This document shows, piece by piece, positions 1-64,000 of a DNA stretch of 64,000 nucleotides. Each line of letters begins with the position of its first letter. The stretch's first letter is position 1. The translations under genes were made by a program, and so were the position numbers. This DNA is from Flavobacteriaceae bacterium Ga0077528 (lineage in GTDB: Bacteria > Bacteroidota > Bacteroidia > Flavobacteriales > Flavobacteriaceae). The notes beneath the pieces are model-generated. The model saw only the letters and a program-made list of their open reading frames with translations, was not told the DNA's origin and made no database searches. The DNA is taken from contig LNDX01000001.1 of NCBI GenBank assembly GCA_001464475.1, forward strand, positions 372,001-436,000. Direction: 5' to 3'.

Positions 1-70
1 TATTAAGATTTATGTATTAAGTATTAAGACTTAACTGTATACTTTAAATATTTACTTTTAAAACTGCTCA

Positions 71-505
71 CTATTTAATTCCTGTACTCCCAAAACCGCC
101 TTCTCCACGAGACGTTTCTGATAATTCTTGAACTTCAATCCATTCGGCTCTTTCGTGTTTGGCTATAATTAGTTGTGCAATTCTTTCTCCGTTTTCGATT
201 ACAAAATCTTCATTGGATAAATTTACTAAAATAACTCCGATTTCACCTCGATAATCAGCATCGACTGTTCCAGGAGAATTTAAAACAGTAACTCCTTTTT
301 TGGCAGCTAATCCGCTTCTTGGTCTTACTTGTGCTTCGTAACCTATTGGTAATTCAATAAAAAGTCCTGTTTTTACAATAGTTCTTTCTAAAGATTTTAG
401 TGAAATTGGTTCTGAAATATTAGCACGTAGATCCATTCCTGCAGAGGCAATGGTTTCGTAATTAGGTAGTTCGTGTTGTGATTTATTTATAATTTTAATC
501 GTCAT
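71..505 (-). CDS. dut: Deoxyuridine 5'-triphosphate nucleotidohydrolase (dUTPase)
   Basis: Trimeric dUTPase of 144 residues, the usual length. It hydrolyses dUTP to dUMP and pyrophosphate in the cytosol, which keeps uracil out of DNA and supplies dUMP for thymidylate synthesis. All five family motifs are visible: AGMDLRA (22-28), [10 protein letters not shown] (62-71), the substrate loop around VDADYRGE (81-88, with Asp82 as the expected catalytic base), GERIAQLII (106-114) and the C-terminal flap [10 protein letters not shown] (133-142). The upstream flippase gene ends 6 bp away on the same strand, so the two are probably co-transcribed. Nothing is odd about the sequence. Confidence 0.97.
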
Positions 506-511
506 GATTTA

Positions 512-1969
512 TTATTTTCGTTTGATGATTTTTAAAAGTGTTTCCTTTTCGTTTCTATAAATGAAATATAAAAATAGCGAAAGTAAAACGATTTTCACAA
601 GATAATTTTCTCTCAAATAAGGAATATAAAAAGCAATAGCTGAAAAGGCAATGGATAAGCCCAAATATTTCAAAATTGTATTAATTTCATATGGAATTGG
701 ATACTTCTTTTGCCCCATTTTATAGGATATTATCATCATAGTTCCATAAGCTGCCAATGTTGCAATTGCTGATCCATAATAACTGAATTCTTTGATTAAT
801 AAATAATTCAATGACAAAGTTACTATTGCTCCAATTATGGATATGTAAGCGCCGATTTTTGTTTTATCAATTAACTTATACCAAACCGATAAATTAGTAT
901 AAATACCAAGAAAGAAATTCGCTAAAACTATTAATGGAACCACTTTTATTGCATCCCAATATTCTTCACTTGGTACTAATAGCAGTTTTAATAAATCAAT
1001 AAAAATGATAACAAAAAGCGTGATAAACGACCCGAAAATAACAAAATACTTTGTAATCGTTGCATAAGTTTGAGGTGCGTTTTCATTGCTGGCATGACTG
1101 AAGAAAAAAGGTTCGATTCCAAGTGTGTAACCTGTTCTAAATAAAACCATGAACATTCCAATTTTATAACAGGCAGAATAAGCTCCAATATCAGCTTTTG
1201 GAACATTCATCCAATCTAAAAGAATTTTATCAAAATGTTCGTTGATGGCAAAAGCTATTCCAGCAATCAAAATTGGATACCCATATTGCATCATTTGTTT
1301 CCAAAGATTGAAATCGAATTTCCAATTTATCTTGAAATAATCTGGAGAAAGCACAATAAAAGTTAACAAACTTGCAATTAAATTAGAAATGAAAATGTAA
1401 CCTACTTGAAAGTTTTCAAAGTAAATAGTATTAAAAAAACCCTCAGGATTTGACTCTGCAATTTCAGGTAAAAAAATTAAAAAGAACAAGTTTAAAAGCA
1501 TCATTAAAGACACATTAGCAATTTTAATAATTCCATATTGCATTGGTCTTTTAGTTGCTCTCAATCTCGAAAAAGGTATGATTACAAGTGCATCGAGAAC
1601 TAATATCCAAATAGTGTATGTTATGTATTCGACTTTTATTTCAGCCAAATGTGATAATGTGTTTCTAAAAATCAAGGCAAGAAACAAAAATGAAATTGAC
1701 GACCAAAAAATAGAAACGGTAGCAGTTGAAATAACGCTTTTCTTGTTTTCTTCTTTATTATAAAATCGGAAGAATGCGGTTTCCATTCCGTAAGATAAGA
1801 TTACATTAAAAAAAACCAACCAAGCAAAGACAATAGAGACATCGGCAAACTCTTGTTTTGGCAATCTATCAACGTATAATGGATTAAGCATAAAACTTAT
1901 CATTCGTGGCAAAACAGTTGCCAAACCATAGATTAGTGTTTGCTTGAAAAGATTTTTATATAAACTCAA
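512..1969 (-). CDS. Polysaccharide biosynthesis / oligosaccharide flippase-like membrane protein
   Basis: Multi-pass membrane protein of the MATE/MVF superfamily (Wzx/RfbX-like), about 485 residues, with 12-14 hydrophobic segments. It should move a lipid-linked glycan or similar lipid across the inner membrane; its substrate cannot be read from sequence. I chose a TTG start at 1969 because the protein then begins MSLYKNLFKQTLIYGLATVLPR, the form I expect for this Flavobacteriia family. An ATG at 2035 is possible but adds 22 poorly coding residues that run into the terminator hairpin of the upstream gene. A TATTTTTG box (minus strand, 1992-1999) lies just before the TTG. It lies next to dut, far from the polysaccharide locus, so it may have a conserved envelope role rather than serving that locus. 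Confidence 0.85.
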   Translation of the reverse strand: MSLYKNLFKQTLIYGLATVLPRMISFMLNPLYVDRLPKQEFADVSIVFAWLVFFNVILSYGMETAFFRFYNKEENKKSVISTATVSIFWSSISFLFLALIFRNTLSHLAEIKVEYITYTIWILVLDALVIIPFSRLRATKRPMQYGIIKIANVSLMMLLNLFFLIFLPEIAESNPEGFFNTIYFENFQVGYIFISNLIASLLTFIVLSPDYFKINWKFDFNLWKQMMQYGYPILIAGIAFAINEHFDKILLDWMNVPKADIGAYSACYKIGMFMVLFRTGYTLGIEPFFFSHASNENAPQTYATITKYFVIFGSFITLFVIIFIDLLKLLLVPSEEYWDAIKVVPLIVLANFFLGIYTNLSVWYKLIDKTKIGAYISIIGAIVTLSLNYLLIKEFSYYGSAIATLAAYGTMMIISYKMGQKKYPIPYEINTILKYLGLSIAFSAIAFYIPYLRENYLVKIVLLSLFLYFIYRNEKETLLKIIKRK

Positions 1970-2016
1970 TGTGATTTTATTTAATGTGAAACAAAAATAG
2001 TTATTAAATTGATGTA

Positions 2017-2048
2017 ATAAAAAAAGAGTCAACAAATGTTGACTCTTT
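2017..2048 (-). terminator. Rho-independent terminator after the LRR gene
   Basis: On the minus strand an 11-bp perfect stem (AAAGAGTCAAC pairing with GTTGACTCTTT) closes a four-base loop and runs into a T-rich tract. It lies 18 bp beyond the stop codon of the leucine-rich-repeat gene. The stem is almost the same as that of the terminator at 3315-3345. Confidence 0.8.
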
Positions 2049-2065
2049 ATAAATATTTATTTTGA

Positions 2066-3205
2066 TTATTCTTTAATAATTCGTGTTGATTGATAATTAT
2101 TACCTTGTTGTATTACAACATTATAAAGACCCGATTGATAATTTTTACCAAGCTCTAGATTTTCTAGTTCTTGAAATGATACATTTATAATCTCAATTGT
2201 TTTACCTAACACGTCATATACTTTAAGAATAACATTGTCAGATGTAAGGTTTTTTAAACTTATTTTAAAACTGTTTTTAAATGGATTAGGATAAACTACT
2301 ATCTCATTTTTAACAAACTCTTCATTACCAAGTGCACAATTACTATCAAATGTAATCACAAAAGTATCAACACCACAATTATCTAGAAAATTTTGTAACG
2401 CACTCATCTCATTGCTATCTGCGCAAATGTAGTTTAGATTTGGGCAACCTGTCCAGCATTGATTATATAACGTTTGAGGACCAAAAAGTTGTGTAGTACC
2501 ATTATTTATTTTAATGGTTCTCAAGTTGGAATTGTTTTGGCAATCTAGTTCATTAAACAACGGATTATTGCTAAAATTTAAATCGCTAACTAGGTTGTTA
2601 CTACAAAAAACTTTTTCTAATAATGGATTATTTGCAAAATTTAAGGAAGAGATTTGATTGTTTCGGCAACTTAAATTAGTTAAATTAGGTAAATTGCTTA
2701 CATCTAATGATGTAAGTTGGTTTTGATTTATATTCAAACCTGTCAGTTGAGTGAGTTGTGATACATTGATATTTGTTAAATTATTATTAGTACAAACTAA
2801 TAAATGCAAATTAATATTTTGTGATACATCAAGATTTGTTAAATTATTTTGACCACACCATAACTGCTCTAAATTTATAAGTTGAGACAAATCAAGGTTA
2901 GTCACATTATTATTGAAACAGCCTAAATACGTTAAATTAGAAAAAAATTCAATACCAGTTAAATCATAAATCCCTGGTGTATTAATAAATAATGTACAAA
3001 CCAATAATGCTTCACTTTCTTCAATTTCTCCATTATTATTAATATCTATTTTGTAATTGTTATAATTTACACAATCAAAAGCTGTATTAATACTAGTTGA
3101 TGAGTTAACAAGTAAGGATTTAAAGGTAGGATCTGGAATGTTTATTATTTGGCTAATTCCAAGATTGTAACTAAAACAAACTATGAATAAAAAAAACTTT
3201 TTCAT
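2066..3205 (-). CDS. Secreted leucine-rich-repeat protein with T9SS C-terminal sorting domain
   Basis: Exported protein of about 379 residues. The start at 3205 is chosen because a signal peptide (MKKFFLFIVCFSYNLGISQ) then sits at the very N-terminus; a Met 16 codons upstream would bury it. The middle holds roughly eight irregular leucine-rich repeats of 20-24 residues with the pattern LTxLDVSxNxxLxxLxCxNNxL, the BspA/internalin-like type common in Bacteroidetes. The last ~75 residues (VYPNPFKNSFKISL ... ILKVYDVLGKTI ... GLYNVVIQQG) are a type A sorting domain that directs secretion by the type IX system and attachment to the cell surface. Ligand and role are unknown; adhesion is a guess. It sits alone between two matching terminators. 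Confidence 0.88.
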   Translation of the reverse strand: MKKFFLFIVCFSYNLGISQIINIPDPTFKSLLVNSSTSINTAFDCVNYNNYKIDINNNGEIEESEALLVCTLFINTPGIYDLTGIEFFSNLTYLGCFNNNVTNLDLSQLINLEQLWCGQNNLTNLDVSQNINLHLLVCTNNNLTNINVSQLTQLTGLNINQNQLTSLDVSNLPNLTNLSCRNNQISSLNFANNPLLEKVFCSNNLVSDLNFSNNPLFNELDCQNNSNLRTIKINNGTTQLFGPQTLYNQCWTGCPNLNYICADSNEMSALQNFLDNCGVDTFVITFDSNCALGNEEFVKNEIVVYPNPFKNSFKISLKNLTSDNVILKVYDVLGKTIEIINVSFQELENLELGKNYQSGLYNVVIQQGNNYQSTRIIKE

Positions 3206-3314
3206 TTTTATCATTTTAAAAATACAAAAGGCACAAAAGATATGCTCTTGCATAATGTTAAATCAGTTTACTATTGCTTTTTTAAAATAAAATTTACTTC
3301 TGTTATAAAAATAA

Positions 3315-3345
3315 CAAAAAAAGAGCCAACTACTGTTGACTCTTT
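3315..3345 (-). terminator. Terminator of the ATP synthase operon
   Basis: On the minus strand an 11-bp stem with one mismatch (AAAGAGTCAAC with GTTGGCTCTTT), a four-base loop and a following T-run, about 20 bp past the atpG stop codon. It should end the atp transcript. Confidence 0.8.
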
Positions 3346-3366
3346 ATGAATTTATTTGAATTAAAA

Positions 3367-4227
3367 TTATCCTTTCAATGCTTCTGCTCCACCAACGATT
3401 TCTAAAATTTCGTTAGTAATTGCAGCTTGACGTGCTTTATTGTATGTTAATTTCAATTGGTTTCTTAATTCTGTTGCGTTATCCGTTGCTTTATGCATTG
3501 CTGTCATACGAGCTCCATGTTCTGATGCAAAAGAATCACGAATTGCTTTATACAATTGAGTTCTTAAAGATTTTGGAATTAATGTTAAAACAATTTCTTC
3601 TTTAGAAGGTTCAAAAATATAATCTCCTGTTGAAACCGGTTTGTCAGATTTAACTGGTGCTAATGGCAAAAATTGTTCGGTTTGAACTATTTGGGTTGCA
3701 GCATTTTTAAACTGATTGTAAACAATTTCGATTTTATCATACTCACCAGAAGTAAACTTTTGAGTTAATTCTTCAGCAATTTGAGCAACATTTTCGAATG
3801 TTAAGTTATCAAAAATAGAATTTTGACTTGCTAAAATAGTATTTGTTTTAGCTAGTACATCACCACCTTTTTTACCAATAGCAAAAATATCTACTTGTTT
3901 TCCTTGATAAGATTCGGCAATTGATTTTACTTGTTTGATAACATTGGTATTGAAAGCACCACACAAACCTCTATTAGAAGTTACGGCAACAATTAATACT
4001 TTTTTCACTTCACGTTGCGATGTAAAGCTTCCGCCTACTTCACCATCAAGTGTTGCACTTAAACTTTGTAATAATTCCGTTAACTTCTCTGCATATGGAC
4101 GCATTGCTGTAATTGCATCTTGTGCTTTTTTCAACTTTGCAGCAGAAACCATTTTCATCGCCGATGTAATCTGCATCGTTGACTGAACGGAAGTAATTCT
4201 ATTACGGATTTCTTTTAAGTTTGCCAT
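3367..4227 (-). CDS. atpG: F-type ATP synthase gamma subunit
   Basis: Central rotor shaft of F1, coupling proton flow through Fo to catalysis at the alpha/beta interfaces on the cytoplasmic side. At 286 residues it has family length. The two coiled-coil ends are clear: N-terminal MANLKEIRNRITSVQSTMQI leading into ITSAMKMVSAAKLKKAQ, and C-terminal ARMTAMHKATDNATELRNQL followed by AAITNEILEIVGGAEAL. The Rossmann-like middle begins VLIVAVTSNRGLCGAFN. It is the last gene of the atp string, 73 bp after atpA; that gap has low-complexity AGTAATTAGTAA-type repeats able to fold. The beta and epsilon genes (atpD, atpC) are not in the window, in keeping with the split atp loci usual in Bacteroidetes. 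Confidence 0.98.
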   Translation of the reverse strand: MANLKEIRNRITSVQSTMQITSAMKMVSAAKLKKAQDAITAMRPYAEKLTELLQSLSATLDGEVGGSFTSQREVKKVLIVAVTSNRGLCGAFNTNVIKQVKSIAESYQGKQVDIFAIGKKGGDVLAKTNTILASQNSIFDNLTFENVAQIAEELTQKFTSGEYDKIEIVYNQFKNAATQIVQTEQFLPLAPVKSDKPVSTGDYIFEPSKEEIVLTLIPKSLRTQLYKAIRDSFASEHGARMTAMHKATDNATELRNQLKLTYNKARQAAITNEILEIVGGAEALKG

Positions 4228-4300
4228 TTTTTTCTAGTAATTAGTAATAAGTAAATAGTAATTAGCTTTTTACTAATCACTATTCACTTTTCACTTATAA

Positions 4301-5878
4301 TTAATTATATTTCGCTGAAATTTCTTTAGCTGCTTTTTCTAAAACGTCTGTAATGTTATCATCTAACTTACCAGCTTTAAGAGCATTAAGCGTATCTCTG
4401 TGTTTGTTATTTAAGTATTCGATGTAATCTTTTTCAAATTCTTTAACTTTATTCACAGGAACATTTCTTAATAAGTTTTTAGATCCAGCATAAATAATAG
4501 CTACTTGGTCTTCAACAGTATAAGGATCGTTAACCGATTGTTTTAAAATCTCAACATTTCTTCTACCTTTTTCAATTACGTTTAGAGTAACAGCATCCAA
4601 ATCAGAACCAAATTTAGCGAAAGCTTCTAATTCACGGAATTGAGCTTGGTCTAATTTTAATGTTCCAGCAACTTTTTTCATTGATTTAATCTGTGCGTTA
4701 CCTCCAACACGAGATACCGAAATACCTACGTTAATTGCAGGACGAACTCCAGAGTTAAACAAATCTCCATCAAGGAAAATTTGTCCGTCTGTAATCGAAA
4801 TTACGTTTGTTGGGATATATGCAGAAACGTCTCCAGCTTGAGTTTCGATAATTGGTAAAGCAGTTAACGAACCACCACCTTTTACGATACCTCTCAAGTT
4901 GTCTGGTAAATCGTTCATGTTTTTTGCGATATCATCATCGGCAATTACTTTACAAGCTCTTTCTAATAAACGAGAGTGTAAGTAAAAAACGTCTCCAGGA
5001 TAAGCCTCACGACCTGGTGGTCTTCTTAATAAAAGAGACACCTCACGGTATGCAACTGCTTGTTTTGATAAATCATCATAGATAATCAAAGCAGGACGAC
5101 CTGAATCACGGAAATATTCACCAATTGCAGCACCTGCCATTGGAGCGTATACTTGCATTGGAGCTGGATCTGAAGCATTTGCAGCAACAATAACTGTGTA
5201 AGCCATTGCACCTTTTTCTTCTAATGTTTTTGCAATACCCGCCACAGTTGAAGCTTTTTGTCCAATTGCAACATAGATACAAAATACTGGTTGACCAGCA
5301 TCATAAAATTCTTTTTGATTTAAGATAGTATCGATACAAACAGTTGTTTTACCTGTTTGACGGTCACCAATAACCAACTCACGTTGTCCTCTACCAACTG
5401 GAATCATTGCGTCGATTGACTTGATACCTGTTTGTAACGGTTCTGTTACTGGTTGACGAAAGATAACTCCAGGAGCTTTTCTTTCTAATGGCATTTCATA
5501 TAGTTCTCCACCGATTGGTCCTTTACCATCGATTGGATTACCTAATGTGTCAACCACACGACCTACGATTTGCTCACCTACTTTTAAAGAAGCAATACGT
5601 TGCGTACGTTTTACTGTAGAACCTTCTCTAATTCCTGTAGATGGTCCTAAAAGTACAACTCCTACGTTGTCTTCTTCTAAGTTCAATACGATAGCTTCCA
5701 ATCCGTTTTCGAATTGTACTAACTCTCCATATTGAGCATTTGATAAACCGTAAACACGAGCGATACCATCACCCACTTGAAGTACAGTTCCTACTTCTTC
5801 TAACGATGCACCTGATTCAAAACCAGATAATTGTTTTTTTAATATTGCTGAAATTTCAGCAGGTTTAATTTCTGCCAT
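4301..5878 (-). CDS. atpA: F-type ATP synthase alpha subunit
   Basis: Non-catalytic nucleotide-binding subunit of F1, 525 residues. Visible features: N-terminal beta-barrel (about 25-95), Walker A GDRQTGKT at 171-178, the [20 protein letters not shown] Walker B region, [18 protein letters not shown] near 390-405, and the C-terminal helical bundle. It follows an unknown exported-protein gene by only 11 bp, so it belongs to the same transcript as atpB-E-F-H. Identity is unambiguous. Confidence 0.99.
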
Positions 5879-5889
5879 AATATTTATGA

Positions 5890-6357
5890 TTATCTACCTA
5901 TGTTTATATTAACGCCTGATCTTCTTGGCTCTTCCTTTATAATTATTGTGTTAGTTGAATTTCCTTTTAATCTATCTTCAACTTTTTCATCATATTTTAA
6001 AATAAAATTTTCTAATTTTTCATCATTTAAAACACAATCAACTAAAGCATTAGACTTTATTAATTTTTCAATCAACGCTTTTTTTGTAAAAATATAATTT
6101 TGAGATGTAAATTCTCTACGAGATTCAATGAAAATTACTTTGGTATATAAAGATGCTTGAGAACCATCTGGTCTCATATACTTTAATATCATTATATCGT
6201 CACCATTTAGGTTTTGATAAGTAACAGTATTTGCATCAGAATCGTATTTCATGCATTCTTTTCCGTCTACAGAAATAATTCCTTTCTTAAAATCAATATC
6301 TTGACTAAATCCTAAAAAAGAAAAACCTGATAAAAATATGATTAGTATATGCTTCAT
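5890..6357 (-). CDS. Unknown exported protein inside the atp operon
   Basis: Protein of 155 residues not recognised as a named family. The start at 6357 places a signal peptide ([19 protein letters not shown], cleavage after FSQ) at the N-terminus and leaves 1 bp after the atpH stop; a Met six codons upstream would overlap atpH. The mature part is mixed alpha/beta with [20 protein letters not shown] near the start, which resembles small Flavobacteriia proteins reporting on or binding surface components, but I can assign no function. It is squeezed between atpH and atpA with almost no spacing and so must be co-transcribed with ATP synthase. No lipobox is seen. One Cys remains in the KECMKYD segment and another in LVDCVLND. 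Confidence 0.75.
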
Positions 6358-6358
6358 C

Positions 6359-6886
6359 TTAGTTTGCAAATTCACGTTTCAATTCACTTAATTTACCTGC
6401 TACAGAAGCATTATACTGCTGGTCGCCAACTCTTAGAATAAATCCACCAATAATTGAAGGATCTACTATATTTTCAATTGTAATTTTATTTTTTGAAAAT
6501 TCTGCAATTTTAGCCAATACTTTAGTTTCTAATTCAGCAGTAATTGGGAAAGCTGTTGTTACTTTGGCAACTTCAACTCCATTACTTACATCATACAACT
6601 TAGTGTATTGAACGGCTATTGATTCAAGAATTTCATATCTTTTGTTTTCAAACAACAAGTTGAACAAACTTTGAGTTTCTGCTTGAACATTTGAAAATAT
6701 TTCAGATATAGCTGATTTTTTTACATCCATTTTGATAACTGGACTTGATAAAAAATCTTTTAACTCTGTACTTTCTGCAACAGCTGTAACGATAGATTTC
6801 ATATCATTATTTACTGCTTCAGCTTTTCCTGAAGTTTGAGCAATATCTAAAATTGCTTTTGCGTATCTAATCGCTGCTCTAGACAT
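6359..6886 (-). CDS. atpH: F-type ATP synthase delta subunit
   Basis: Peripheral-stalk subunit joining the top of F1 to subunit b; 175 residues, normal length. The N-terminal helical domain starts MSRAAIRYAKAILDIAQTSG and the C-terminal part carries the typical ENIVDPSIIGGFILRVGDQQ followed by a short tail (SVAGKLSELKREFAN). It begins 5 bp after the atpF stop. Confidence 0.96.
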   Translation of the reverse strand: MSRAAIRYAKAILDIAQTSGKAEAVNNDMKSIVTAVAESTELKDFLSSPVIKMDVKKSAISEIFSNVQAETQSLFNLLFENKRYEILESIAVQYTKLYDVSNGVEVAKVTTAFPITAELETKVLAKIAEFSKNKITIENIVDPSIIGGFILRVGDQQYNASVAGKLSELKREFAN

Positions 6887-6891
6887 AATGA

Positions 6892-7392
6892 TTAGTTTAA
6901 TTTAGCATCACCTAACATTTTCTCAACTAATTTAGTTTGAGATTCTTTGTTAGATAATTCGTCTCTTAATACTTTTTCAGCAATTTCTAATGACAAAGAA
7001 GAAACTTGATTTTTCAATTCTGTCATCGCTGCATTTTTTTCACTTTCGATAGCTGCTTTAGCTTGAGAAATCATTTTTTCTCCAGCTGCTTGAGCTTCAG
7101 ATTTAGCATCGTTAATCATTTTTTCTTTGATTTCACGAGCTTCTTTCATCAACAAGTCTCTTTCAGCTCTTGCATCAGCTAATAATTTTTCATTATCTGA
7201 TTTAAGATTTTGCATTTCTTTTTTTGCATTTTCAGCAGAAAGTAATGCGTTTTTGATTCCTTCTTCTCTTTCGTTTACAGCATCAAGAATTGGTTTCCAA
7301 GCAAATTTTTTAAGTACTAAAATTAACCCTACAAAGATTAATGCTGACCAAAAAAATAAACCTAGCGAAAATTGTTCTATTAATTTTTCCAT
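6892..7392 (-). CDS. atpF: F-type ATP synthase subunit b
   Basis: Peripheral-stalk subunit, 166 residues. One N-terminal transmembrane helix (FSLGLFFWSALIFVGLILVL) is followed by FAWKPILDAVNEREEGIKNAL and a long charged coiled coil rich in Ala, Glu and Lys. It is a single b gene, without a b' partner. It follows atpE after a gap holding a strong hairpin (7425-7459) that may attenuate transcription or protect the upstream atpE message. Confidence 0.96.
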   Translation of the reverse strand: MEKLIEQFSLGLFFWSALIFVGLILVLKKFAWKPILDAVNEREEGIKNALLSAENAKKEMQNLKSDNEKLLADARAERDLLMKEAREIKEKMINDAKSEAQAAGEKMISQAKAAIESEKNAAMTELKNQVSSLSLEIAEKVLRDELSNKESQTKLVEKMLGDAKLN

Positions 7393-7424
7393 ATATATAA
7401 AATATTTTTAAAACATTTAATTTA

Positions 7425-7459
7425 AACAAAAGCTACAACCAACCGTTATAGCTTTTGTT
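7425..7459 (-). promoter_or_regulatory. Intercistronic hairpin between atpE and atpF
   Basis: Fifteen-base arms AACAAAAGCTAYAAC / GTTRTAGCTTTTGTT with one wobble position, around a five-base centre. On the transcribed strand it is followed by GTTTAAATTAAATG rather than a long T-run, so it is a weak or partial terminator, or an mRNA-stabilising element 3' of atpE. Its role is inferred. Confidence 0.6.
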
Positions 7460-7470
7460 AATTTTTTGAA

Positions 7471-7662
7471 TTAAACTGCAAATAAAGCAGCGAATCCAAT
7501 ACCTTCAATAAGGGCAGCTGCAATAAGCATAGCTGTTTGAATTTTTCCAGTAGCTTCTGGTTGACGAGCAATAGCGTCCATTGCAGAACCACCGATTCTA
7601 CCGATACCCATTCCAACTCCAATAACTACTAATCCAGCTCCAATGATTTTAGGAATTTCCAT
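7471..7662 (-). CDS. atpE: F-type ATP synthase subunit c
   Basis: Short hairpin membrane protein of 63 residues forming the Fo ring. TM1 carries the Gly-rich GVGMGIGRIGG segment, followed by the polar loop ARQPEATGK and TM2 with the ion-binding carboxylate Glu53 in AALIEGIGFAAL. No Gln in TM1 or Ser/Thr after the Glu suggests a sodium site, so proton coupling is expected. At 63 residues it is at the short end for the family but typical of Bacteroidetes. Confidence 0.98.
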   Translation of the reverse strand: MEIPKIIGAGLVVIGVGMGIGRIGGSAMDAIARQPEATGKIQTAMLIAAALIEGIGFAALFAV

Positions 7663-7757
7663 AAAAATATGTATTAAAAATTAAACATTCAAATTTGATA
7701 TTAGATATTAAATATTAGATTTTTGATATATTAAAAACCTATATCTGTTTATCTATT

Positions 7758-8906
7758 TTAATGATGAGCTTCTTCTTCGTGATGATGCTCTTCAACTGCA
7801 GAACCAAAATATAAAGCAGTTAACATTGTAAATATATAAGCTTGCAACAATGCAACAAGCACTTCAATTAATGAAATTGCAAAAGAAAGTCCAAAAGATA
7901 AAGTACTACCGAACCAACTTTTAAACAAAAACATCAATCCTATTAAACTTCCTAATACAATATGACCAGCAACAATATTAGCATACAAACGTATCATAAG
8001 TGAAAAAGGCTTAATGATTGTACCTAATAATTCAATTGGTGCTAAAATTAATTTCATTGGAACTGGCACACCCGGCATCCAAAAAATATGACCCCAATAG
8101 TTTTTATTAGCTGTTAATGTAGTAATGATATATGTGATAATTGCTAAACAAGCCGTTATTGCTATGTTACCAGTAACATTGATACCTAACGGTGACAATC
8201 CAAAAATATTTAAAAACCAAATAAAGAAAAACACAGTTAATAAATGACTCATGTATTTTTTATAATGCTTTTCGCCAATGTTTGGAATAGCAATTTCATC
8301 TCTTACATAAATAATTATTGGCTCAAAGAAACGACCAATTCCTTTAGCTACACCATTATTTTTTGCATAAGAATTAGCCAAACTTCTAAATAACAAAAAT
8401 ATCAATACAGAAACCAACAACATAACAAAAACATTTTTTGTTATTGATAAATCTAGAGGTTTTACATTTGTAGGATGATGATTTTCATTATTTAATTGTA
8501 TTTCACCTTCAGCTGAATCAACTCTGTATATTTTTTCGTGATGTAACTTATAAAATTTACCTTTACTTTCAGCTGCTTTTTCTCCATGGTGAAACTGTGA
8601 AGAAGAAAATAAATGTAAACCTTCATCCCATAAAATTACTGGAAGAGGAAAACCGATATGATGTTCTTCTTTATTGTCATCAACATAAGAAAATAAATGA
8701 AAATCATGAGTATCAAGTAAGTGATGCTGAATATACTCTTTTCTATCTTCGGCTTCTTTTTCTTTTATATTTAAAACCTTAGATTCTGTTTTAACTTCTG
8801 CTTTTGCATGAACAGAATCAGTTGCAGTATTTGCAGAACTAAATAAGGGAAGACAAGCGACTAAAACGGCTACTATAAATTGGAGTGGTTTGTTTGAAAA
8901 CACCAT
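7758..8906 (-). CDS. atpB: F-type ATP synthase subunit a
   Basis: Proton-channel stator subunit, 382 residues. The C-terminal ~220 residues hold the conserved fold, with the essential Arg306 in SLMIRLYANIVAGH and the last helices ending ALYFGSAVEEHHHEEEAHH. The N-terminus is greatly extended, as I expect in Bacteroidetes: a signal-peptide-like segment (residues 1-26) and a His/Glu-rich periplasmic stretch to about 155. A His-rich tail closes the protein. First gene of the core atp group, preceded by a TACTTTTG -7 box at 8947-8954. Confidence 0.97.
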   Translation of the reverse strand: MVFSNKPLQFIVAVLVACLPLFSSANTATDSVHAKAEVKTESKVLNIKEKEAEDRKEYIQHHLLDTHDFHLFSYVDDNKEEHHIGFPLPVILWDEGLHLFSSSQFHHGEKAAESKGKFYKLHHEKIYRVDSAEGEIQLNNENHHPTNVKPLDLSITKNVFVMLLVSVLIFLLFRSLANSYAKNNGVAKGIGRFFEPIIIYVRDEIAIPNIGEKHYKKYMSHLLTVFFFIWFLNIFGLSPLGINVTGNIAITACLAIITYIITTLTANKNYWGHIFWMPGVPVPMKLILAPIELLGTIIKPFSLMIRLYANIVAGHIVLGSLIGLMFLFKSWFGSTLSFGLSFAISLIEVLVALLQAYIFTMLTALYFGSAVEEHHHEEEAHH

Positions 8907-8946
8907 ATCTGATAATTATCTTTAATTTATTTTCTGAAATTTGGTG

Positions 8947-8954
8947 CAAAAGTA
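8947..8954 (-). promoter_or_regulatory. -7 promoter box upstream of atpB
   Basis: Minus-strand TACTTTTG matches the Bacteroidetes -7 consensus TAnnTTTG, about 40 bp before the atpB start. No good -33 TTG is seen at 17-20 bp, so the call rests on the -7 box. It would allow atpB onwards to be transcribed independently of the sprE-bactofilin genes. Confidence 0.5.
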
Positions 8955-9022
8955 CAATTTAAATTAATATTAAAAAGTATTACTTTTATTTTTTTTGATG
9001 AAATTATCGATTTTTGAACTAT

Positions 9023-9421
9023 TTATTGTTTATTGTTCAATATTCTTATGGTAACAACAGTTTCTATTATTAAAAACAGAATGAAAATAATAAAGAAATT
9101 GATTTTTTCTGATCCTGCATAAATACTTTGAGAATTGAGAATAGGTCGCAAAAAAAAGTAGGCAATTGCCATTTTTAGACTCGTTAAGAACATAAAAGAA
9201 AAACCTACATTATTTATATTCTTTTGATTGATCTTAATCAAGACAAATAAAATGATTACAGTGAAAATAAAAAAGAAAGCATAGAGAAGTTCAATAGAGT
9301 AAACGAAACTCGATTCAAATTTTTCTGGTGCAAATAAAATAAAGGCAAATTTGTGAATAGCAAATAAGACAAGTGCAACAAAAAAAGAGATAAAAATAGA
9401 TTTGTATGGATTGGATTTCAT
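9023..9421 (-). CDS. Small four-helix membrane protein (AtpI-position, DUF6168-like)
   Basis: Protein of 132 residues with about four hydrophobic helices (ISFFVALVLFAIHKFAFILF, LLYAFFFIFTVIILFVLI, FSFMFLTSLKMAIAYFFL, FFIIFILFLIIETVVTIRIL). It sits in the place where other bacteria keep atpI, just before atpB, and its start overlaps the AtpZ-like stop as TAATG, implying translational coupling. I recall this as a Flavobacteriia family (DUF6168). A role in Fo/c-ring assembly is inferred from position only. Confidence 0.72.
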   Translation of the reverse strand: MKSNPYKSIFISFFVALVLFAIHKFAFILFAPEKFESSFVYSIELLYAFFFIFTVIILFVLIKINQKNINNVGFSFMFLTSLKMAIAYFFLRPILNSQSIYAGSEKINFFIIFILFLIIETVVTIRILNNKQ

Positions 9422-9648
9422 TATTGAGAGGAATTGATGTCTTTTAATTGTCTGTTCAAATTGTAAAAAGCTATTGCTACACCTATTAATGTTAGGATTT
9501 TTACAAACAATCCATGTTGATTAATATATTTTTGATCAAGCCAATTACCTAAGAGTGAAAACAAATAAATAATTGCTCCCATTTGAACAGGTATATTTAT
9601 CAAAGCCAACCACTTGTTACGCTGTTTTTTCTTCGACTGGTTGTCCAT
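9421..9648 (-). CDS. AtpZ/AtpI-like F0F1-ATPase accessory membrane protein
   Basis: Seventy-five residues with a charged N-terminus (MDNQSKKKQRNKWLALINIP), two transmembrane helices and a short Gln/Lys tail, matching the AtpZ/AtpI superfamily (putative F0F1-ATPase subunit). Such proteins aid c-ring assembly or ion supply to ATP synthase. Its start overlaps the end of the bactofilin gene by 32 bp, and its stop overlaps the next start by one base. Confidence 0.8.
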   Translation of the reverse strand: MDNQSKKKQRNKWLALINIPVQMGAIIYLFSLLGNWLDQKYINQHGLFVKILTLIGVAIAFYNLNRQLKDINSSQ

Positions 9649-10021
9649 TTTGTGGAAGATTTTTTACATGAGGTTTCATAACACATGTGGCACTAAACTC
9701 TGCTCCTGGTTCAACGGCTAATTTTCCACAAACTACTTCTCCATGAATTATTGCTTTAGATTTCAAGTTCAAAATTTCTGAAACTTGAATTTTTCCGTCA
9801 AATTTACCTTCAATATCACAATTTTTACAAATAATATCACCTTTGACACTTCCGGCTGGACCGATGACTAATTTACCTTTAGACTCAAAATTACCAATTA
9901 AATGTCCGTCTAAACGAAAATCTGCAGGAGAAGAAATATCACCTTTAATTGTGGTTCCTTCAACTATTCTATTAGTTTTTCCTAAAAGGTCTGTGTATGA
10001 TTTTGGTTTTTTATCAAACAT
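9617..10021 (-). CDS. Bactofilin (polymer-forming cytoskeletal protein)
   Basis: Protein of 134 residues with a central right-handed beta-helix of hexapeptide-like turns: VEGTTIKGDISSPADFRLDG, LIGNFESKGKLVIGPAGSVK, CDIEGKFDGKIQVSEILNL and AIIHGEVVCGKLAVEPGAEF. Short unstructured ends (MFDKKPKSYTDLLGKTN; NGQPVEEKTA) frame it as usual in bactofilins. These self-assemble into filaments and scaffold cell-wall or polar machinery. It lies 4 bp after sprE, so the two are co-transcribed, and it overlaps the AtpZ-like gene. Confidence 0.92.
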   Translation of the reverse strand: MFDKKPKSYTDLLGKTNRIVEGTTIKGDISSPADFRLDGHLIGNFESKGKLVIGPAGSVKGDIICKNCDIEGKFDGKIQVSEILNLKSKAIIHGEVVCGKLAVEPGAEFSATCVMKPHVKNLPQNGQPVEEKTA

Positions 10022-10025
10022 AACT

Positions 10026-12887
10026 TTATGGTTTTTTAGGTAATTCAGGTGTTGGAGGCATCATTCCTTTTGGTGGAACATCATCAGTTTCCATTGGATT
10101 AACTCCTTTTGGTACTTGATTTGATCTGCCTTTTTCTGGTGGAGCTTGTTGATTGAGTTTGTTTAAAACATCTTCTTTCGTTAGCTCTGGTTTCTTTTTT
10201 GCATCTTCTTTAGGTTGGTCTAATTCAAGTGTTCTCTGAACAGGAATTATATCTTTATTCAACCAATCACCTGCTGTATATTCATCAATGTTCTTTTTAA
10301 CCTGAACTACTTTATAATTCTCACTCGATATAACAATAGCTGGTTCTGCAATTTTGTATTCTTTAAACTCTTTTAAAACCTGAGCAATTCCTTTTGCGTT
10401 ATCTAAAGATTTGATTCCGTGAATAACAATGAAATTCTTGTCAATGGTATAAATATCTGTTGATATTGATAGTTTTTCTATCGTTCTTTCTTCAGCAAAT
10501 TTATTTAACTTTTCTAACAATGCTTTAGTATTTTTGTCTTCCAAGTTATCTGCTTTATACAAGATATTCCAAGATAATGGAAACTCCGAATTAAAAGAAA
10601 GAGATTCTAAGTAAGGCATTTTTTTAGCCAAAAACACTTCAGTAGATTTTCCTTCCTCACTATTAGGATATGTTAACGCTAAATAATTAAGTGCTTTTTT
10701 AAATTCACTCAATCCTTTAAGTTTTCCTAAAAGATTGGCTTTTAGCAATTCAAATTTTGAAACCATTTCCTCACCTGTAAACTGCTCTACTGCAAGTTCG
10801 GTTTTTGGAAATACTTCTCTATACAAACCTTTTTCATAATCTTTATAAAGTAAATCATAAGCAACTTCTGGTGTAGAACTTAATTGGCCTGAATTAGCAG
10901 AATTATTTATGATTTGTGCATAACGAGAATCCGGATATTGAGCCGTAATTTTAGCTTTCATGGCTTGCGCTTTACTTGGATCTATAATTTCATAAATCTT
11001 GTATAAATTATACATTGAAGGAAGCACTAATCGTTCTTCTGGATTGTTTAGAAGTAGTTTTTCAAGTTTTTCAGCAGCTCTTTTATACTCTTTAAATTTC
11101 TCTTTGTAGATAACACCTAATTGATAGTATGCAAAATTTCTTTCTTTGGCTATACTATCCAAATCTTTATTTGAAGAAGGAATTTGTTTCAAATAGAAAT
11201 CAGTAGTGTAACGTTCATCTACTTCTTCTTTTTTATCACCATTGTCGGCAACTTCGTTATTGTCATCAGGATTTTTATCTTCTTTGATAATGTCTTTTGA
11301 CCATCTCCAATTTTCTACATGAGGTCTATTTCCCCATTTTTTCTTAAACTCTACTTTACCCAAAGCGATAGTTGATGGATTGTAAAAGTAAAATGTGCTT
11401 GAATTACTTGAAATTGATGGTGTTGGTGCAATCGCTTTAGGAGGAGCTTGCTTAGAAGTAATATTATCTGGTTGGGCTAATTCTTTAGCGCCGTTTTTAC
11501 CTAAAACATCACCATCAGATGAGTTTAAGGCAGCTAACTCTTTAATTTTTGCTTCTTTCTCAGCTAATTCTTGCTTTCTTTTTTCTTCTTTTTTAAGTTC
11601 ATCAATAAACTGTTTGTAATAGTTCTCCTTTTCAGAAGATGACATTGATGCCACTTTCAAAATACTATCATTACGTTGCGCAATTCCTTCAAATTTAATT
11701 ACATCTTCTAGATTCTCTCTCTTTTTTGTAATCAATTTAAACTCACGTGTTCTTGAATTTAAAACAGTTAAGGTGCTATCAAAATATTTTCCTGCTGTTA
11801 CATATTTAGCTTTGTTGAAATAAATTTCTGCTAAATTTCTATAATTAGAAGCTATCAAATATTCATCTTGAGATCTAGATTTTAATGATTTATTATAATA
11901 TTTTTTGGCAACTTCAGGCTTTTTTGATTTATCATAAAATAAGGCCATTTGATGATTAAGAACATCTAAATGAGGACGATTCTCTCTGTCTTTCAATAAA
12001 TCTTTATATTTTTTTATAAAGGATAAAGTGTCTCCTTTTTCAAAATCAAATTGTTGCGCTTGACGAGCATGTGCTTGAATTACATATTGTCTTGCTGCTT
12101 TTCTCTTCATATCAATTACATCTTGATATTTAGCAAATGCACTGTCTTTATGACCCATTTGTTCATATACTTGTCCTAAAATGAACTGATATCTTGCTTT
12201 TTCTTCGTTAGATTTTGTAAATTCTGTAGCCAATTTTAATTTTGCAACAGCACTATCTTGCTCTTTTAAGTTTAAGAAAGCCTGAGCTAAAGTTGCATTT
12301 GCATCAGCAAAAATTTGATCTTTAAATTTTATTTCTTTTAGAAGTTTTCTAAGATTTGTAACCGCTAACGCGTCATTATCCATGCGCATGTTAGTTTTTT
12401 CTCTCCAAATTTTCACTTCATAAATCTTGTCGCTATTTGGATATTTGTACAAAACATAATTGAATGCTTCTAATGCAGGAACAAATCTTTGGTCGTAGTA
12501 ACGTGCTTTTCCTAACATTAAATGTGCTTCGTCCATTTGCGGATTTTTTTCACCGCCATCAATATTCATAGAGTGTTTTTGAATGGCTTTTGTTGCTTTG
12601 GTTTCGGCTCTTTCAAAATTGGCGTTTTTGGCTTGACCAGGAAGCATTTGATCTTGAGTAATTTGCATTCGCTCTACTGGAAGTATTTCCCAAAAGTTAT
12701 CTTTATATTGTGATTTTAAGTCGGCAATACCTTTATCTAAAGCAATACCACCATTATAAAGTATATTATATTCTGTACTTAAAGCATGTGAATTTCTAGC
12801 AAGAAAAGTGTTCTTCTTTGTTGAACAAGCCACAAAAAAAACAATAGTTCCTAATAAAAAAATGTATTTGATAGTATTTGATTTCAA
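10026..12887 (-). CDS. sprE: Tetratricopeptide-repeat lipoprotein, SprE/PorW-like T9SS and gliding component
   Basis: Large lipoprotein of 953 residues: lipobox VFFVAC with acylated Cys21, then many TPR-like helical pairs (for example AHLMLGKARYYDQRFVPALE and YRNLAEIYFNKAKYVTAGKY). A Lys/Glu/Ala-rich linker near 415-490 precedes the characteristic segment STFYFYNPSTIALGKVEFKK, then more TPRs and a Pro-rich C-terminus. This architecture and the place next to bactofilin and atp genes match Flavobacterium SprE (PorW in Porphyromonas), which is needed for type IX secretion and gliding. The window's LRR protein with a T9SS sorting domain shows the organism uses that system. The SprE name rests on recalled similarity; the TPR lipoprotein call is firm. 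Confidence 0.82.
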   Translation of the reverse strand: MKSNTIKYIFLLGTIVFFVACSTKKNTFLARNSHALSTEYNILYNGGIALDKGIADLKSQYKDNFWEILPVERMQITQDQMLPGQAKNANFERAETKATKAIQKHSMNIDGGEKNPQMDEAHLMLGKARYYDQRFVPALEAFNYVLYKYPNSDKIYEVKIWREKTNMRMDNDALAVTNLRKLLKEIKFKDQIFADANATLAQAFLNLKEQDSAVAKLKLATEFTKSNEEKARYQFILGQVYEQMGHKDSAFAKYQDVIDMKRKAARQYVIQAHARQAQQFDFEKGDTLSFIKKYKDLLKDRENRPHLDVLNHQMALFYDKSKKPEVAKKYYNKSLKSRSQDEYLIASNYRNLAEIYFNKAKYVTAGKYFDSTLTVLNSRTREFKLITKKRENLEDVIKFEGIAQRNDSILKVASMSSSEKENYYKQFIDELKKEEKRKQELAEKEAKIKELAALNSSDGDVLGKNGAKELAQPDNITSKQAPPKAIAPTPSISSNSSTFYFYNPSTIALGKVEFKKKWGNRPHVENWRWSKDIIKEDKNPDDNNEVADNGDKKEEVDERYTTDFYLKQIPSSNKDLDSIAKERNFAYYQLGVIYKEKFKEYKRAAEKLEKLLLNNPEERLVLPSMYNLYKIYEIIDPSKAQAMKAKITAQYPDSRYAQIINNSANSGQLSSTPEVAYDLLYKDYEKGLYREVFPKTELAVEQFTGEEMVSKFELLKANLLGKLKGLSEFKKALNYLALTYPNSEEGKSTEVFLAKKMPYLESLSFNSEFPLSWNILYKADNLEDKNTKALLEKLNKFAEERTIEKLSISTDIYTIDKNFIVIHGIKSLDNAKGIAQVLKEFKEYKIAEPAIVISSENYKVVQVKKNIDEYTAGDWLNKDIIPVQRTLELDQPKEDAKKKPELTKEDVLNKLNQQAPPEKGRSNQVPKGVNPMETDDVPPKGMMPPTPELPKKP

Positions 12888-12991
12888 TGTAAAAACGTTT
12901 TAATAAGTAACTCTAAAAGGCTAATTTTAGTATAACTAACTGGTAAAAATACATTTCTTTTTGATAAGTGGAAAAAAATAATGCTTTTTTT

Positions 12992-13032
12992 AAAAAAGAA
13001 ATCCGAAGAACATTAGTTTGAACTTCGGATTT
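12992..13032 (-). terminator. Terminator of the ABC exporter operon
   Basis: Minus-strand stem AAATCCGAAG pairing with CTTCGGATTT (10 bp, perfect) around a 14-base loop, followed by CTTTTTT. It lies 21 bp past the stop of the ABC ATPase gene. Confidence 0.85.
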
Positions 13033-13053
13033 ATACTTTTTTGAATCTAAAAA

Positions 13054-13752
13054 TTATACTGCAAAAAATGCTTCTAATTCTTTTAATGTTTCTGGCGATG
13101 TTTCAATATCTTTTACAATTTCGCCTTTGTTTAAAGCTACAATTCTATTACAAACCTCAACGGTGTGAACTAAATCGTGCGAAGATACTAAAACGGTAAC
13201 TTCTGGATTATCAGACAATTCTTTGATAATTTTTTTCAATCTATTTACTGTTGTTGGATCTAAATTAGCAAATGGTTCGTCAAGAATTACAACTTCTGGA
13301 CTTCCTATTAAAGTGGCAATGATTCCGACTTTTTTCATATTTCCTTTAGATAAATCACGTAAGTACTTTTTACTTTTTAGAATTTCACCATTGAAAAATT
13401 CTTCGTGTTTTGCTAAAAGTGCATCAACATCGGCTTTATTTTGACCTCTCAAATCACCAATGAAATAGAAATATTCTTCGGCTGTCAAATATCCGATAAG
13501 GAAACTTTCGTCAATAAATGCTGCTGTGAAAGGTTTCCAAGCTTCACTAGTATTTACTTGAATCGAATTGTTTTTTATAAATCCTGTTGAAGGTTGAATT
13601 AAATCTAATAGCAAACTGAAAAAAGTAGTTTTTCCTGCGCCATTATTTCCTACTAAACCAAAACTTTGTCCTTTTGGAATTTCAAGATTGGTGATGTTTA
13701 ATACTTTAACTCCGTTGTTATATGTTTTTGAGAGATTGTTTACTTGTATCAT
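13054..13752 (-). CDS. ABC transporter ATP-binding protein
   Basis: Single nucleotide-binding domain, 232 residues. Walker A GNNGAGKT (35-42), Q-loop replaced by the A-F-I-D-E stretch (about 78-82), signature LSKGN (134-138, a non-canonical LSGGQ), Walker B VVILDE (154-159), D-loop and H-loop SSHDL. It should energise the DUF5687 permease encoded 74 bp upstream. The GNMKK form of the signature is typical of this exporter type in Bacteroidetes. It is the last gene of the PadR-controlled set; substrate unknown. Confidence 0.93.
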   Translation of the reverse strand: MIQVNNLSKTYNNGVKVLNITNLEIPKGQSFGLVGNNGAGKTTFFSLLLDLIQPSTGFIKNNSIQVNTSEAWKPFTAAFIDESFLIGYLTAEEYFYFIGDLRGQNKADVDALLAKHEEFFNGEILKSKKYLRDLSKGNMKKVGIIATLIGSPEVVILDEPFANLDPTTVNRLKKIIKELSDNPEVTVLVSSHDLVHTVEVCNRIVALNKGEIVKDIETSPETLKELEAFFAV

Positions 13753-13756
13753 AGTT

Positions 13757-13790
13757 GTTGTATATTGTATTGTTGTATATTGTATTGTTG
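13757..13790. repeat. 15-bp tandem repeat between permease and ATPase genes
   Basis: Unit GTTGTATATTGTATT present twice in exact copies plus a partial third, directly before the ATPase start codon (13752) and followed by ATCTAATATTTAAAATCTAA-type low-complexity sequence. No function is visible. Confidence 0.8.
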
Positions 13791-13826
13791 AAGATATATC
13801 TAATATTTAAAATCTAACATCTAATA

Positions 13827-15296
13827 TTAATTCTTCTGTTTGTAAGCTGCGATGGTTGCGTATTTTTCTTTTTTATAAATTTTTTCAATCTGACTGAAAA
13901 CGTAATTTCTAAAAGCAAATCCGAGAATTCCTGCCAAAGCCACAAATAATAATCCGATGTTTGGAGAGAAAATGTAATATCCTATTGCATAAAGTGCCAT
14001 TGGAATTAGCATTTTTGGAAGAGAAATTAACATGGTTTTAATATTGAACGCTTGCTTATCGCCAAAAGCTCCTTTACCTGTTGTTAAATCAATTGGTGTT
14101 TTTACAAAGGCTCCGCCAAGCATTACTAAATGTGAATTTACTCCGATGTTGAAAATTGCACCAGCAACAACTAATAAATAAGTGTGAACTCCAAAAAACA
14201 GATAAAACGATGCTAAAATTGTTGAAATCAATGTTCCGATAACCATCAACCACCATTTAGAACTGATGTATTCTCTGTATTGAATATTTTGACTCATCAT
14301 CAGCTGATAATAAGCGCTGTCCCAACTTGGTACAAATTGTCCGAACGTGAAAAGAAATCCGCCTGAAACAAAAATTCCGGCAAAAATCTGAAACATTGGA
14401 CTTCTGTAAGCTTCTATCGAATTTGTGAAAAACAATAATCCATAAAAAATAAATAAGAAACTCATTGTAAGAGTAGTTTTAGAACGCTTGTTTCTTAATA
14501 ACAATCGAAGGTCATTTTTCAAAAACGTTCCTAAAGTTCCGAATTGGTCTAGGAAAGAAAAGTTTTGTGTCTTTGCAATTTCACTTTTCTTCGCCAAACC
14601 TTCGTCTAAATTCAAATTACTTTTAAAATAATTGAAAGCAAAATAATAGGTAGCAACTACCAAAAGTATCGGAATCAAAAACACAAAAACTGTTTCGTAC
14701 ATTCCTTGAAAAAAAGGTTGTGTGTAAAGCGTAACATCAAATAATTTATAATAATGAGCCAGACCTAAACCTGCAACAACAGCTAAAACCGAATAGAAAA
14801 CACTGTCTTTATTATTAATTAAAACATTTATAAAATTATTCAAATAAAACAGCGCCATAATTCCTAAATGCCACAGAATAACATTCAAAACAGAATAACC
14901 ATTCATCATTAAAACAATAGAAAACGGAATAAAGAACAAGGCATGCGACCAATTGAAAAAAGACAAGGCCGTTTTTCCTAAAGTAAAATGAACAATCGTA
15001 TTTCTTTTAATCGGTAAAGTCAATAATGGGCGAATATTCATCACAGGCATCTTTTGAAGAAAATACCTAACCACTAAATCCATTACCAAATAGTAAATCA
15101 TGAATTTATTAACAGTTGAAAGTGGTTCAAGTCCAGACTTTTTCAAAATGAAAAAAACTCCAATACCTGCTGCAATAAAAATCACCATAAAATAAGCTGC
15201 AAAAAACCCAATAAAGATTTTCATTGCAATATTAGTTCCTAAGGATGCCGAACGAAGAAATGCCTTCCATTCGAGCATGATAAAATGTTTGAACAT
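13827..15296 (-). CDS. ABC-type permease (DUF5687 family)
   Basis: Integral membrane protein of 489 residues with roughly 11-12 hydrophobic helices. The N-terminus (MFKHFIMLEWKAFLRSASLG) and the internal FGTLGTFLKNDLRLLLRNKR segment are typical of the family I know as DUF5687, membrane partners of a one-domain ATPase. It precedes that ATPase gene. Substrate unknown; exporters under PadR control often handle drugs, peptides or envelope components. Confidence 0.82.
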   Translation of the reverse strand: MFKHFIMLEWKAFLRSASLGTNIAMKIFIGFFAAYFMVIFIAAGIGVFFILKKSGLEPLSTVNKFMIYYLVMDLVVRYFLQKMPVMNIRPLLTLPIKRNTIVHFTLGKTALSFFNWSHALFFIPFSIVLMMNGYSVLNVILWHLGIMALFYLNNFINVLINNKDSVFYSVLAVVAGLGLAHYYKLFDVTLYTQPFFQGMYETVFVFLIPILLVVATYYFAFNYFKSNLNLDEGLAKKSEIAKTQNFSFLDQFGTLGTFLKNDLRLLLRNKRSKTTLTMSFLFIFYGLLFFTNSIEAYRSPMFQIFAGIFVSGGFLFTFGQFVPSWDSAYYQLMMSQNIQYREYISSKWWLMVIGTLISTILASFYLFFGVHTYLLVVAGAIFNIGVNSHLVMLGGAFVKTPIDLTTGKGAFGDKQAFNIKTMLISLPKMLIPMALYAIGYYIFSPNIGLLFVALAGILGFAFRNYVFSQIEKIYKKEKYATIAAYKQKN

Positions 15297-15351
15297 AGTT
15301 GATTGTTTTTGGATAAAGTATTAGATGATGAATTTAAAAATTTGTTACAAA

Positions 15352-15819
15352 CTAATTTGAAAACTCGTATTCAGGATAAGTTTCTTTAAGATATTCTTCT
15401 GCTTTGGATGGAATTAAAATTAAAACAATGTATTCTGTCAAAACCAATAGTATTATTAAAAAACTAACTAATAATAAAAACCAATTAGCATAATTTTCAC
15501 CTTTAAGATGTAAGGTAAATTGTATTGGTAAATTTATTAATCCAGACATCGAACCATAACCAAAAATGATTTCTTTAAACATCCATTTCTTGCCAGACAA
15601 TTGCGTTTGTTTTTTTGATTTTCGGGACATGATTAGAATTCCAGCGAAGAAAATTATTGTAAGTATAACAAATGTAATTTGTAACAACGGAATATCTTTT
15701 TGCCAAAATTTCAACAACGCAAAAACCAATGCAAAAGTTATGATAGTGCCAATAATTTTAGGAATCGTGAAAAAGGTTTTTAAATTTTTTAAAACTAGCT
15801 TATTGTATTTTTTAATCAA
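15352..15819 (-). CDS. C-terminal membrane half of a broken HAAS-like protein
   Basis: Open frame of 155 residues with four hydrophobic segments (TIPKIIGTIITFALVFALLK, LLQITFVILTIIFFAGILIM, WFLLLVSFLIILLVLTEYIV and a weaker one). Only a TTG (15817-15819) or later codons could start it; there is no ATG near its beginning. It is in the same frame as the 69-residue frame upstream, separated by one TAA. Most likely it is the C-terminal part of one former protein (see the spanning pseudogene entry). Confidence 0.5.
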   Translation of the reverse strand: MIKKYNKLVLKNLKTFFTIPKIIGTIITFALVFALLKFWQKDIPLLQITFVILTIIFFAGILIMSRKSKKQTQLSGKKWMFKEIIFGYGSMSGLINLPIQFTLHLKGENYANWFLLLVSFLIILLVLTEYIVLILIPSKAEEYLKETYPEYEFSN

Positions 15820-15834
15820 ATATTCTTGTCTTTT

Positions 15835-16044
15835 TTAAACCACATCCATAAACCCAAAAACACCAAATTTTTTGAATTCAATTTGCAAAGCTTCATCAAA
15901 AGAAAGTTTTGGGTTTTCTTGCCATTGTTCTTCAATTGCGTTGGCTAGATGATCTACTAATTCGGTTTGTAAATCATAATATTCAACATAATGTTGATGC
16001 GTGAAAGTGTATAATTTTTGGATTTGTTCTTTACTTAACTTCAT
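15835..16044 (-). CDS. N-terminal HAAS-like half (69 residues)
   Basis: Soluble helical domain of 69 residues, MKLSKEQIQKLYTFTHQHYV onwards, acidic, with the DHLANAIEEQ ... EALQIEFKKFG pattern of HAAS-type domains. It abuts padR (1 bp gap), which is the usual arrangement. By itself it lacks the membrane part that continues in the same frame after the TAA, so it is probably a truncated product. Confidence 0.55.
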   Translation of the reverse strand: MKLSKEQIQKLYTFTHQHYVEYYDLQTELVDHLANAIEEQWQENPKLSFDEALQIEFKKFGVFGFMDVV

Positions 16045-16045
16045 C

Positions 16046-16381
16046 TTAATAACTCAATTTAGGTTGTACCAAACTTTGCATATTTTTTATAAAATCCTCC
16101 AATTCTGCCAATCGATTAACGGTTTCTTTTGTGCCTTTTTCCGTTAATTTATAATACTTTCTCAATCTATTATCAACATTTTCTACTTCAACCTCAAGTA
16201 TTCCTTCGGCTTCTAGTTTATGTAATGCAGGATATAAAGCGCCTTCGGTTATTTTTAAATCACCACTTGTAATTTCTTTTACTTTTTGAGTGATTTCATA
16301 ACCATACATTCTACCATTTTCTTCCAAAAGTTTCATCACTATTGTGTTCAAACTTCCTTTATATAATTGCGAATTTTTCAT
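16046..16381 (-). CDS. PadR-family transcriptional regulator
   Basis: Winged-helix repressor of 111 residues: NTIVMKLLEENGRMYGYEIT, KITEGALYPALHKLEAEGIL (recognition helix and start of wing) and KYYKLTEKGTKETVNRLAEL, all family hallmarks. PadR proteins dimerise and repress adjacent genes until a ligand binds. It is the first gene of the exporter set, and the promoter before it contains an ATACAT-N9-ATGTAT dyad, a plausible autoregulatory operator. Confidence 0.93.
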   Translation of the reverse strand: MKNSQLYKGSLNTIVMKLLEENGRMYGYEITQKVKEITSGDLKITEGALYPALHKLEAEGILEVEVENVDNRLRKYYKLTEKGTKETVNRLAELEDFIKNMQSLVQPKLSY

Positions 16382-16401
16382 CTAATTTTAAATTTAAAAA
16401 A

Positions 16402-16444
16402 CAAATATACATAAGAATTTTATATACATAAGATTTCTATGTAT
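16402..16444 (-). promoter_or_regulatory. padR promoter with PadR-type operator dyad
   Basis: Minus-strand -7 box TATATTTG (16402-16409) stands 20 bp before the padR start. Upstream of it lies a dyad ATACAT-N9-ATGTAT (16424-16444), and a further ATACAT half-site (16407-16412) overlaps the -7 box; ATACATAAGA occurs twice as a direct repeat. This resembles the ATGT/ACAT half-sites known for PadR regulators, so it probably mediates autorepression. The divergent reductase promoter begins 13 bp away and might also be affected. Confidence 0.6.
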
Positions 16445-16456
16445 TAAATTTAATTT

Positions 16457-16485
16457 TTGTTGAACTATTTGGTTTCTTACCTTTG
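16457..16485 (+). promoter_or_regulatory. Bacteroidetes-type promoter of the PaaE-like reductase
   Basis: TTG (16457-16459), 18-bp spacer, TACCTTTG (16478-16485): a full match to the TTG-N17-20-TAnnTTTG consensus, ending 15 bp before the ATG at 16501. The leader would be very short. Confidence 0.75.
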
Positions 16486-16500
16486 TAAAAATTACTTACA

Positions 16501-17556
16501 ATGTCACAATTCTATAAATTACAAATCAAAGAAGTAAAACGTGAAACTCCTAATGCGGTTTCTGTAGTTTTTAATGTTCCTTCTGAGTTACAATCTGCTT
16601 ATCAATTTATTGCAGGTCAATATATTAATCTAAAACTTACGCTTGACGGACAAGAAATACGTCGTGCCTATTCTATTTGTTCATCACCTGAAAGTGGTGA
16701 GCTACGAATTGCGATTAAATCTGTAAAAAACGGACATTTTTCAAAATTTGCTAACGATAATTTGAAAGTTGGCGATATTATAGAAGTTGGTCAACCTGAA
16801 GGTAAATTTACTTTTGAACCACAAGTTGGCAGACAAAGAAACTACGCTGCGTTCGTTGCTGGAAGCGGAATTACACCAGTTATGTCTATTCTAAAATCGG
16901 TTTTGCACAACGAAAAAGACAGCACTTTTGTTTTAGTTTACGGAAATAAAAACACTGACGAAACCATATTTCATCAAGAATTACACGATTTGCAACAACA
17001 ATATGTAGGAAGATTTTTTGTTCATTTTGCGTACACTCAAATTAAGGTTGAAAATGAACTTTTTGGTCGAATTGACAAAGCCAACGTAAACTTTGTTTTG
17101 AACAACAAACACAAAGAAAAAGAATTCTCAAAATTCTATTTATGTGGTCCAGAAGAAATGATTAATTTGGTTTCTAATGTTTTAAAAGAAAATAATGTTG
17201 CTGATAAAAACATCAAATTTGAATTGTTTTCAACATCAACTTCAGCAGAAAAAGAAATTGCAACTTCGGAAAATGGTCATACAAAAATCACAGTTTTAGT
17301 TGACGACGAAGAAACAACTTTTGAAATGAGCCAAAAGCAAACTTTATTAGAAGCAGCTTTAAAACAAGGCATCGATGCTCCTTATTCTTGTCAAGGAGGA
17401 ATATGCAGCAGTTGTTTAGCACGAATTTCAAAAGGTACAGCCGAAATGAAAAAGAACTCCATTTTGACTGATAAAGAAGTTGAAAGTGGTTTAATTTTAA
17501 CTTGTCAAGCACATCCAACAAGTAGTGAGATATTTGTTGATTTTGATGATGTCTAA
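16501..17556 (+). CDS. PaaE-like ferredoxin-NAD(P)H oxidoreductase with C-terminal [2Fe-2S] domain
   Basis: Flavin/iron-sulfur reductase of 351 residues. An FAD-binding barrel with RRAYSICSSP (54-63) is followed by an NAD(P) domain with AGSGITPVMS (120-129) and YLCGPEEM (213-220). The plant-type ferredoxin domain binds [2Fe-2S] through Cys297, Cys302, Cys305 and Cys335 (SCQGGICSSC ... LTCQAH). This order matches PaaE, the reductase of phenylacetyl-CoA epoxidase. No paaABCD is seen nearby, so it may instead donate electrons to another oxygenase or desaturase. It is transcribed alone from the promoter at 16457. Confidence 0.9.
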   Translation: MSQFYKLQIKEVKRETPNAVSVVFNVPSELQSAYQFIAGQYINLKLTLDGQEIRRAYSICSSPESGELRIAIKSVKNGHFSKFANDNLKVGDIIEVGQPEGKFTFEPQVGRQRNYAAFVAGSGITPVMSILKSVLHNEKDSTFVLVYGNKNTDETIFHQELHDLQQQYVGRFFVHFAYTQIKVENELFGRIDKANVNFVLNNKHKEKEFSKFYLCGPEEMINLVSNVLKENNVADKNIKFELFSTSTSAEKEIATSENGHTKITVLVDDEETTFEMSQKQTLLEAALKQGIDAPYSCQGGICSSCLARISKGTAEMKKNSILTDKEVESGLILTCQAHPTSSEIFVDFDDV

Positions 17557-17567
17557 ATTCAGTTAGC

Positions 17568-17591
17568 AGTGTTCAGTTTTCAGTGTTCAGT
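17568..17591. repeat. Dispersed 24-bp GTTCAGT repeat, copy 1
   Basis: AGTGTTCAGT, a four-base centre TTTC, then AGTGTTCAGT: a direct repeat of a 10-mer, 12 bp after the reductase stop codon. A copy differing at one base lies at 62015-62038, just after rnr. Confidence 0.85.
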
Positions 17592-17627
17592 TACGTAGAT
17601 TGTGTTAAATTTTTATAGAATTAAACT

Positions 17628-17936
17628 TTGAAAAACAAACTCGAAATATTTAAAAAAGCTCAAGATCTTTTGGACGAACCAGAAGTTCAAGAGCTTTTAG
17701 AATATTGTGAAAAATTGGAAGATGAGTTGGTGGATTTCAAATTTGAGAAAAACAAAAACAAAGAATTAATCTTGCTCGATATGATTAAGGAAGTTTTAAA
17801 AGGTTGCAACGCTATCGAAAAAGAACAAATGGAACACGAGCGTTTTGGCTACGAAGCACCAAATTATCAAGCAACAATTTCAAATTTGAAAAGCTATATT
17901 TTAGAGATTTGCAGAGATAATCAGATTTATTTGTGA
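17628..17936 (+). CDS. Small acidic helical protein of unknown function
   Basis: Protein of 102 residues starting at a TTG (17628); the first internal Met is too far in to be the start. It reads as two or three amphipathic helices (LEIFKKAQDLLDEPEVQELL, CEKLEDELVDFKFEKNKNKE) and a short C-terminal helix. Soluble and acidic, with no signal peptide or cofactor motif. I do not recognise a characterised family. Codon pattern and neighbours suggest a real gene. Confidence 0.65.
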   Translation: MKNKLEIFKKAQDLLDEPEVQELLEYCEKLEDELVDFKFEKNKNKELILLDMIKEVLKGCNAIEKEQMEHERFGYEAPNYQATISNLKSYILEICRDNQIYL

Positions 17937-18031
17937 ATGAATTTATGTTATAGCTTTGATTTAAAATTATAAAAACTTGTAGTTTAAAAAAGTTATAAAG
18001 ATTTCGTTAATAATATAAAGTAAGTTAAAAT

Positions 18032-18559
18032 ATGGCAATTGATAATGTTTTTTGGTCTAATCCAGATGATTGGTTTTCAGCAATAATCTTAAATGACAGT
18101 GGAAATCAGGTTTATGGTAGAGTTAAAAACGATATAGCTTTAATAGAAAGCCTTCCAGATATAAACACTGGATTCCACTTTAATGATGTAGTAAAAGTCA
18201 ATAAAACAAATATCCAACAGCGATATAAAGATGATTATATATCTGAATACAAAGTACAAGAATTATATTGTCCTTCTGATAATTTTACTTTTCAATTTAA
18301 AGCGATTATTTCCAACACAACTGAATATTTTAATTTACAACAATGGTTTATTGAAAACAATCAAATTTCTTCTCTTGTGTTTAAAACTAAATATGAAAAA
18401 GATGATTGGAATGATTGTTTTTGTTCAGCAATTAATATTTCACAAGCCAATAAAATATTATTAAATTTTCAATCTAAAGTATCAGGAAAATGGTACGAAC
18501 GTATTTTTGGAAATAAAAAATCTAATTTTCAATTCAAGGAAATACATCTTTGTGGTTAA
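18032..18559 (+). CDS. Hypothetical cytoplasmic protein
   Basis: Protein of 175 residues starting MAIDNVFWSNPDDWFSAIIL, rich in aromatic and Asn residues, without signal peptide or membrane helix. The mix of short beta strands and aromatic turns gives no recognised family. The C-terminal KVSGKWYERIFGNKKSNFQF is basic. It ends 16 bp from the convergent GT9 gene. It could be an immunity-like or accessory protein, but nothing nearby supports that. Confidence 0.6.
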   Translation: MAIDNVFWSNPDDWFSAIILNDSGNQVYGRVKNDIALIESLPDINTGFHFNDVVKVNKTNIQQRYKDDYISEYKVQELYCPSDNFTFQFKAIISNTTEYFNLQQWFIENNQISSLVFKTKYEKDDWNDCFCSAINISQANKILLNFQSKVSGKWYERIFGNKKSNFQFKEIHLCG

Positions 18560-18575
18560 TTAAAAAACATTTAAA

Positions 18576-19607
18576 CTAAAACTGCGACTGAATACTGAAA
18601 ACTACCTTCTCCACCGAAATACTTCGCATCACGTCTTCATAACCAGCAACTTTTTTATTTCCATACACAGAAGTTGGTAATAATGGATATTGATTTCTAT
18701 CGGAAGTCAAGCAATTTTCTAAAGGTTGATTAAACGGTGAAAAACCAGCAAACGGATGTGTTGCGCCCCAAAGCGTGATGGTTTTTATGCCAAACATCGC
18801 TGCCAAATGAGCGTTTCCACTGTCCATCGATACCATTAAATCTAAATTTGAAATCAGATGTAATTCATCATCAAAAGATATTTTCCCAGCAAAATTTATT
18901 ACATTTTCATTTGAAAACCCTTCTAATAGTTCCATTTCCTTTTTTCCTCCACCAAAAAGAAGGATTTTTAAGTTTGGATTTTCAGATAATTTACTAATAA
19001 CTTCTCTCATCAAATCCATTGGATAGGTTTTACTTTGGTAATGAGCAAAAGGTGCTATTCCTATCCATTTTTGATTTTTATTACCAATGATTTTTTGTGC
19101 TTTCAAAGGAATATCCATTTGTCTCAAAAAAATAGGATTACTTAAATCTATATCATAACCTAACTGTTTAAAAGTATCAACATGTCTTTCAAACATTGAT
19201 TTTAATGGCTTGAAAATTTTATTTTCTGCACGTGTTAATTCTTTTTTCTCTTTTCTACCTTTATCAGTATAAGCTACTTTTTTTCCACTTAAAGCAAATA
19301 AAAATCTAATAACTTTTGAACGCAAAACGTTGTGCAAATCGGCAACTTGTTCAACGTTTTGGTGTTTAATTTCTTTGTATAATCTATACAATCCAAATAT
19401 TCCTTTGTGTTGGTGATTGGTGTGAACTGATAAAAAAGTTACATTAGGTATATTTTCAAAAATGGGTTTGAAAAATGGGCGAGAAACCATCGTTATTTTA
19501 ACTTCTGGATACTGATTGACTAATGCTAAAATAACAGGAACTGTCATTGCGACATCTCCCATTGCAGAGAGTCGAATGACAGCTATATGTTTTATTTTAT
19601 GTGACAA
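18576..19607 (-). CDS. Glycosyltransferase family 9 (heptosyltransferase-like)
   Basis: GT-B enzyme of 343 residues. N-terminal IAVIRLSAMGDVAMTVPVIL and the C-terminal NLDLMVSMDSGNAHLAAMFG followed by GIKTITLWGATHPFAG are the hallmarks of the ADP-heptose:LPS heptosyltransferase family. It would add a sugar to the LPS core at the inner face of the inner membrane; the exact sugar is not certain. The gene starts 13 bp after the DUF4254 gene on the same strand, a pairing I recall from other Flavobacteriia. Confidence 0.9.
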   Translation of the reverse strand: MSHKIKHIAVIRLSAMGDVAMTVPVILALVNQYPEVKITMVSRPFFKPIFENIPNVTFLSVHTNHQHKGIFGLYRLYKEIKHQNVEQVADLHNVLRSKVIRFLFALSGKKVAYTDKGRKEKKELTRAENKIFKPLKSMFERHVDTFKQLGYDIDLSNPIFLRQMDIPLKAQKIIGNKNQKWIGIAPFAHYQSKTYPMDLMREVISKLSENPNLKILLFGGGKKEMELLEGFSNENVINFAGKISFDDELHLISNLDLMVSMDSGNAHLAAMFGIKTITLWGATHPFAGFSPFNQPLENCLTSDRNQYPLLPTSVYGNKKVAGYEDVMRSISVEKVVFSIQSQF

Positions 19608-19620
19608 AGTTTGTCGGAAA

Positions 19621-20226
19621 TTATTTTTTGTTCTGATACAAAACCGGATTCAAATCATCGTCATTGTACATTTTCATTTGTTTGTACACCTTCATGAATT
19701 TGTCACCATTTTCAATATCAGTCAATAAATCGTCGATTGCTGTTGATAAATCGGTTCTTTGCTCTAAAAGTACGTTTAGTTTTTCTTGACATTTATCTCT
19801 GTGTTCTTGCGAAGCTTCTGCACGAGTTGCTTCTTCGTTCATATGATAAATTTTAAGAGCTAAAATTGACAATCTATCAATAGTCCAAGCTGGCGATTCT
19901 GAATTGATTTTAGCGGATGGTTTTACTTCAACATGAGCATATTTTTGAAGAAAATAACTGTCAATATATTCTACCATGTCGGTACGTTCTTGATTGGAAG
20001 CGTCGATTTTTCTTTTCAAAGTTAATGCAGCAACTGGATCAATATTTGGATCACGAATAATGTCTTCATAATGCCATTGAACCGTGTCAATCCAGTTTTT
20101 AAAATAAAGTAAATGTTCTATTTTTTCCTTTGGATACGGATTGTTAATAGGTTGGTTTACATTGTCGTAAACGTGATAATCCTTGATACTTTGTTCAAAT
20201 ATAGAATAGGCAAATTTTGAAAACAT
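19621..20226 (-). CDS. DUF4254 family protein
   Basis: Soluble helical protein of about 201 residues starting MFSKFAYSIFEQSIKDYHVY; the start at 20226 is preferred to a Met seven codons upstream because a TATCTTTG -7 box (20245-20252) lies just before it. Features include HYEDIIRDPNIDPVAALTLK and SPAWTIDRLSILALKIYHMN, which I recall from DUF4254. The family is often found next to LPS-core glycosyltransferases, as here, but its function is unknown. Confidence 0.85.
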   Translation of the reverse strand: MFSKFAYSIFEQSIKDYHVYDNVNQPINNPYPKEKIEHLLYFKNWIDTVQWHYEDIIRDPNIDPVAALTLKRKIDASNQERTDMVEYIDSYFLQKYAHVEVKPSAKINSESPAWTIDRLSILALKIYHMNEEATRAEASQEHRDKCQEKLNVLLEQRTDLSTAIDDLLTDIENGDKFMKVYKQMKMYNDDDLNPVLYQNKK

Positions 20227-20244
20227 AATGATTAATTTTATTTG

Positions 20245-20252
20245 CAAAGATA
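20245..20252 (-). promoter_or_regulatory. -7 promoter box of the DUF4254-GT9 pair
   Basis: Minus-strand TATCTTTG matches TAnnTTTG and ends 18 bp before the chosen DUF4254 start. No clear -33 TTG. Confidence 0.5.
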
Positions 20253-20293
20253 GTTTTTATACTTTTACGTAAACATACAAATTTTTTACTTTT

Positions 20294-20947
20294 ATGCAAA
20301 TTCATTACATCTCTGAAAACAATAGTATTCTTAATCATTTTTTGGCAGAAATTCGCGATGTCAGCATTCAAAAAGACAGCATGCGTTTTAGAAAAAACAT
20401 TGAGCGTATTGGAGAAATTATGGCGTATGAATTGAGTAAAACTTTAGAATATAAATCAATTGATGTTCAAACTCCACTTGGCGTAAAACATACTACAACT
20501 ATTGCAGACAATGTCGTTTTGTGTTCTATTCTTCGTGCAGGATTGGCATTGCATACAGGTTTCATGAATATTTTTGATAATGCAGAAAATGGTTTTGTTT
20601 CAGCTTATCGTCATCATCCAAACAATGATGATTATTTCGAAATTTTGGTCGAATATCAAGCAGCACCATCCTTTGAAAATAAAAACTTAATTCTAATTGA
20701 TCCTATGTTAGCAACAGGTCAATCAATTGTTGCTGTTTTAAATAAATTGCATTTGGAACAAAAACCAAAAGAAATTCACCTTGCTGTCGTCATTGCTGCG
20801 CCAGAAGGAATTGCTTATCTTGAAGAAAATCTTCCTAACAATTGTCATCTATGGGTTGCCGCTCTAGATGAAAAACTAAACGAGAAAAATTACATTATTC
20901 CTGGACTTGGAGACGCTGGTGATTTAGCTTACGGAAGTAAATTATAA
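20294..20947 (+). CDS. upp: Uracil phosphoribosyltransferase
   Basis: Pyrimidine salvage enzyme: uracil + PRPP to UMP + PPi. At 217 residues it has family length. The PRPP loop DPMLATGQS lies at 136-144, with SILRAGLALHTGF (78-90) and the C-terminal IIPGLGDAGDLAYGSKL characteristic of UPRTases. The 3' end overlaps the convergent DUF6427 gene by 6 bp. Confidence 0.96.
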   Translation: MQIHYISENNSILNHFLAEIRDVSIQKDSMRFRKNIERIGEIMAYELSKTLEYKSIDVQTPLGVKHTTTIADNVVLCSILRAGLALHTGFMNIFDNAENGFVSAYRHHPNNDDYFEILVEYQAAPSFENKNLILIDPMLATGQSIVAVLNKLHLEQKPKEIHLAVVIAAPEGIAYLEENLPNNCHLWVAALDEKLNEKNYIIPGLGDAGDLAYGSKL

Positions 20948-21871
20948 CTGCGAAAAGAAACAGAATACTCCACAAATAATTGATACTAACAAAATAATTT
21001 CTTGTTGAATTTTATTCTGTAAATATTCTACCGTATTTGTAGCCATTATAGCCATTGGTAAAAACGTGTAAACCAATACTTCATTACTTTTATTTGCTGA
21101 GATAAAGAAAATTGCCATACCAATAAAAAAAGCTAATAGTACTTTTTTATAGGAAGCCTGTAGGTTTAGTGGTTTGTTTGTTAATGTGAATAGATAGGGT
21201 AAAACAAAAAAAACAGCAAATACTGCATAAATAGAGAAAGCAATATTTTGATAATTATTAGTAAAATAGTCTACTTGCAAATTTATTACTTCCGATTGAA
21301 GGTAAACATCAATAGCTCCTTTATCAAATAGTAAAGCATAAAAAACAAAGATTATTGATGAACTGAAAAGGGCTACAAAAGGAATTAACCAATTTCTATA
21401 ATCTCTTGAAACGTGAAAAATTATGGAGATGTAAACCAATAAAATAAAAAGTATTGCCCAAAAATGGAATAAACTAGCTACAAAAATCCATAACGAAGCA
21501 TCAAATATTTTTTCTTTTGGTGCTTTCAATGTTTGCAAAGAAACCAATCTTCTCATCGCTAATAAAATGAAAAAATTTGATACAATTAGTTTGTAATTAT
21601 CTAAAACATTCGGGAAAAACATTAAAAAAATAAAGAAAAATAAAATAGTATAAGCACTATCCTTAGTTAATGCGTTTTTCTTAACAATAAAATTTGATAT
21701 AAAAAGGGATGCAAATAAAATCAATAATAAAGCCGACTTTTTTGCAATTTCAAATAACGAACTTGTCCATTTTGTATCCTGCAACTGGTAGGTAAAAAAG
21801 ACAAAAACCATCAAAATTCCTATAAAAGAATAATTAATTGGTGTAGATTTTTTAAAAACGCTTGTTATCAT
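20942..21871 (-). CDS. Multi-pass membrane protein (DUF6427-like)
   Basis: About 309 residues with 8-10 hydrophobic helices, starting MITSVFKKSTPINYSFIGIL. I recall this as DUF6427, a Flavobacteriia family of unknown function that often neighbours upp, DUF6341 and purD, exactly as here. No catalytic motif is visible. It is divergent from the DUF6341 gene and convergent with upp. Confidence 0.8.
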   Translation of the reverse strand: MITSVFKKSTPINYSFIGILMVFVFFTYQLQDTKWTSSLFEIAKKSALLLILFASLFISNFIVKKNALTKDSAYTILFFFIFLMFFPNVLDNYKLIVSNFFILLAMRRLVSLQTLKAPKEKIFDASLWIFVASLFHFWAILFILLVYISIIFHVSRDYRNWLIPFVALFSSSIIFVFYALLFDKGAIDVYLQSEVINLQVDYFTNNYQNIAFSIYAVFAVFFVLPYLFTLTNKPLNLQASYKKVLLAFFIGMAIFFISANKSNEVLVYTFLPMAIMATNTVEYLQNKIQQEIILLVSIICGVFCFFSQL

Positions 21872-21919
21872 GAGGATATTTTATACTTTTGTGGATGTAA
21901 ATATAACACTTGTTTAAAA

Positions 21920-22150
21920 ATGAAAGCATTTTTCGAAGCAATACAATCACTTTTTGTAGATTTTTTATTTAAACCACTAGATTGGTTACGTGCATTAGAG
22001 TTAGATAATTGGTGGTTGGCTAATATCGTTAGCTGGACATTAATGGCAGTTTGTGCTAGATACATCATTTATTGGTGTAAAGAATTGCAAAAGCATCAAG
22101 ATAACAACGAAGAAAACCAAGATACAACGGCTCACTCTTTCTTAAAGTAA
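21920..22150 (+). CDS. Small membrane protein (DUF6341-like)
   Basis: Seventy-six residues: an amphipathic start (MKAFFEAIQSLFVDFLFKPL), one transmembrane helix (ANIVSWTLMAVCARYIIYWC) and an acidic Asn/Glu-rich tail. Matches the DUF6341 family as I recall it; function unknown. The last 9 bp overlap the end of purD on the other strand. Confidence 0.78.
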   Translation: MKAFFEAIQSLFVDFLFKPLDWLRALELDNWWLANIVSWTLMAVCARYIIYWCKELQKHQDNNEENQDTTAHSFLK

Positions 22151-23416
22151 GTCGAAACCGATATCTTTTCTAAAATACATCTTATCAAAATGTAGCTTGT
22201 CTATGTTTTGATAAGATTTTTTTATGGCTTCTTGAAAGCTTTCGCCAAATGATGTAACGGCAATAACTCGACCTCCATTGGTTACCACTTTTCCATTTTC
22301 CAATTTTGTACCAGCGTGAAAAACAATTGAATCTTGGATGTTTTCTAAACCAGAAATATCAAAACCTTTTCCATAATCTTCAGGATACCCGCCAGAAACT
22401 ACCATAATTGTTGTGGCGCTTCTGTCGTCAATTTCTAAAGAAACTTCGTTCAATGTTTGATTCCCAACTGCTTGAAAAAGTTCTACCAAATCCGATTTCA
22501 ATCTTGGAATTACAACTTCTGTTTCTGGATCACCCATTCTTACATTGTATTCAATAACAATTGGTTCTCCTTTCACGTTAATCAGTCCAATGAAAACAAA
22601 ACCTTTATATTCAATTCCGTCGCTTTGCAAACCAGCAATTGTTGGTTTTACAATTCTAGTTTCTATTTTTTCCAACAAAACTGCATCTGCAAAAGGAACT
22701 GGAGAAACTGCTCCCATTCCGCCAGTGTTTAAACCAGTATCACCTTCGCCAATTCGTTTATAATCTTTCGCCGTTGGAAGAATTTTGTAATTTTTTCCGT
22801 CGGTTAAAACAAAACAACTTAGTTCAATTCCGTCAAGAAATTCTTCAATTACAACTTTTGCACTTGCGGCACCAAATTTTTCATGAAGCAACATGTTTCT
22901 TAATTCAGTTTTGGCTTCTTCCAAATCTTGAATAATCAAAACACCTTTTCCAGCAGCCAAACCATCAGCTTTAAGAACGTATGGAGGTTGTAAAGTTTCT
23001 AGAAAATTACACCCTTTTTCAACTGTTTCTTTAGTAAAACTATCATAAGCTGCAGTTGGGATTTTATGTTTGATAAGAAATTCTTTAGCAAATTCTTTAC
23101 TTCCTTCTAATTGCGCACCCACTTTTGATGGTCCAATCACAGGAATATGATTTAAATCAGCATCGTTTTTGAAGAAATCATAAATTCCATGAACCAATGG
23201 ATCTTCTGGGCCAACAACAACCATATCCGCTTTTTCAGCCAAAGCAAATGTTTTTATCGCATCAAAATCTAAAATATTTAAAGAAACATTTGTGGCAATT
23301 TGAGATGTTCCAGCGTTTCCTGGAGCAACAAAAAGTTTAGAACATTTGTCTGATTGTAACATTTTCCATGCTAAAGCGTGTTCGCGTCCGCCTGAACCAA
23401 GTAGTAAAATTGTCAT
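22142..23416 (-). CDS. purD: Phosphoribosylamine-glycine ligase (GARS)
   Basis: Second step of purine synthesis: phosphoribosylamine + glycine + ATP to GAR. About 424 residues from the chosen start (MTILLLGSGGREHALAWKML); a Met nine codons earlier would add a non-conserved leader. ATP-grasp features: LKADGLAAGKGVLI, EFLDGIELSCFVLTDGKNYK, GEGDTGLNTGGMGAVSPVPF, VIEYNVRMGDPETE. A TATTTTTG box (23441-23448) lies upstream on the minus strand. Confidence 0.96.
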   Translation of the reverse strand: MTILLLGSGGREHALAWKMLQSDKCSKLFVAPGNAGTSQIATNVSLNILDFDAIKTFALAEKADMVVVGPEDPLVHGIYDFFKNDADLNHIPVIGPSKVGAQLEGSKEFAKEFLIKHKIPTAAYDSFTKETVEKGCNFLETLQPPYVLKADGLAAGKGVLIIQDLEEAKTELRNMLLHEKFGAASAKVVIEEFLDGIELSCFVLTDGKNYKILPTAKDYKRIGEGDTGLNTGGMGAVSPVPFADAVLLEKIETRIVKPTIAGLQSDGIEYKGFVFIGLINVKGEPIVIEYNVRMGDPETEVVIPRLKSDLVELFQAVGNQTLNEVSLEIDDRSATTIMVVSGGYPEDYGKGFDISGLENIQDSIVFHAGTKLENGKVVTNGGRVIAVTSFGESFQEAIKKSYQNIDKLHFDKMYFRKDIGFDLL

Positions 23417-23440
23417 TGTGTGTGTAGTTATGTTGTTGTG

Positions 23441-23448
23441 CAAAAATA
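23441..23448 (-). promoter_or_regulatory. -7 promoter box of purD
   Basis: Minus-strand TATTTTTG, matching TAnnTTTG, 24 bp before the purD start. Confidence 0.5.
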
Positions 23449-23501
23449 GTTTGTTTTCAAAAGAATTTAAAGCTAATTGATAGAAAAGTTTTTGTTTTTA
23501 G

Positions 23502-23509
23502 TATTTTTG
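23502..23509 (+). promoter_or_regulatory. -7 promoter box of the CapK-like gene
   Basis: TATTTTTG, matching TAnnTTTG, 16 bp before the GTG start at 23526. With the box at 23441-23448 it makes a divergent pair between purD and the polysaccharide locus. Confidence 0.5.
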
Positions 23510-23525
23510 AACAAAATAGTTTTTT

Positions 23526-24839
23526 GTGTTCAACCTTTTCAATTTATCACTCAAGGCAAACGGTTTTCCGATGAAGGAAGCAACTGCTGAATTTGAAAAA
23601 ATTCAAGCCATTTCTGATGCTGAATATGAAAATTATATTAATCTAAAACGAAAAGAAATTGTTGAATACCATTTAAAAAACAACAAATCCTATAAAGAAT
23701 TTGTTGGAAAACCTGAGATTAAAAATTGGCATGAACTTCCAATAATGACTAAAAAAGAATTTCAGAAACCTTTATCTGAAAGACTTTCTAATGGTTTTAC
23801 TTTAAAAAATGTTTACGTCAATAAAACTTCTGGTTCAAGTGGTGATCCGTTTATTTTCGCCAAAGATAAATTTTGTCATGCCTTGACTTGGGCAAATATC
23901 ATTAATAGATTTGGATGGTTTGGAATTGATTTTAATTCCTCTAAACAAGCAAGATTTTATGGAATTCCGTTGGATTTTATCGGAAATAAAAAAGAACGAT
24001 TAAAAGATGTTTTGAAAAACAGTTATCGATTCACCATTTTTGATTTGTCAGATGAAATTCTTGAAAAAGTGTTGCTGAAATTTCAGAATAAAAAGTTCGA
24101 TTACATAAATGGTTATACTTCCTCTATCGTTTTATTTGCTAAATTTCTTCAAAAGAAAAATATTGTATTAACATCAGTTTGTCCTAGTTTAAAATGTTGT
24201 GTTGTTACTTCCGAAATGTTATTTGAAGAAGATAAACTATTGATGGAAAAACAATTTGGAGTTCCAATTATCAACGAATATGGTGCTTCCGAATTAGATT
24301 TAATAGCTTTTCAAAATCCGAAAGATGAATGGCAAGTCAATTCAGAAACCTTATTTGTAGAAATTTTAGACGATAATGATAACGTGCTTCCCAACGGAAA
24401 AGAAGGTCGAATTGTAATTACTTCCTTGTATAACAAAGCGCATCCATTCATTCGATATGATATTGGAGATGTTGGAATTCTTGATGAGAAAAGCACCTTC
24501 AAAAAACCAATTCTTAAGAAATTAATTGGTCGAACCAACGATATTGCTATTTTACCAAGTGGAAAAAAATCACCGGGATTAACATTTTACTACGTAACCA
24601 AAAGTATTATAGAAGACGACGGAAATGTAAAAGAATTTGTGATTAAACAAACAAAAATCGATACTTTTGAAGTGGAATATGTAAGTGAAAATGTGTTAAC
24701 CGAAAGTCAAATTCGCGATATTGAAAAAGCAATTACAACTTATTTAGAAAGCGGTTTGAACTTTAGCTTTATTAGGAAAGAAAAATTAACACGAAGTAAA
24801 AGTGGTAAGTTGAAACAGTTTGTTTCGATGATGAAATAA
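23526..24839 (+). CDS. CapK-like phenylacetate-CoA ligase family adenylate-forming enzyme
   Basis: ANL-superfamily member of 437 residues, GTG start at 23526. The phosphate-binding loop is KTSGSSGDPF (about 101-110), followed by INEYGASELD, the adenylate motif RYDIGDVG and the hinge GRTNDIA. The family includes CapK/WbnF-like proteins within capsule and O-antigen loci, where they are thought to activate an acid for transfer to a sugar. Here it starts the polysaccharide block, which supports that reading. The true substrate is unknown. Confidence 0.82.
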   Translation: MFNLFNLSLKANGFPMKEATAEFEKIQAISDAEYENYINLKRKEIVEYHLKNNKSYKEFVGKPEIKNWHELPIMTKKEFQKPLSERLSNGFTLKNVYVNKTSGSSGDPFIFAKDKFCHALTWANIINRFGWFGIDFNSSKQARFYGIPLDFIGNKKERLKDVLKNSYRFTIFDLSDEILEKVLLKFQNKKFDYINGYTSSIVLFAKFLQKKNIVLTSVCPSLKCCVVTSEMLFEEDKLLMEKQFGVPIINEYGASELDLIAFQNPKDEWQVNSETLFVEILDDNDNVLPNGKEGRIVITSLYNKAHPFIRYDIGDVGILDEKSTFKKPILKKLIGRTNDIAILPSGKKSPGLTFYYVTKSIIEDDGNVKEFVIKQTKIDTFEVEYVSENVLTESQIRDIEKAITTYLESGLNFSFIRKEKLTRSKSGKLKQFVSMMK

Positions 24840-24863
24840 AATATAAACCATTAAAATAACTAT

Positions 24864-25391
24864 ATGAGCCAAAATTTAATTATTTCAGAAGAAACGATTT
24901 CAGATAAAATTTACTTTATCCGAAATCAAAAAGTGATGTTAGACAGAGATTTAGCAATGCTTTATGGGATTCAAACAAAAGTCTTAAAACAAGCCGTAAA
25001 AAGAAATATTTCTAGATTTCCAGACGATTTTATGTTTGAATTATCAGATGCTGAGTTTTCAAATTGGAGGTCACAAATTGTGACCTCCAATTCAGACAAA
25101 ATGGGTTTACGTTATGCGCCAATGGCTTTTACTGAACATGGAGTCTTAATGTTATCAAGTGTTTTAAATAGTGATAAAGCTATTCAGACCAACATTCAAA
25201 TTATGAGGATCTTTACCAAAGTACGTCAAATGCTTTTGGATACAACTGATTTGAAAATTGATATTATGCAAATTCAGAAAAAACTCGAAAATCACGATAA
25301 AAATATTGAGTTGGTTTTTAGTTATCTTGATGAGTTGACTGATAAAAAAGAAAATACAAAACCAAGAACAAAAATTGGTTATAAAAAATAG
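24864..25391 (+). CDS. ORF6N domain protein
   Basis: One hundred seventy-five residues. The N-terminal ORF6N domain (about 8-100) shows KIYFIRNQKVMLDRDLAMLY and RFPDDFMFELSDAEFSNWRS, followed by the diagnostic YAPMAFTEHGVLMLSSVL, then a helical C-terminus (KIDIMQIQKKLENHDKNIEL). ORF6N/KilA-N proteins are phage-derived DNA-binding-type domains also scattered on bacterial chromosomes. No phage genes surround it. The sequence coding for residues around WRSQIVTSN is a perfect 15+1+15 palindrome (25062-25092). Confidence 0.93.
   Translation: MSQNLIISEETISDKIYFIRNQKVMLDRDLAMLYGIQTKVLKQAVKRNISRFPDDFMFELSDAEFSNWRSQIVTSNSDKMGLRYAPMAFTEHGVLMLSSVLNSDKAIQTNIQIMRIFTKVRQMLLDTTDLKIDIMQIQKKLENHDKNIELVFSYLDELTDKKENTKPRTKIGYKK
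25062..25092. repeat. Perfect 31-bp palindrome inside the ORF6N gene
   Basis: Arms AATTGGAGGTCACAA and TTGTGACCTCCAATT around a single A, encoding the segment NWRSQIVTSNS of the protein. Arms are 15/15 identical. Confidence 0.95.
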
Positions 25392-25467
25392 TTTTTTAAT
25401 GACGCAAATTGCGACCTTAATGAAATCGAAATAAATTAACAGATACTGAAACAAGTTCAGGATTACT

Positions 25468-26565
25468 ATGAAAATAACCATAATTGCAGGCGCAAGACCT
25501 AATTTTATTAAAATCGCACCTATTATAAAAGCGATTGAAAAGCAGCAATCTGAAGGAAAAACTATTTCTTATAGATTAGTTCACACAGGTCAACATTATG
25601 ATAAAAATTTGAGTGATACTTTTTTTGAGGAGTTGAATATTCCACATCCAAATGCTAACTTGGAAGTTAAAAGTGGTTCACAAGCAGAGCAAACTGGCGC
25701 AATAATGGTTGCTTTTGAAAAAGAATTAACTCAAAATCCTTGTGATTTAGTTTTGGTTGTTGGTGATGTCAATTCGACTATGGCTTGTGCTATTGTAGCT
25801 AAGAAAATGAATATTAAAGTGGCTCATGTTGAAGCCGGAATTCGTTCAGGAGATATGACCATGCCAGAGGAAATTAACCGTATAGTTACCGATAGTATTA
25901 CCGATTATTTCTTTACAACATCAAAATCTGCATCTGAAAATTTATTAAAAAATGGTGTCAATTCATCAAATGTTCATTTTGTTGGAAATGTGATGATAGA
26001 TACTTTACATCAGAATTTAAATCGAATTTCCGCTCCGAGTTTTTGGGATGAATTCGATTTAGAAACTGGAAATTATATCATTTTAACCTTACATCGTCCA
26101 TCAAATGTTGATGAAGAAAAATCATTAATCAATTTATTGGAAGGAATTGATAAAATGGTTGGAGATAAAAAAATAATCTTTCCAATTCATCCAAGAACGA
26201 AAGCAATTTTAGGTGAAACCAATTTGAATTTAAAAAACATTTTATTCGAAGAGCCTCAAGGCTATTTGAATTTCATGTATTTGATAAAAAATAGTTTTGC
26301 AGTGATTACCGATTCTGGTGGAATTTCTGAGGAAACTACGGTTTTAGGAATTCCATGTTTTACTATGCGAACCACAACCGAAAGACCAGAAACTATTGAA
26401 ATTGGAACTAATAATTTGGTTGGAATTTCTATTGAAAATCTAACTTTAGAATTTACTAAATTTCTAAAAAATGGTTTGTCAAAAAGAGGTATTCCTGATC
26501 TTTGGGACGGAAAAGCATCAGAGAGAATTATTGATATTTTATTAGACACGAATTTCACAAATTAG
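25468..26565 (+). CDS. UDP-N-acetylglucosamine 2-epimerase-like enzyme (non-hydrolysing)
   Basis: GT-B-fold epimerase of 365 residues: AGARPNFIKIAPIIKAI at the N-terminus, VEAGIRSGD near residue 127, HRPSNVDE and TDSGGISEETTVLGIPCFTM near the C-terminus. It interconverts UDP-GlcNAc and UDP-ManNAc, or a 2,3-diacetamido analogue, for the surface glycan. It is divergent from the second copy at 33908 (GARPNFIK versus GTRPEAIK), so the two may act on different sugars. Its last residues (DTNFTN) are encoded by an intergenic repeat. Confidence 0.86.
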   Translation: MKITIIAGARPNFIKIAPIIKAIEKQQSEGKTISYRLVHTGQHYDKNLSDTFFEELNIPHPNANLEVKSGSQAEQTGAIMVAFEKELTQNPCDLVLVVGDVNSTMACAIVAKKMNIKVAHVEAGIRSGDMTMPEEINRIVTDSITDYFFTTSKSASENLLKNGVNSSNVHFVGNVMIDTLHQNLNRISAPSFWDEFDLETGNYIILTLHRPSNVDEEKSLINLLEGIDKMVGDKKIIFPIHPRTKAILGETNLNLKNILFEEPQGYLNFMYLIKNSFAVITDSGGISEETTVLGIPCFTMRTTTERPETIEIGTNNLVGISIENLTLEFTKFLKNGLSKRGIPDLWDGKASERIIDILLDTNFTN

Positions 26566-26733
26566 CACGAATCTTGGCCATTAAAATTTCACTAATTCTA
26601 TAATAAATAAAAAAATTATTCAAAAAGAAACACAAATTTCACGAATTAACACGAATTTTGGACCGATGAGATTTCACGAATTAGTGTAATAAAAAAAATT
26701 AGAATTCGTGCTAATTTGTGTAATTCGTGTGAA
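26546..26733. repeat. CACGAATT repeat cluster with inverted copies
   Basis: Several degenerate units of the form ACACGAATTTCAC and GAATTAACACGAATT lie at about 26546-26573, 26629-26660 and 26672-26690. An inverted unit (AATTCGTGCTAATTTGTG, then TAATTCGTGTGAAA) runs 26702-26733. The first unit overlaps the 3' end of the 2-epimerase gene, including its stop. The inverted arrangement could form a stem between the epimerase and the following glycosyltransferase gene. Confidence 0.7.
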
Positions 26734-26741
26734 AAAAATAA

Positions 26742-27926
26742 ATGAAAGAAATCCTAATTATATCTAATTATTATCCGCCGGAAAAAGGTGCTGCCGCCAA
26801 TAGAATTGAGCAGTTGGCCTTGAAATTGCATCAAAATAATTATAAAGTTTCTGTAATTTGTCCGCTAGGAAATTATCCAAAAGGAGAATTGTTTCCTGAG
26901 TATAAAGGTAAATTTTCAGTTACTGAGAATCGTGATAATATTACCGTGAAAAGGTTATGGATTTATCCTAGTGTGAGCAAAAATTTGGTTGTTCGAATTA
27001 TTTCTGTTTTGTCTTTTTCACTGAGTTTATTTTTCTATTTATTGTTTAAAAAAACTCCTCAAAAAGTGATCGTTCAATCACCTCCTTTATTGCTTTCTTT
27101 TATCTCTGTTTTTGTATTATCGTTGAAAAATAAAAAGATAATTCTCAATATTTCAGACCTTTGGCCATTGGCTGCAATTGAATTGAAAGCTCTGAAAGAA
27201 GGCTCTTTTTCACATAAATTCTCTTTGTTTTTAGAACGATTTATTTATAAAAAAGCAACTTTAATAATTGGTCAATCTAACGAAATTATCACTCACGTAA
27301 AATCATTGTTTCCTGAAAAAAAATGTTATTTATATAGGAATTTCCCAGACCATAAAGTTGAAGAATTTGATTTAAAGTTTGAAGAAAATCAACCTATTAA
27401 AATATTTTACGCTGGACTTTTAGGAATTGCACAAGGCGTTTATGAATTGTGTGAAAAAATAGATTTAAAAGGATTAAATATTGAACTACACCTATTTGGT
27501 GATGGTGCTGAAAAAAGTCAAATCAAAGCTTTGCTATCCTCTGAAAAAGGGAAAAATATCTTCTTTCACGGTATGATGGAACGTAATGATTTGCACGAAA
27601 AATTAAAAACTTTTGATATTGCTATTGTTCCATTAAAAGTTCGAATTTATGGTTCTGTTCCTTCTAAGATTTTCGAATATGGTGCACTTGGATTTCCTAT
27701 TTTATACTTTGGTGGTGGCGAAGGCGAAACTATTGTTGAAGAAAACAATATGGGTTGGATTGCATCTGTAGAAAATTATGAGCAATTAAACCATGAAATT
27801 CAAAAGATTTCGAAGATGAGTAAATCAGAATTATTCGAAAAGAAAAAGAGCATCTTTATTAAATCAGAAATCAATTTCAATTTAGATAATCAAATGAATT
27901 ATTTAATTGAAAAAGATGTTTTTTAG
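26742..27926 (+). CDS. Glycosyltransferase family 4 (WbuB-like)
   Basis: GT-B glycosyltransferase of 394 residues. N-terminal acceptor domain: ILIISNYYPPEKGAAANRIE, ILNISDLWPLAAIELKAL. C-terminal nucleotide-sugar domain: IFYAGLLGIAQGVYEL, IELHLFGDGAEKSQIKAL, IVPLKVRIYGSVPSKIFEYG and the GAEGETIVEE-type end (GGGEGETIVEENNMGW). The WbuB type often adds an aminosugar (N-acetyl-fucosamine type) to the lipid-linked intermediate. Ends in a 4-bp convergent overlap with the phosphotransferase gene. Confidence 0.88.
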   Translation: MKEILIISNYYPPEKGAAANRIEQLALKLHQNNYKVSVICPLGNYPKGELFPEYKGKFSVTENRDNITVKRLWIYPSVSKNLVVRIISVLSFSLSLFFYLLFKKTPQKVIVQSPPLLLSFISVFVLSLKNKKIILNISDLWPLAAIELKALKEGSFSHKFSLFLERFIYKKATLIIGQSNEIITHVKSLFPEKKCYLYRNFPDHKVEEFDLKFEENQPIKIFYAGLLGIAQGVYELCEKIDLKGLNIELHLFGDGAEKSQIKALLSSEKGKNIFFHGMMERNDLHEKLKTFDIAIVPLKVRIYGSVPSKIFEYGALGFPILYFGGGEGETIVEENNMGWIASVENYEQLNHEIQKISKMSKSELFEKKKSIFIKSEINFNLDNQMNYLIEKDVF

Positions 27927-29290
27927 TAAGCTTTATCCTCGCCTTTAAAAATATTTACAACCGTTTGAATAATGATTTTGATATCCATTACTATTGACCA
28001 ATTTTCAATGTAGAAAACGTCAAATTTGATACGGTTAATCATGTCTTCATCGGTTTCTATTTCGCCACGATATCCTTTTACTTGAGCAAGTCCTGTTATT
28101 CCTGGTTTTACATAATGACGAACCATGTATTTTTTTACTTTGCTAGCATACGATTTATTTTGTGACCACAAGTGAGGTCTTGGCCCAACAACCGACATAT
28201 CGCCAAGTAATACATTGAAAAATTGTGGTAATTCATCAATACTGGTTTTACGCATAAATCGTCCCATTTTAGTAACTCTAGGGTCATTTTTTGAAGCTTC
28301 TTTTTCAGTTGTTTCATTGACTTGCATGGAACGAAATTTATAGCAAAAAAATTCGTTTTCATCTAAACCTGGTCTTCCTTGTTTGAAGAAAATAGGCCCT
28401 TTAGATTCTAATTTAATTAAAATTGCAATTAAAGGCATTAACCAAGAAAGGATGAGAACGATAACAAAAAAAGAAAAAACAATGTCAAATCCTCTTTTAA
28501 TACCTTTTATTGTTGGGTCATGAAGTTGGGTTTTTTGAAGCGATAAAACAGGGAAAAGCTCATAATAATCAATTCTCATGTTTTTAGAAAAAATCTCTTT
28601 AGTATCGGGAATAAATTTTATTGTTTTATTGTTTTCGTCTGAAAACTCAACTAATTCTTTCAATTTTTCATTTGAAATCTCATTTAAAGAACAATAAATT
28701 TCATCTATTTTTTGATCTATAACAAAATTCTTAATGTCATCTACTCTACCTTTTACCTCTGGATTTTGTTTTTTATCTGAAAAATAACCTTGAAAACGAT
28801 AGCCGTAATCTTGTCTGTTATCAAAAACTTCTTTAAGTCGAATTGCTTCTGGAGTATATCCAATTATTATTGCATTTCTGAAATTATTTTTGGTAGTAAT
28901 TCTGTATTTTTTAAGGTAAAAAAACAAGAAGTATTTAATTCCTGCAATAATAACAAAACTGATAGTTGTCATAATTGCAATAGCCTTTCCACTGAAAATT
29001 ACTGTCTTTGCAAATGGGAAAAAAGCAATTACCACCAATAGAAATAAACTAAATTGTTTAAATATTTTAGATATAATTTCTACCGGAGTTGTAAACCTAT
29101 ATACCTCATAAAACTTGAGTAAAAATGCAATAAATATCCAAGCAAGTGTTTGATATGCAATAAAATATATCATATTAAGATTTAAATCTCTAAAGAAATA
29201 TAAACTTAATATGGTAATGACCAAAATATCTATAGTGATACTTATTGGTCTAATATATTTTGAATATCTACCTGTTTGCTGTGCAACCAT
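27923..29290 (-). CDS. Polyprenyl glycosylphosphotransferase (initiating sugar-phosphate transferase)
   Basis: Inner-membrane enzyme of 455 residues (WcaJ/WbaP family). Four to five N-terminal helices and a nucleotide-binding-like middle (CoA-binding_3) precede the catalytic domain: KRGFDIVFSFFVIVLILSWL, ESKGPIFFKQGRPGLDENEF, FCYKFRSM, KMGRFMRKTSIDELPQF, GDMSVVGPRPHL, VKPGITGLAQVKGYRGE. It transfers a sugar-1-phosphate, often glucose or galactose, to undecaprenyl phosphate to begin the repeat unit. It is the last gene of the minus-strand run and follows the decarboxylase gene by 3 bp. Confidence 0.93.
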   Translation of the reverse strand: MVAQQTGRYSKYIRPISITIDILVITILSLYFFRDLNLNMIYFIAYQTLAWIFIAFLLKFYEVYRFTTPVEIISKIFKQFSLFLLVVIAFFPFAKTVIFSGKAIAIMTTISFVIIAGIKYFLFFYLKKYRITTKNNFRNAIIIGYTPEAIRLKEVFDNRQDYGYRFQGYFSDKKQNPEVKGRVDDIKNFVIDQKIDEIYCSLNEISNEKLKELVEFSDENNKTIKFIPDTKEIFSKNMRIDYYELFPVLSLQKTQLHDPTIKGIKRGFDIVFSFFVIVLILSWLMPLIAILIKLESKGPIFFKQGRPGLDENEFFCYKFRSMQVNETTEKEASKNDPRVTKMGRFMRKTSIDELPQFFNVLLGDMSVVGPRPHLWSQNKSYASKVKKYMVRHYVKPGITGLAQVKGYRGEIETDEDMINRIKFDVFYIENWSIVMDIKIIIQTVVNIFKGEDKAY

Positions 29291-29293
29291 ATT

Positions 29294-30277
29294 TTAATGG
29301 ATGTAACCTTTGAAATCTTTGTGTTCTTCTTTTAGTAATTCTTCCGATGATAAAGATTTGAAATAATCATAAGTCAATTTCATGCCTTCTTCTCTGTTTA
29401 CTTTAGCTTCCCAACCTAGAATTTCTCTAGCTTTAGTGGTGTCTGGTTGACGTTGTAGAGGATCATTTATTGGTAATGGATGATAAACAACTTTTTGTTC
29501 AGTTCCTGTAAGTTTTATAATCTCATCAGCAAAATCTTTAATTGTGATTTCATCTGGATTACCAATATTCACAGGATAAATATAATCTGAATGTAATAGT
29601 CTGAAAATTCCTTCAACTTGGTCGGTAACATAGCAAAAAGATCGTGTTTGACTTCCGTCACCAAAAATAGTTAAATCTTCACCACGTAAAGCTTGTCCGA
29701 TAAAAGCTGGAATTACACGTCCATCGTTTAGTCGCATTCTTGGTCCATAAGTGTTAAAAATTCTAACTATTCTTGTTTCCACACCATGAAAAGTATGGTA
29801 AGCCATTGTTATTGATTCCTGAAAACGTTTCGCTTCATCATAAACACCTCTAGGACCAATGGTGTTTACATTTCCATAATATTCTTCTGTTTGAGGATGA
29901 ACTAAAGGATCTCCATATATCTCTGAAGTAGAAGCAATAAGAATTCTAGCTTTTTTTACTCTCGCCAATCCTAAAAGATTATGTGTTCCTAAAGAACCTA
30001 CTTTTAAAGTTTGAATAGGAATTTTTAAGTAATCAATTGGAGATGCCGGAGATGCAAAATGAAGAATATAATCTAATTTTCCTGGAACGTGAACGAATTT
30101 AGTTACATCGTGATGGTAAAATTCAAAGTTTTCAAGTTTGAATAAATGTTCAATGTTTTTTAAATCTCCTGTAATCAGGTTATCCATTCCGATAACAAAG
30201 TATCCTTCTTTGATAAAACGATCACAAAGATGTGATCCTAAAAAACCTGCCGCTCCTGTTATTAATATTCTTTTCAT
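29294..30277 (-). CDS. UDP-glucuronate decarboxylase (UDP-xylose synthase)
   Basis: NAD-dependent SDR of 327 residues that turns UDP-GlcA into UDP-xylose. Rossmann motif [11 protein letters not shown] (7-17), SDR Tyr146/Lys150 in GVYDEAKR, and the UXS signature [17 protein letters not shown] that separates it from dTDP-glucose dehydratases. Its substrate-forming partner (UDP-glucose dehydrogenase) is not in the window. UDP-xylose would supply a pentose for the glycan. Its start overlaps the ligase gene stop by 4 bp. Confidence 0.92.
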
Positions 30278-31614
30278 AATTTTGTTTCTATATTAATTGA
30301 TTCTTTGGGGCTTATTGAATTGAAAATACAAAATAATACTGTAAAAAATACAACGCCTCTTTGCCTGCAAAGAAAAGATTCTGTCAAAAATAAACTTATC
30401 ATTAGAACTGCAAAAGAAAAATGCATAAAATCTTTGTTATTAATTGCTTTTTTTAATGTTTGAAATAACATAATGACTAAAAGTAGAAATCCAACTACAC
30501 CAATTTCGGCAAAATTCTGGATGTATTGATTGTGAAAGTTAAATCTTCCGTATCCATTATGTAGATTATATTTCTTTTCTTTTTCTAATAATTTAATTTC
30601 GGAAGCATTTAAACCGAATCCTTTAAGGAAAATTGATTCTTCTTTTAAAAGTTCCAAAAACATTCTTGCTTGATAAACTCTTAAAGCAGTTCCTGGAAAA
30701 TAATCATTTGGAGAAAATTTTTCATTGTCCCATGCTTCATAGATACTAATGTTGTGCACGCCGTTTTCTAAAGTTGCCGAAACATTTGGACTTATACTAT
30801 TTGGTGCATTATTTCTAAACTCCTCTTGGAAACGTTGTTTAATCTTACCTAAAGACAGTCCAATCACAATAATCCATCCAAAAATTATAAGATTTCTTAG
30901 TCTCATTTTGTGAGATGCTTTTGAATAGTATAAAAAGTAAACTAAAATTAAAACAACAACAACTAGAATTATATTTTTGGAAGAAAGTAAAATAATAAAT
31001 CCTGCGAGAAGTAATGAGAGTGCTATATCAATTTTAGATTTCATTTCTTTTGTGAAAAAATAAAAAAAAGCTAATGCAACAAAAACTGAAACATGAATTG
31101 CATTTAATAGATTAGGTACTAATCCATAATCATCATCACTTTCTCCGTGGTAGAAAAAGTTCCGTGTGTCTTGACTTACTAAATATCTAATTATCGCTCT
31201 CAAAAGGAAAAAAACTACAATTAATACCATTGAAAAGCTATAATATTTCAAAAGTTTTTCTTTTTCTGTTTTGGAAATTTGTACTTTCATGAACACCAAT
31301 GGCAGTAGTAGTAAAGTAATTCCTTTTGGAATAGCTTTTAAAGTTTCATGTTTATCAATACTCCAAAAATAGGATACAGACATCCATAAAAACAATACTA
31401 TTGGAAAGAAAAAAAGTAGATTTATATTAAAATTGGTCTTATTGAAATTTATAAGAACCGATAAAATTAATAGTATTAATGCAATATTGTTTACAGCTAA
31501 TGAAAATGGAATTGTAACAAGTAATACTAAGATGAAAATAAAAGAACTATTCTTATTGCTTTCTTGTTTTATGTCTTGAATAACACTCTTCAAAAAGTTG
31601 TAAATATTGACCAT
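30274..31614 (-). CDS. O-antigen ligase / Wzy-like polymerase family membrane protein
   Basis: Membrane protein of 446 residues with 11-12 helices and a large periplasmic loop (about 215-340) containing [14 protein letters not shown] and the conserved [10 protein letters not shown] and [20 protein letters not shown] parts of the O-antigen ligase superfamily (WaaL/Wzy). It either polymerises repeat units or ligates the glycan. Its start lies 62 bp inside the preceding glycosyltransferase gene, and no later Met before the first helix would do, so the overlap is real. Confidence 0.85.
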
Positions 31615-32662
31615 TTATTTTCTCCCAATTAAAATCTTTAATTATAGCTTGATAGTTATTTTGAACTTTCTGCAAGTTATCAATTTTTTTGACAGATTCT
31701 AAAATATTTTTGACTTCTGAAGGATTAGAAAAATAGATTCCATTTTCTTTTAAGATTCCTTTATTGAAATCGTTATTGTGTGCAATAACTAATGCTTGCG
31801 AAGCCATAGCTTCTAAAAGTGATGGATTGGTTCCGCCAACAGAATGACCATGAAAATATAATTTTGAAAAATAACGAAGGTTATTTAAATGCTCAAGATT
31901 ATAAATTCCACCTAGAAATCTAATGTTTTCGTGGCTTTTAAATTTATTTTTTAAATATTCACCATATTTTGTTTCGTGTTTTCCTATGACTAAAATTGGT
32001 GTTTTATCGTTGGATTGAGCAACACCTTCAAGAACCATATCAAGATTATTTTCGGGTTCAAAGCGCGCCATAATCATGTTGAAATTTTGCTTTTCAACAT
32101 TATATTCTTTTAGAAAATCTTCATTAGGTGAATCAAACGGATAAGCTCCATAGGCAATATAGGTTGACTCTTTTTTGTATTTTTCTTTTAAAAATTTTTC
32201 AATTCCAATAGAATCTGAAACTAAATAATCACTTGAATTCGCTGCAAGTCTTTCGGCAAATTTTAAAAATTGTTGAACCGGTTTAGAATACTTAGTTCTT
32301 TTCCACTCTAAACCGTCCATATTTGTAATAATGATTGGCTTTTTTGGAAGAAGAAAAAACCAAATCGAATTACTTGTATAACCTAATTGAAGAATAATAT
32401 CAAAATCTCGTTTTCGAGAATCCATGATGCAATTGTAGTCATAAATAAATTGCCCAAATGTCCCAAATTTGTGTTCGGGATCATTTTGATGAATGATATT
32501 TACACCGTGAAAAGTTTTTTCTTGAAATTTGTGATTATGCGAGTTATAGCAATATACTTCATGACCTTTTTCTACAAGATAAACCGAAAAAAATTCAGCA
32601 AATTGTTCAAAACCTCCGTAATGATTTGGAATTCCACGAGTTCCGAGAATGGCAATTTTCAT
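31553..32662 (-). CDS. Glycosyltransferase family 4 with DUF1972 N-terminal domain
   Basis: GT-B enzyme of 369 residues. The DUF1972 start MKIAILGTRGIPNHYGGFEQ is distinctive; related proteins are rhamnosyl- and other hexosyltransferases of capsule loci. The C-terminal GT4 part includes ARFEPENNLDMVLEGVAQSN and YFHGHSVGGTNPSLLEAMAS. Expected to add one sugar to the repeat unit on the cytoplasmic face. Its 3' end overlaps the ligase gene by 62 bp. Confidence 0.88.
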   Translation of the reverse strand: MKIAILGTRGIPNHYGGFEQFAEFFSVYLVEKGHEVYCYNSHNHKFQEKTFHGVNIIHQNDPEHKFGTFGQFIYDYNCIMDSRKRDFDIILQLGYTSNSIWFFLLPKKPIIITNMDGLEWKRTKYSKPVQQFLKFAERLAANSSDYLVSDSIGIEKFLKEKYKKESTYIAYGAYPFDSPNEDFLKEYNVEKQNFNMIMARFEPENNLDMVLEGVAQSNDKTPILVIGKHETKYGEYLKNKFKSHENIRFLGGIYNLEHLNNLRYFSKLYFHGHSVGGTNPSLLEAMASQALVIAHNNDFNKGILKENGIYFSNPSEVKNILESVKKIDNLQKVQNNYQAIIKDFNWEKINGQYLQLFEECYSRHKTRKQ

Positions 32663-32725
32663 GAAGTGATTTCTTTTTCTGAGGGCAAAAATAGGGAATT
32701 TTGTTGTTTTAAAAAATTATAAAAA

Positions 32726-33832
32726 CTAATGTTTTAATATTAATTCATATCCTTTCAAGGTTTCTTGTGCGGTTTTTTCCCAAATATAATCCGTAAGTAT
32801 TTTTTCCTTTAGTTTTGGATTGAATGTTGAATTGTAAGCTTTATCAATTGCTCTTTTAATTGAATCTACATCGTCTGGTTCACAATAAAATGCATAATCT
32901 TCAAAATAGTCATAGGTGTCTCCTTTTTTGGTAACAACTATATTGCATCCCATTGCGGCAGCTTCTAAAGAAGATAATCCAGGTGTTTCCATCCAACTTG
33001 CTAATACGTGTACTTTAGCAACTTTGTATAAATCTCGTAAATCATCATGTGAAATTGCACCTAAAAAAGTTACGTTGTCTCCAGCTTCTTCATGAACTTG
33101 TTCAACATATTTTTTTTGATTTTGTGATTCTTTTCCTACTAGAACTAACTTATAATTAGTTCCTTTCACTGCTTTTACTAAATTTAATGTTGATTTCCTT
33201 CCTTCTATTCTGGCAGCACAAAGTATACAATCTTTGAATTCTGAATATTTATTTGGCTTTTCAGTATCGCTATCTGTAAAAACCGATTTATCAATTGCGT
33301 TTGGAATGGAAACAAAATTATAGTTTTTAAGACAAAATTCAGTTGCAACTCTGTTCATTTCGGAAACTGAATTAGGTAAAAAAACAGATGTGTTATCAAC
33401 AATCTCTTTCATTAAGCCATAATATCCTTTATAAATCATTTTGAAAACTCCTTTATGAAAACGTTTTTCAAAATAGTGTTTTATTAATGTTTTCAAATAA
33501 TTTATCTGATATGGAGAGAGAAAATTGGCTACTTTTTGAAAAATTCCACCACGTGCTTTCCTTTCAAATTCAGTATAAAGACCATAAATTGTTGATAAAG
33601 CAATTTTTTTATTTTGCTTTTTAGCATTTATCATTTGACGATAAATGTCTTGTGGTTCCATTAAGTTAAACAAATGAACTAAATCATAATCTTTTAAGTC
33701 TGGTTCAAATTCTAATGAAACATCAACGGTTACACCTAGTTTTTCAAGAAATTCCTTCGTTTTTAACATTTGAACCATGTCGCCACCTGGAGCATCAAAT
33801 AAATTGGTTCGAGATTGAAAAAGCACTTTCAT
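32726..33832 (-). CDS. Glycosyltransferase family 4
   Basis: GT-B glycosyltransferase of 368 residues: N-terminal LFQSRTNLFDAPGGDMVQML, KYSEFKDCILCAARIEGRKS, and C-terminal VHVLASWMETPGLSSLEAAA with the EX7E-type donor-binding motif, then GCNIVVTKKGDTYDYFEDYA. Sugar specificity unknown. The gene is divergent from the epimerase at 33908, leaving about 75 bp for two promoters. Confidence 0.85.
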   Translation of the reverse strand: MKVLFQSRTNLFDAPGGDMVQMLKTKEFLEKLGVTVDVSLEFEPDLKDYDLVHLFNLMEPQDIYRQMINAKKQNKKIALSTIYGLYTEFERKARGGIFQKVANFLSPYQINYLKTLIKHYFEKRFHKGVFKMIYKGYYGLMKEIVDNTSVFLPNSVSEMNRVATEFCLKNYNFVSIPNAIDKSVFTDSDTEKPNKYSEFKDCILCAARIEGRKSTLNLVKAVKGTNYKLVLVGKESQNQKKYVEQVHEEAGDNVTFLGAISHDDLRDLYKVAKVHVLASWMETPGLSSLEAAAMGCNIVVTKKGDTYDYFEDYAFYCEPDDVDSIKRAIDKAYNSTFNPKLKEKILTDYIWEKTAQETLKGYELILKH

Positions 33833-33907
33833 TTTAGCAAATTAAGAGTTGCAAATATAGTTTTTATTAGTAGTTTTACACTTCTTAAAATTAGGATTAT
33901 TCTAATA

Positions 33908-35020
33908 ATGAAAAAAATACTATTCCTATTTGGAACTCGACCAGAGGCTATAAAAATGGCTCCGCTAATTCAATGTTTTTCTAATGATGAATTATTTGAT
34001 GTAAAAGTTGCTGTTACAGCTCAACATAGAGAAATGTTAGATCAAGTTTTGCATTTTTTTAATATTAATGTTGATTATGATTTGAACATCATGAAGCCTA
34101 ATCAAACTCTTCATCAGTTAACTGCCGATTTGATTTCGCGTATCACAGATGAAATTTTATTAAAAGAGCATTTTGATTATGTTTTTGTTCAAGGCGATAC
34201 TACAACAGTTTTAGCATCGTCAATTGCTGCTTTTTATCAGAAAATTAAAATTGTACACATTGAGGCCGGATTAAGAAGTAATGATATGCACTCACCGTTT
34301 CCAGAAGAAATGAATAGGGTTTTGACTTCAAACTTAGCTTCTTTTCACTTTTGTCCTACTGAAAATTCTAAAGAAAGTTTAATAAAAGAGAATATCAATA
34401 AAAATGTTTTCGTTGTTGGGAATACCGTTATAGACGCTTTGCTTTTAGGATTAGAGAAAGTAAAAATGATAGAAAATCAATTTGTTGAGAAGTATGATTT
34501 TATTGATTTTTCAAAAAAGATAGTATTAGTTACCTGTCATCGAAGAGAAAATTTCGGAAAACCATTTGAAGATATTTGTGATGCTTTACTTGAAATTTCT
34601 TCAACGTATTCAGAAAGTGTTGAAATTGTATATCCTGTTCACCTTAACCCAAATGTTAAGGATATTGCTTATAAAAAACTAATTGCTAAAAACATAAAAT
34701 TAATCTCACCTCTTGACTATCCTGATCTTATTTGGATGATGAGTAAAAGTAATATAATACTAACCGATTCTGGAGGTATTCAAGAAGAAGCTCCAAGTTT
34801 AGGGAAACCTGTTTTGGTTTTAAGATACGTTACAGAAAGAATGGAAGGTGTTGATGCAGGAACAGCAATTTTAGTAGGTTCAGACAAAGAGAAAATTGTT
34901 TCAGAAACAAAGAAATTATTAGAAAACAACGACTATTATAATTCCATTTCAAAAGCAACAAATCCTTATGGTGATGGAACTACTAGTGAGAAGATAAAGC
35001 AGGCTTTATTGATGCATTAA
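33908..35020 (+). CDS. wecB: UDP-N-acetylglucosamine 2-epimerase (non-hydrolysing)
   Basis: Classic WecB of 370 residues from the ATG at 33908 (MKKILFLFGTRPEAIKMAPL). An upstream Met at 33815 would add 31 unconserved residues and overlap the divergent gene. Motifs: QGDTTTVLASSIAAF, HIEAGLRSNDMHSPFPEEMN, TCHRRENFGKPFEDIC, TDSGGIQEEAPSLGKPVLVL, RYVTERMEG. It makes UDP-ManNAc. No wecC dehydrogenase is seen in the window. The last 38 bp overlap the convergent polymerase gene. Confidence 0.93.
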   Translation: MKKILFLFGTRPEAIKMAPLIQCFSNDELFDVKVAVTAQHREMLDQVLHFFNINVDYDLNIMKPNQTLHQLTADLISRITDEILLKEHFDYVFVQGDTTTVLASSIAAFYQKIKIVHIEAGLRSNDMHSPFPEEMNRVLTSNLASFHFCPTENSKESLIKENINKNVFVVGNTVIDALLLGLEKVKMIENQFVEKYDFIDFSKKIVLVTCHRRENFGKPFEDICDALLEISSTYSESVEIVYPVHLNPNVKDIAYKKLIAKNIKLISPLDYPDLIWMMSKSNIILTDSGGIQEEAPSLGKPVLVLRYVTERMEGVDAGTAILVGSDKEKIVSETKKLLENNDYYNSISKATNPYGDGTTSEKIKQALLMH

Positions 35021-36236
35021 TTTTATCTTTAAAAAACAATAATGCTCCAAGAATAAAAATAATTATATCTCTAGAATTATATATTCCTGTAATGGTTAGT
35101 GTTGTAAAAAAATATAAAATTCCAATTGAAGAGATAAAAGCCGTTGCGTAATTAGAGTTCTTATATATAACTTTATATAAAGAAATTAAAAAACTTAAAT
35201 AAATTATTAAGCCAATAATTCCGGTTTTATAAAAGACATAAGCAAATCCGTTGTGAAGCTCAGAAATGAATTTCATTCCTTTATTTTCTCCTGTAAGTGG
35301 TGCTTCAAACTTTAGATTGACTAAAGAACCATAACCCGTTCCAAAAACAAAACTACTTGGATATTCTGTCATTAAATCGAAAGCTCTTTTTGCTTCATAT
35401 CCACGCCAGTGATCCCATAATTCTTTATGGTTTTCTCTATCTATTCTTGTTTTAAAAATTTCTTCAGGAGCAATTTTTACTTTAAATAAAAATGCTTCTA
35501 ATCCTGGTTTGCCTCTGTCTATTTTTATGCTATGTAAAAAAATATAAAAGCCAATAATGGCTAATAAAAATATTCCCATTGCTTTTAATCCTTTCATGGT
35601 TATTTTGGTATATCCATTGATTGATAATAAAAGTAATATTGCCAAAACCATCATTGTTCTGGATAAGTACAAAATACACGATAATAAAAGAACCCAAAAA
35701 ACTATTCTATAATTTAATTTATTATCAAATAAATTGTCATTTGTTAGTTTTTTGTAAAACGATAAAAAGAAAAAAGAAAACAACTCTAAATAATTATCTC
35801 TACCATATTCTCTTATTTCTGCAACTGTATTGGTTTTACTAAAACCAAAAACAATTATAAAATGAATTATTGCAGAAATAAATCCTACTAAAACAATTGT
35901 TTTAGTAAATGTCTTTAAATTATCAATCTTTTTGTAAAACAAATATCCAATAAGTAAACCTGTTATTGGTTTTAAAAAATGTGAAATGTCTTTTATTATG
36001 TTAAACATTCCAAAGTTGTTGATAATTGCTCCTATAAATCCAATAAAAAAAAGAAGGAAAAGTGGTGAGATAATTTTATAAAACTGAATATTTACTTTTA
36101 TTTTTTCATAAAAGAAAAATAGTGCCAATAAAAATAATTGAAAAATTATATTTAACTTAAATGATGGCAAGTACAACTGCAATAAAATTACAATTACAAA
36201 CAAGCCGCTATAAAATTTAGTGGAATTTATTTTCAT
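34983..36236 (-). CDS. Second O-antigen ligase / polymerase-like membrane protein
   Basis: Polytopic membrane protein of 417 residues with about 11 helices and a periplasmic loop with KTRIDRENHKELWDHWRGYE, then FVFGTGYGSLVNLKF and HNGFAYVFYKTGIIGLIIYL, which match the O-antigen ligase/Wzy pattern. It is distinct from the gene at 30274. One is probably the Wzy polymerase and the other a ligase. It starts the gene order towards the GT2 and flippase genes upstream. Confidence 0.82.
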   Translation of the reverse strand: MKINSTKFYSGLFVIVILLQLYLPSFKLNIIFQLFLLALFFFYEKIKVNIQFYKIISPLFLLFFIGFIGAIINNFGMFNIIKDISHFLKPITGLLIGYLFYKKIDNLKTFTKTIVLVGFISAIIHFIIVFGFSKTNTVAEIREYGRDNYLELFSFFFLSFYKKLTNDNLFDNKLNYRIVFWVLLLSCILYLSRTMMVLAILLLLSINGYTKITMKGLKAMGIFLLAIIGFYIFLHSIKIDRGKPGLEAFLFKVKIAPEEIFKTRIDRENHKELWDHWRGYEAKRAFDLMTEYPSSFVFGTGYGSLVNLKFEAPLTGENKGMKFISELHNGFAYVFYKTGIIGLIIYLSFLISLYKVIYKNSNYATAFISSIGILYFFTTLTITGIYNSRDIIIFILGALLFFKDKINASIKPALSSH

Positions 36237-36259
36237 TTAGGTTTTTTGAGAATTCAAAA

Positions 36260-37072
36260 TTAATCTAAATTCAGAGATGATTTTATTTTTTTTACTAACT
36301 TATTTATTTTCAAAGCTGTCATTACCTTTAGTTTTTCTAAACCATTAAAGTGTTTGGAAATATATAATTCATAGCCTTTGATTAGCATTGGGTTTTTTGA
36401 TTTTGTGAAGCCTACAAAATGAATATAACTATAGTTTGGTAAAAACACTCTTAAGTGTCCTTTATTTGCAATCTTTTTACAAAAATCTACATCTTCTACG
36501 TACATGAAATAATCTTCATCAAATCCGTTTATTTCATTGTAAAGGGTTTTGGTTAGCAATAAGAAAGAGCCTCCAAGCCAATCTACATTATAACTTGATT
36601 TTGAAAAATTTCCATTAACAAATTCTTCATCTATTTGGAGAAGTTTCTTCATTAGAAACATATTGTTGAAATTAGGAAACACTCCTGCAGCAGGAATATA
36701 TTTTCTTTCCTTATTCAACATGTTTATGCCAATTACACCAATATTTGCATTGCTTTTTATGTGATTTAAAACTGGTAATAAATTGTCTAAAACAATTGTA
36801 TCATTATTAATTAATAATAAAAATTCGCCTTTAGCATATTTGACCGCTTCGTTGTTTCCTTTACCGAAACCATGATTTACTTTTGACTCAATTAATATTA
36901 CTTGAGGATAATTTTCTTTTATAAATAAACAGCTGTTATCTGAAGAATTATTATCAAGAACAATTATTTCAAATGAAATTCCTTCAAGTTTATTGTATAA
37001 CGAATCAAGGCAATCTTTAAAATAAATTTGCCCATTATAATTAACTATTATAACTGATAACTCAACTTTCAT
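36260..37072 (-). CDS. Glycosyltransferase family 2 (rhamnosyltransferase-like)
   Basis: GT-A enzyme of 270 residues: SVIIVNYNGQIYFKDCLDSL, EIIVLDNNSSDNS, GFGKGNNEAVKYAKGEFLLL with the metal-binding LINNDT (DXD-like), VDWLGGSFLLLTKTLYNEI and GFDEDYFMYVEDVDFCKKI. This is the WbbL/rhamnosyltransferase-type GT2, which suits the dTDP-rhamnose genes in the same locus. It abuts the flippase gene with no gap. Confidence 0.9.
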   Translation of the reverse strand: MKVELSVIIVNYNGQIYFKDCLDSLYNKLEGISFEIIVLDNNSSDNSCLFIKENYPQVILIESKVNHGFGKGNNEAVKYAKGEFLLLINNDTIVLDNLLPVLNHIKSNANIGVIGINMLNKERKYIPAAGVFPNFNNMFLMKKLLQIDEEFVNGNFSKSSYNVDWLGGSFLLLTKTLYNEINGFDEDYFMYVEDVDFCKKIANKGHLRVFLPNYSYIHFVGFTKSKNPMLIKGYELYISKHFNGLEKLKVMTALKINKLVKKIKSSLNLD

Positions 37073-38365
37073 TTAAAAAAAGGTAAAAAATCCTAATTTC
37101 TTTTTAATGTAAATATTACAAATTAGATTCATTAAGACGGTTGAACAAGTACTTGCTATTGCGGCTCCTACTATATTATACTTTGGTATTAAAATGTAGC
37201 AAAGTAGAATATTTATTACTAAACAAATCAAATTTATTCTTAAAAGTGTGTTTTGATTGTTTGACATGTTCAAAATTTGATCAACGTTTCCTGATATCGC
37301 ACTAAAAAACGATGATAAAATTATTATTGTCAAAACGGTTGATCCTTCTTGATAATTACTTCCTAAAATTGCCAATAAATCTTTGTTGAAAACTAATAAA
37401 AATAAAACTATTGGTAACGTTATAATTGCTGTAAAGTATGTTGATTGATGAATTATTTTTTTAAGTTCAGCTATTTTATTTTTGTGATAAAGTTCGGCAA
37501 TCTTTGGACCAATAATTAAATTTACAGAAGCTAGGACAAGTAAAACTAAAAGTCCAATTTTATATGAAGCATTATAAATTCCAACACTTTTTGATGTTGA
37601 CATTATTCCTAACATAAAAACATTTGTTGTATTCAATAGAAGTAATAATAAACCACTAGACATCATTGGTAAAGCGTTTTTCATAATCTCTTTATATGAA
37701 ATAACATTGTTTATAATTTTAAATGGCTTGTATATGTATATAATTTCTATTAAAAAAGTCATTAAAAAAGACAAGCCATAGAGTAATGTAACATTTAAAT
37801 TTTGTATTAGAACTTTTTTACAAATTATTACTGATAGGATGAAAAACATATTGGGTAAAACAAACATAAATAACCCAAAGCTGATGAATTTTTTTCTGGC
37901 AACAAAAAAGTATAGTATAATTTCATGAAGCAAAAAAGGCAACAAAAAGAGAGCAATATTTTTGAAATCATGTTGTAAAATTTCCTTTGAAAATATGTTT
38001 ATAGCTATAAATTTTGAAAATAAATAAATTACAATAATTGGAATTATTGAAGTAAACAAGATTAGCTTTATGGCTTTGAATAAAATATTTAATTGAGCCG
38101 AATAATCATCTGGATTAGTAGTAGCAACATTTATGATTAATACATTTTGAATACCAAGTGTAAAAATCATGGTTAATACTAAAATCGTTGATTGAACAAG
38201 CGAAAAATTTCCATAAGTATCTACATTATAAGCATTAGAAACTAAATCTATAATGTAAAAACTTAACCCCATACCCAACATTCTAAACAAAAAAGAAATA
38301 CCTCCTTTTCCCAAAAGGTATTTTAAATTTGAAGTATCTAATGGAAGTAGTGTTTTAATATTCAA
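37073..38365 (-). CDS. wzx: Oligosaccharide flippase (Wzx family)
   Basis: Polytopic membrane protein of 430 residues with 12-14 helices. The N-terminus GGISFLFRMLGMGLSFYIID and the GIYNASYKIGLLVLLVL segment resemble RfbX/Wzx proteins. It should flip the undecaprenyl-linked repeat unit for this locus. It is followed by a GT2 gene without a gap and preceded by a GT4 gene 3 bp away, so it sits inside an operon. Confidence 0.85.
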   Translation of the reverse strand: MNIKTLLPLDTSNLKYLLGKGGISFLFRMLGMGLSFYIIDLVSNAYNVDTYGNFSLVQSTILVLTMIFTLGIQNVLIINVATTNPDDYSAQLNILFKAIKLILFTSIIPIIVIYLFSKFIAINIFSKEILQHDFKNIALFLLPFLLHEIILYFFVARKKFISFGLFMFVLPNMFFILSVIICKKVLIQNLNVTLLYGLSFLMTFLIEIIYIYKPFKIINNVISYKEIMKNALPMMSSGLLLLLLNTTNVFMLGIMSTSKSVGIYNASYKIGLLVLLVLASVNLIIGPKIAELYHKNKIAELKKIIHQSTYFTAIITLPIVLFLLVFNKDLLAILGSNYQEGSTVLTIIILSSFFSAISGNVDQILNMSNNQNTLLRINLICLVINILLCYILIPKYNIVGAAIASTCSTVLMNLICNIYIKKKLGFFTFF

Positions 38366-38367
38366 GT

Positions 38368-39522
38368 CTAGGATTTGTTATTATTACTAATTTTGGAAAT
38401 TATTTCGGCCACTTCATTAGCCCAATTTTCCCAATTTAATTTATTTAAATACAACGCTCTTGATGATTTACTTAAAGCTTTGTACTTTTCTTTATCTTCA
38501 ATTAACTGAACTATTGTATTGTAATATTCTTTTGGGCTTGCATTAACATCTAAACAATAACCATTAATACCATCATAAACAGCATTAGGAATCCCTCCAG
38601 TGTTTGTTGTTATGCTTGGAATTCCATAGGCACTTGCTTCGCAAAAAACTATGCCAAAACATTCTGCTTTACTTGGTAAAAACAAAAAGTGTGTTTGTGA
38701 AAGTATGGTATTAAAAGTAGCAAAATCTTCTTTATTATTTTTATTCAAAAAAGGGTAAACCGTCATTTTAGGATGTGAAACCGGTGGAATACAACCACAA
38801 ACAATTAGGTTTATATCGTATCCATTTTCTACTAACATTTCAAAGGTTTTAAATACTACATCACCTCCTTTTCTTAACCATTCGACTCCTAAAAAAAGTA
38901 ATGTTATTGGTATTCTATTAGAAATTTCTTTTTCTAAATATACAATATCTTCATTATTTATATTGGCACCAAATGGAATAACGCTTACATTTTGTTCATC
39001 AACACCATAATTTTGAACAATATAATTTGCTGCCCATTTTGAAGGATAAATAAAATAATCTGATTTATCAATTGCTTTTTGTTCTATATAATTAGACTCT
39101 TTACTAGAAAATTTAAATAAATTAGAAAAAACATCATAATAACCATTTAATTGTCCAAAGGAAGAATCTGAAAGATAAATAATTTTTGCATTAGTTTTTA
39201 AAAATGCTACTTCTGAAGAAGATGCAGGAGCAAAAATTATATCGTATTTTTTTTTATTAATTCTCTTATTGATGGTTAATGATAAAAGGTAACTTCTAAC
39301 GATGGAGTTATTGTGATTATAACCTTTATTAAATAAAAAACGAGAAATTTTATTTACAATTCCTATTGATTTTAATAAAAAACCATCGATTGGACCAATA
39401 GCATCAACGGTTACAAAATTATTTTTCAACGAGTTATACATACAATAATGAATTCCTGACCATGATCTTTTATCATTTGGATCTGTAGAAGTTAGAAAAG
39501 CTATTGTAAGATTTGATTTCAC
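38368..39522 (-). CDS. Glycosyltransferase family 4
   Basis: GT-B enzyme of 384 residues. The beginning (LTIAFLTSTDPNDKRSWSGI) is typical of the Bacteroidetes GT4 type; the donor domain holds PITLLFLGVEWLRKGGDVVF, FLPSKAECFGIVFCEASAYG (EX7E) and PSITTNTGGIPNAVYDGING. Sugar unknown. Follows the methyltransferase gene by 12 bp. Confidence 0.88.
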   Translation of the reverse strand: MKSNLTIAFLTSTDPNDKRSWSGIHYCMYNSLKNNFVTVDAIGPIDGFLLKSIGIVNKISRFLFNKGYNHNNSIVRSYLLSLTINKRINKKKYDIIFAPASSSEVAFLKTNAKIIYLSDSSFGQLNGYYDVFSNLFKFSSKESNYIEQKAIDKSDYFIYPSKWAANYIVQNYGVDEQNVSVIPFGANINNEDIVYLEKEISNRIPITLLFLGVEWLRKGGDVVFKTFEMLVENGYDINLIVCGCIPPVSHPKMTVYPFLNKNNKEDFATFNTILSQTHFLFLPSKAECFGIVFCEASAYGIPSITTNTGGIPNAVYDGINGYCLDVNASPKEYYNTIVQLIEDKEKYKALSKSSRALYLNKLNWENWANEVAEIISKISNNNKS

Positions 39523-39534
39523 TACTGTTTGATA

Positions 39535-40197
39535 TTACTTTTTCAATCCTTTGTAAAGATATTGAACTGTAAAGAACTCTTCAAAAGTACCAAAAGTTAC
39601 TTTGTTGATAAATTTTGTAAGCGATTTGCCTTTATATATGTTTAAAGAACTGATTATTTGTTTTGTAACTAATCCTGAAGATTCAAGTAGAGCAATAATA
39701 TTTTTTTTACAATAAAATCGATAATGAGTATAGTCTAAAATTCCGCTTTCTTCATATTTAAAATCTCCTTTTAAAAAGACTTGTTTAAAAACACTATAAT
39801 GTCTAACATTTGGCATACTTACCAAGATTTCTCCGTTAGGTTTTACTGTTTTATATATTTTTTCTAACGCAATTTTAGGCTCTATTAAATGTTCTAATAC
39901 ATCGGCAAGGATAACAATATCAAAATAATTATCATATTTAGAAACGTCTAACGACTCGATATTTCCAAAAATAAATGTGTCTAAAGGTAGGTATTTTTCT
40001 TTGTTTTTTGTGTCTTCAAATATATCAATACCAACAACTTCTTGTGCAATATTGCTCGTTTTTAAGTGATATAAAGTTGCACCATAAGCCGCGCCTATTT
40101 CTAAAACTTTCAATCCCTTTTTACTTTCATCTATTAAACTGATTAAATCATGTCTAACATTTGAATAATAATCGCTGTCTTTTTTTTCGTAGTTCAT
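39535..40197 (-). CDS. SAM-dependent methyltransferase (class I)
   Basis: Two hundred twenty residues with a Rossmann-type methyltransferase core: motif I VLEIGAAYGATLYHLK (about 31-46), the EVVGIDIFED region, VILADVLEHLIEPKIAL and PNGEILVSMPNVRHY. A C-terminal helical part follows. In this locus it probably methylates a sugar or an end group of the chain, which can also stop elongation. The acceptor is not known. Confidence 0.85.
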   Translation of the reverse strand: MNYEKKDSDYYSNVRHDLISLIDESKKGLKVLEIGAAYGATLYHLKTSNIAQEVVGIDIFEDTKNKEKYLPLDTFIFGNIESLDVSKYDNYFDIVILADVLEHLIEPKIALEKIYKTVKPNGEILVSMPNVRHYSVFKQVFLKGDFKYEESGILDYTHYRFYCKKNIIALLESSGLVTKQIISSLNIYKGKSLTKFINKVTFGTFEEFFTVQYLYKGLKK

Positions 40198-40320
40198 GGT
40201 TTTTATTCTTTTTATTTAAATACAACTTGTTGTAGTATAGTATATTTAATTATTTTATTCTATCTTACTTTTTTTGATTAATCAAATTGAAAAAAATATT
40301 AAAAACACTTTTTAAAAAAA

Positions 40321-42813
40321 TCAATTAATCACGATTGTTTTATCGGTTGTAGAAAATAATTGTTCTTTATTATTGTTAACGATTAAAATACCAACACTAT
40401 ATTTTCCTTTTGGTAAATCTTTAAACTTTATTATAGCAGAAAAACCAGCGTTATCATAATTTTTTCCATCAACATTTTTAAAATGTGACGTTACATCTTT
40501 TCTAAGTATTGCATTTGTTTCAATTTGATATATGTTTTTACCATTTTGAAGAGTTAAATAAACTATATTATTACTTGAACCAATATTTTTTATTGCTGCC
40601 CATCCATCAATATAACAATCCGAAACGCTGTTATTAGTTTTTTCAATATTAAATATTACGCTAGAATTGATTGGCGGTAATTTTTTAATGATTTGTGGTT
40701 TGGTTTCCTTTCTTATTACTAAAGTAGGTTGGTTTAATGATTGATAACTAATTACACCATTTTTGTTCTTTATCCCAATTGCTATTTCATAATTACCTAG
40801 TTCTGCAAATTCAGTAAAACAATTCACAGAAAAACCTGTGTTTTCAAGACTTTTATTATTAAAATGAGTAATTAAATCAGGTCTTTTTATAAGTTTTGTT
40901 TTAACTAGATAAGTTTTTTTATCACCAATCAAAGCAACAAATATTGAGTCTTTTTCACTATGACCATTTTTTAAAAATCCCCATCCTTGAAGTTGTAATA
41001 CATTATTACTAAATACATTTTTATCAACATTACAATTTATGGTTTTTGAGTTTAAATTTGGTCTGCTAATTTCATTAAGCTTTAAATCTGCTTTAATTTT
41101 ATTAAATATTGAATCCGTCTTTTTATTGTCTATATCTGTTTGCTCAAGTTGGTTTTTAATCTTTGTTTTTTTGCTATATAAAACATAATAACCGTCTAAC
41201 ATTTTTACTTCTACTTTTTCTTTAAAAATAATTGAATTAAAAAAATCTAAATTTTGAGGTGTTGTAATAAAAATATCATCCTCTGAAACCTCTCCTTCTG
41301 TAATTTTAAGGTTTAATGAATCCGTAAATTTTTGATTAATTGCCGTAGATTCTCTTGCCACATATCCACAAGTAATTGGCAAATTATTTTTAAGAGCCAT
41401 AAAGCATAAATCTTGATAATCGGATTTATACAATAAATTATTATTAAAAGGAACGTAGGTAATGATTTTTTTAAAATTCGATGTTAAATCTACCCACTTG
41501 TCCTCTTGAAGTTTCTCATTAGCATATTCCCCAATTTGAAGATTACGTGGTTTTATCATTTGTGAAATATCATAAAACTGAATAATCATAATAAGAAATA
41601 AAAAACTAGCTTTTATTAATTTTGAAAAATTACTTTTAATGACTATAATTAGTGAGAAAATAATTATTGCATAGTATAAAACCCAAATAAACCTTCCAGA
41701 AGCCCTGAAAATCGAACCGATTTTATACAATATAGAAGGAAGATAATAGGTGAATAAAACTTCTTTGTTGAAACTAACTGTATTTGTTGTTGCAAATAAT
41801 GTGAAGAAAATCACTAATATAAAAAATGGTAAGAAAATTTTTCCGAAATTGAATTTCTTAAAATTCCATAAAAAAAACATAATTGATATAATAAAAAGTA
41901 AAATCAAGCCTAACCCTAAATAAGCAAAGCCCTCATATTGTTGAGTACTTACTTTCTCTTGTTGAGGTAAAATATTTGAAAATGTTTCAGGGTTATAAAA
42001 TGAATTTAAATTAAAGCCATATAGTCCATAACTATTTGTTACTTCCATATTTACATCATTATTAAAAGAAATCATTCCTGTTATAAACCATAAAAATAAA
42101 ACAGAAACAATGTTTAATAACAAATAGAATGAAAACTCTTTAATTGAAATTAATTTATTAAAAAAATAATATTTGGCCAATAAAATAATTGAGAAAAACA
42201 AAACAATGAATAACATGTATGGATTAATCACCGCAGATAAAACAACTAAAATAAATTGTTTTCTAAGAATACTTTTAAATGTAAAAATGTTGGCATTTAT
42301 TAAGTAAAAATAAATTGAACCTAAAATAAGCCAATGTGAACATAAAGCAGGGTGCATTCCTCTGTACAACAAAACAGGATTAAAGGCAACTAATAAAGCA
42401 GCTATTATAGCAACAATGTCTGAAGCATTATATAGTTTAGCAATTTTAATTGTAAAAAAACCTGTCAATAAATGACATATAAACAACCACAACCCTAAAT
42501 ATTGAAATGTTTCAGGCAACAAAAACGAAATCGATTTAAAAATTATTGCCATTAATGGAATAGAATCTGTATAACCTACAGTTGTCCCAGCTGGATAATT
42601 AAAATTATTCACTTGACCTAATGGAAAAGTCCATGGCTCTTCTCTAAAATATGCCCATCCCAAATAGTGTTGACCCCAATCTTGATAAGCAGACATAATC
42701 CAATTTGTACTGCCTGGAAGTATTACTCCTAAACCATAATTAATTTGAAACATTATAGTTAATATGGACAATGCAATAAAATAAATTTTGTTTTTAATAA
42801 TAAATTGTGTCAT
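40321..42813 (-). CDS. Large membrane protein (DUF6311-like) with two C-terminal GW-RPDV domains
   Basis: Eight hundred thirty residues. The N-terminal ~430 form about 11-12 helices beginning IYFIALSILTIMFQINYGLG, then WIMSAYQDWGQHYLGWAYFR and FPLGQVNNFNYPAGTTVGYT, features I recall for DUF6311, a presumed GT-C-like or sugar-transfer membrane family. A soluble periplasmic region follows (about 430-590). Two tandem homologous domains end it: 592-702 (LQGWGFLKNG, KRPDLITHF, TGFSVN) and 717-830 (IDGWAAIKNI, RKDVTSHF, AGFSAI). The same domain ends the OstA-like protein two genes on. A role in transferring or recognising sugars is inferred. Confidence 0.75.
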   Translation of the reverse strand: MTQFIIKNKIYFIALSILTIMFQINYGLGVILPGSTNWIMSAYQDWGQHYLGWAYFREEPWTFPLGQVNNFNYPAGTTVGYTDSIPLMAIIFKSISFLLPETFQYLGLWLFICHLLTGFFTIKIAKLYNASDIVAIIAALLVAFNPVLLYRGMHPALCSHWLILGSIYFYLINANIFTFKSILRKQFILVVLSAVINPYMLFIVLFFSIILLAKYYFFNKLISIKEFSFYLLLNIVSVLFLWFITGMISFNNDVNMEVTNSYGLYGFNLNSFYNPETFSNILPQQEKVSTQQYEGFAYLGLGLILLFIISIMFFLWNFKKFNFGKIFLPFFILVIFFTLFATTNTVSFNKEVLFTYYLPSILYKIGSIFRASGRFIWVLYYAIIIFSLIIVIKSNFSKLIKASFLFLIMIIQFYDISQMIKPRNLQIGEYANEKLQEDKWVDLTSNFKKIITYVPFNNNLLYKSDYQDLCFMALKNNLPITCGYVARESTAINQKFTDSLNLKITEGEVSEDDIFITTPQNLDFFNSIIFKEKVEVKMLDGYYVLYSKKTKIKNQLEQTDIDNKKTDSIFNKIKADLKLNEISRPNLNSKTINCNVDKNVFSNNVLQLQGWGFLKNGHSEKDSIFVALIGDKKTYLVKTKLIKRPDLITHFNNKSLENTGFSVNCFTEFAELGNYEIAIGIKNKNGVISYQSLNQPTLVIRKETKPQIIKKLPPINSSVIFNIEKTNNSVSDCYIDGWAAIKNIGSSNNIVYLTLQNGKNIYQIETNAILRKDVTSHFKNVDGKNYDNAGFSAIIKFKDLPKGKYSVGILIVNNNKEQLFSTTDKTIVIN

Positions 42814-42918
42814 TTGTTTTGGTATTTGTTGAAGAACTCTTTTTATATAAACTCAATATATGGGCAAACTTATTTAATTAAATTTGTTTTTGTACACTGT
42901 TTCGAAATTTTATCTTAA

Positions 42919-43875
42919 CTATTCAATGTTTTCTATAAAATCTAAATAAGTTTTTGGGTTTGGTGCATTAATGTTTTTTCTAGAACTTAATTGCAATAGT
43001 AATACAATTAATGTTACTGAAAAAAGCTGTAAAATAATTCCTGATATGATTAAAATTAAGCTTGAAGCCCAACCTGGAATTGCGTTATTAGTGAACATCT
43101 TTTGATAAAAAATATACATTACCGAGATAAAACATAATCCAATTCCATATAAAGAATATCTTAAAATTCTTAACGACAAAAAATCAAAATAAACAGCAAT
43201 AGAACTTAATCCATGGATAATTAAGTTATTAAAATTCATTTTTGAAACTCCATGATATCGTTTCCCTCTGTCTAACAAAACTTTATCAAAGGGTATTTTT
43301 GATTGAATAATTCCTCCTGAATAGTGATTCCAAATATTGTTTTGATGTACAACTTTACCTATGAGTTTTTTAGGAATTACACTGAAATTTCCAAAATTTA
43401 TTTTTTGTCCTGTTAAAAAATAAAATAAGTATTTATAAAAAAAATACCCTGTTTTAAATAGTATTGATTCTTGTCTTTTTTTTCTTTGTGCAAAAATAAT
43501 TTTCTTTGAGCCCTCTTTAGTTGCTTTTTCTAGTAACAAAATTATGTCTTCAGGCTTATCTTCGCCATCACAATCCATTACAACAACATAATCATAATCA
43601 TCTTTTTCATTATAAATATATTGTAGTCCAACGGCAATAGCTCGTTGATGACCAATATTTACTTTTAGGTTTAAAATGGTTGTGTCAATAAAATTATTTT
43701 TTAATTCAATTTTATTTTCTTCTGTTGAGCCATCATTAACAACAATTATTGAGAAGTTAATGTTTGAATTATTAACCTGTATTTTCTCCATTTGAGTTAT
43801 CAAAACATGTAAACTCTCCCAATCATTAAAGACAGGTGTCAAACAATATATTTTCTTTGGTTTATCTATTTCCAA
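42919..43875 (-). CDS. Glycosyltransferase family 2 (DPM1/GtrB-like)
   Basis: GT-A enzyme of 318 residues with a cytoplasmic catalytic domain (KIYCLTPVFNDWESLHVLIT, VVNDGSTEEN, GHQRAIAVGLQYI, VVMDCDGEDKPEDI with the DXD) and two C-terminal transmembrane helices. This layout matches polyisoprenol-phosphate sugar transferases (GtrB, ArnC-like). Such an enzyme would make a lipid-linked sugar for use by a GT-C enzyme on the periplasmic side; the neighbouring 830-residue membrane protein is a candidate partner. Confidence 0.86.
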   Translation of the reverse strand: MEIDKPKKIYCLTPVFNDWESLHVLITQMEKIQVNNSNINFSIIVVNDGSTEENKIELKNNFIDTTILNLKVNIGHQRAIAVGLQYIYNEKDDYDYVVVMDCDGEDKPEDIILLLEKATKEGSKKIIFAQRKKRQESILFKTGYFFYKYLFYFLTGQKINFGNFSVIPKKLIGKVVHQNNIWNHYSGGIIQSKIPFDKVLLDRGKRYHGVSKMNFNNLIIHGLSSIAVYFDFLSLRILRYSLYGIGLCFISVMYIFYQKMFTNNAIPGWASSLILIISGIILQLFSVTLIVLLLQLSSRKNINAPNPKTYLDFIENIE

Positions 43876-43954
43876 TTTTTATTCTTTCAATGCTGTTTAT
43901 ATCCTCAGGGTAAATTTGTGAGATAAAACTACTTTTCAAATGTAATATAAATAA

Positions 43955-45934
43955 TTATTTAATATCTATTTTTTTATCTGTTAAAAGTAATCCTTCTTTG
44001 TTTGTTTCTTCATTTTTGAGATACACTGCCAATTGATAAGTGCCTTTTTTTAATTTAGAACTATCAATGGTTGCGTTAAAACCACATTCATCATTATTAT
44101 AATCTAGTTTAAAAGCCGCAATTACATCTGGTCTAGTTATTTTTTGAACATTAAGTTTTGTTGTCTTTCCGTCTTTTAATAATACTATTATAATCCTTGT
44201 TTTACTCGGAGATTGATTACTAAAAAAAGCCCATCCTGAAGCTTTAATTAAATTAATATTATTTTCAAATGCATCTATGTTACTAATAAAACTTTGTCCA
44301 ACTAACGTTTCATTAGGTTTGATTTTTGAAATTATTTGATTGATGTCAGCTGCTTCTTGTTTGTTTTTTTGTTCTTCAAAATTTGCCCTACTCTCTTCAA
44401 CAATCTTTTTATCCAATTCTACCTCGTCTTCTGGAAAAATATCTTCTTTTGTTTTTATTCGTTCGTCGCCTCGCCATACAAAACCTCGAAGTTTTCTGGC
44501 GTTTTCGGGTAAATCTTTTTCTGGATAAATATCACCATCTACATTATTGAAAAAAGTAATTGTTTCTACTTTACTTTTATCATCCATTATCATATTAATC
44601 TTGCTACTAACATTTTTATTGATACCTATAAGTTCGTTTTTGTCATTTCGCATGTAATAAACAACCTCTGTATTCTTAATTACATCGACTTCATGAAGTT
44701 TGTTTTCTAGAAATTTTCCGTAAAGATTTAAACCTTTTATCTGATTAAAACCATCACCAATAGTATCTTTTGAAATAATAAAAGTATTGTTTAACACTTT
44801 AAGCGAATCTAATTTTTCTGTTTTATTGTCACCTATCAAATGCATTACATCACCTGTAAGTTGGTTTTCAAAATTCCAAAGAATTGGTTTTCCAATAAGT
44901 TGTGTTAAAGCTCTCTTTTGATCGGAATGAATAGAATCACATTTACCGCTTAAATCTGTTTTGAAAAATCTAACGTTTTTTTGTCCTCTCACAATTCGTT
45001 CGCCTGTTTTCCCGGTTAAATACAACTTTTTAGCGTGAACAAACATAGAATCGTTTTCAACCTTATAGCGTATTGAAGCGTGCTTAGTCATGTAAACAGA
45101 ATCCTTTTGTTTAAAAACTTCGCCATAATGGCCTTTGATGATGGCTTTATTAATGGAATCTGTAATTTTTACATTATTAGTTCCTGAGGCATATTCGATT
45201 TTTCTATCATAATATAAACTGTCGCCTTCTATTAATCGGTCTTTATATTTTATATAAGATTTTTGGAGAAAATGTCCTGTATTGTTCTTACTGTTATAAT
45301 GTCCGTTTTCTGTATAAATAAAGGTTTCTTTACTTACAATAGTTGATGGTCCTTTTAAATCAGAATTCCCTTGAGTTGTTTTGTAATCTAAATGATTTGT
45401 CTTTATAGTATATTCTGGGTTTTTTAACTCAACAGCAGATAAGAATTGGTATTTTTTTTCCTTTAAATAATAACGTCCTGCTTTACTTTTTAAAGTGTTG
45501 TTTTTATTTACAATGGTTCCGTTTGAATTAAAATAAGCTTCTTGAGTGTTTCGGTCAAAATGAATAGTATCGGTTGTCATTGTTGACTCTGGTGAAGTCA
45601 TAACCACATTTCCTGCCGCAAATGCTTTTTTGATATTTCCATTATACTCGGCATATTTACTGTTTAAATAAAGTGTGTCGCCTTGTACCATTTGAACATC
45701 TCCAAATGCTTTTATGTAGTTTTCTTTCTGATAGTAATAGGCTTTGTTGCAAGTCATTGTTGCTCCATCATGACTAAGTCTCACATTACCTGTTAAAAGT
45801 ACAGCGTCTGGAACTTCAAATTGATTAATGTCTGAGTAATCAGTATGCTCAATAACAATTGTTTTTGCTTTTTGGGCAAATACAAATGCAATGTTCATCA
45901 TTAGAAAACTCAGTATAAATATCGTCTTTTTCAA
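43955..45934 (-). CDS. OstA-like (LptD/LptA-type) protein with C-terminal GW-RPDV domain
   Basis: Exported protein of 659 residues; signal peptide MKKTIFILSFLMMNIAFVFA (cleavage near Ala20). The body contains repeated OstA/LptA-like beta-jellyroll turns (PDAVLLTGNVRLSHDGATMT, GDVQMVQGDTLYLNSKYAEY, IIKGHYGEVFKQKDSVYMTK). An acidic linker follows (EDIFPEDEVELDKK, about 500-525). Residues 542-659 are an extra domain (SGWAFFSNQ, TRPDVIAAF, CGFNATI) shared with the membrane protein two genes downstream. OstA-like proteins of Bacteroidetes are thought to take part in LPS transport. The extra domain is the odd feature. Confidence 0.83.
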   Translation of the reverse strand: MKKTIFILSFLMMNIAFVFAQKAKTIVIEHTDYSDINQFEVPDAVLLTGNVRLSHDGATMTCNKAYYYQKENYIKAFGDVQMVQGDTLYLNSKYAEYNGNIKKAFAAGNVVMTSPESTMTTDTIHFDRNTQEAYFNSNGTIVNKNNTLKSKAGRYYLKEKKYQFLSAVELKNPEYTIKTNHLDYKTTQGNSDLKGPSTIVSKETFIYTENGHYNSKNNTGHFLQKSYIKYKDRLIEGDSLYYDRKIEYASGTNNVKITDSINKAIIKGHYGEVFKQKDSVYMTKHASIRYKVENDSMFVHAKKLYLTGKTGERIVRGQKNVRFFKTDLSGKCDSIHSDQKRALTQLIGKPILWNFENQLTGDVMHLIGDNKTEKLDSLKVLNNTFIISKDTIGDGFNQIKGLNLYGKFLENKLHEVDVIKNTEVVYYMRNDKNELIGINKNVSSKINMIMDDKSKVETITFFNNVDGDIYPEKDLPENARKLRGFVWRGDERIKTKEDIFPEDEVELDKKIVEESRANFEEQKNKQEAADINQIISKIKPNETLVGQSFISNIDAFENNINLIKASGWAFFSNQSPSKTRIIIVLLKDGKTTKLNVQKITRPDVIAAFKLDYNNDECGFNATIDSSKLKKGTYQLAVYLKNEETNKEGLLLTDKKIDIK

Positions 45935-45992
45935 AAGTACTGTTTTGTTGGTAAAATTATATTTTATGAATTGATAAACTCCTAAATAAAAT

Positions 45993-46874
45993 TTAAATTT
46001 TACATGCTTTTAAACTTTCTTTCCAATCCTTAATTTCAACTTGAAAAAACTTTTTTATTTTAGTTTTATCTAAAACACTAAAAGCTGGGCGTTTTGCTGG
46101 TGTTGGAAAACTTGTTGTTGGTATAGCGCTTAAATTTATATTGACATTATTTATTTCAAATATTTCCTGAGCAAAATCATACCATGAACATTGTCCTTCG
46201 TTTGAGAAGTTGTAGATTCCGAAATGGTTGTTGGTTGCTGGTTGTTGGTTGTAGGCACTTCGACTGCGCTCAGTGTGACTAATCATTGAAATCAAAGCTT
46301 CGGCTAAATCTACTGCGTTTGTTGGTGTTCCAATTTGGTCATTTACTACTGATAAACTATCTCTTTCGGAAGCTAGTCGGAGCATGGTTTTCATGAAGTT
46401 ATTTGCGAATTGCGAATAAACCCATGATGTTCTTATAATGAAATAATTATCAAATGTTTCTTGAACCGCTTTTTCTCCTTGTAATTTTGTCAAACCATAA
46501 ACTCCTGTTGGATTTGGTGTGTCTTCCTCTTTATAAGCCGTTTTATTTGTGCCGTCGAAAACAAAATCAGTAGAAATGTGAAGTAAAATAGTGTCGTATT
46601 CTTTGCAAACCTCAGCTAGATTTTTTGCTCCTTTAACATTTATTAATTGTGCTTTTTCTGGTTCACTTTCTGCTTTATCAACTGCTGTGTAGGCTGCTGC
46701 GTTTATGCAATAGTCTGGTTTGTACTTTACAAAAACTGCTTCACAACTTTCTTTTTTAGTAATATCTAAATCTGAAGAAGAGCAAAAAACAAAATCTATT
46801 TCTGGAAAATTTCCTGAAATAGATTGTAACGCTTGTCCTAGTTGTCCGTTTGCTCCTGTTACTAAAACTACCAT
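45993..46874 (-). CDS. rfbD: dTDP-4-dehydrorhamnose reductase
   Basis: Last step of dTDP-L-rhamnose synthesis (NADPH-dependent reduction). 293 residues: GANGQLGQAL (7-16), the DLDITKKES stretch, INAAAYTAVDKAESEPEKA, STDFVFDG, YGLTKLQGEKA with catalytic Tyr and Lys, FIIRTSWVYS. Residues 200-216 (HTERSRSAYNQQPATNN) are an in-frame insert encoded by a repeat-like segment (46227-46277), in a loop between DLAEALISMIS and HFGIYNFSNEG. It appears not to break the frame and probably leaves the active site intact. The gene's start overlaps the end of rfbC. Confidence 0.95.
   Translation of the reverse strand: MVVLVTGANGQLGQALQSISGNFPEIDFVFCSSSDLDITKKESCEAVFVKYKPDYCINAAAYTAVDKAESEPEKAQLINVKGAKNLAEVCKEYDTILLHISTDFVFDGTNKTAYKEEDTPNPTGVYGLTKLQGEKAVQETFDNYFIIRTSWVYSQFANNFMKTMLRLASERDSLSVVNDQIGTPTNAVDLAEALISMISHTERSRSAYNQQPATNNHFGIYNFSNEGQCSWYDFAQEIFEINNVNINLSAIPTTSFPTPAKRPAFSVLDKTKIKKFFQVEIKDWKESLKACKI
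46227..46277. repeat. Repeat-derived in-frame insert in rfbD
   Basis: Fifty-one bases in two parts. One is a segment with core ACTTCGACTGCGCTCAGTG, an imperfect dyad I recall as a dispersed short repeat in Flavobacteriia. The other is a GTTGTTGGTTGCTGGTTGTT low-complexity run. Together they encode 17 residues that RfbD does not normally have. Confidence 0.7.
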
Positions 46875-47419
46875 ACTTTTTTAGCGTTTTTTAAATTGGG
46901 AAGCTGTTGGTCTTTTTCAGATATAATTAGCTCATTAACATCAAATTGCCAATCAATATTGATATCTGAATCGTTATATTTTATTCCGCCTTCGCTTTCT
47001 TTGTTATAAAAATTATCACATTTATAAAAGAAGGTGGCTTTTTCACTCAAAACCAAAAATCCATGAGCAAATCCTCTTGGAATAAAAAACTGTTTTTGGT
47101 TATCACCAGAAAGTAAAATAGCTATATGCTGTCCAAAAGTTTCAGAATCTGGTCTTATGTCTACTGCAACATCAAGTACTTCTCCATTTAAAACTCTTAC
47201 AAGTTTTGCTTGAACATGTTCTCCTGTTTGATAATGCAATCCTCTAAGTACTCCTCTCGAAGAATAGGATTGATTATCTTGAACAAAATGTACTTTTTCT
47301 CCTGTACCTTTTTCAAAAGTTTGTTCATTAAAGCTTTCCATAAAATAACCTCTTTCGTCATTGATTATTTTTGGTTCTATAATAAAACAACCTTTAAGTT
47401 TTGTTTCTGTAAAAATCAT
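46868..47419 (-). CDS. rfbC: dTDP-4-dehydrorhamnose 3,5-epimerase
   Basis: Cupin-fold epimerase of about 183 residues. The start at 47419 (MIFTETKLKGCFIIEPKIIN) is preferred to an upstream Met that adds eight leader residues. Motifs: DERGYFMESFNEQTFEKGTG, FVQDNQSYSSRGVLRGLHYQ (active-site His), KLVRVLNGEVLDVAVDIRPD, FFIPRGFAHGFLVLSEKATF, YKCDNFYNKESEGGIKYND. The 3' end overlaps the rfbD start by 7 bp, so the two are translated together. Confidence 0.95.
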   Translation of the reverse strand: MIFTETKLKGCFIIEPKIINDERGYFMESFNEQTFEKGTGEKVHFVQDNQSYSSRGVLRGLHYQTGEHVQAKLVRVLNGEVLDVAVDIRPDSETFGQHIAILLSGDNQKQFFIPRGFAHGFLVLSEKATFFYKCDNFYNKESEGGIKYNDSDINIDWQFDVNELIISEKDQQLPNLKNAKKVW

Positions 47420-47495
47420 GTTCAATAGCAATTTCAATAGCAAAAATCAAAGTCAATTTCTAAAAAATCAAACTTCATTTAAACTTAAATTAATT

Positions 47496-48359
47496 TTATT
47501 CTTCTAATAAACTCATTAAATGTAATCCGTAACCGCTTTTAAGTAATGGTGTTGCAAGTTCTTTTAATTGTTTAGCATCTATAAATCCCATTTTGTATGC
47601 CGCTTCTTCTATTGCTCCAATTTTCAATCCTTGGCGTTCTTCAATTACTTGTACAAACTGTCCGGCTTGCATTAATGATTGAAAAGTTCCTGTGTCTAAC
47701 CACGCGGTTCCTCTATCGAGAATACTAACTTTTAGATTTCCTCTTTTTAAATATTCTTTATTAACATCAGTTATTTCAAGTTCACCTCGATGACTTGGTT
47801 TTATATTTGCTGCCACTTCAATAATGGAATTATCATAGAAATAAATTCCAGGAACTGCGTAATTTGATTTTGGTTTTTCAGGTTTTTCTTCTATTGAAAG
47901 AACGTTTCCGTCTTTATCAAAATCAACCACTCCATATCGTTCTGGATCATGAACATGATACGCATAAATAATTCCACCTTCTGGATTACTATTTGCTTGT
48001 AATAATTCAGCTAAACCTGTTCCGTAGAAAATATTATCTCCTAGAATTAAAGCAGCTTTATCATTTCCTATAAATTCTTTTCCAATAATAAATGCTTCCG
48101 CAAGACCATTAGGGTTTTCTTGAACAGCATACTCAAAACGACAACCAAATTTTTTTCCATCGCCTAATAATTGTCTGAATAAAGGCAAATCGTGTGGTGT
48201 TGAAATGATAAGTATTTCATTAATTCCTGCCCACATCAATGTTGAAAGCGGATAGTAAATCATTGGTTTGTCATAAATAGGCATTAACTGTTTGCTTACA
48301 GCAAGAGTTAATGGGTGTAATCTAGTTCCTGAGCCACCAGCTAAGATAATTCCTTTCAT
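47496..48359 (-). CDS. rfbA: Glucose-1-phosphate thymidylyltransferase
   Basis: First enzyme of dTDP-rhamnose synthesis: glucose-1-phosphate + dTTP to dTDP-glucose. 287 residues, with [18 protein letters not shown] (1-18), [54 protein letters not shown] and [20 protein letters not shown]. It is followed by rfbC and rfbD. The 4,6-dehydratase gene rfbB that usually completes the set is not in the window. Confidence 0.97.
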
Positions 48360-48457
48360 ATGTTTAAATTTTATTTATCATTGGTTGTATACGGTATCGC
48401 CTTTGTTTATTGATGTTTGTTGCACAAACTTGATATTAATGACGATTTCATAAATTT

Positions 48458-49453
48458 CTATTTTGTTTTAGTTGATTGATTTTTATAAAAAGCTAGAAAT
48501 AGAGAAATAAGCACAAATAAAGAAATAAATAGTATCGGTAAAATCAATTTCATCTTTCCATTTGTCCCTTTATTATCTATAATATTTGGAGTTATACTAA
48601 TGTCTTTTATAAAAGATTCTATTTTTACTAATTGTATTTTTTGAGAAGCAATTTCACCAATAAGTTTGTTTTTTAACTCAAACATTGCGTTTATCTCGCT
48701 GTTTTCGTTATTGTATATTAGATTATTACTCTTGTTGTTGTTAGAAATGTTTTTAGATATTACACTAATAAGCGAATCTATTTGAACGATTTCTTCTTCG
48801 TTCTTCTTCATTTTTATTAATATATTTTCCTTATTAATTTTTGAAATCTGATTCATGTAGTCATCAGTATTCAAATATTTTAATAAAGGTTTAATAATAT
48901 CATCTGGTTCTATTCTTCCGTTTGATGATATAAGTAAAGAATGATATGGATAGTTTTTACTTGTAAGTTCATCTTCAATTACTTTATTAATATCATTACT
49001 TTCTGCAAGTAATTTTATTACTTCAAAGTTTTGAGTGTTTTGAGCATTTGAAGCGATTGCAGTATTGTTGTTTACAAAATTATAAAGATCAACAATTGGT
49101 TCAATTTTTATATTTTGAATTTTATCTGAATTGGCAATCCCAATACTTTTAAAAAATTTCTCGTCTTTTTCAGATAATCTTGATTTAATTAAATCTATTT
49201 TTGAGTATAAATAATCAACTCCTCCACTTGGTGCAACAATTATTTGACTATTATAATTTTTATTTGAATCTAAAAAGAAACCTAATCCTGCTCCAATTAT
49301 AAATAATAATCCTAGGATTAAGGCTTTTCTTTTAAAAAACAAAATCATATTAAAAATTGACATTAAAACAGCGTCATATAATCCACCAATTTTTTTTGAA
49401 ATATCAGATAAATCAATTTCTTGATTGTCGTTATTTTGAGAATTTGTACTCAT
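48458..49453 (-). CDS. Wzz/chain-length-determinant-like protein
   Basis: Inner-membrane protein of 331 residues with a cytosolic N-terminus of about 45 residues, TM1 (ALILGLLFIIGAGLGFFLD), a large periplasmic, coiled-coil-prone domain (50-300) and TM2 (LILPILFISLFVLISLFLAF). This topology is that of polysaccharide co-polymerases such as Wzz, which set chain length. No kinase domain is attached and no Wza or BY-kinase is nearby, so it is the Wzz rather than Wzc type. Confidence 0.8.
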   Translation of the reverse strand: MSTNSQNNDNQEIDLSDISKKIGGLYDAVLMSIFNMILFFKRKALILGLLFIIGAGLGFFLDSNKNYNSQIIVAPSGGVDYLYSKIDLIKSRLSEKDEKFFKSIGIANSDKIQNIKIEPIVDLYNFVNNNTAIASNAQNTQNFEVIKLLAESNDINKVIEDELTSKNYPYHSLLISSNGRIEPDDIIKPLLKYLNTDDYMNQISKINKENILIKMKKNEEEIVQIDSLISVISKNISNNNKSNNLIYNNENSEINAMFELKNKLIGEIASQKIQLVKIESFIKDISITPNIIDNKGTNGKMKLILPILFISLFVLISLFLAFYKNQSTKTK

Positions 49454-49462
49454 AGAAATATG

Positions 49463-51151
49463 TTATTTTACGTTGAAAATTTGTTCTAATATTTTGATTG
49501 TAATCAAATAAGTTGGCTTTACTCCTGTTGTTCCAAGTCCGCCTGAAGCTAATGTACTTCCTGTTTCTAAAGGATTATCTGAAGCATAATAGGCATAACG
49601 AACTTTTACGTTTGGATTTATACTTTTTCTAATTTTTGATGCCGATTGAATCGCTTTTTGATAATATGCTCCTTCCATTTCTAGACCAATTACGCTCCAA
49701 GTTGACTCGTGAAAGAATTTCAATAAATCTTTATTTTGAAGAGATGTTCCAAGAACTGTAATCATTGGTCCAGCGAATACTGGAATTCCGTTTCCTTCAA
49801 GCATTTCGGCAGTTAATTCATTTTCAAAGAAATAATTGTCTGCTGTTCCTTCATTAATATGCGCATTTGGAATCATAATATCACCTTTTCCACCTTCTAG
49901 AATTCCTGCTTTACCCATAATGGAAACCGATTCAACATTTAATAATGTTTTCTCTTTTCCGTTTTTGTATGGTTTTAATAATTCGTCAATAGTTTCGTAA
50001 GCTTGTTCTCCAAAAGCATAATCCATTACAATAATCACCGGATTATCTTTTCCGACTTTTGCATTTGGAAATGCCGATTTTATCCAATCGATTTTTGAGG
50101 TATCAAATATTTGAACGTCAATATTAGTTCCAGATTGATCTGGAAGCGAAATCATTCCGTGTTTTAGAGCAAATTCTTCTACTTTATTACGAACATCATG
50201 CGCACCTTGACGACTCAATTCTTCAAAAATATCAAAATCTGATTTTCCTTTGAATTTTGGTCCTAGAACATGCGTTGCAAAAATCGAATTCATAACACTG
50301 TGCATGTTTGCACTAATAATATGAATTGGTCTTCCTAGTAAATTATTTTCTTTTAAAACTTCTTTGATATTGGTTGCCCAAATTTCACCGTGAATGTGGT
50401 GTCCAAGACGTTCTCTTAAAATTGGACTGAAAGTAATTGTTCTTTTGTTATTGTCAACCACTTCTTCAATGGCAAGTTTTCCTAACCAGTAAATTAAGTG
50501 AAGAAATCTGTCTGGTTTTTCTTTGGTTCCAAAAGAATCATAAATATCTAAAACCTCAACAAACGTTCTTCCCAACACATTTGCTGCGTGAGAAATGGCT
50601 TTCTCTTTTTCAATTTGAGTTAATTTTTTGGTTTGTAAAGCGGCTTGTTCTAATTTTTGCCAATCGCGTGAAATTCTTCCTTCTTCATCAATTAAAACTC
50701 TGTCTTTAATTTTGTGAGATTCGATGAAAATGAAAGTCAAATGCGTCAGAATATCATAAATATCGGAACGGCCACGTGTAATTTCTACATTCATTTGTTC
50801 TTCATCAATTCGGTAGCAATTTCTTCTACGTTTTGGTGGAACAATGGCTTGAAAATGTGATTTTGAATACCCTTCATCTGAAGTTAAGTTGATGTAACGG
50901 CATTCTTCAATTCCTACTGGAAGCCTTTCTATTACATAAAGTAAACCGTTAAGTTCTACTTTTTCTTCTGCAATGCTTCCGTAAATTTCTGGTCGAAGCT
51001 CTAATAATGCTTCTCTTAAAGTTTCTCCTGAAACACCCATTGGTTTGTAAAAACCTCTGTTAAATAAATGTCTCATGGTAATGTACAATCGTTCGATAGC
51101 TGCCGACGATTCTTGCGCTCTTGAGCGCGAAATGTTTTTAATTTCTTTCAT
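49463..51151 (-). CDS. DUF6909 family protein with nucleoside-phosphorylase-like C-terminus
   Basis: Soluble protein of 562 residues, highly conserved in Flavobacteriia as I recall. The N-terminal half is helical (RAQESSAAIERLYITMRHLF, RRRNCYRIDEEQMNVEITRG). The C-terminal part has ISIMGKAGILEGGKGDIMIP, NAHINEGTADNY and VIGLEMEGAYYQKAIQSASK; the GLEMEGA sequence is the signature of the purine nucleoside phosphorylase/MTA nucleosidase fold. It may therefore bind or cleave a nucleoside. Its connection to the polysaccharide locus, if any, is unknown. It ends 9 bp before the Wzz-like gene start. Confidence 0.85.
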   Translation of the reverse strand: MKEIKNISRSRAQESSAAIERLYITMRHLFNRGFYKPMGVSGETLREALLELRPEIYGSIAEEKVELNGLLYVIERLPVGIEECRYINLTSDEGYSKSHFQAIVPPKRRRNCYRIDEEQMNVEITRGRSDIYDILTHLTFIFIESHKIKDRVLIDEEGRISRDWQKLEQAALQTKKLTQIEKEKAISHAANVLGRTFVEVLDIYDSFGTKEKPDRFLHLIYWLGKLAIEEVVDNNKRTITFSPILRERLGHHIHGEIWATNIKEVLKENNLLGRPIHIISANMHSVMNSIFATHVLGPKFKGKSDFDIFEELSRQGAHDVRNKVEEFALKHGMISLPDQSGTNIDVQIFDTSKIDWIKSAFPNAKVGKDNPVIIVMDYAFGEQAYETIDELLKPYKNGKEKTLLNVESVSIMGKAGILEGGKGDIMIPNAHINEGTADNYFFENELTAEMLEGNGIPVFAGPMITVLGTSLQNKDLLKFFHESTWSVIGLEMEGAYYQKAIQSASKIRKSINPNVKVRYAYYASDNPLETGSTLASGGLGTTGVKPTYLITIKILEQIFNVK

Positions 51152-51193
51152 TAAATTTTATTTTCTAACCTGCAAATATACTGATTTTATGCT

Positions 51194-52069
51194 TTAGTTG
51201 GTTAGGATAAGGTTAATTGCCGGCTCATTTATCATCATTTTACTCACTGAACCATCGAGATTGAATTTTTGTTGTTTGTTCCATTTTCCGCCAGAATATT
51301 CAAATTGAAAATCTTTTTCAACAAAATTATATAGTAAGAATGGGTAATATTTTTTTTGGGTTTTTGTTGTGTTCGAATTAAAATCTGTAATTGTAGTTTC
51401 AAGTTTATTTTTCTCGATAAGTAATTTTTCAAAGCCCACAAAAAGTCCTGATTTTGGCATAGTAAGATTCAAATCTGAAATATCAAAAGCATGATTGTTT
51501 ACACCTTTTTTAACAGTTAGTATCAAATCTTTTTTTAACAACTCTTTTGATGGAAAACCTAAGGAATCAACAGCATAAAAATGTAATTTTATAGTAGCGT
51601 TTTCTATTTTGCTATCTGTTAAAACAGTAACTTTTTTTATGTACTTTGTTGCTTTATAGGACGATTTATAAGGAAAGAATTTAGCAACAATTTTAGGGCC
51701 ATTATCAAATGCTTGTGAAATCGAATTTTTGGTTTTGCCTATTTCAATTTGCTTGGTTTCTTTACTATTAGAAAGCACTATTTCATCTAGTAAATATTCT
51801 ACCGACTTTAATTTTACTTCTTTACTTTCTGATATTTTTACAATTTTTTTCTCAAAACCTATTGCTGTAAAAATCAAGTTTTTACTTTTTTCTGTAGTAT
51901 AGATTTCAAAAGTTCCATTTTCTTCTGAGCTAGCGCCAATATTCTCATTCTCAACCCAAATATTTACATAAGGAATTGGATTTCCTGTCAAACTATCTTT
52001 TACTACTCCTTTGATTTGAGCTGAAAGAGAACCAGAAATTAGTATAAGTAATAGGTAAATTTTATTCAT
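51194..52069 (-). CDS. Exported protein with carboxypeptidase-regulatory-like domain (paralogue 2)
   Basis: Two hundred ninety-one residues with a signal peptide (MNKIYLLLILISGSLSAQ). A CarboxypepD_reg-like beta-sandwich (about 18-95; GVVKDSLTGNPIPYVNIWVE) precedes an unrecognised C-terminal domain ending EPAINLILTN. It and the following gene (52069) share the N-terminal domain almost letter for letter and the same final residues, so they arose by tandem duplication. Their start and stop overlap by one base. Not a TonB receptor: there is no barrel. Confidence 0.85.
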   Translation of the reverse strand: MNKIYLLLILISGSLSAQIKGVVKDSLTGNPIPYVNIWVENENIGASSEENGTFEIYTTEKSKNLIFTAIGFEKKIVKISESKEVKLKSVEYLLDEIVLSNSKETKQIEIGKTKNSISQAFDNGPKIVAKFFPYKSSYKATKYIKKVTVLTDSKIENATIKLHFYAVDSLGFPSKELLKKDLILTVKKGVNNHAFDISDLNLTMPKSGLFVGFEKLLIEKNKLETTITDFNSNTTKTQKKYYPFLLYNFVEKDFQFEYSGGKWNKQQKFNLDGSVSKMMINEPAINLILTN

Positions 52070-52950
52070 TAATTGGTTAAAATGAGGTTTATTGCAGGCA
52101 CCATAACTTTATTATCCCACGGTTTTGTTTCTTTAATTTTGATTTTATTAATTTTTGATTTTATCCATCTTCCTCCTGAATATCGAAAGGAATTTTCTAC
52201 TTCTGAATAATTAATAACCAAAGAAGGTGCATAATTTACAGTACTCTGTTTTGTTTTGTTATAAGTATATTCGTAAAGATATTTATTTTCTTCAATAATA
52301 AGCCATTCCAATCCAATGACAATTCCATTGTTTGGCATTTTAATTTTATATTTTGAAATGTCTACAATGTTTTTTCTCATTCCTTTTTTAACAGTAACAA
52401 AGACGTCTTCGAATAACATATCTTCATCAGGTAAAGAGTCTTTAAGTTGAAATATTCTGATTTTTAATTTTGCATCTTTTTTTTCACTATCTGATAAAAA
52501 TACTATGTTTTTTAAATAGGGTGTTTCAGAATATTTTGGTTCGTAAGTAAATAACTTGCCATAAATCCATGGTTTATCTCCTGATAAATGTTTGTGGTGA
52601 ATTTTTTTGGAATCACCAATTTCTAATTCTTTAGTGTTTTTAAGTTTAGTAATTTCTACGTTATCCAACTGATATACAATTGGATTTAGAATAATTTCGG
52701 CTGTTTCAGATAATTTACAAATCTTAGTTTCAAAACCAAGCACCGAAAAAACAAGTTTTTTTTCTTTTGAAGTTTTTAATTCAAATGTTCCGTCTTCTTC
52801 AGATGTAGTTCCAATATTTTCGTTTTCAACCCAAATATTTACATAAGGAATAGGATTTCCGGTTAAGCTATCTTTTACAACACCACGAATTTGTGAAAAA
52901 GTAAACTGTGAAATTAAAAGTAAAACCAAAACCAGTCTTTTTTCTATCAT
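52069..52950 (-). CDS. Exported protein with carboxypeptidase-regulatory-like domain (paralogue 1)
   Basis: Two hundred ninety-three residues; signal peptide MIEKRLVLVLLLISQFTFSQ. The same CarboxypepD_reg-like domain (GVVKDSLTGNPIPYVNIWVE) and C-terminal architecture as its neighbour, ending VPAINLILTN. The middle (residues ~95-230) is less similar. These domains help anchor or fold outer-membrane-associated proteins; function here unknown. It follows the GH3 gene by 11 bp. Confidence 0.85.
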   Translation of the reverse strand: MIEKRLVLVLLLISQFTFSQIRGVVKDSLTGNPIPYVNIWVENENIGTTSEEDGTFELKTSKEKKLVFSVLGFETKICKLSETAEIILNPIVYQLDNVEITKLKNTKELEIGDSKKIHHKHLSGDKPWIYGKLFTYEPKYSETPYLKNIVFLSDSEKKDAKLKIRIFQLKDSLPDEDMLFEDVFVTVKKGMRKNIVDISKYKIKMPNNGIVIGLEWLIIEENKYLYEYTYNKTKQSTVNYAPSLVINYSEVENSFRYSGGRWIKSKINKIKIKETKPWDNKVMVPAINLILTN

Positions 52951-52961
52951 ATTTTTTCTAT

Positions 52962-54443
52962 TTACTCAAAAAAATCAGCAATTTTTCTATCGTTAGAAAG
53001 TCTTGGCAGCTTATTTTGACCACCCAATTTTCCTATAGATTTCATGTATTCTTGGAATCCGTTTTTAGAAACTTTTGTTATTACTAATGTTCGCAATACT
53101 TTTCCAACTATTAAATCATCGTAATAGACATTTTGCTTGCGCATTGCATTGTCAATTTTTAACGCAAATTCTTCAAGATTATTGGGTTCGTTCTCAAATT
53201 CGATAAGCCATTCGTGATAAGGTAATCCATCCTTTGGTGCAATTTGTGGTGCAACTGTAAACTCATTCACACGAATGTCTGTATTTTCCATAGCTTCTTG
53301 TAAAGCATGTTCGACTTCTTTACCAATAACGTGTTCGCCAAACGCAGAGATATAATGTTTAATTCGACCCGAAACGATAACTCGATAAGGTTTTAAACTT
53401 GTAAATTGAATTGTGTCGCCAATATTATAAGCCCAAAGTCCAGCGTTTGTAGAAAGAATTAAAACGTAATTCACTTTCAATTCTACTTCACCGATTGTAT
53501 ATCGTTTGGGATTTTCTGTGAAAAATTCGTCGGCTTTTACGAATTCGTAGAAAATTCCTGAATTCAAAAGCAACAACATTCCTTTTTCTTTTTGAGAATC
53601 TTGGTAGGCAAAAAATCCTTCAGAAGCCGGAAACAATTCAATAGAATCTACTTTTCTTCCAATTAAATTTTCAAATTTGGCACGATAAGGTTCATAATTT
53701 ACTCCACCATAAATAAATAAATTGAAGTTTTTGAAGAGTTCTCCAACTGGCTTTTGAGCTTTTTGCTGTAATTTTTCGAAATACATTTGCACCCAAGAAG
53801 GAATTCCTGAAATCACTGCCATATCTTCGTTGAAAGTTTCTTCAACAATAGCATCAACTTTAGTTTCCCAATCTTCAATGCAATTGGTTTCCCAACTTGG
53901 CATTCGGTTTTTTTGTAAATATTTTGGAACAAAATGCGCAACAATTCCGGAAAGACGACCTAGTTTAATTCCGTTTTTTTCTTCTAATATCGGACTTCCT
54001 TGTAGAAAAATCATTTTACCATCAACAAAATCGGCTTTTCCTGTTTCGTGAATGTAACTCAAAATCGCATTTCGCGCCGCTTGAATATGAAAAGGCATCG
54101 ATTCTTTAGTCAGCGGAATGTATTTTGCGCCAGATGTTGTGCCAGATGTTTTTGCAAAATAAAGCGGTTTTCCTTTCCAAAGAATATTTTCTTCACCTTT
54201 TACAACTCGGTCAACATATGGTTTTAATTCCTCATAATCTCTTATTGGAACTTGATTGGCAAAATCTTCAAAAATTTTAATTTCATTGAATTTGTGATCT
54301 TTTCCAAACTGCGTTTCTTTCGCCTGACGAATTAAATCATTAAAAACTTTTTGTTGTGTTTCGACAGGATTTGAAGCCCATTTTTGAGTTTTATTATAAA
54401 TTGACTTAGCAAATATCTTGGCTGCAATTGATTTTATCGACAT
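52962..54443 (-). CDS. GH3 auxin-responsive-promoter family protein
   Basis: Adenylate-forming (ANL) enzyme of 493 residues, like plant GH3/JAR1 acyl-amido synthetases. Visible: the ATP motif FAKTSGTTSGAKYIPL (near residue 93), GVNYEPYRAKFENLIGRKVD, LFPASEGFFAYQDSQK and a C-terminal IVSGRIKHYISAFGEHVIGK hinge. Bacterial members are common in Bacteroidetes but their substrates are unknown; by homology they activate an acid for amidation. Followed by the carboxypeptidase-like pair and preceded by SdpI. Confidence 0.9.
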   Translation of the reverse strand: MSIKSIAAKIFAKSIYNKTQKWASNPVETQQKVFNDLIRQAKETQFGKDHKFNEIKIFEDFANQVPIRDYEELKPYVDRVVKGEENILWKGKPLYFAKTSGTTSGAKYIPLTKESMPFHIQAARNAILSYIHETGKADFVDGKMIFLQGSPILEEKNGIKLGRLSGIVAHFVPKYLQKNRMPSWETNCIEDWETKVDAIVEETFNEDMAVISGIPSWVQMYFEKLQQKAQKPVGELFKNFNLFIYGGVNYEPYRAKFENLIGRKVDSIELFPASEGFFAYQDSQKEKGMLLLLNSGIFYEFVKADEFFTENPKRYTIGEVELKVNYVLILSTNAGLWAYNIGDTIQFTSLKPYRVIVSGRIKHYISAFGEHVIGKEVEHALQEAMENTDIRVNEFTVAPQIAPKDGLPYHEWLIEFENEPNNLEEFALKIDNAMRKQNVYYDDLIVGKVLRTLVITKVSKNGFQEYMKSIGKLGGQNKLPRLSNDRKIADFFE

Positions 54444-54445
54444 AT

Positions 54446-54796
54446 TTATTCGTTAGGAAAATTAATTTTAATCGCTTTTTCTATTTTGTAAAACATAAAT
54501 CCCACAGCTACAATCACGATAACTATTTGTAAAAAAATATTTGTTATGAAACTTTCATTAAACCAAGGTAAAATCAATGAAAGTATAAATAATTTAATTG
54601 CTGTAAACATCATTTGAATGGAAGAATATTTTTGAGAAAAATCCCATCTTTCTTGAGATTTCATGGAAGCATTTGTGCGATATCCATACAAATAGTTAAT
54701 TTTTTTTGGTGGAAATTTATACATGATAAATCCAGTAATTAAAAAAACAATGCTAACAAAAGCAGATAAATGCATAATATTATCTAAGTTGAACAT
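54446..54796 (-). CDS. SdpI family membrane protein
   Basis: One hundred sixteen residues with three hydrophobic helices and the INYLYGYRTNASMKSQERWD motif of the SdpI family, the immunity protein for the Bacillus killing factor SdpC. Distant bacterial members are not linked to toxin immunity; no SdpC-like gene is seen here. It lies 2 bp from GH3 and 10 bp from the coiled-coil gene, in an operon. Confidence 0.85.
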   Translation of the reverse strand: MFNLDNIMHLSAFVSIVFLITGFIMYKFPPKKINYLYGYRTNASMKSQERWDFSQKYSSIQMMFTAIKLFILSLILPWFNESFITNIFLQIVIVIVAVGFMFYKIEKAIKINFPNE

Positions 54797-54797
54797 A

Positions 54798-54835
54798 ATA
54801 TTTCCTCTATTTTCTTTTCTCTATTTTCTTTTTCT
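54798..54835. repeat. CTATTTTCTT-type low-complexity element at the end of the M23-like gene
   Basis: A pyrimidine-rich run with units like CTCTATTTTCTTTTC covers the last codons of the coiled-coil gene (minus-strand tail EEKKKIEKRK) and the space to sdpI. Related elements flank the DUF2007 gene at 59456-59485 and 59767-59793. Confidence 0.55.
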
Positions 54836-55295
54836 CTTCTTCGGCAACTTGTTTTCTCAGATTCATTTCGGCTTCAGTAGCTGTCAATTGTAAATCTGGT
54901 AATGTATCAACTGATATTGCTAAAATGGAATCTTTGTTGACTTTAGCGTATTCTAAATTTCCATTTAAAACTTTTTTAATAGACTCCAGATAAGCTTCGT
55001 TTTTCTTAATAGCAAACTCCAATGAATCTGATTTTAGAGCTAATTCTGTAGCGTCTTTTTTAAGTTTTGTTGAAGTGTAACCTGGAATATATTCTCTTAA
55101 AGGAGTAAAAGCAATAATAAAAGTAGTCACAAAAATGATTAAAATAGCTCCAATTGAGGCAAAAACAAAGACATTCATCAAGGTTAATCTCAATGAAAAA
55201 ACTTCTTCAAAAGTCTCATCATTTAAAATTACTAAACGATTTTTTGTGAAAAGATGTTTCTTTAATTTTTGCTTTTTGAGGCGCTTTTCAGACAT
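54807..55295 (-). CDS. Membrane-anchored coiled-coil protein, resembling the N-terminal half of an M23 peptidase
   Basis: One hundred sixty-two residues: a basic start (MSEKRLKKQKLKKHLFTKNR), one transmembrane helix (VFVFASIGAILIIFVTTFII) and a coiled-coil-prone region to the end. From memory, Flavobacteriia M23 metallopeptidases begin this way (VILNDETFEEVFSLRLT, then AFTPLREYIPGYTSTKLKK) but continue for ~130 residues with HxH zinc-binding motifs. Here translation stops at a low-complexity tract and no such motif follows before sdpI. It may be a truncated gene. Confidence 0.7.
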   Translation of the reverse strand: MSEKRLKKQKLKKHLFTKNRLVILNDETFEEVFSLRLTLMNVFVFASIGAILIIFVTTFIIAFTPLREYIPGYTSTKLKKDATELALKSDSLEFAIKKNEAYLESIKKVLNGNLEYAKVNKDSILAISVDTLPDLQLTATEAEMNLRKQVAEEEKKKIEKRK

Positions 55296-55454
55296 GTTTT
55301 TTTATTATTATACAAATATAGAAAATTTGTTGAATTGCTATGTTTATTAAGGTTTTTGGTTTTTAAAAAAATAAAAAGAATAACTAAATACAGTATTAAA
55401 CTTAAATTAATTGTAAAAATTTTTAGTAATCACAATTCACGACCATTTTATTTT

Positions 55455-55462
55455 TACATTTG
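55455..55462 (+). promoter_or_regulatory. -7 promoter box of tatA
   Basis: TACATTTG, matching TAnnTTTG, 42 bp before the tatA start. No clear -33 TTG at the expected spacing. Confidence 0.55.
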
Positions 55463-55504
55463 CATATTGTAAATAACTGAATTTAATTTTTAATAAATAA
55501 AAAA

Positions 55505-55705
55505 ATGAATTTTTTAACTATATTTTTAGGGTTTATGCCAGGAGGATCTGAGTGGATACTTATCATTGTAGTGGTATTGTTACTTTTTGGAGGTAAAAAA
55601 ATTCCCGAACTAATGAAAGGTTTAGGCTCTGGAATAAATGAATTTAAAAAAGCCTCAAAAGGTGAAGATCAACCTGCTGATTCTAAAAAAGAAGAAACTA
55701 AATAG
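55505..55705 (+). CDS. tatA: Sec-independent translocase TatA/TatE-family protein
   Basis: Sixty-six residues: short periplasmic start, one transmembrane helix ([18 protein letters not shown]) and the amphipathic helix with the [20 protein letters not shown] motif, then a charged tail. TatA oligomers form the pore of the twin-arginine pathway. tatC is not in the window. It is monocistronic, with its own promoter box and a terminator. Confidence 0.93.
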
Positions 55706-55725
55706 TTTCGAAATTCCAATATTAA

Positions 55726-55769
55726 AAATTCCAAATTCCAATTGATTTATTGGAATTTGGAATTTTTTT
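55726..55769 (+). terminator. tatA terminator
   Basis: Seventeen-base perfect stem (AAATTCCAAATTCCAAT with ATTGGAATTTGGAATTT), six-base loop, then TTTT. It lies 20 bp after tatA and just before the convergent tex stop, so it may work for both. Confidence 0.9.
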
Positions 55770-55772
55770 GCT

Positions 55773-57899
55773 TTATAATACCATCGTCAATTGAATACGT
55801 TTTCTGTCTTCATCAACCTCAACAACTTTTACTTGAACGTGTTGGTGGAGTTTTACGACTTCATTTACATCACTAACAAATCCTGCTTTTAGTTGGGAAA
55901 TGTGAACCAAACCACTTTCTTTTACACCAATATCTACAAAACAGCCAAAAGCGGTGATGTTGTTAACAATTCCTGGTAAAATCATTCCGGTGCGAACGTC
56001 TTTTATGGTTTTTACATTTGGGTCAAATTCGAAAATTTTAGCGGCTTTTCTTGGGTCTAATCCTGGTTTTTCTAATTCTTTCAGAATGTCTTTTATACCA
56101 AGAATTCCGATGGTTTCATTGGTGTAACTTTCTGGTTTTATTAAGGCTATTTTTTCTTTGTTGGCTATTAATTCGTTAACCGAAATTTTTAAATCTTTTG
56201 CCATTTTCTCCACAATTGGATAAGCTTCTGGATGTACCGCCGAATTATCTAAAGGATTTTTTCCATTGTGAATTCTAACGAAAGCTGCAGCTTGTTGATA
56301 CGCTTTTTCACCAAGTCTTGGTACTTTTTTAATTTGTTTTCTATCTTCAAATGGGCCATTTTCTTGACGATAAGCAATAATATTTTCGGCCATCTTCTCT
56401 CCTATTCCACTGACATAACTCAACAATGATTTACTTGCTGTATTGATGTTAATTCCAACTGAATTCACACATCTAATCACGGTGTTATCCAATTCTTCTT
56501 TCAATTTTGTTTGATCTACATCGTGTTGATATTGTCCAACTCCTATAGATTTTGCATCGATTTTTACCAATTCTGCTAAAGGGTCTGAAAGTCGTCTTCC
56601 AATAGAAACCGAACCACGAACTGTAACATCATAATTTGGAAATTCGTCTCTCGCAATTTTACTTGCCGAATAAATTGATGCTCCAGCTTCTGAAACTACA
56701 AAAACTTGAACTGGTTTATCGAAAGCAATTTTCTTGATAAAGAATTCGGTTTCGCGGCTTGCGGTTCCGTTTCCGATAGAAATTGCTTCAATATTGTAGG
56801 CGTTCACCATCGATTTTATCTTTTTCATCGCCATTGCTGTTTCATTTTGCGGCTGATGCGGATAAATGGTTTCGTTGTATAATAAATCGCCTTTTTCATC
56901 TAAACAAACTATTTTGCAACCACTTCTGTAACCTGGATCGATGGCTAAAATTCGTTTTTCTCCCAATGGTGGCGCAAGTAAAAGCTGGCTCAAATTTCCT
57001 GCAAAAACGTCAATCGCTTTTATATCGGCTTTGGCTTTGGCTTCTTGTAATGTTTCGTTTGATATAGCTGGATGAAGTAATCTTTTGAAACTGTCTTCAA
57101 TGGCCAATTGAACGTGATTAATCGATGGACTATTACCGTTTTTGATTATGATTTCATCAATCAAATCGTAAGTTTCATCAATATCGGTTTCGATTTTTAG
57201 TTTAATAAAACCTTCGTTTTCGGCACGAAGCATTGCTAATAATCTATGTGAAGGTGCTTTTGACAAAGGTTCTGCCCAATCAAAATATTGTTTGAATTTT
57301 TGAGCGTCTTCTTCTTCCGCTTTCTTTTTTACAACTTTAGTTTCAATAACTGCTTTTCTGTTATACAGTCGACGCAAACCTTGACGCACGGCAATATTTT
57401 CGTTTATCCATTCGGCAACGATATCTCTTGCGCCTTGCAGCGCTTCTTCTTCGTTTTCAACATTTTCATTGATATATTGTGTTGAAAGAAAATCTACATC
57501 ATCATTTTTTTGAGCTAAAATTAATGTTGCTAATGGTTCTAATCCATTTTCACGCGCAACATCAGCACGAGTTTTTTTCTTCTTTTTATAAGGTAAATAT
57601 AAGTCTTCTATTTCTTGTAAATCGAATGACTTTTCAATTTTCGATTTTAATTCTGGCGAAAGCTGTCCTTGTTCTTCAATAGTTTTAAGGATGCTTTCTT
57701 TACGTTTTGCAATCTCATCAAATTGTTTAGAAAGTTTAGCAATATTTTCTACTTGAACCTCATCTAGATTTCCGGTTTGATCTTTTCGATAACGCGAAAT
57801 AAAAGGAATGGTACAATCTTCAGCAAGCAATTTTAAAGTTGCTTCAATGTTTTTTGGAGTCGTGTTTACTTGGCTTTGAATGAAATTTATGTTCGTCAT
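55773..57899 (-). CDS. tex: Tex family RNA-binding transcription accessory protein
   Basis: Seven hundred eight residues with the Tex layout: N-terminal helical region (QVENIAKLSKQFDEIAKRKE), a YqgF-like domain (ILAIDPGYRSGCKIVCLDEK, EAISIGNGTASRETEFFIKK), helix-hairpin-helix units (GININTASKSLLSYVSGIGE) and a C-terminal S1 domain (GMILPGIVNNITAFGCFVDI, GVKESGLVHISQL). Tex/Spt6-like proteins bind RNA and act in transcription and RNA processing. Complete and typical. Confidence 0.95.
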   Translation of the reverse strand: MTNINFIQSQVNTTPKNIEATLKLLAEDCTIPFISRYRKDQTGNLDEVQVENIAKLSKQFDEIAKRKESILKTIEEQGQLSPELKSKIEKSFDLQEIEDLYLPYKKKKKTRADVARENGLEPLATLILAQKNDDVDFLSTQYINENVENEEEALQGARDIVAEWINENIAVRQGLRRLYNRKAVIETKVVKKKAEEEDAQKFKQYFDWAEPLSKAPSHRLLAMLRAENEGFIKLKIETDIDETYDLIDEIIIKNGNSPSINHVQLAIEDSFKRLLHPAISNETLQEAKAKADIKAIDVFAGNLSQLLLAPPLGEKRILAIDPGYRSGCKIVCLDEKGDLLYNETIYPHQPQNETAMAMKKIKSMVNAYNIEAISIGNGTASRETEFFIKKIAFDKPVQVFVVSEAGASIYSASKIARDEFPNYDVTVRGSVSIGRRLSDPLAELVKIDAKSIGVGQYQHDVDQTKLKEELDNTVIRCVNSVGININTASKSLLSYVSGIGEKMAENIIAYRQENGPFEDRKQIKKVPRLGEKAYQQAAAFVRIHNGKNPLDNSAVHPEAYPIVEKMAKDLKISVNELIANKEKIALIKPESYTNETIGILGIKDILKELEKPGLDPRKAAKIFEFDPNVKTIKDVRTGMILPGIVNNITAFGCFVDIGVKESGLVHISQLKAGFVSDVNEVVKLHQHVQVKVVEVDEDRKRIQLTMVL

Positions 57900-58045
57900 T
57901 TTATGCTTAATTTAATGCAGTAGTTTTTAATTTTATCGAAAGATTTATGGTTTTTATGTTTAGTCAAATATATCAATTATCAATCATACTATATTATGAT
58001 AAAAAACATTAATTCAGTCAGTTGGTTGACGGAATTAATATGAAT

Positions 58046-58372
58046 TTAGTAATTTGACATTATAGAATTATAAATTTTAAATCCTAAATCGGTGTAAAGA
58101 ATTCCAAGCGGAATGTTTATTAACAGAAGAAATAAAGTAAAAAGTATGGTGCTTCTTTTTTCGACTTCTTTAAAAAAGGAAATAGCTAATTTCAAAAAGA
58201 TATAGCTATTAAAACCCAAAGCTGTGAAAAAATATAAAAAAACAAAATAGATAGTTCCTTTAAACTCTGTCACGTAAAAAATTACCATAAGTATTGTTGC
58301 CACTAAAAAAGTGAACAGGGAAACTTTTCTTCCAAAATTTATATCTTTATGTAATGTTTCGTTTAGATCCAA
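58046..58372 (-). CDS. Small membrane protein of unknown function
   Basis: One hundred eight residues with three hydrophobic helices (VSLFTFLVATILMVIFYVTE, IYFVFLYFFTALGFNSYIFL, STILFTLFLLLINIPLGILY). No recognised family. It begins 4 bp after the rpiB stop and so is co-transcribed with it. Confidence 0.65.
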   Translation of the reverse strand: MDLNETLHKDINFGRKVSLFTFLVATILMVIFYVTEFKGTIYFVFLYFFTALGFNSYIFLKLAISFFKEVEKRSTILFTLFLLLINIPLGILYTDLGFKIYNSIMSNY

Positions 58373-58376
58373 ATTT

Positions 58377-58805
58377 TTAACAGCTTATTTTATCAACTCT
58401 TGTTGCGTGTCTTCCTCCTTCAAAATCGGTAGTTAAAAAAGTATCTACAATTTCTATTGCTTGTTGAATAGATGTAAATCTCGCCGGAATACTTACCACA
58501 TTTGCATCATTATGTTGGCGCGCAAGCGCCGAAATTTCTTTGGTCCAACAAAGAGCAGCTCTAATTCCTTGATGTTTGTTAGCCGTCATTGCGATTCCGT
58601 TGCCACTTCCGCAAATTACGATTCCTAAATCGGCTTTTCCTGATTCAACATCGGTAGCAACAGGATGACCAAAATCAGGATAATCAACACTATCAAAAGT
58701 ATCGGTTCCGTGGTTTAAAATTTCATGACCTTTTGATGTTAAATAATGAACAATTGCTTTTTTATAATCTGGTCCTGCGTGGTCGTTTCCGATAGAGATT
58801 TTCAT
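58377..58805 (-). CDS. rpiB: Ribose-5-phosphate isomerase B
   Basis: RpiB/LacAB-type isomerase of about 142 residues. The start at 58805 (MKISIGNDHAGPDYKK) is preferred to an upstream Met adding 19 unconserved residues. Active-site features: DHAG (8-11), HGTDTFDSVDYPD, VICGSGNGIAMTANK with Cys65, and the C-terminal GGRHATRVDKIS. A TAAATTTG box lies upstream on the minus strand (58832-58839). It interconverts ribose-5-phosphate and ribulose-5-phosphate. Confidence 0.93.
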   Translation of the reverse strand: MKISIGNDHAGPDYKKAIVHYLTSKGHEILNHGTDTFDSVDYPDFGHPVATDVESGKADLGIVICGSGNGIAMTANKHQGIRAALCWTKEISALARQHNDANVVSIPARFTSIQQAIEIVDTFLTTDFEGGRHATRVDKISC

Positions 58806-59486
58806 AATAAATTGTGTTGTAGTTGTGGAAACAAATTTAGTTAATCTTATTTGTATTTCCATTTCATTTTTATAAAAATATAACTGCTTGATTTACTTAC
58901 GTTAAGGAAATATTGTTAATAAGATATATTTATAAGTAGCTGTAAATCATTACATTTTATTTAATTCAAATGTTAAAATTTTACATTGTTAATAGTGTTT
59001 TGTAATTCGTTGATAATCAGTTAACGTTAAGTTAACATCAATTGTTAACAACTTAAGATAGAAATTTAGAAGTTTTTCTTGGTTGTATGTAAATTAATTG
59101 TAATCAAAAATTGGTATTTAAAATCCAAATTTAGTTTGGTGAATTTTTAGAAAAGTTATCAATATAAAAAACTACTTTTTCAACAGAAATTAACAATCAA
59201 AGTTATCTACAAAATATTTGTTTTTTTACTTGTTAACAACTGTTAATGAAATCTAAAAATTACTTCAAAATGAATGATTTACTTTCTTAAAACTATGTTG
59301 ATAAATCGGTATAAAAAAGTATAACTTGAAAATCAACTTTTAAAAATTAAAGTTATTGTACAAATTAACACGCTATAATAACCATCATAAATTAATTTAA
59401 ATTTAAATTTTCTTTTTGTTGTTTTTAATAGATGTTGAAAACTTTCAAATTTTAGAAAATAGAATAAAGAGAAAAGAAAATAGATT
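58806..59486. other. 0.68-kb non-coding A+T-rich region, candidate replication origin
   Basis: No open frame of note. It has DnaA-box-like words TTATCTACA (59203-59211), TTATCAACA (complement of 59296-59304), TTATCAACG (complement of 59008-59016) and TTATCAATA (59156-59164), plus many GTTAAC/TGTTAACAA words (59019-59060 and 59228-59246). Genes left of it are mainly on the minus strand and genes to the right mainly plus, as expected for diverging replication forks. dnaA is not in the window. The first ~60 bp also hold the rpiB promoter. Confidence 0.4.
59456..59485. repeat. Low-complexity AGAAAATAGA element left of the DUF2007 gene
   Basis: Purine-rich run (AAAATAGAATAAAGAGAAAA, then GAAAATAGA) that is the inverted counterpart of TCTATTTTC repeats at 59767-59793, so the DUF2007 gene is flanked by an inverted pair. 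Confidence 0.6.
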
Positions 59487-59720
59487 TTATACTATTTCTA
59501 AATTTGTATTTAAGTTATTCAAAATCTCTTTTACTCTTTCAACATCGTTTGGATGTACTTTTAAATCAATTCCGCCGTATGCATAACTTGCTAATGGATC
59601 GACAGCTATTAAATTTTCATTTTGAAATAAATACGGAATTTCTTCATGGTCTAAAATAGATTTTAAAACCATGATTTCGTGAGCAAAATTAAATGTAGCA
59701 ACGGTTATTAATTCAGTCAT
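59487..59720 (-). CDS. DUF2007 family protein (putative signal transducing protein)
   Basis: Seventy-seven residues from MTELITVATFNFAHEIMVLK (start at 59720; an upstream Met would add eight residues). The fold begins with a beta-alpha unit (VLKSILDHEEIPYLFQNENL) and ends GIDLKVHPNDVERVKEILNN. DUF2007 proteins are small cytosolic beta-alpha units of unknown function. Lies alone, flanked by inverted low-complexity elements. Confidence 0.87.
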   Translation of the reverse strand: MTELITVATFNFAHEIMVLKSILDHEEIPYLFQNENLIAVDPLASYAYGGIDLKVHPNDVERVKEILNNLNTNLEIV

Positions 59721-59766
59721 TTTAAATTTTTTATAAAGATACAAAAGTTATATTTTCGATAAATCT

Positions 59767-59793
59767 ATTCTCTATTTTCTATTTTCTATTTTC
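59767..59793. repeat. TCTATTTTC tandem repeat
   Basis: About three copies of TCTATTTTC-like units, 37 bp before rnr. Inverted relative to 59456-59485 and related to 54798-54835. Confidence 0.65.
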
Positions 59794-59829
59794 TTCTTCG
59801 TAATTTTAAACCTTATTAGAAAAAAGATT

Positions 59830-62010
59830 ATGAGTAAATTCCCAAAAAAGTTTGGAAAAAAAGAGAAAACTTTCTCTGAAAAGATTTTAAAAATACTATC
59901 ACAAAATGCCAATAAACCATTCAATTACAAACAAATATGTGCTGTTCTTGAATTGAACGATACTAAAAGTAGAAACGAAATTATTAAAGATTTAAAAATT
60001 CTTGCTGCTCAAAAAGTAATTATTGAAAGTGAGCCTGGAAAATATTTAGTAAAAGCTGTTTCGCAAGATTACTACGAAGGAACGATTGATATGACTTCTC
60101 GAAGAACCGCATATTTTATTTGCGACGAATTTGAAGATGATGTTTTTATACCTACAAATAACTTGAATCATGCTTTAGATAAAGATAAAGTTAAGGTTTA
60201 TGTTTATAACCGTCGTCGTGGTAAAAAACCAGAAGGAGAAGTAATTGAAGTTCTTGAAAGAGCTAAAACAGAATTCGTTGGAGTTATTGACATTCAAAAG
60301 AACTTTGCTTTTGTAACTACTGCTAATGCTAAAATGTACACTGATATTTTTATTCCAAAAGATAAATATAATGGAGCTGAACAAGGCGATGTTGTTGTTG
60401 TAAAAATTGAAGATTGGCCAAAGAAAGCCGATTCACCTTTTGGTTCAGTAATCAATGTTTTAGGAAAACCAGGAGAACACGATACTGAAATTCACGCGAT
60501 TCTTGCAGAGTATGGTTTACCTTATGATTTTCCAGTTGATGTTGAAGTTTTTGCACAAAAATTAGATACTGCGATTCATCCAGAAGAAATTACAAAGCGT
60601 CGTGATATGCGCGACACTTTGACTTATACCATTGATCCAAAAGATGCTAAAGATTTTGATGATGCTTTATCGTTCAAAAAATTAGAAAACGGAAATTATG
60701 AAATCGGAATTCATATTGCCGATGTTTCGCATTATTTGCAAGAAGGAACTATTTTAGATGATGAAGCTTATAACAGAGCAACTTCGGTTTATTTGGTTGA
60801 TAGAGTTGTGCCAATGTTACCTGAAGTTTTATCCAATTTTGCTTGTTCACTTCGTCCAAATGAAGAAAAATATACGTTTTCAGCCATTTTTGAAATTGAT
60901 AATAAAGCAACTGTTTTAAATCAATGGTTTGGTAGAACCGTTATTAATTCTGACCAACGTTTTGCTTATGAAGAAGCGCAAGTGATTATTGAAACCAAAT
61001 CTTCAACAATTCCAGCTGAAATTTCATTAACTGGAAAAGAATATAAAGCTTCCGATGAAGTAACAGAAGCGACTTTAAAATTGGATGAACTAGCTAAAAT
61101 TCTTAGAAGAAAACGAATGAATGAAGGTGCTATTTCATTTGATAAAGTGGAAGTAAAATTCAATTTAGATGAAAATGGTGAACCAGAAGGTGTTTATTTC
61201 AAAGTTTCAAAAGATGCTAATCATTTGATAGAAGAATTCATGCTTTTAGCGAATAGAAAAGTAGCAGAATTTATAGGAAAACAAAAGAAAACTTTTGTGT
61301 ATAGAATTCACGATGAGCCTAATGAAGACAAACTTTTTGCAATGCAAGCTTTGATTTCAAAATTTGGTTACAAAATAGATTTGCGTGATAAAAAAGATAT
61401 TTCAAAATCATTGAATAAATTGATGGAAGATGTCAATGGTAAGAAAGAGCAAAATCTAATTGACACTTTAGCCATCAGAACAATGAGTAAAGCAAAATAT
61501 TCAACTGAAAATATTGGTCACTACGGATTAGCTTTTGATTATTACAGCCATTTTACGTCACCAATTAGACGTTATCCTGATGTTATGGTACATCGTTTAC
61601 TTCAATATTATTTAGATGGCGGAAAATCGGTTTCTGCAGAAGTGTTTGAAGAAAAATGCGAACATTCTAGTAATATGGAAAGTCTTGCTACAAATGCTGA
61701 ACGCGATTCGATCAAATACATGCAAATTAAATACATGCAAGATCACAAAGACGAAGAGTTTTTGGGTGTAATTTCTGGTGTAACCGAATGGGGAATTTAT
61801 GTAGAAATAATTTCTAATAAATGCGAAGGAATGTGCAGAATTCGTGAAATTAAAGATGATTATTACACGTTTGATGAAAAACAATATGCTTTAGTTGGCG
61901 AAATTTCTAAGAGTTTACTACAATTAGGCGACGAAGTTTACGTTAAAGTAAAGAATGCCGATTTGGTTAAAAAACAATTAGATTTTACTTTTTTAAGAAA
62001 GAATGAGTAA
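59830..62010 (+). CDS. rnr: Ribonuclease R
   Basis: 3'-to-5' exoribonuclease of 726 residues. N-terminal helix-turn-helix (NYKQICAVLELNDTKSRNEI), two cold-shock-like domains (80-240), the RNB domain with catalytic acids in DPKDAKDFDDAL (269-280), ADVSHYLQEG, LANRKVAEFIGKQKKTFVYR, HYGLAFDYYSHFTSPIRRYP, and a C-terminal S1 domain (EEFLGVISGVTEWGIYVEII). Degrades structured RNA. First gene on the rightward strand after the candidate origin. Confidence 0.97.
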   Translation: MSKFPKKFGKKEKTFSEKILKILSQNANKPFNYKQICAVLELNDTKSRNEIIKDLKILAAQKVIIESEPGKYLVKAVSQDYYEGTIDMTSRRTAYFICDEFEDDVFIPTNNLNHALDKDKVKVYVYNRRRGKKPEGEVIEVLERAKTEFVGVIDIQKNFAFVTTANAKMYTDIFIPKDKYNGAEQGDVVVVKIEDWPKKADSPFGSVINVLGKPGEHDTEIHAILAEYGLPYDFPVDVEVFAQKLDTAIHPEEITKRRDMRDTLTYTIDPKDAKDFDDALSFKKLENGNYEIGIHIADVSHYLQEGTILDDEAYNRATSVYLVDRVVPMLPEVLSNFACSLRPNEEKYTFSAIFEIDNKATVLNQWFGRTVINSDQRFAYEEAQVIIETKSSTIPAEISLTGKEYKASDEVTEATLKLDELAKILRRKRMNEGAISFDKVEVKFNLDENGEPEGVYFKVSKDANHLIEEFMLLANRKVAEFIGKQKKTFVYRIHDEPNEDKLFAMQALISKFGYKIDLRDKKDISKSLNKLMEDVNGKKEQNLIDTLAIRTMSKAKYSTENIGHYGLAFDYYSHFTSPIRRYPDVMVHRLLQYYLDGGKSVSAEVFEEKCEHSSNMESLATNAERDSIKYMQIKYMQDHKDEEFLGVISGVTEWGIYVEIISNKCEGMCRIREIKDDYYTFDEKQYALVGEISKSLLQLGDEVYVKVKNADLVKKQLDFTFLRKNE

Positions 62011-62014
62011 AATT

Positions 62015-62038
62015 AGTGTTCAGTTTCCAGTGTTCAGT
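62015..62038. repeat. Dispersed 24-bp GTTCAGT repeat, copy 2
   Basis: Same element as 17568-17591 with one difference (TTTC versus TTCC at the centre), 4 bp after the rnr stop, then a T-run. Confidence 0.85.
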
Positions 62039-62102
62039 AATTTTTTTTTATCTTTTACTGTAACAATTCTGTTTTACTCTTGTCTTTAAAAGAAAAAACA
62101 TC

Positions 62103-62771
62103 ATGAAAAAAATAATTTGTAGTTTCTTATTGCTAAGTTCTATCGCATTTTCACAAACAGAAAAAAGTGTTGGTGATTTTAATAAAGTAACTTCTTTTGA
62201 TCAAATTGAAGTTTTACTAATTCCTTCTGATGAGAATAAAGTAGTTCTAGACGGTTCAGGTTCAGAAGATGTTGAAATTGTTAATAAAAATGGTGAGTTA
62301 AAAATTAGAATGCGTTTAACAAAAATGCTTTCTGGTGAAAATATTTCAGCTACGGTTTATTACAAAAATATAGATGCAGTTGAAGCTAATGAAGGTTCGC
62401 GAATTTCTTCTGAAGCTACATTTAATTCTACCACTTTTGATATCATTGCAAAAGAAGGATCGCAAATTAAAATCAAAATAAATGTAGATAGATTAACAGT
62501 AAGAGTTGCTAATGGTTCTACTATTTCAATCTCTGGAACTGCTAAAAATCAAGATGTTTTAATCAATTCTGGTGGAATTTATGAAGCTGAAAGACTTAAA
62601 ACTAGTCAAACTATAATTACTGCAAATGCTGGTGGAGATGCTGATGTTTATGCAACTGATTTGGTTGACGCTAAAGTTCGCGCTGGAGGTGATATCAGAA
62701 TTTTTGGTAGACCAAAACAAATCAATCAAAAAATTGTAGCTGGCGGAACGATTAAAGAAGGAAATGATTAG
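62103..62771 (+). CDS. Exported DUF2807 (GIN-domain) protein
   Basis: Two hundred twenty-two residues with a signal peptide (MKKIICSFLLLSSIAFSQ) and a repetitive right-handed beta structure (FDQIEVLLIPSDENKVVLDG, NKDVLINSGGIYEAERL-type turns, ITANAGGDADVYATDLVDAK, AGGDIRIFGRPKQINQKIVA). This is the putative auto-transporter adhesin head GIN domain of Bacteroidetes. It probably functions at or outside the envelope; partner unknown. Not a true autotransporter, as no barrel is present. Confidence 0.9.
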   Translation: MKKIICSFLLLSSIAFSQTEKSVGDFNKVTSFDQIEVLLIPSDENKVVLDGSGSEDVEIVNKNGELKIRMRLTKMLSGENISATVYYKNIDAVEANEGSRISSEATFNSTTFDIIAKEGSQIKIKINVDRLTVRVANGSTISISGTAKNQDVLINSGGIYEAERLKTSQTIITANAGGDADVYATDLVDAKVRAGGDIRIFGRPKQINQKIVAGGTIKEGND

Positions 62772-62855
62772 TACTTTTTGTTTATCAGAATAAAAGTTAG
62801 ATATTTGATGAAGCAAAGTTTATTCTTTTAAACTTCAAATCCATATACTTTTTAA

Positions 62856-63539
62856 ATGATAAACGATATATTATCTGCCATACCTTGGGGAATTTTACTT
62901 GCATTTACTGTTGGGCCAGTTTTTTTTGTATTACTTGAAACCAGTATTACAAAAGGATTTAGAGCAGCAATGGTTTTTGACTTCGGAGTAGTTTTTGCCG
63001 ATTTTATATTCATTCTTATAGCTTATTTTTCTACCAATCAAATACTTGAAAAACTTAAAGACGATCCAGGATTATTTATCTTTGGTGGCGCTGTAATGTT
63101 GGCCTACGGAGTCATTTCATATGTAAAAGAAAAAAAGAGTTACAAAAAGCAACTAGATGAAGAACTTGAAGATGATAATATCCAAAAAAACAACTACTTA
63201 GGTTTATTTTTTAAAGGATTTTTATTGAATTTCATCAACATTGGAGTCTTAGCTTTTTGGATGGGAATCATCATTGTTTTTGGTCCAAAACTAAATATGG
63301 AAACCAACAGAATTATACTTTTCATAGCTTGTATTATCCTTACTTATTTCGCTGTTGATATCATAAAAATTATGGTTGCCAAACAACTAAAATCAAGAAT
63401 GACTCCACACAATATTTATAAGATAAAAAGAGTTATCAGTATTATTCTAATGATTTTTGGTGGTTTTTTAATGGCTCAAGGTTTCTTCCCAAAAGAAAAA
63501 GAAATGATAAAAGAGAAGTTGGAGCAGTTGAAGAATTGA
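62856..63539 (+). CDS. LysE family translocator
   Basis: Inner-membrane exporter of 227 residues with about six helices: IPWGILLAFTVGPVFFVLLE (GPVFFV is the family's conserved start), GFRAAMVFDFGVVFADFIFI, FGGAVMLAYGVISYVKEKKS, then NFINIGVLAFWMGIIIVFGP. Members export amino acids such as lysine, threonine or homoserine lactones. Substrate not determined. Starts 85 bp after the DUF2807 gene. Confidence 0.9.
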   Translation: MINDILSAIPWGILLAFTVGPVFFVLLETSITKGFRAAMVFDFGVVFADFIFILIAYFSTNQILEKLKDDPGLFIFGGAVMLAYGVISYVKEKKSYKKQLDEELEDDNIQKNNYLGLFFKGFLLNFINIGVLAFWMGIIIVFGPKLNMETNRIILFIACIILTYFAVDIIKIMVAKQLKSRMTPHNIYKIKRVISIILMIFGGFLMAQGFFPKEKEMIKEKLEQLKN

Positions 63540-63572
63540 TGGTAGAAATCTAATAGTTATAGTATATTTTAC

Positions 63573-64000
63573 ATGAAAGCAATACTACTTACTACATTAC
63601 TCATTATTACTTTAAGTTGTAATGAAAATGATACAGAACAGAAAAAATTAAAAAATTTGACTGAAAAAATTTCTTTACTTGAAGAGGAGAATAAAGACCT
63701 GAAAGATTCTATAAAAAAAAATAAAGAAGATTTTTTATATTCTCTACAATTAGTTGGTATTCCTCATAGTAAAATATCAAAAGTTGGGAAAAAAGACAGC
63801 ATAGCAGTTTTACTTCAACCATTTGGATATAAACTACCAAAATACGAGTTCTATAAAATTGAAAACAACAAAAAAATTAAAATAAACAATAATAATTCTA
63901 CATTTTTTAATTATCAATTCAAACCCAAATCAACCGATGATAACAAAATAAAATTATTTATTAAAATTCCTGATAAAGATAGATTTGTAGAACTAAACGG
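63573..64000 (+). CDS. Lipoprotein with coiled coil, partial (runs off the window)
   Basis: Open frame of at least 142 residues, cut at the window edge. The start MKAILLTTLLIITLSCNEND has a signal peptide and lipobox (TLSC, Cys16), followed by a coiled coil of heptad-like character (KKLKNLTEKISLLEEENKDL), then a Lys/Asn-rich region without recognisable motif. Probably an inner- or outer-membrane lipoprotein; function unknown. Confidence 0.75.
   Translation, partial: MKAILLTTLLIITLSCNENDTEQKKLKNLTEKISLLEEENKDLKDSIKKNKEDFLYSLQLVGIPHSKISKVGKKDSIAVLLQPFGYKLPKYEFYKIENNKKIKINNNNSTFFNYQFKPKSTDDNKIKLFIKIPDKDRFVELN

Follow-up and report, generated by a model that had tools for sequence, protein, structure and literature searches.

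Why should an OstA-like protein and a membrane-bound glycosyltransferase of the GT-C type, encoded in one run of genes, end in the same domain? The question is raised by a stretch of 64,000 nucleotides (hereafter the window) from a Flavobacteriaceae genome that is 99.99% complete and 0.62% contaminated. On its minus strand the genes run rmlA-rmlC-rmlD-OstA-GT2-DUF6311-methyltransferase-GT4-Wzx-GT2-Wzy (the rml genes, and a Wzz-like gene, were assigned by reading sequences and the remainder by Pfam). The original prediction had placed three copies of a beta-rich domain here, one ending the OstA-like protein and two in tandem ending the DUF6311-like membrane protein. The copies and their coordinates were borne out on the minus strand, as were the DUF6311-like, OstA-like and GT2 family labels (PF19830, PF13100 and PF00535). 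We refer to the domain as GW. The features of the locus are as follows.

43955-45934, minus strand: OstA-like protein, 659 aa (ORF)
44312..45934, minus strand: OstA-like core and linker (OstA_2, LptD_N and LptC Pfam matches; one N-terminal hydrophobic segment)
43958..44311, minus strand: GW domain ending the OstA-like protein, residues 542-659 (pairwise and profile alignment)
42919-43875, minus strand: DPM1/PgfS-like GT2, putative polyprenyl-phosphate-sugar synthase (PF00535, E 1.9e-12)
40321-42813, minus strand: DUF6311-like GT-C protein, 830 aa (PF19830, E 3.8e-27)
41041..42813, minus strand: membrane part and juxtamembrane region of the DUF6311-like protein (PF19830 at residues 13-315)
40708..41040, minus strand: first GW domain of the DUF6311-like protein, residues 592-702 (alignment)
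40324..40665, minus strand: second GW domain of the DUF6311-like protein, residues 717-830 (alignment)
40199..44388, minus strand: exchangeable cassette, comprising the OstA tail from about codon 515, the GT2 and the DUF6311-like gene (blastn against locus L184, gene content)
39535..40197, minus strand: methyltransferase flanking the cassette (Pfam; 98% identical protein in genome G828)
45993..48359, minus strand: rmlD, rmlC and rmlA, the upstream flank common to the relocated-OstA clade (sequence reading)
48458..49453, minus strand: Wzz-like chain-length protein (labelled by size, sequence and location; Pfam gives nothing above cut-off)

The core of the OstA-like protein matches PF13100 (E 2e-45), PF03968 (E 8.6e-8) and PF06835 (E 2.6e-7), all over their curated cut-offs, and a crude hydropathy scan finds a single hydrophobic segment at its N-terminus. 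A scan of the same kind gives the DUF6311-like protein nine hydrophobic segments, the last from about residue 399. The putative polyprenyl-phosphate-sugar GT2 lies directly upstream of this GT-C protein, and the NCBIfam ArnC and PgfS models match it only far below their cut-offs.

The three copies are homologous. Pairwise local alignments scored 120-124 against shuffled means of 30-32 (15.6-17.0 SD), and for each pair 0 of 2000 shuffles reached the real score. Profile-profile comparison, a check proposed with the original prediction, aligned nine OstA tails with 12 DUF6311-type tails at an hhalign probability of 99.8 (E 2e-27). Five residues are invariant across 26 GW copies: G26, W27, R60, D62 and G77 (numbering of the 118-residue OstA domain). 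At E <= 0.1 the source genome holds three copies, all in the window, and the next match is at E 0.22. Nothing above the curated cut-off in Pfam or NCBIfam covers the domain. Comparison of each of the 26 members with Pfam at E <= 10 gave scattered weak matches, most commonly to Y_Y_Y (5/26), and models of carbohydrate-binding modules (CBMs) were absent among the 20 families matched by any member. A PDB sequence search using the GW profile reached a best E of 0.37.

The predicted model of the domain (pLDDT 92, pTM 0.84) has nine strands and one helix forming an Ig-like beta-sandwich, in agreement with the beta-rich character first proposed. In VIA-align it matches RmlT (Z 8.5, 3.2 Å over 105 residues) and TarS (Z 8.5, 2.4 Å over 97) best, followed by CrdA, ICAM-1, PD-L1 and CBM21 (CBM21 at Z 8.1 and below); MHC and antibody domains too rank beside the glycan-related folds. 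A significant match to a carbohydrate-binding or Ig-like fold had been named as support for the original prediction. The Ig-like sandwich stood, but Z scores of 8.1-8.5 are near background for common folds and therefore support "Ig-like" and nothing further. Because CrdA, ICAM-1, PD-L1, MHC and antibody matches lie beside the glycan-related ones, function is not read from the fold, and the absence of a family from these match lists is not evidence. The three GW copies belong to a single family of Ig-like domains that Pfam does not model.

Where else does the domain occur? Among 150 genomes of the window's genus, GW matches were found in 22 at E <= 0.01 and in 18 at E <= 1e-9. The weak matches in G062, G092, G097 and G140 (E 0.002-0.005) were dropped as chance; the one in G140 (L053) is an RCC1-like protein by sequence reading. 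Named records with the same loci include Flavobacterium saliperosum, F. psychrolimnae and F. aquatile. GW sits C-terminally on membrane proteins of several types: (i) PMT_2-type GT-C proteins of about 615 aa, (ii) DUF6311 proteins, which carry two copies in all four DUF6311-bearing genomes among the 150, and (iii) proteins of 558-693 aa that Pfam does not clearly place in any family. Since it caps several kinds of GT-C protein, GW is mainly a GT-C domain, and the initial view that it belongs to DUF6311 and OstA proteins specifically had to be abandoned. A GT2 of the polyprenyl-phosphate-sugar type, a putative class assigned by BLAST against three reference GT2s, lies at most three genes upstream at 17 of 24 GW GT-C loci, 3 of the 24 having no upstream sequence. 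A survey of the family found GW in 5 of 299 genomes at E <= 0.001; one of the five is the source genome of the window, and two others are doubtful and look like chance (G214 and G261; E 3e-4 and 8e-4). Across the phylum, 3 of 395 genomes matched at E <= 1e-4, two of them from the window's genus. In two other genera GW ends proteins of about 480 aa that, by sequence reading, resemble membrane-anchored SGNH hydrolases (one of this kind, L108, has no Pfam match at E <= 1e-4), and membrane proteins on three contigs labelled Bacteroidales carry it as well.

On OstA proteins GW is rare. OstA is present in 150/150 genomes of the genus, as a single match in 148. The usual, housekeeping site places it before an aminotransferase class III gene and then a TPR protein gene; this holds for 30 of the 30 OstAs whose site was checked, out of the 139 that the 150 genomes contain apart from the relocated clade. 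At this site 29 of the 30 have a short, mostly Lys-rich end without a folded tail, and a C-terminal motif was counted by eye in 28 of the 29. A tail general to OstA, which would have counted against the original prediction, is thereby ruled out. The single exception, G119, carries a tail of another kind, which we call the repeat. In the relocated clade, with core identity of at least 74% to the window, OstA instead lies at the rml/O-antigen locus. A survey of 398 genomes with the OstA core, counting matches above a cut-off chosen after the 150-genome result, found 15 such OstAs, and all 15 have an extra C-terminal tail (GW in 4, a third kind, FQ, in 2 and the repeat in 9); no bare end was seen. 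Five further loci (L114, L115, L118, L119 and L121) were found via the GW domain and not the OstA core and are therefore excluded from the tail-versus-site comparison; with them the tailed relocated OstAs number 20/20 and the GW-bearing OstAs nine. Fisher's test of tail against site set 16/16 relocated OstAs (five of them GW-found) against 1/30 at the housekeeping site. Our Fisher tests are post hoc, treat one clade as independent rows and are descriptive only.

By sequence comparison, GW, FQ and the repeat appear to be three unrelated kinds of tail. GW and FQ as one sequence family was ruled out by an hhalign probability of 0.1, and neither FQ nor the repeat has a Pfam match above cut-off, so that three Bacteroidota envelope domain families lie outside Pfam at its cut-offs. 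Off OstA, FQ forms a lipoprotein of about 180 aa found in 62 of the 150 genomes; a lipobox-like start is present in 21 of 22 distinct stand-alone copies, the remaining copy being incomplete. At 20 of 20 further loci a membrane protein with multiple segments (350-435 aa) is encoded no more than two genes downstream of FQ, and four of these proteins matched the window Wzx. Among the 24 loci holding a GW GT-C, 17 have the FQ lipoprotein: 16 of 17 other Flavobacterium-type loci, none of the three labelled Bacteroidales and 1 of the 4 where the GW GT-C adjoins a GW-OstA, from which it is thus mostly absent (Fisher, 16/17 vs 1/4, p 0.012; post hoc, on related loci). CBM60-type modules come closest to the FQ model (pLDDT 89.5), at Z 8.3 and 8.2 with 7.0 for the match after them, and Foldseek found nothing for FQ at E <= 0.001. 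Within the 150 genomes, all matches of the repeat were to OstA proteins (7 genomes). A flippase-family gene directly follows the repeat-tailed OstA in 6 of 6 scanned cases; for three later ones the next gene is a flippase by BLAST in one, and in two it has no BLAST match.

In the domain tree all nine GW copies from OstA group together with 100% bootstrap, inside a set of PMT_2 tails, although the forks enclosing this clade have only 45-65% support. This topology suggests that GW was transferred from a PMT_2-type GT-C protein to OstA. The OstA tail is closer to PMT_2-type tails (46-51% identity, two sister loci) than to its DUF6311 neighbour (26-36%), and these identities together with the tree rule out its derivation from the adjacent DUF6311 gene.

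Tails have since changed repeatedly on the OstA core. A DNA tree of codons 1-500 requires seven changes of tail kind overall, five of them among 16 relocated rows. On this tree monophyly is rejected for the GW kind (p-AU 4.5e-6) and for the repeat kind (6e-4), groups that were named after the fact. Counting only the branches starred in the tree, there are at least three changes for GW and two for the repeat. Four pairs of loci with different tails are 0.76-0.99 identical in protein over rmlA, rmlC, rmlD and OstA codons 1-500; OstA identity then collapses between codons 500 and 560, to 0.1-0.4 past codon 530. Two pairs with GW on both sides (window-L115 and L114-L115) dip at codons 530-620 to 0.63-0.65 in amino acids and 0.60-0.77 at third positions, a sign of imported alleles.

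Exchange is clearest in G828 (L184). Here the OstA core is 95% identical to that of the window, with amino-acid identity of 0.94-1.00 through codons 1-500, and the tail is of the FQ kind, like that of G140 (0.84-0.87). The five genes after OstA match those of G140 (96, 42, 91, 94 and 50%), and they are followed by a methyltransferase that shares 98% identity with its window counterpart. In blastn of the window against L184, homology ends at 44389, at about OstA codon 515, and restarts at 40198, at the methyltransferase; thus the tail and the glycosyltransferase cassette differ as one block, and the interval first noted, 40324-44311, nearly coincides with an exchangeable cassette. The OstA tail and the GT cassette have been exchanged genetically, as G828 and the core tree both attest, and the tie between tail and sugar-transfer locus put forward originally holds in this sense. 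The 3' end of OstA marks a border of the O-antigen locus in one Flavobacterium clade, and natural chimaeras exist in which a 95% identical core ends in GW (window) or FQ (G828). The joint exchange is not strict. L115 and L116 (=G047) have a GW-OstA without a GW-bearing GT-C neighbour, contrary to the expectation that the one needs the other beside it, and in L118 the PMT_2 protein carries a different tail. Both proteins of one cassette bear GW in the window, L117, L120 and L121, and 20 of 24 GW-bearing GT-C loci have no GW-OstA within the available DNA.

The OstA tail is under purifying selection: its dN/dS is about 0.27 (window vs G047) and 0.18 (window vs G067), with about 0.04 and 0.06, respectively, for the OstA core. 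The Wzz-like protein varies in part with the kind of tail: once core identity is corrected for, its identity is greater between loci that share a kind, and permutations gave an effect as high in 65 of 5000 (14 loci) and 48 of 5000 (18 loci). The effect is modest and was measured on related rows. No identity effect by tail kind was seen for AMN, rmlA, rmlC or rmlD. Repeat-group Wzz-like proteins are diverse among themselves, and in G828 the Wzz-like protein stays window-like (84% vs 67% to G140) while the tail has changed; tail and Wzz-like protein were thus not exchanged as one.

There are several possible explanations for these observations. We favour a cassette-specific glycan-handling role of the tail. 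In its full form, to which we give a little less than an even chance, this explanation takes GW to be an Ig-like accessory domain that O-antigen GT-C proteins carry outside the cytoplasm and that a relocated OstA captured. The tail would bind or steer the O-polysaccharide that the linked enzymes make or decorate, while LPS moves along the bridge, and it is exchanged as a unit with the cassette. The OstA gene would have moved into the O-antigen locus and then captured GW, probably once. Judging by their families, the GT2 would charge a polyprenyl-phosphate sugar and the GT-C protein would add that sugar outside the cytoplasm to lipid-linked O-antigen, its GW domains perhaps holding the acceptor chain by analogy with the C-terminal domain of EmbC. 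By family homology OstA would be the Lpt bridge in Bacteroidota, and a GW tail at the end of the LPS bridge could touch this polysaccharide as it is transported. For other O-antigens, an FQ or repeat tail may play the same part.

A doubtful but serious alternative is that the tails are hitchhikers: OstA happens to end at the edge of an O-antigen cluster that undergoes recombination, and incoming tails, attached by 3' crossovers, persist because they are folded and harmless. A crossover inside OstA can swap cassettes without any function of the tail, and the breaks in identity do fall inside OstA, in the four pairs as in G828. The tail kinds are unrelated, L115 and L116 retain GW without a GW GT-C, and G828 left its Wzz-like gene behind. 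Nevertheless, the tails are under purifying selection, and none of the 15 core-found relocated OstAs is bare. Moreover, the repeat is seen only on OstA, once at the housekeeping site (G119), which argues that not every tail is a remnant of the locus.

It is unlikely, though conceivable, that GW is instead a protein-protein module that pairs OstA with the GT-C protein, or with a shared third partner such as a ligase or polymerase, and so places the LPS bridge at the site of assembly. The four cassettes with GW on both proteins, the tandem copies of DUF6311 and the presence of RmlT and TarS among the top structural matches would suit such docking; in enzymes of the RmlT/TarS type, accessory domains serve oligomerisation or glycan contact. 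However, the 20 GW GT-C loci with no GW-OstA in the available DNA and the two GW-OstAs without a GW GT-C speak against it, and the OstA GW shows no particular closeness to the GW of the adjacent DUF6311 protein. Finally, an assembly artefact or chance resemblance is refuted for practical purposes: the relocated-OstA records L114-L121 are all metagenome-assembled genomes, but the arrangement recurs in these eight records, from several accession series, and in the window's genome, and the alignment statistics exclude chance.

Overall, the original interpretation, a periplasmic glycan-recognition or docking module linking sugar transfer to LPS transport, is partly supported. If the glycan-handling role that we favour is extended, the LPS bridge might be serotype-matched, with the tail as a reading head inherited together with the O-antigen side-chain cassette, GW, FQ and repeat interchangeable in role, and Lpt transport inspecting or guiding the O-polysaccharide; we offer this wider proposal tentatively and think it rather improbable as a whole. 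In the usual picture, Lpt transport takes no account of O-antigen structure. If a bridge protein carries a swapped domain specific to the cassette, this view can be tested, and our findings suggest that the transport machinery may match each strain's surface sugar in one freshwater Flavobacterium group.

How does this arrangement compare with known systems? The OstA tail was thought to be undescribed when first noticed, and no account of one was found in open-licence literature on OstA/LptA, Bacteroidetes and C-terminal extensions; in the same kind of literature no mention of DUF6311 was found. The O-antigen loci of F. psychrophilum have been described (PMC6519341), in a paper whose main text makes no mention of OstA or LptA. 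A Riemerella paper names an LptA homologue and reports that no LptC or LptE was found. Another paper counts an OstA-like_N protein of Prevotella intermedia with the most strongly O-glycosylated proteins, in keeping with an extracytoplasmic location. The core of the window protein is homologous over its whole length to the ordinary flavobacterial OstA-like protein (PF13100), which differs in its short, mostly Lys-rich end and its aminotransferase/TPR site.

Three-component systems are made up of a GT2, a flippase and a GT-C. The window resembles them in that a polyprenyl-phosphate-sugar-type GT2 adjoins a GT-C protein, but here the GT-C carries GW domains. Such systems use the GT-C enzyme for extracytoplasmic sugar addition (PMC11127046). 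The C-terminal lectin-like CBM of EmbC, a GT-C arabinosyltransferase, handles the acceptor glycan (PMC3044687), and GW likewise occupies a hydrophilic C-terminal part of a GT-C protein. EmbC comes from mycobacteria, where it lacks a counterpart on an LPS bridge; the likeness would be one of functional analogy. The nearest parallel for OstA may be Wzt of serotype-specific ABC transporters, whose C-terminal CBM specifically recognises the terminal moiety of the O-polysaccharide (PMC11231755). Both would place an accessory domain on an export protein as a swappable export-side reader. Wzt, however, is the ATPase subunit of an inner-membrane exporter and acts before ligation, whereas OstA, taken as extracytoplasmic, would act on finished LPS, and glycan binding is demonstrated for Wzt and predicted here. 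Since GW is fused to OstA or to GT-C proteins and not to an ABC nucleotide-binding domain, it may work like the Wzt module, but it is not one.

The ordinary flavobacterial OstA-like protein, a putative LPS bridge, ends in a KETLxYDK-like motif and a mostly lysine-rich run (L098 and 28 other housekeeping loci); counted by eye, ET[LTV] is present in 28 of the 29 housekeeping-site C-termini. At loci L088-L094 and L181-L183, OstA C-termini carry a tandem repeat of ~84 residues (consensus YNNRIVxDKNG...DWxTM..YDGGLFTGNE), for which Pfam gave zero matches above cut-off. OstA proteins were the only carriers seen, one of them at the housekeeping site (L094, genome G119).

The PMT_2-type membrane sugar-transfer protein (GT-C) at L118:9962-11806 adjoins an OstA with the Ig-like GW tail and has itself a C-terminal region of a different, non-GW kind; GT-C tails may therefore be exchangeable too. 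In other genera of the family, a C-terminal GW-like domain is found on membrane-anchored, SGNH hydrolase-like proteins of ~480 aa:
L108:1492-2922
L109:382-1818

A Wzz-like gene, with homologues in related genomes, lies at:
window 48458-49453, Wzz-like gene
In some of these genomes its neighbours AMN and rmlA are far better conserved (L090 versus L119: 45% for the Wzz-like gene, 93-96% for the neighbours), as if it had been exchanged separately between conserved flanks.

FQ, another OstA tail kind, also forms a family of ~180-aa lipoproteins (Pfam: nothing above cut-off), including:
L122:8398-8934
L117:11336-11869
L087:15557-16093
This family, present in 62 of 150 Flavobacterium genomes, is encoded near the start of O-antigen-type clusters. 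In G140 and G828, FQ is fused to OstA. The closest fold to its predicted structure is CBM60.
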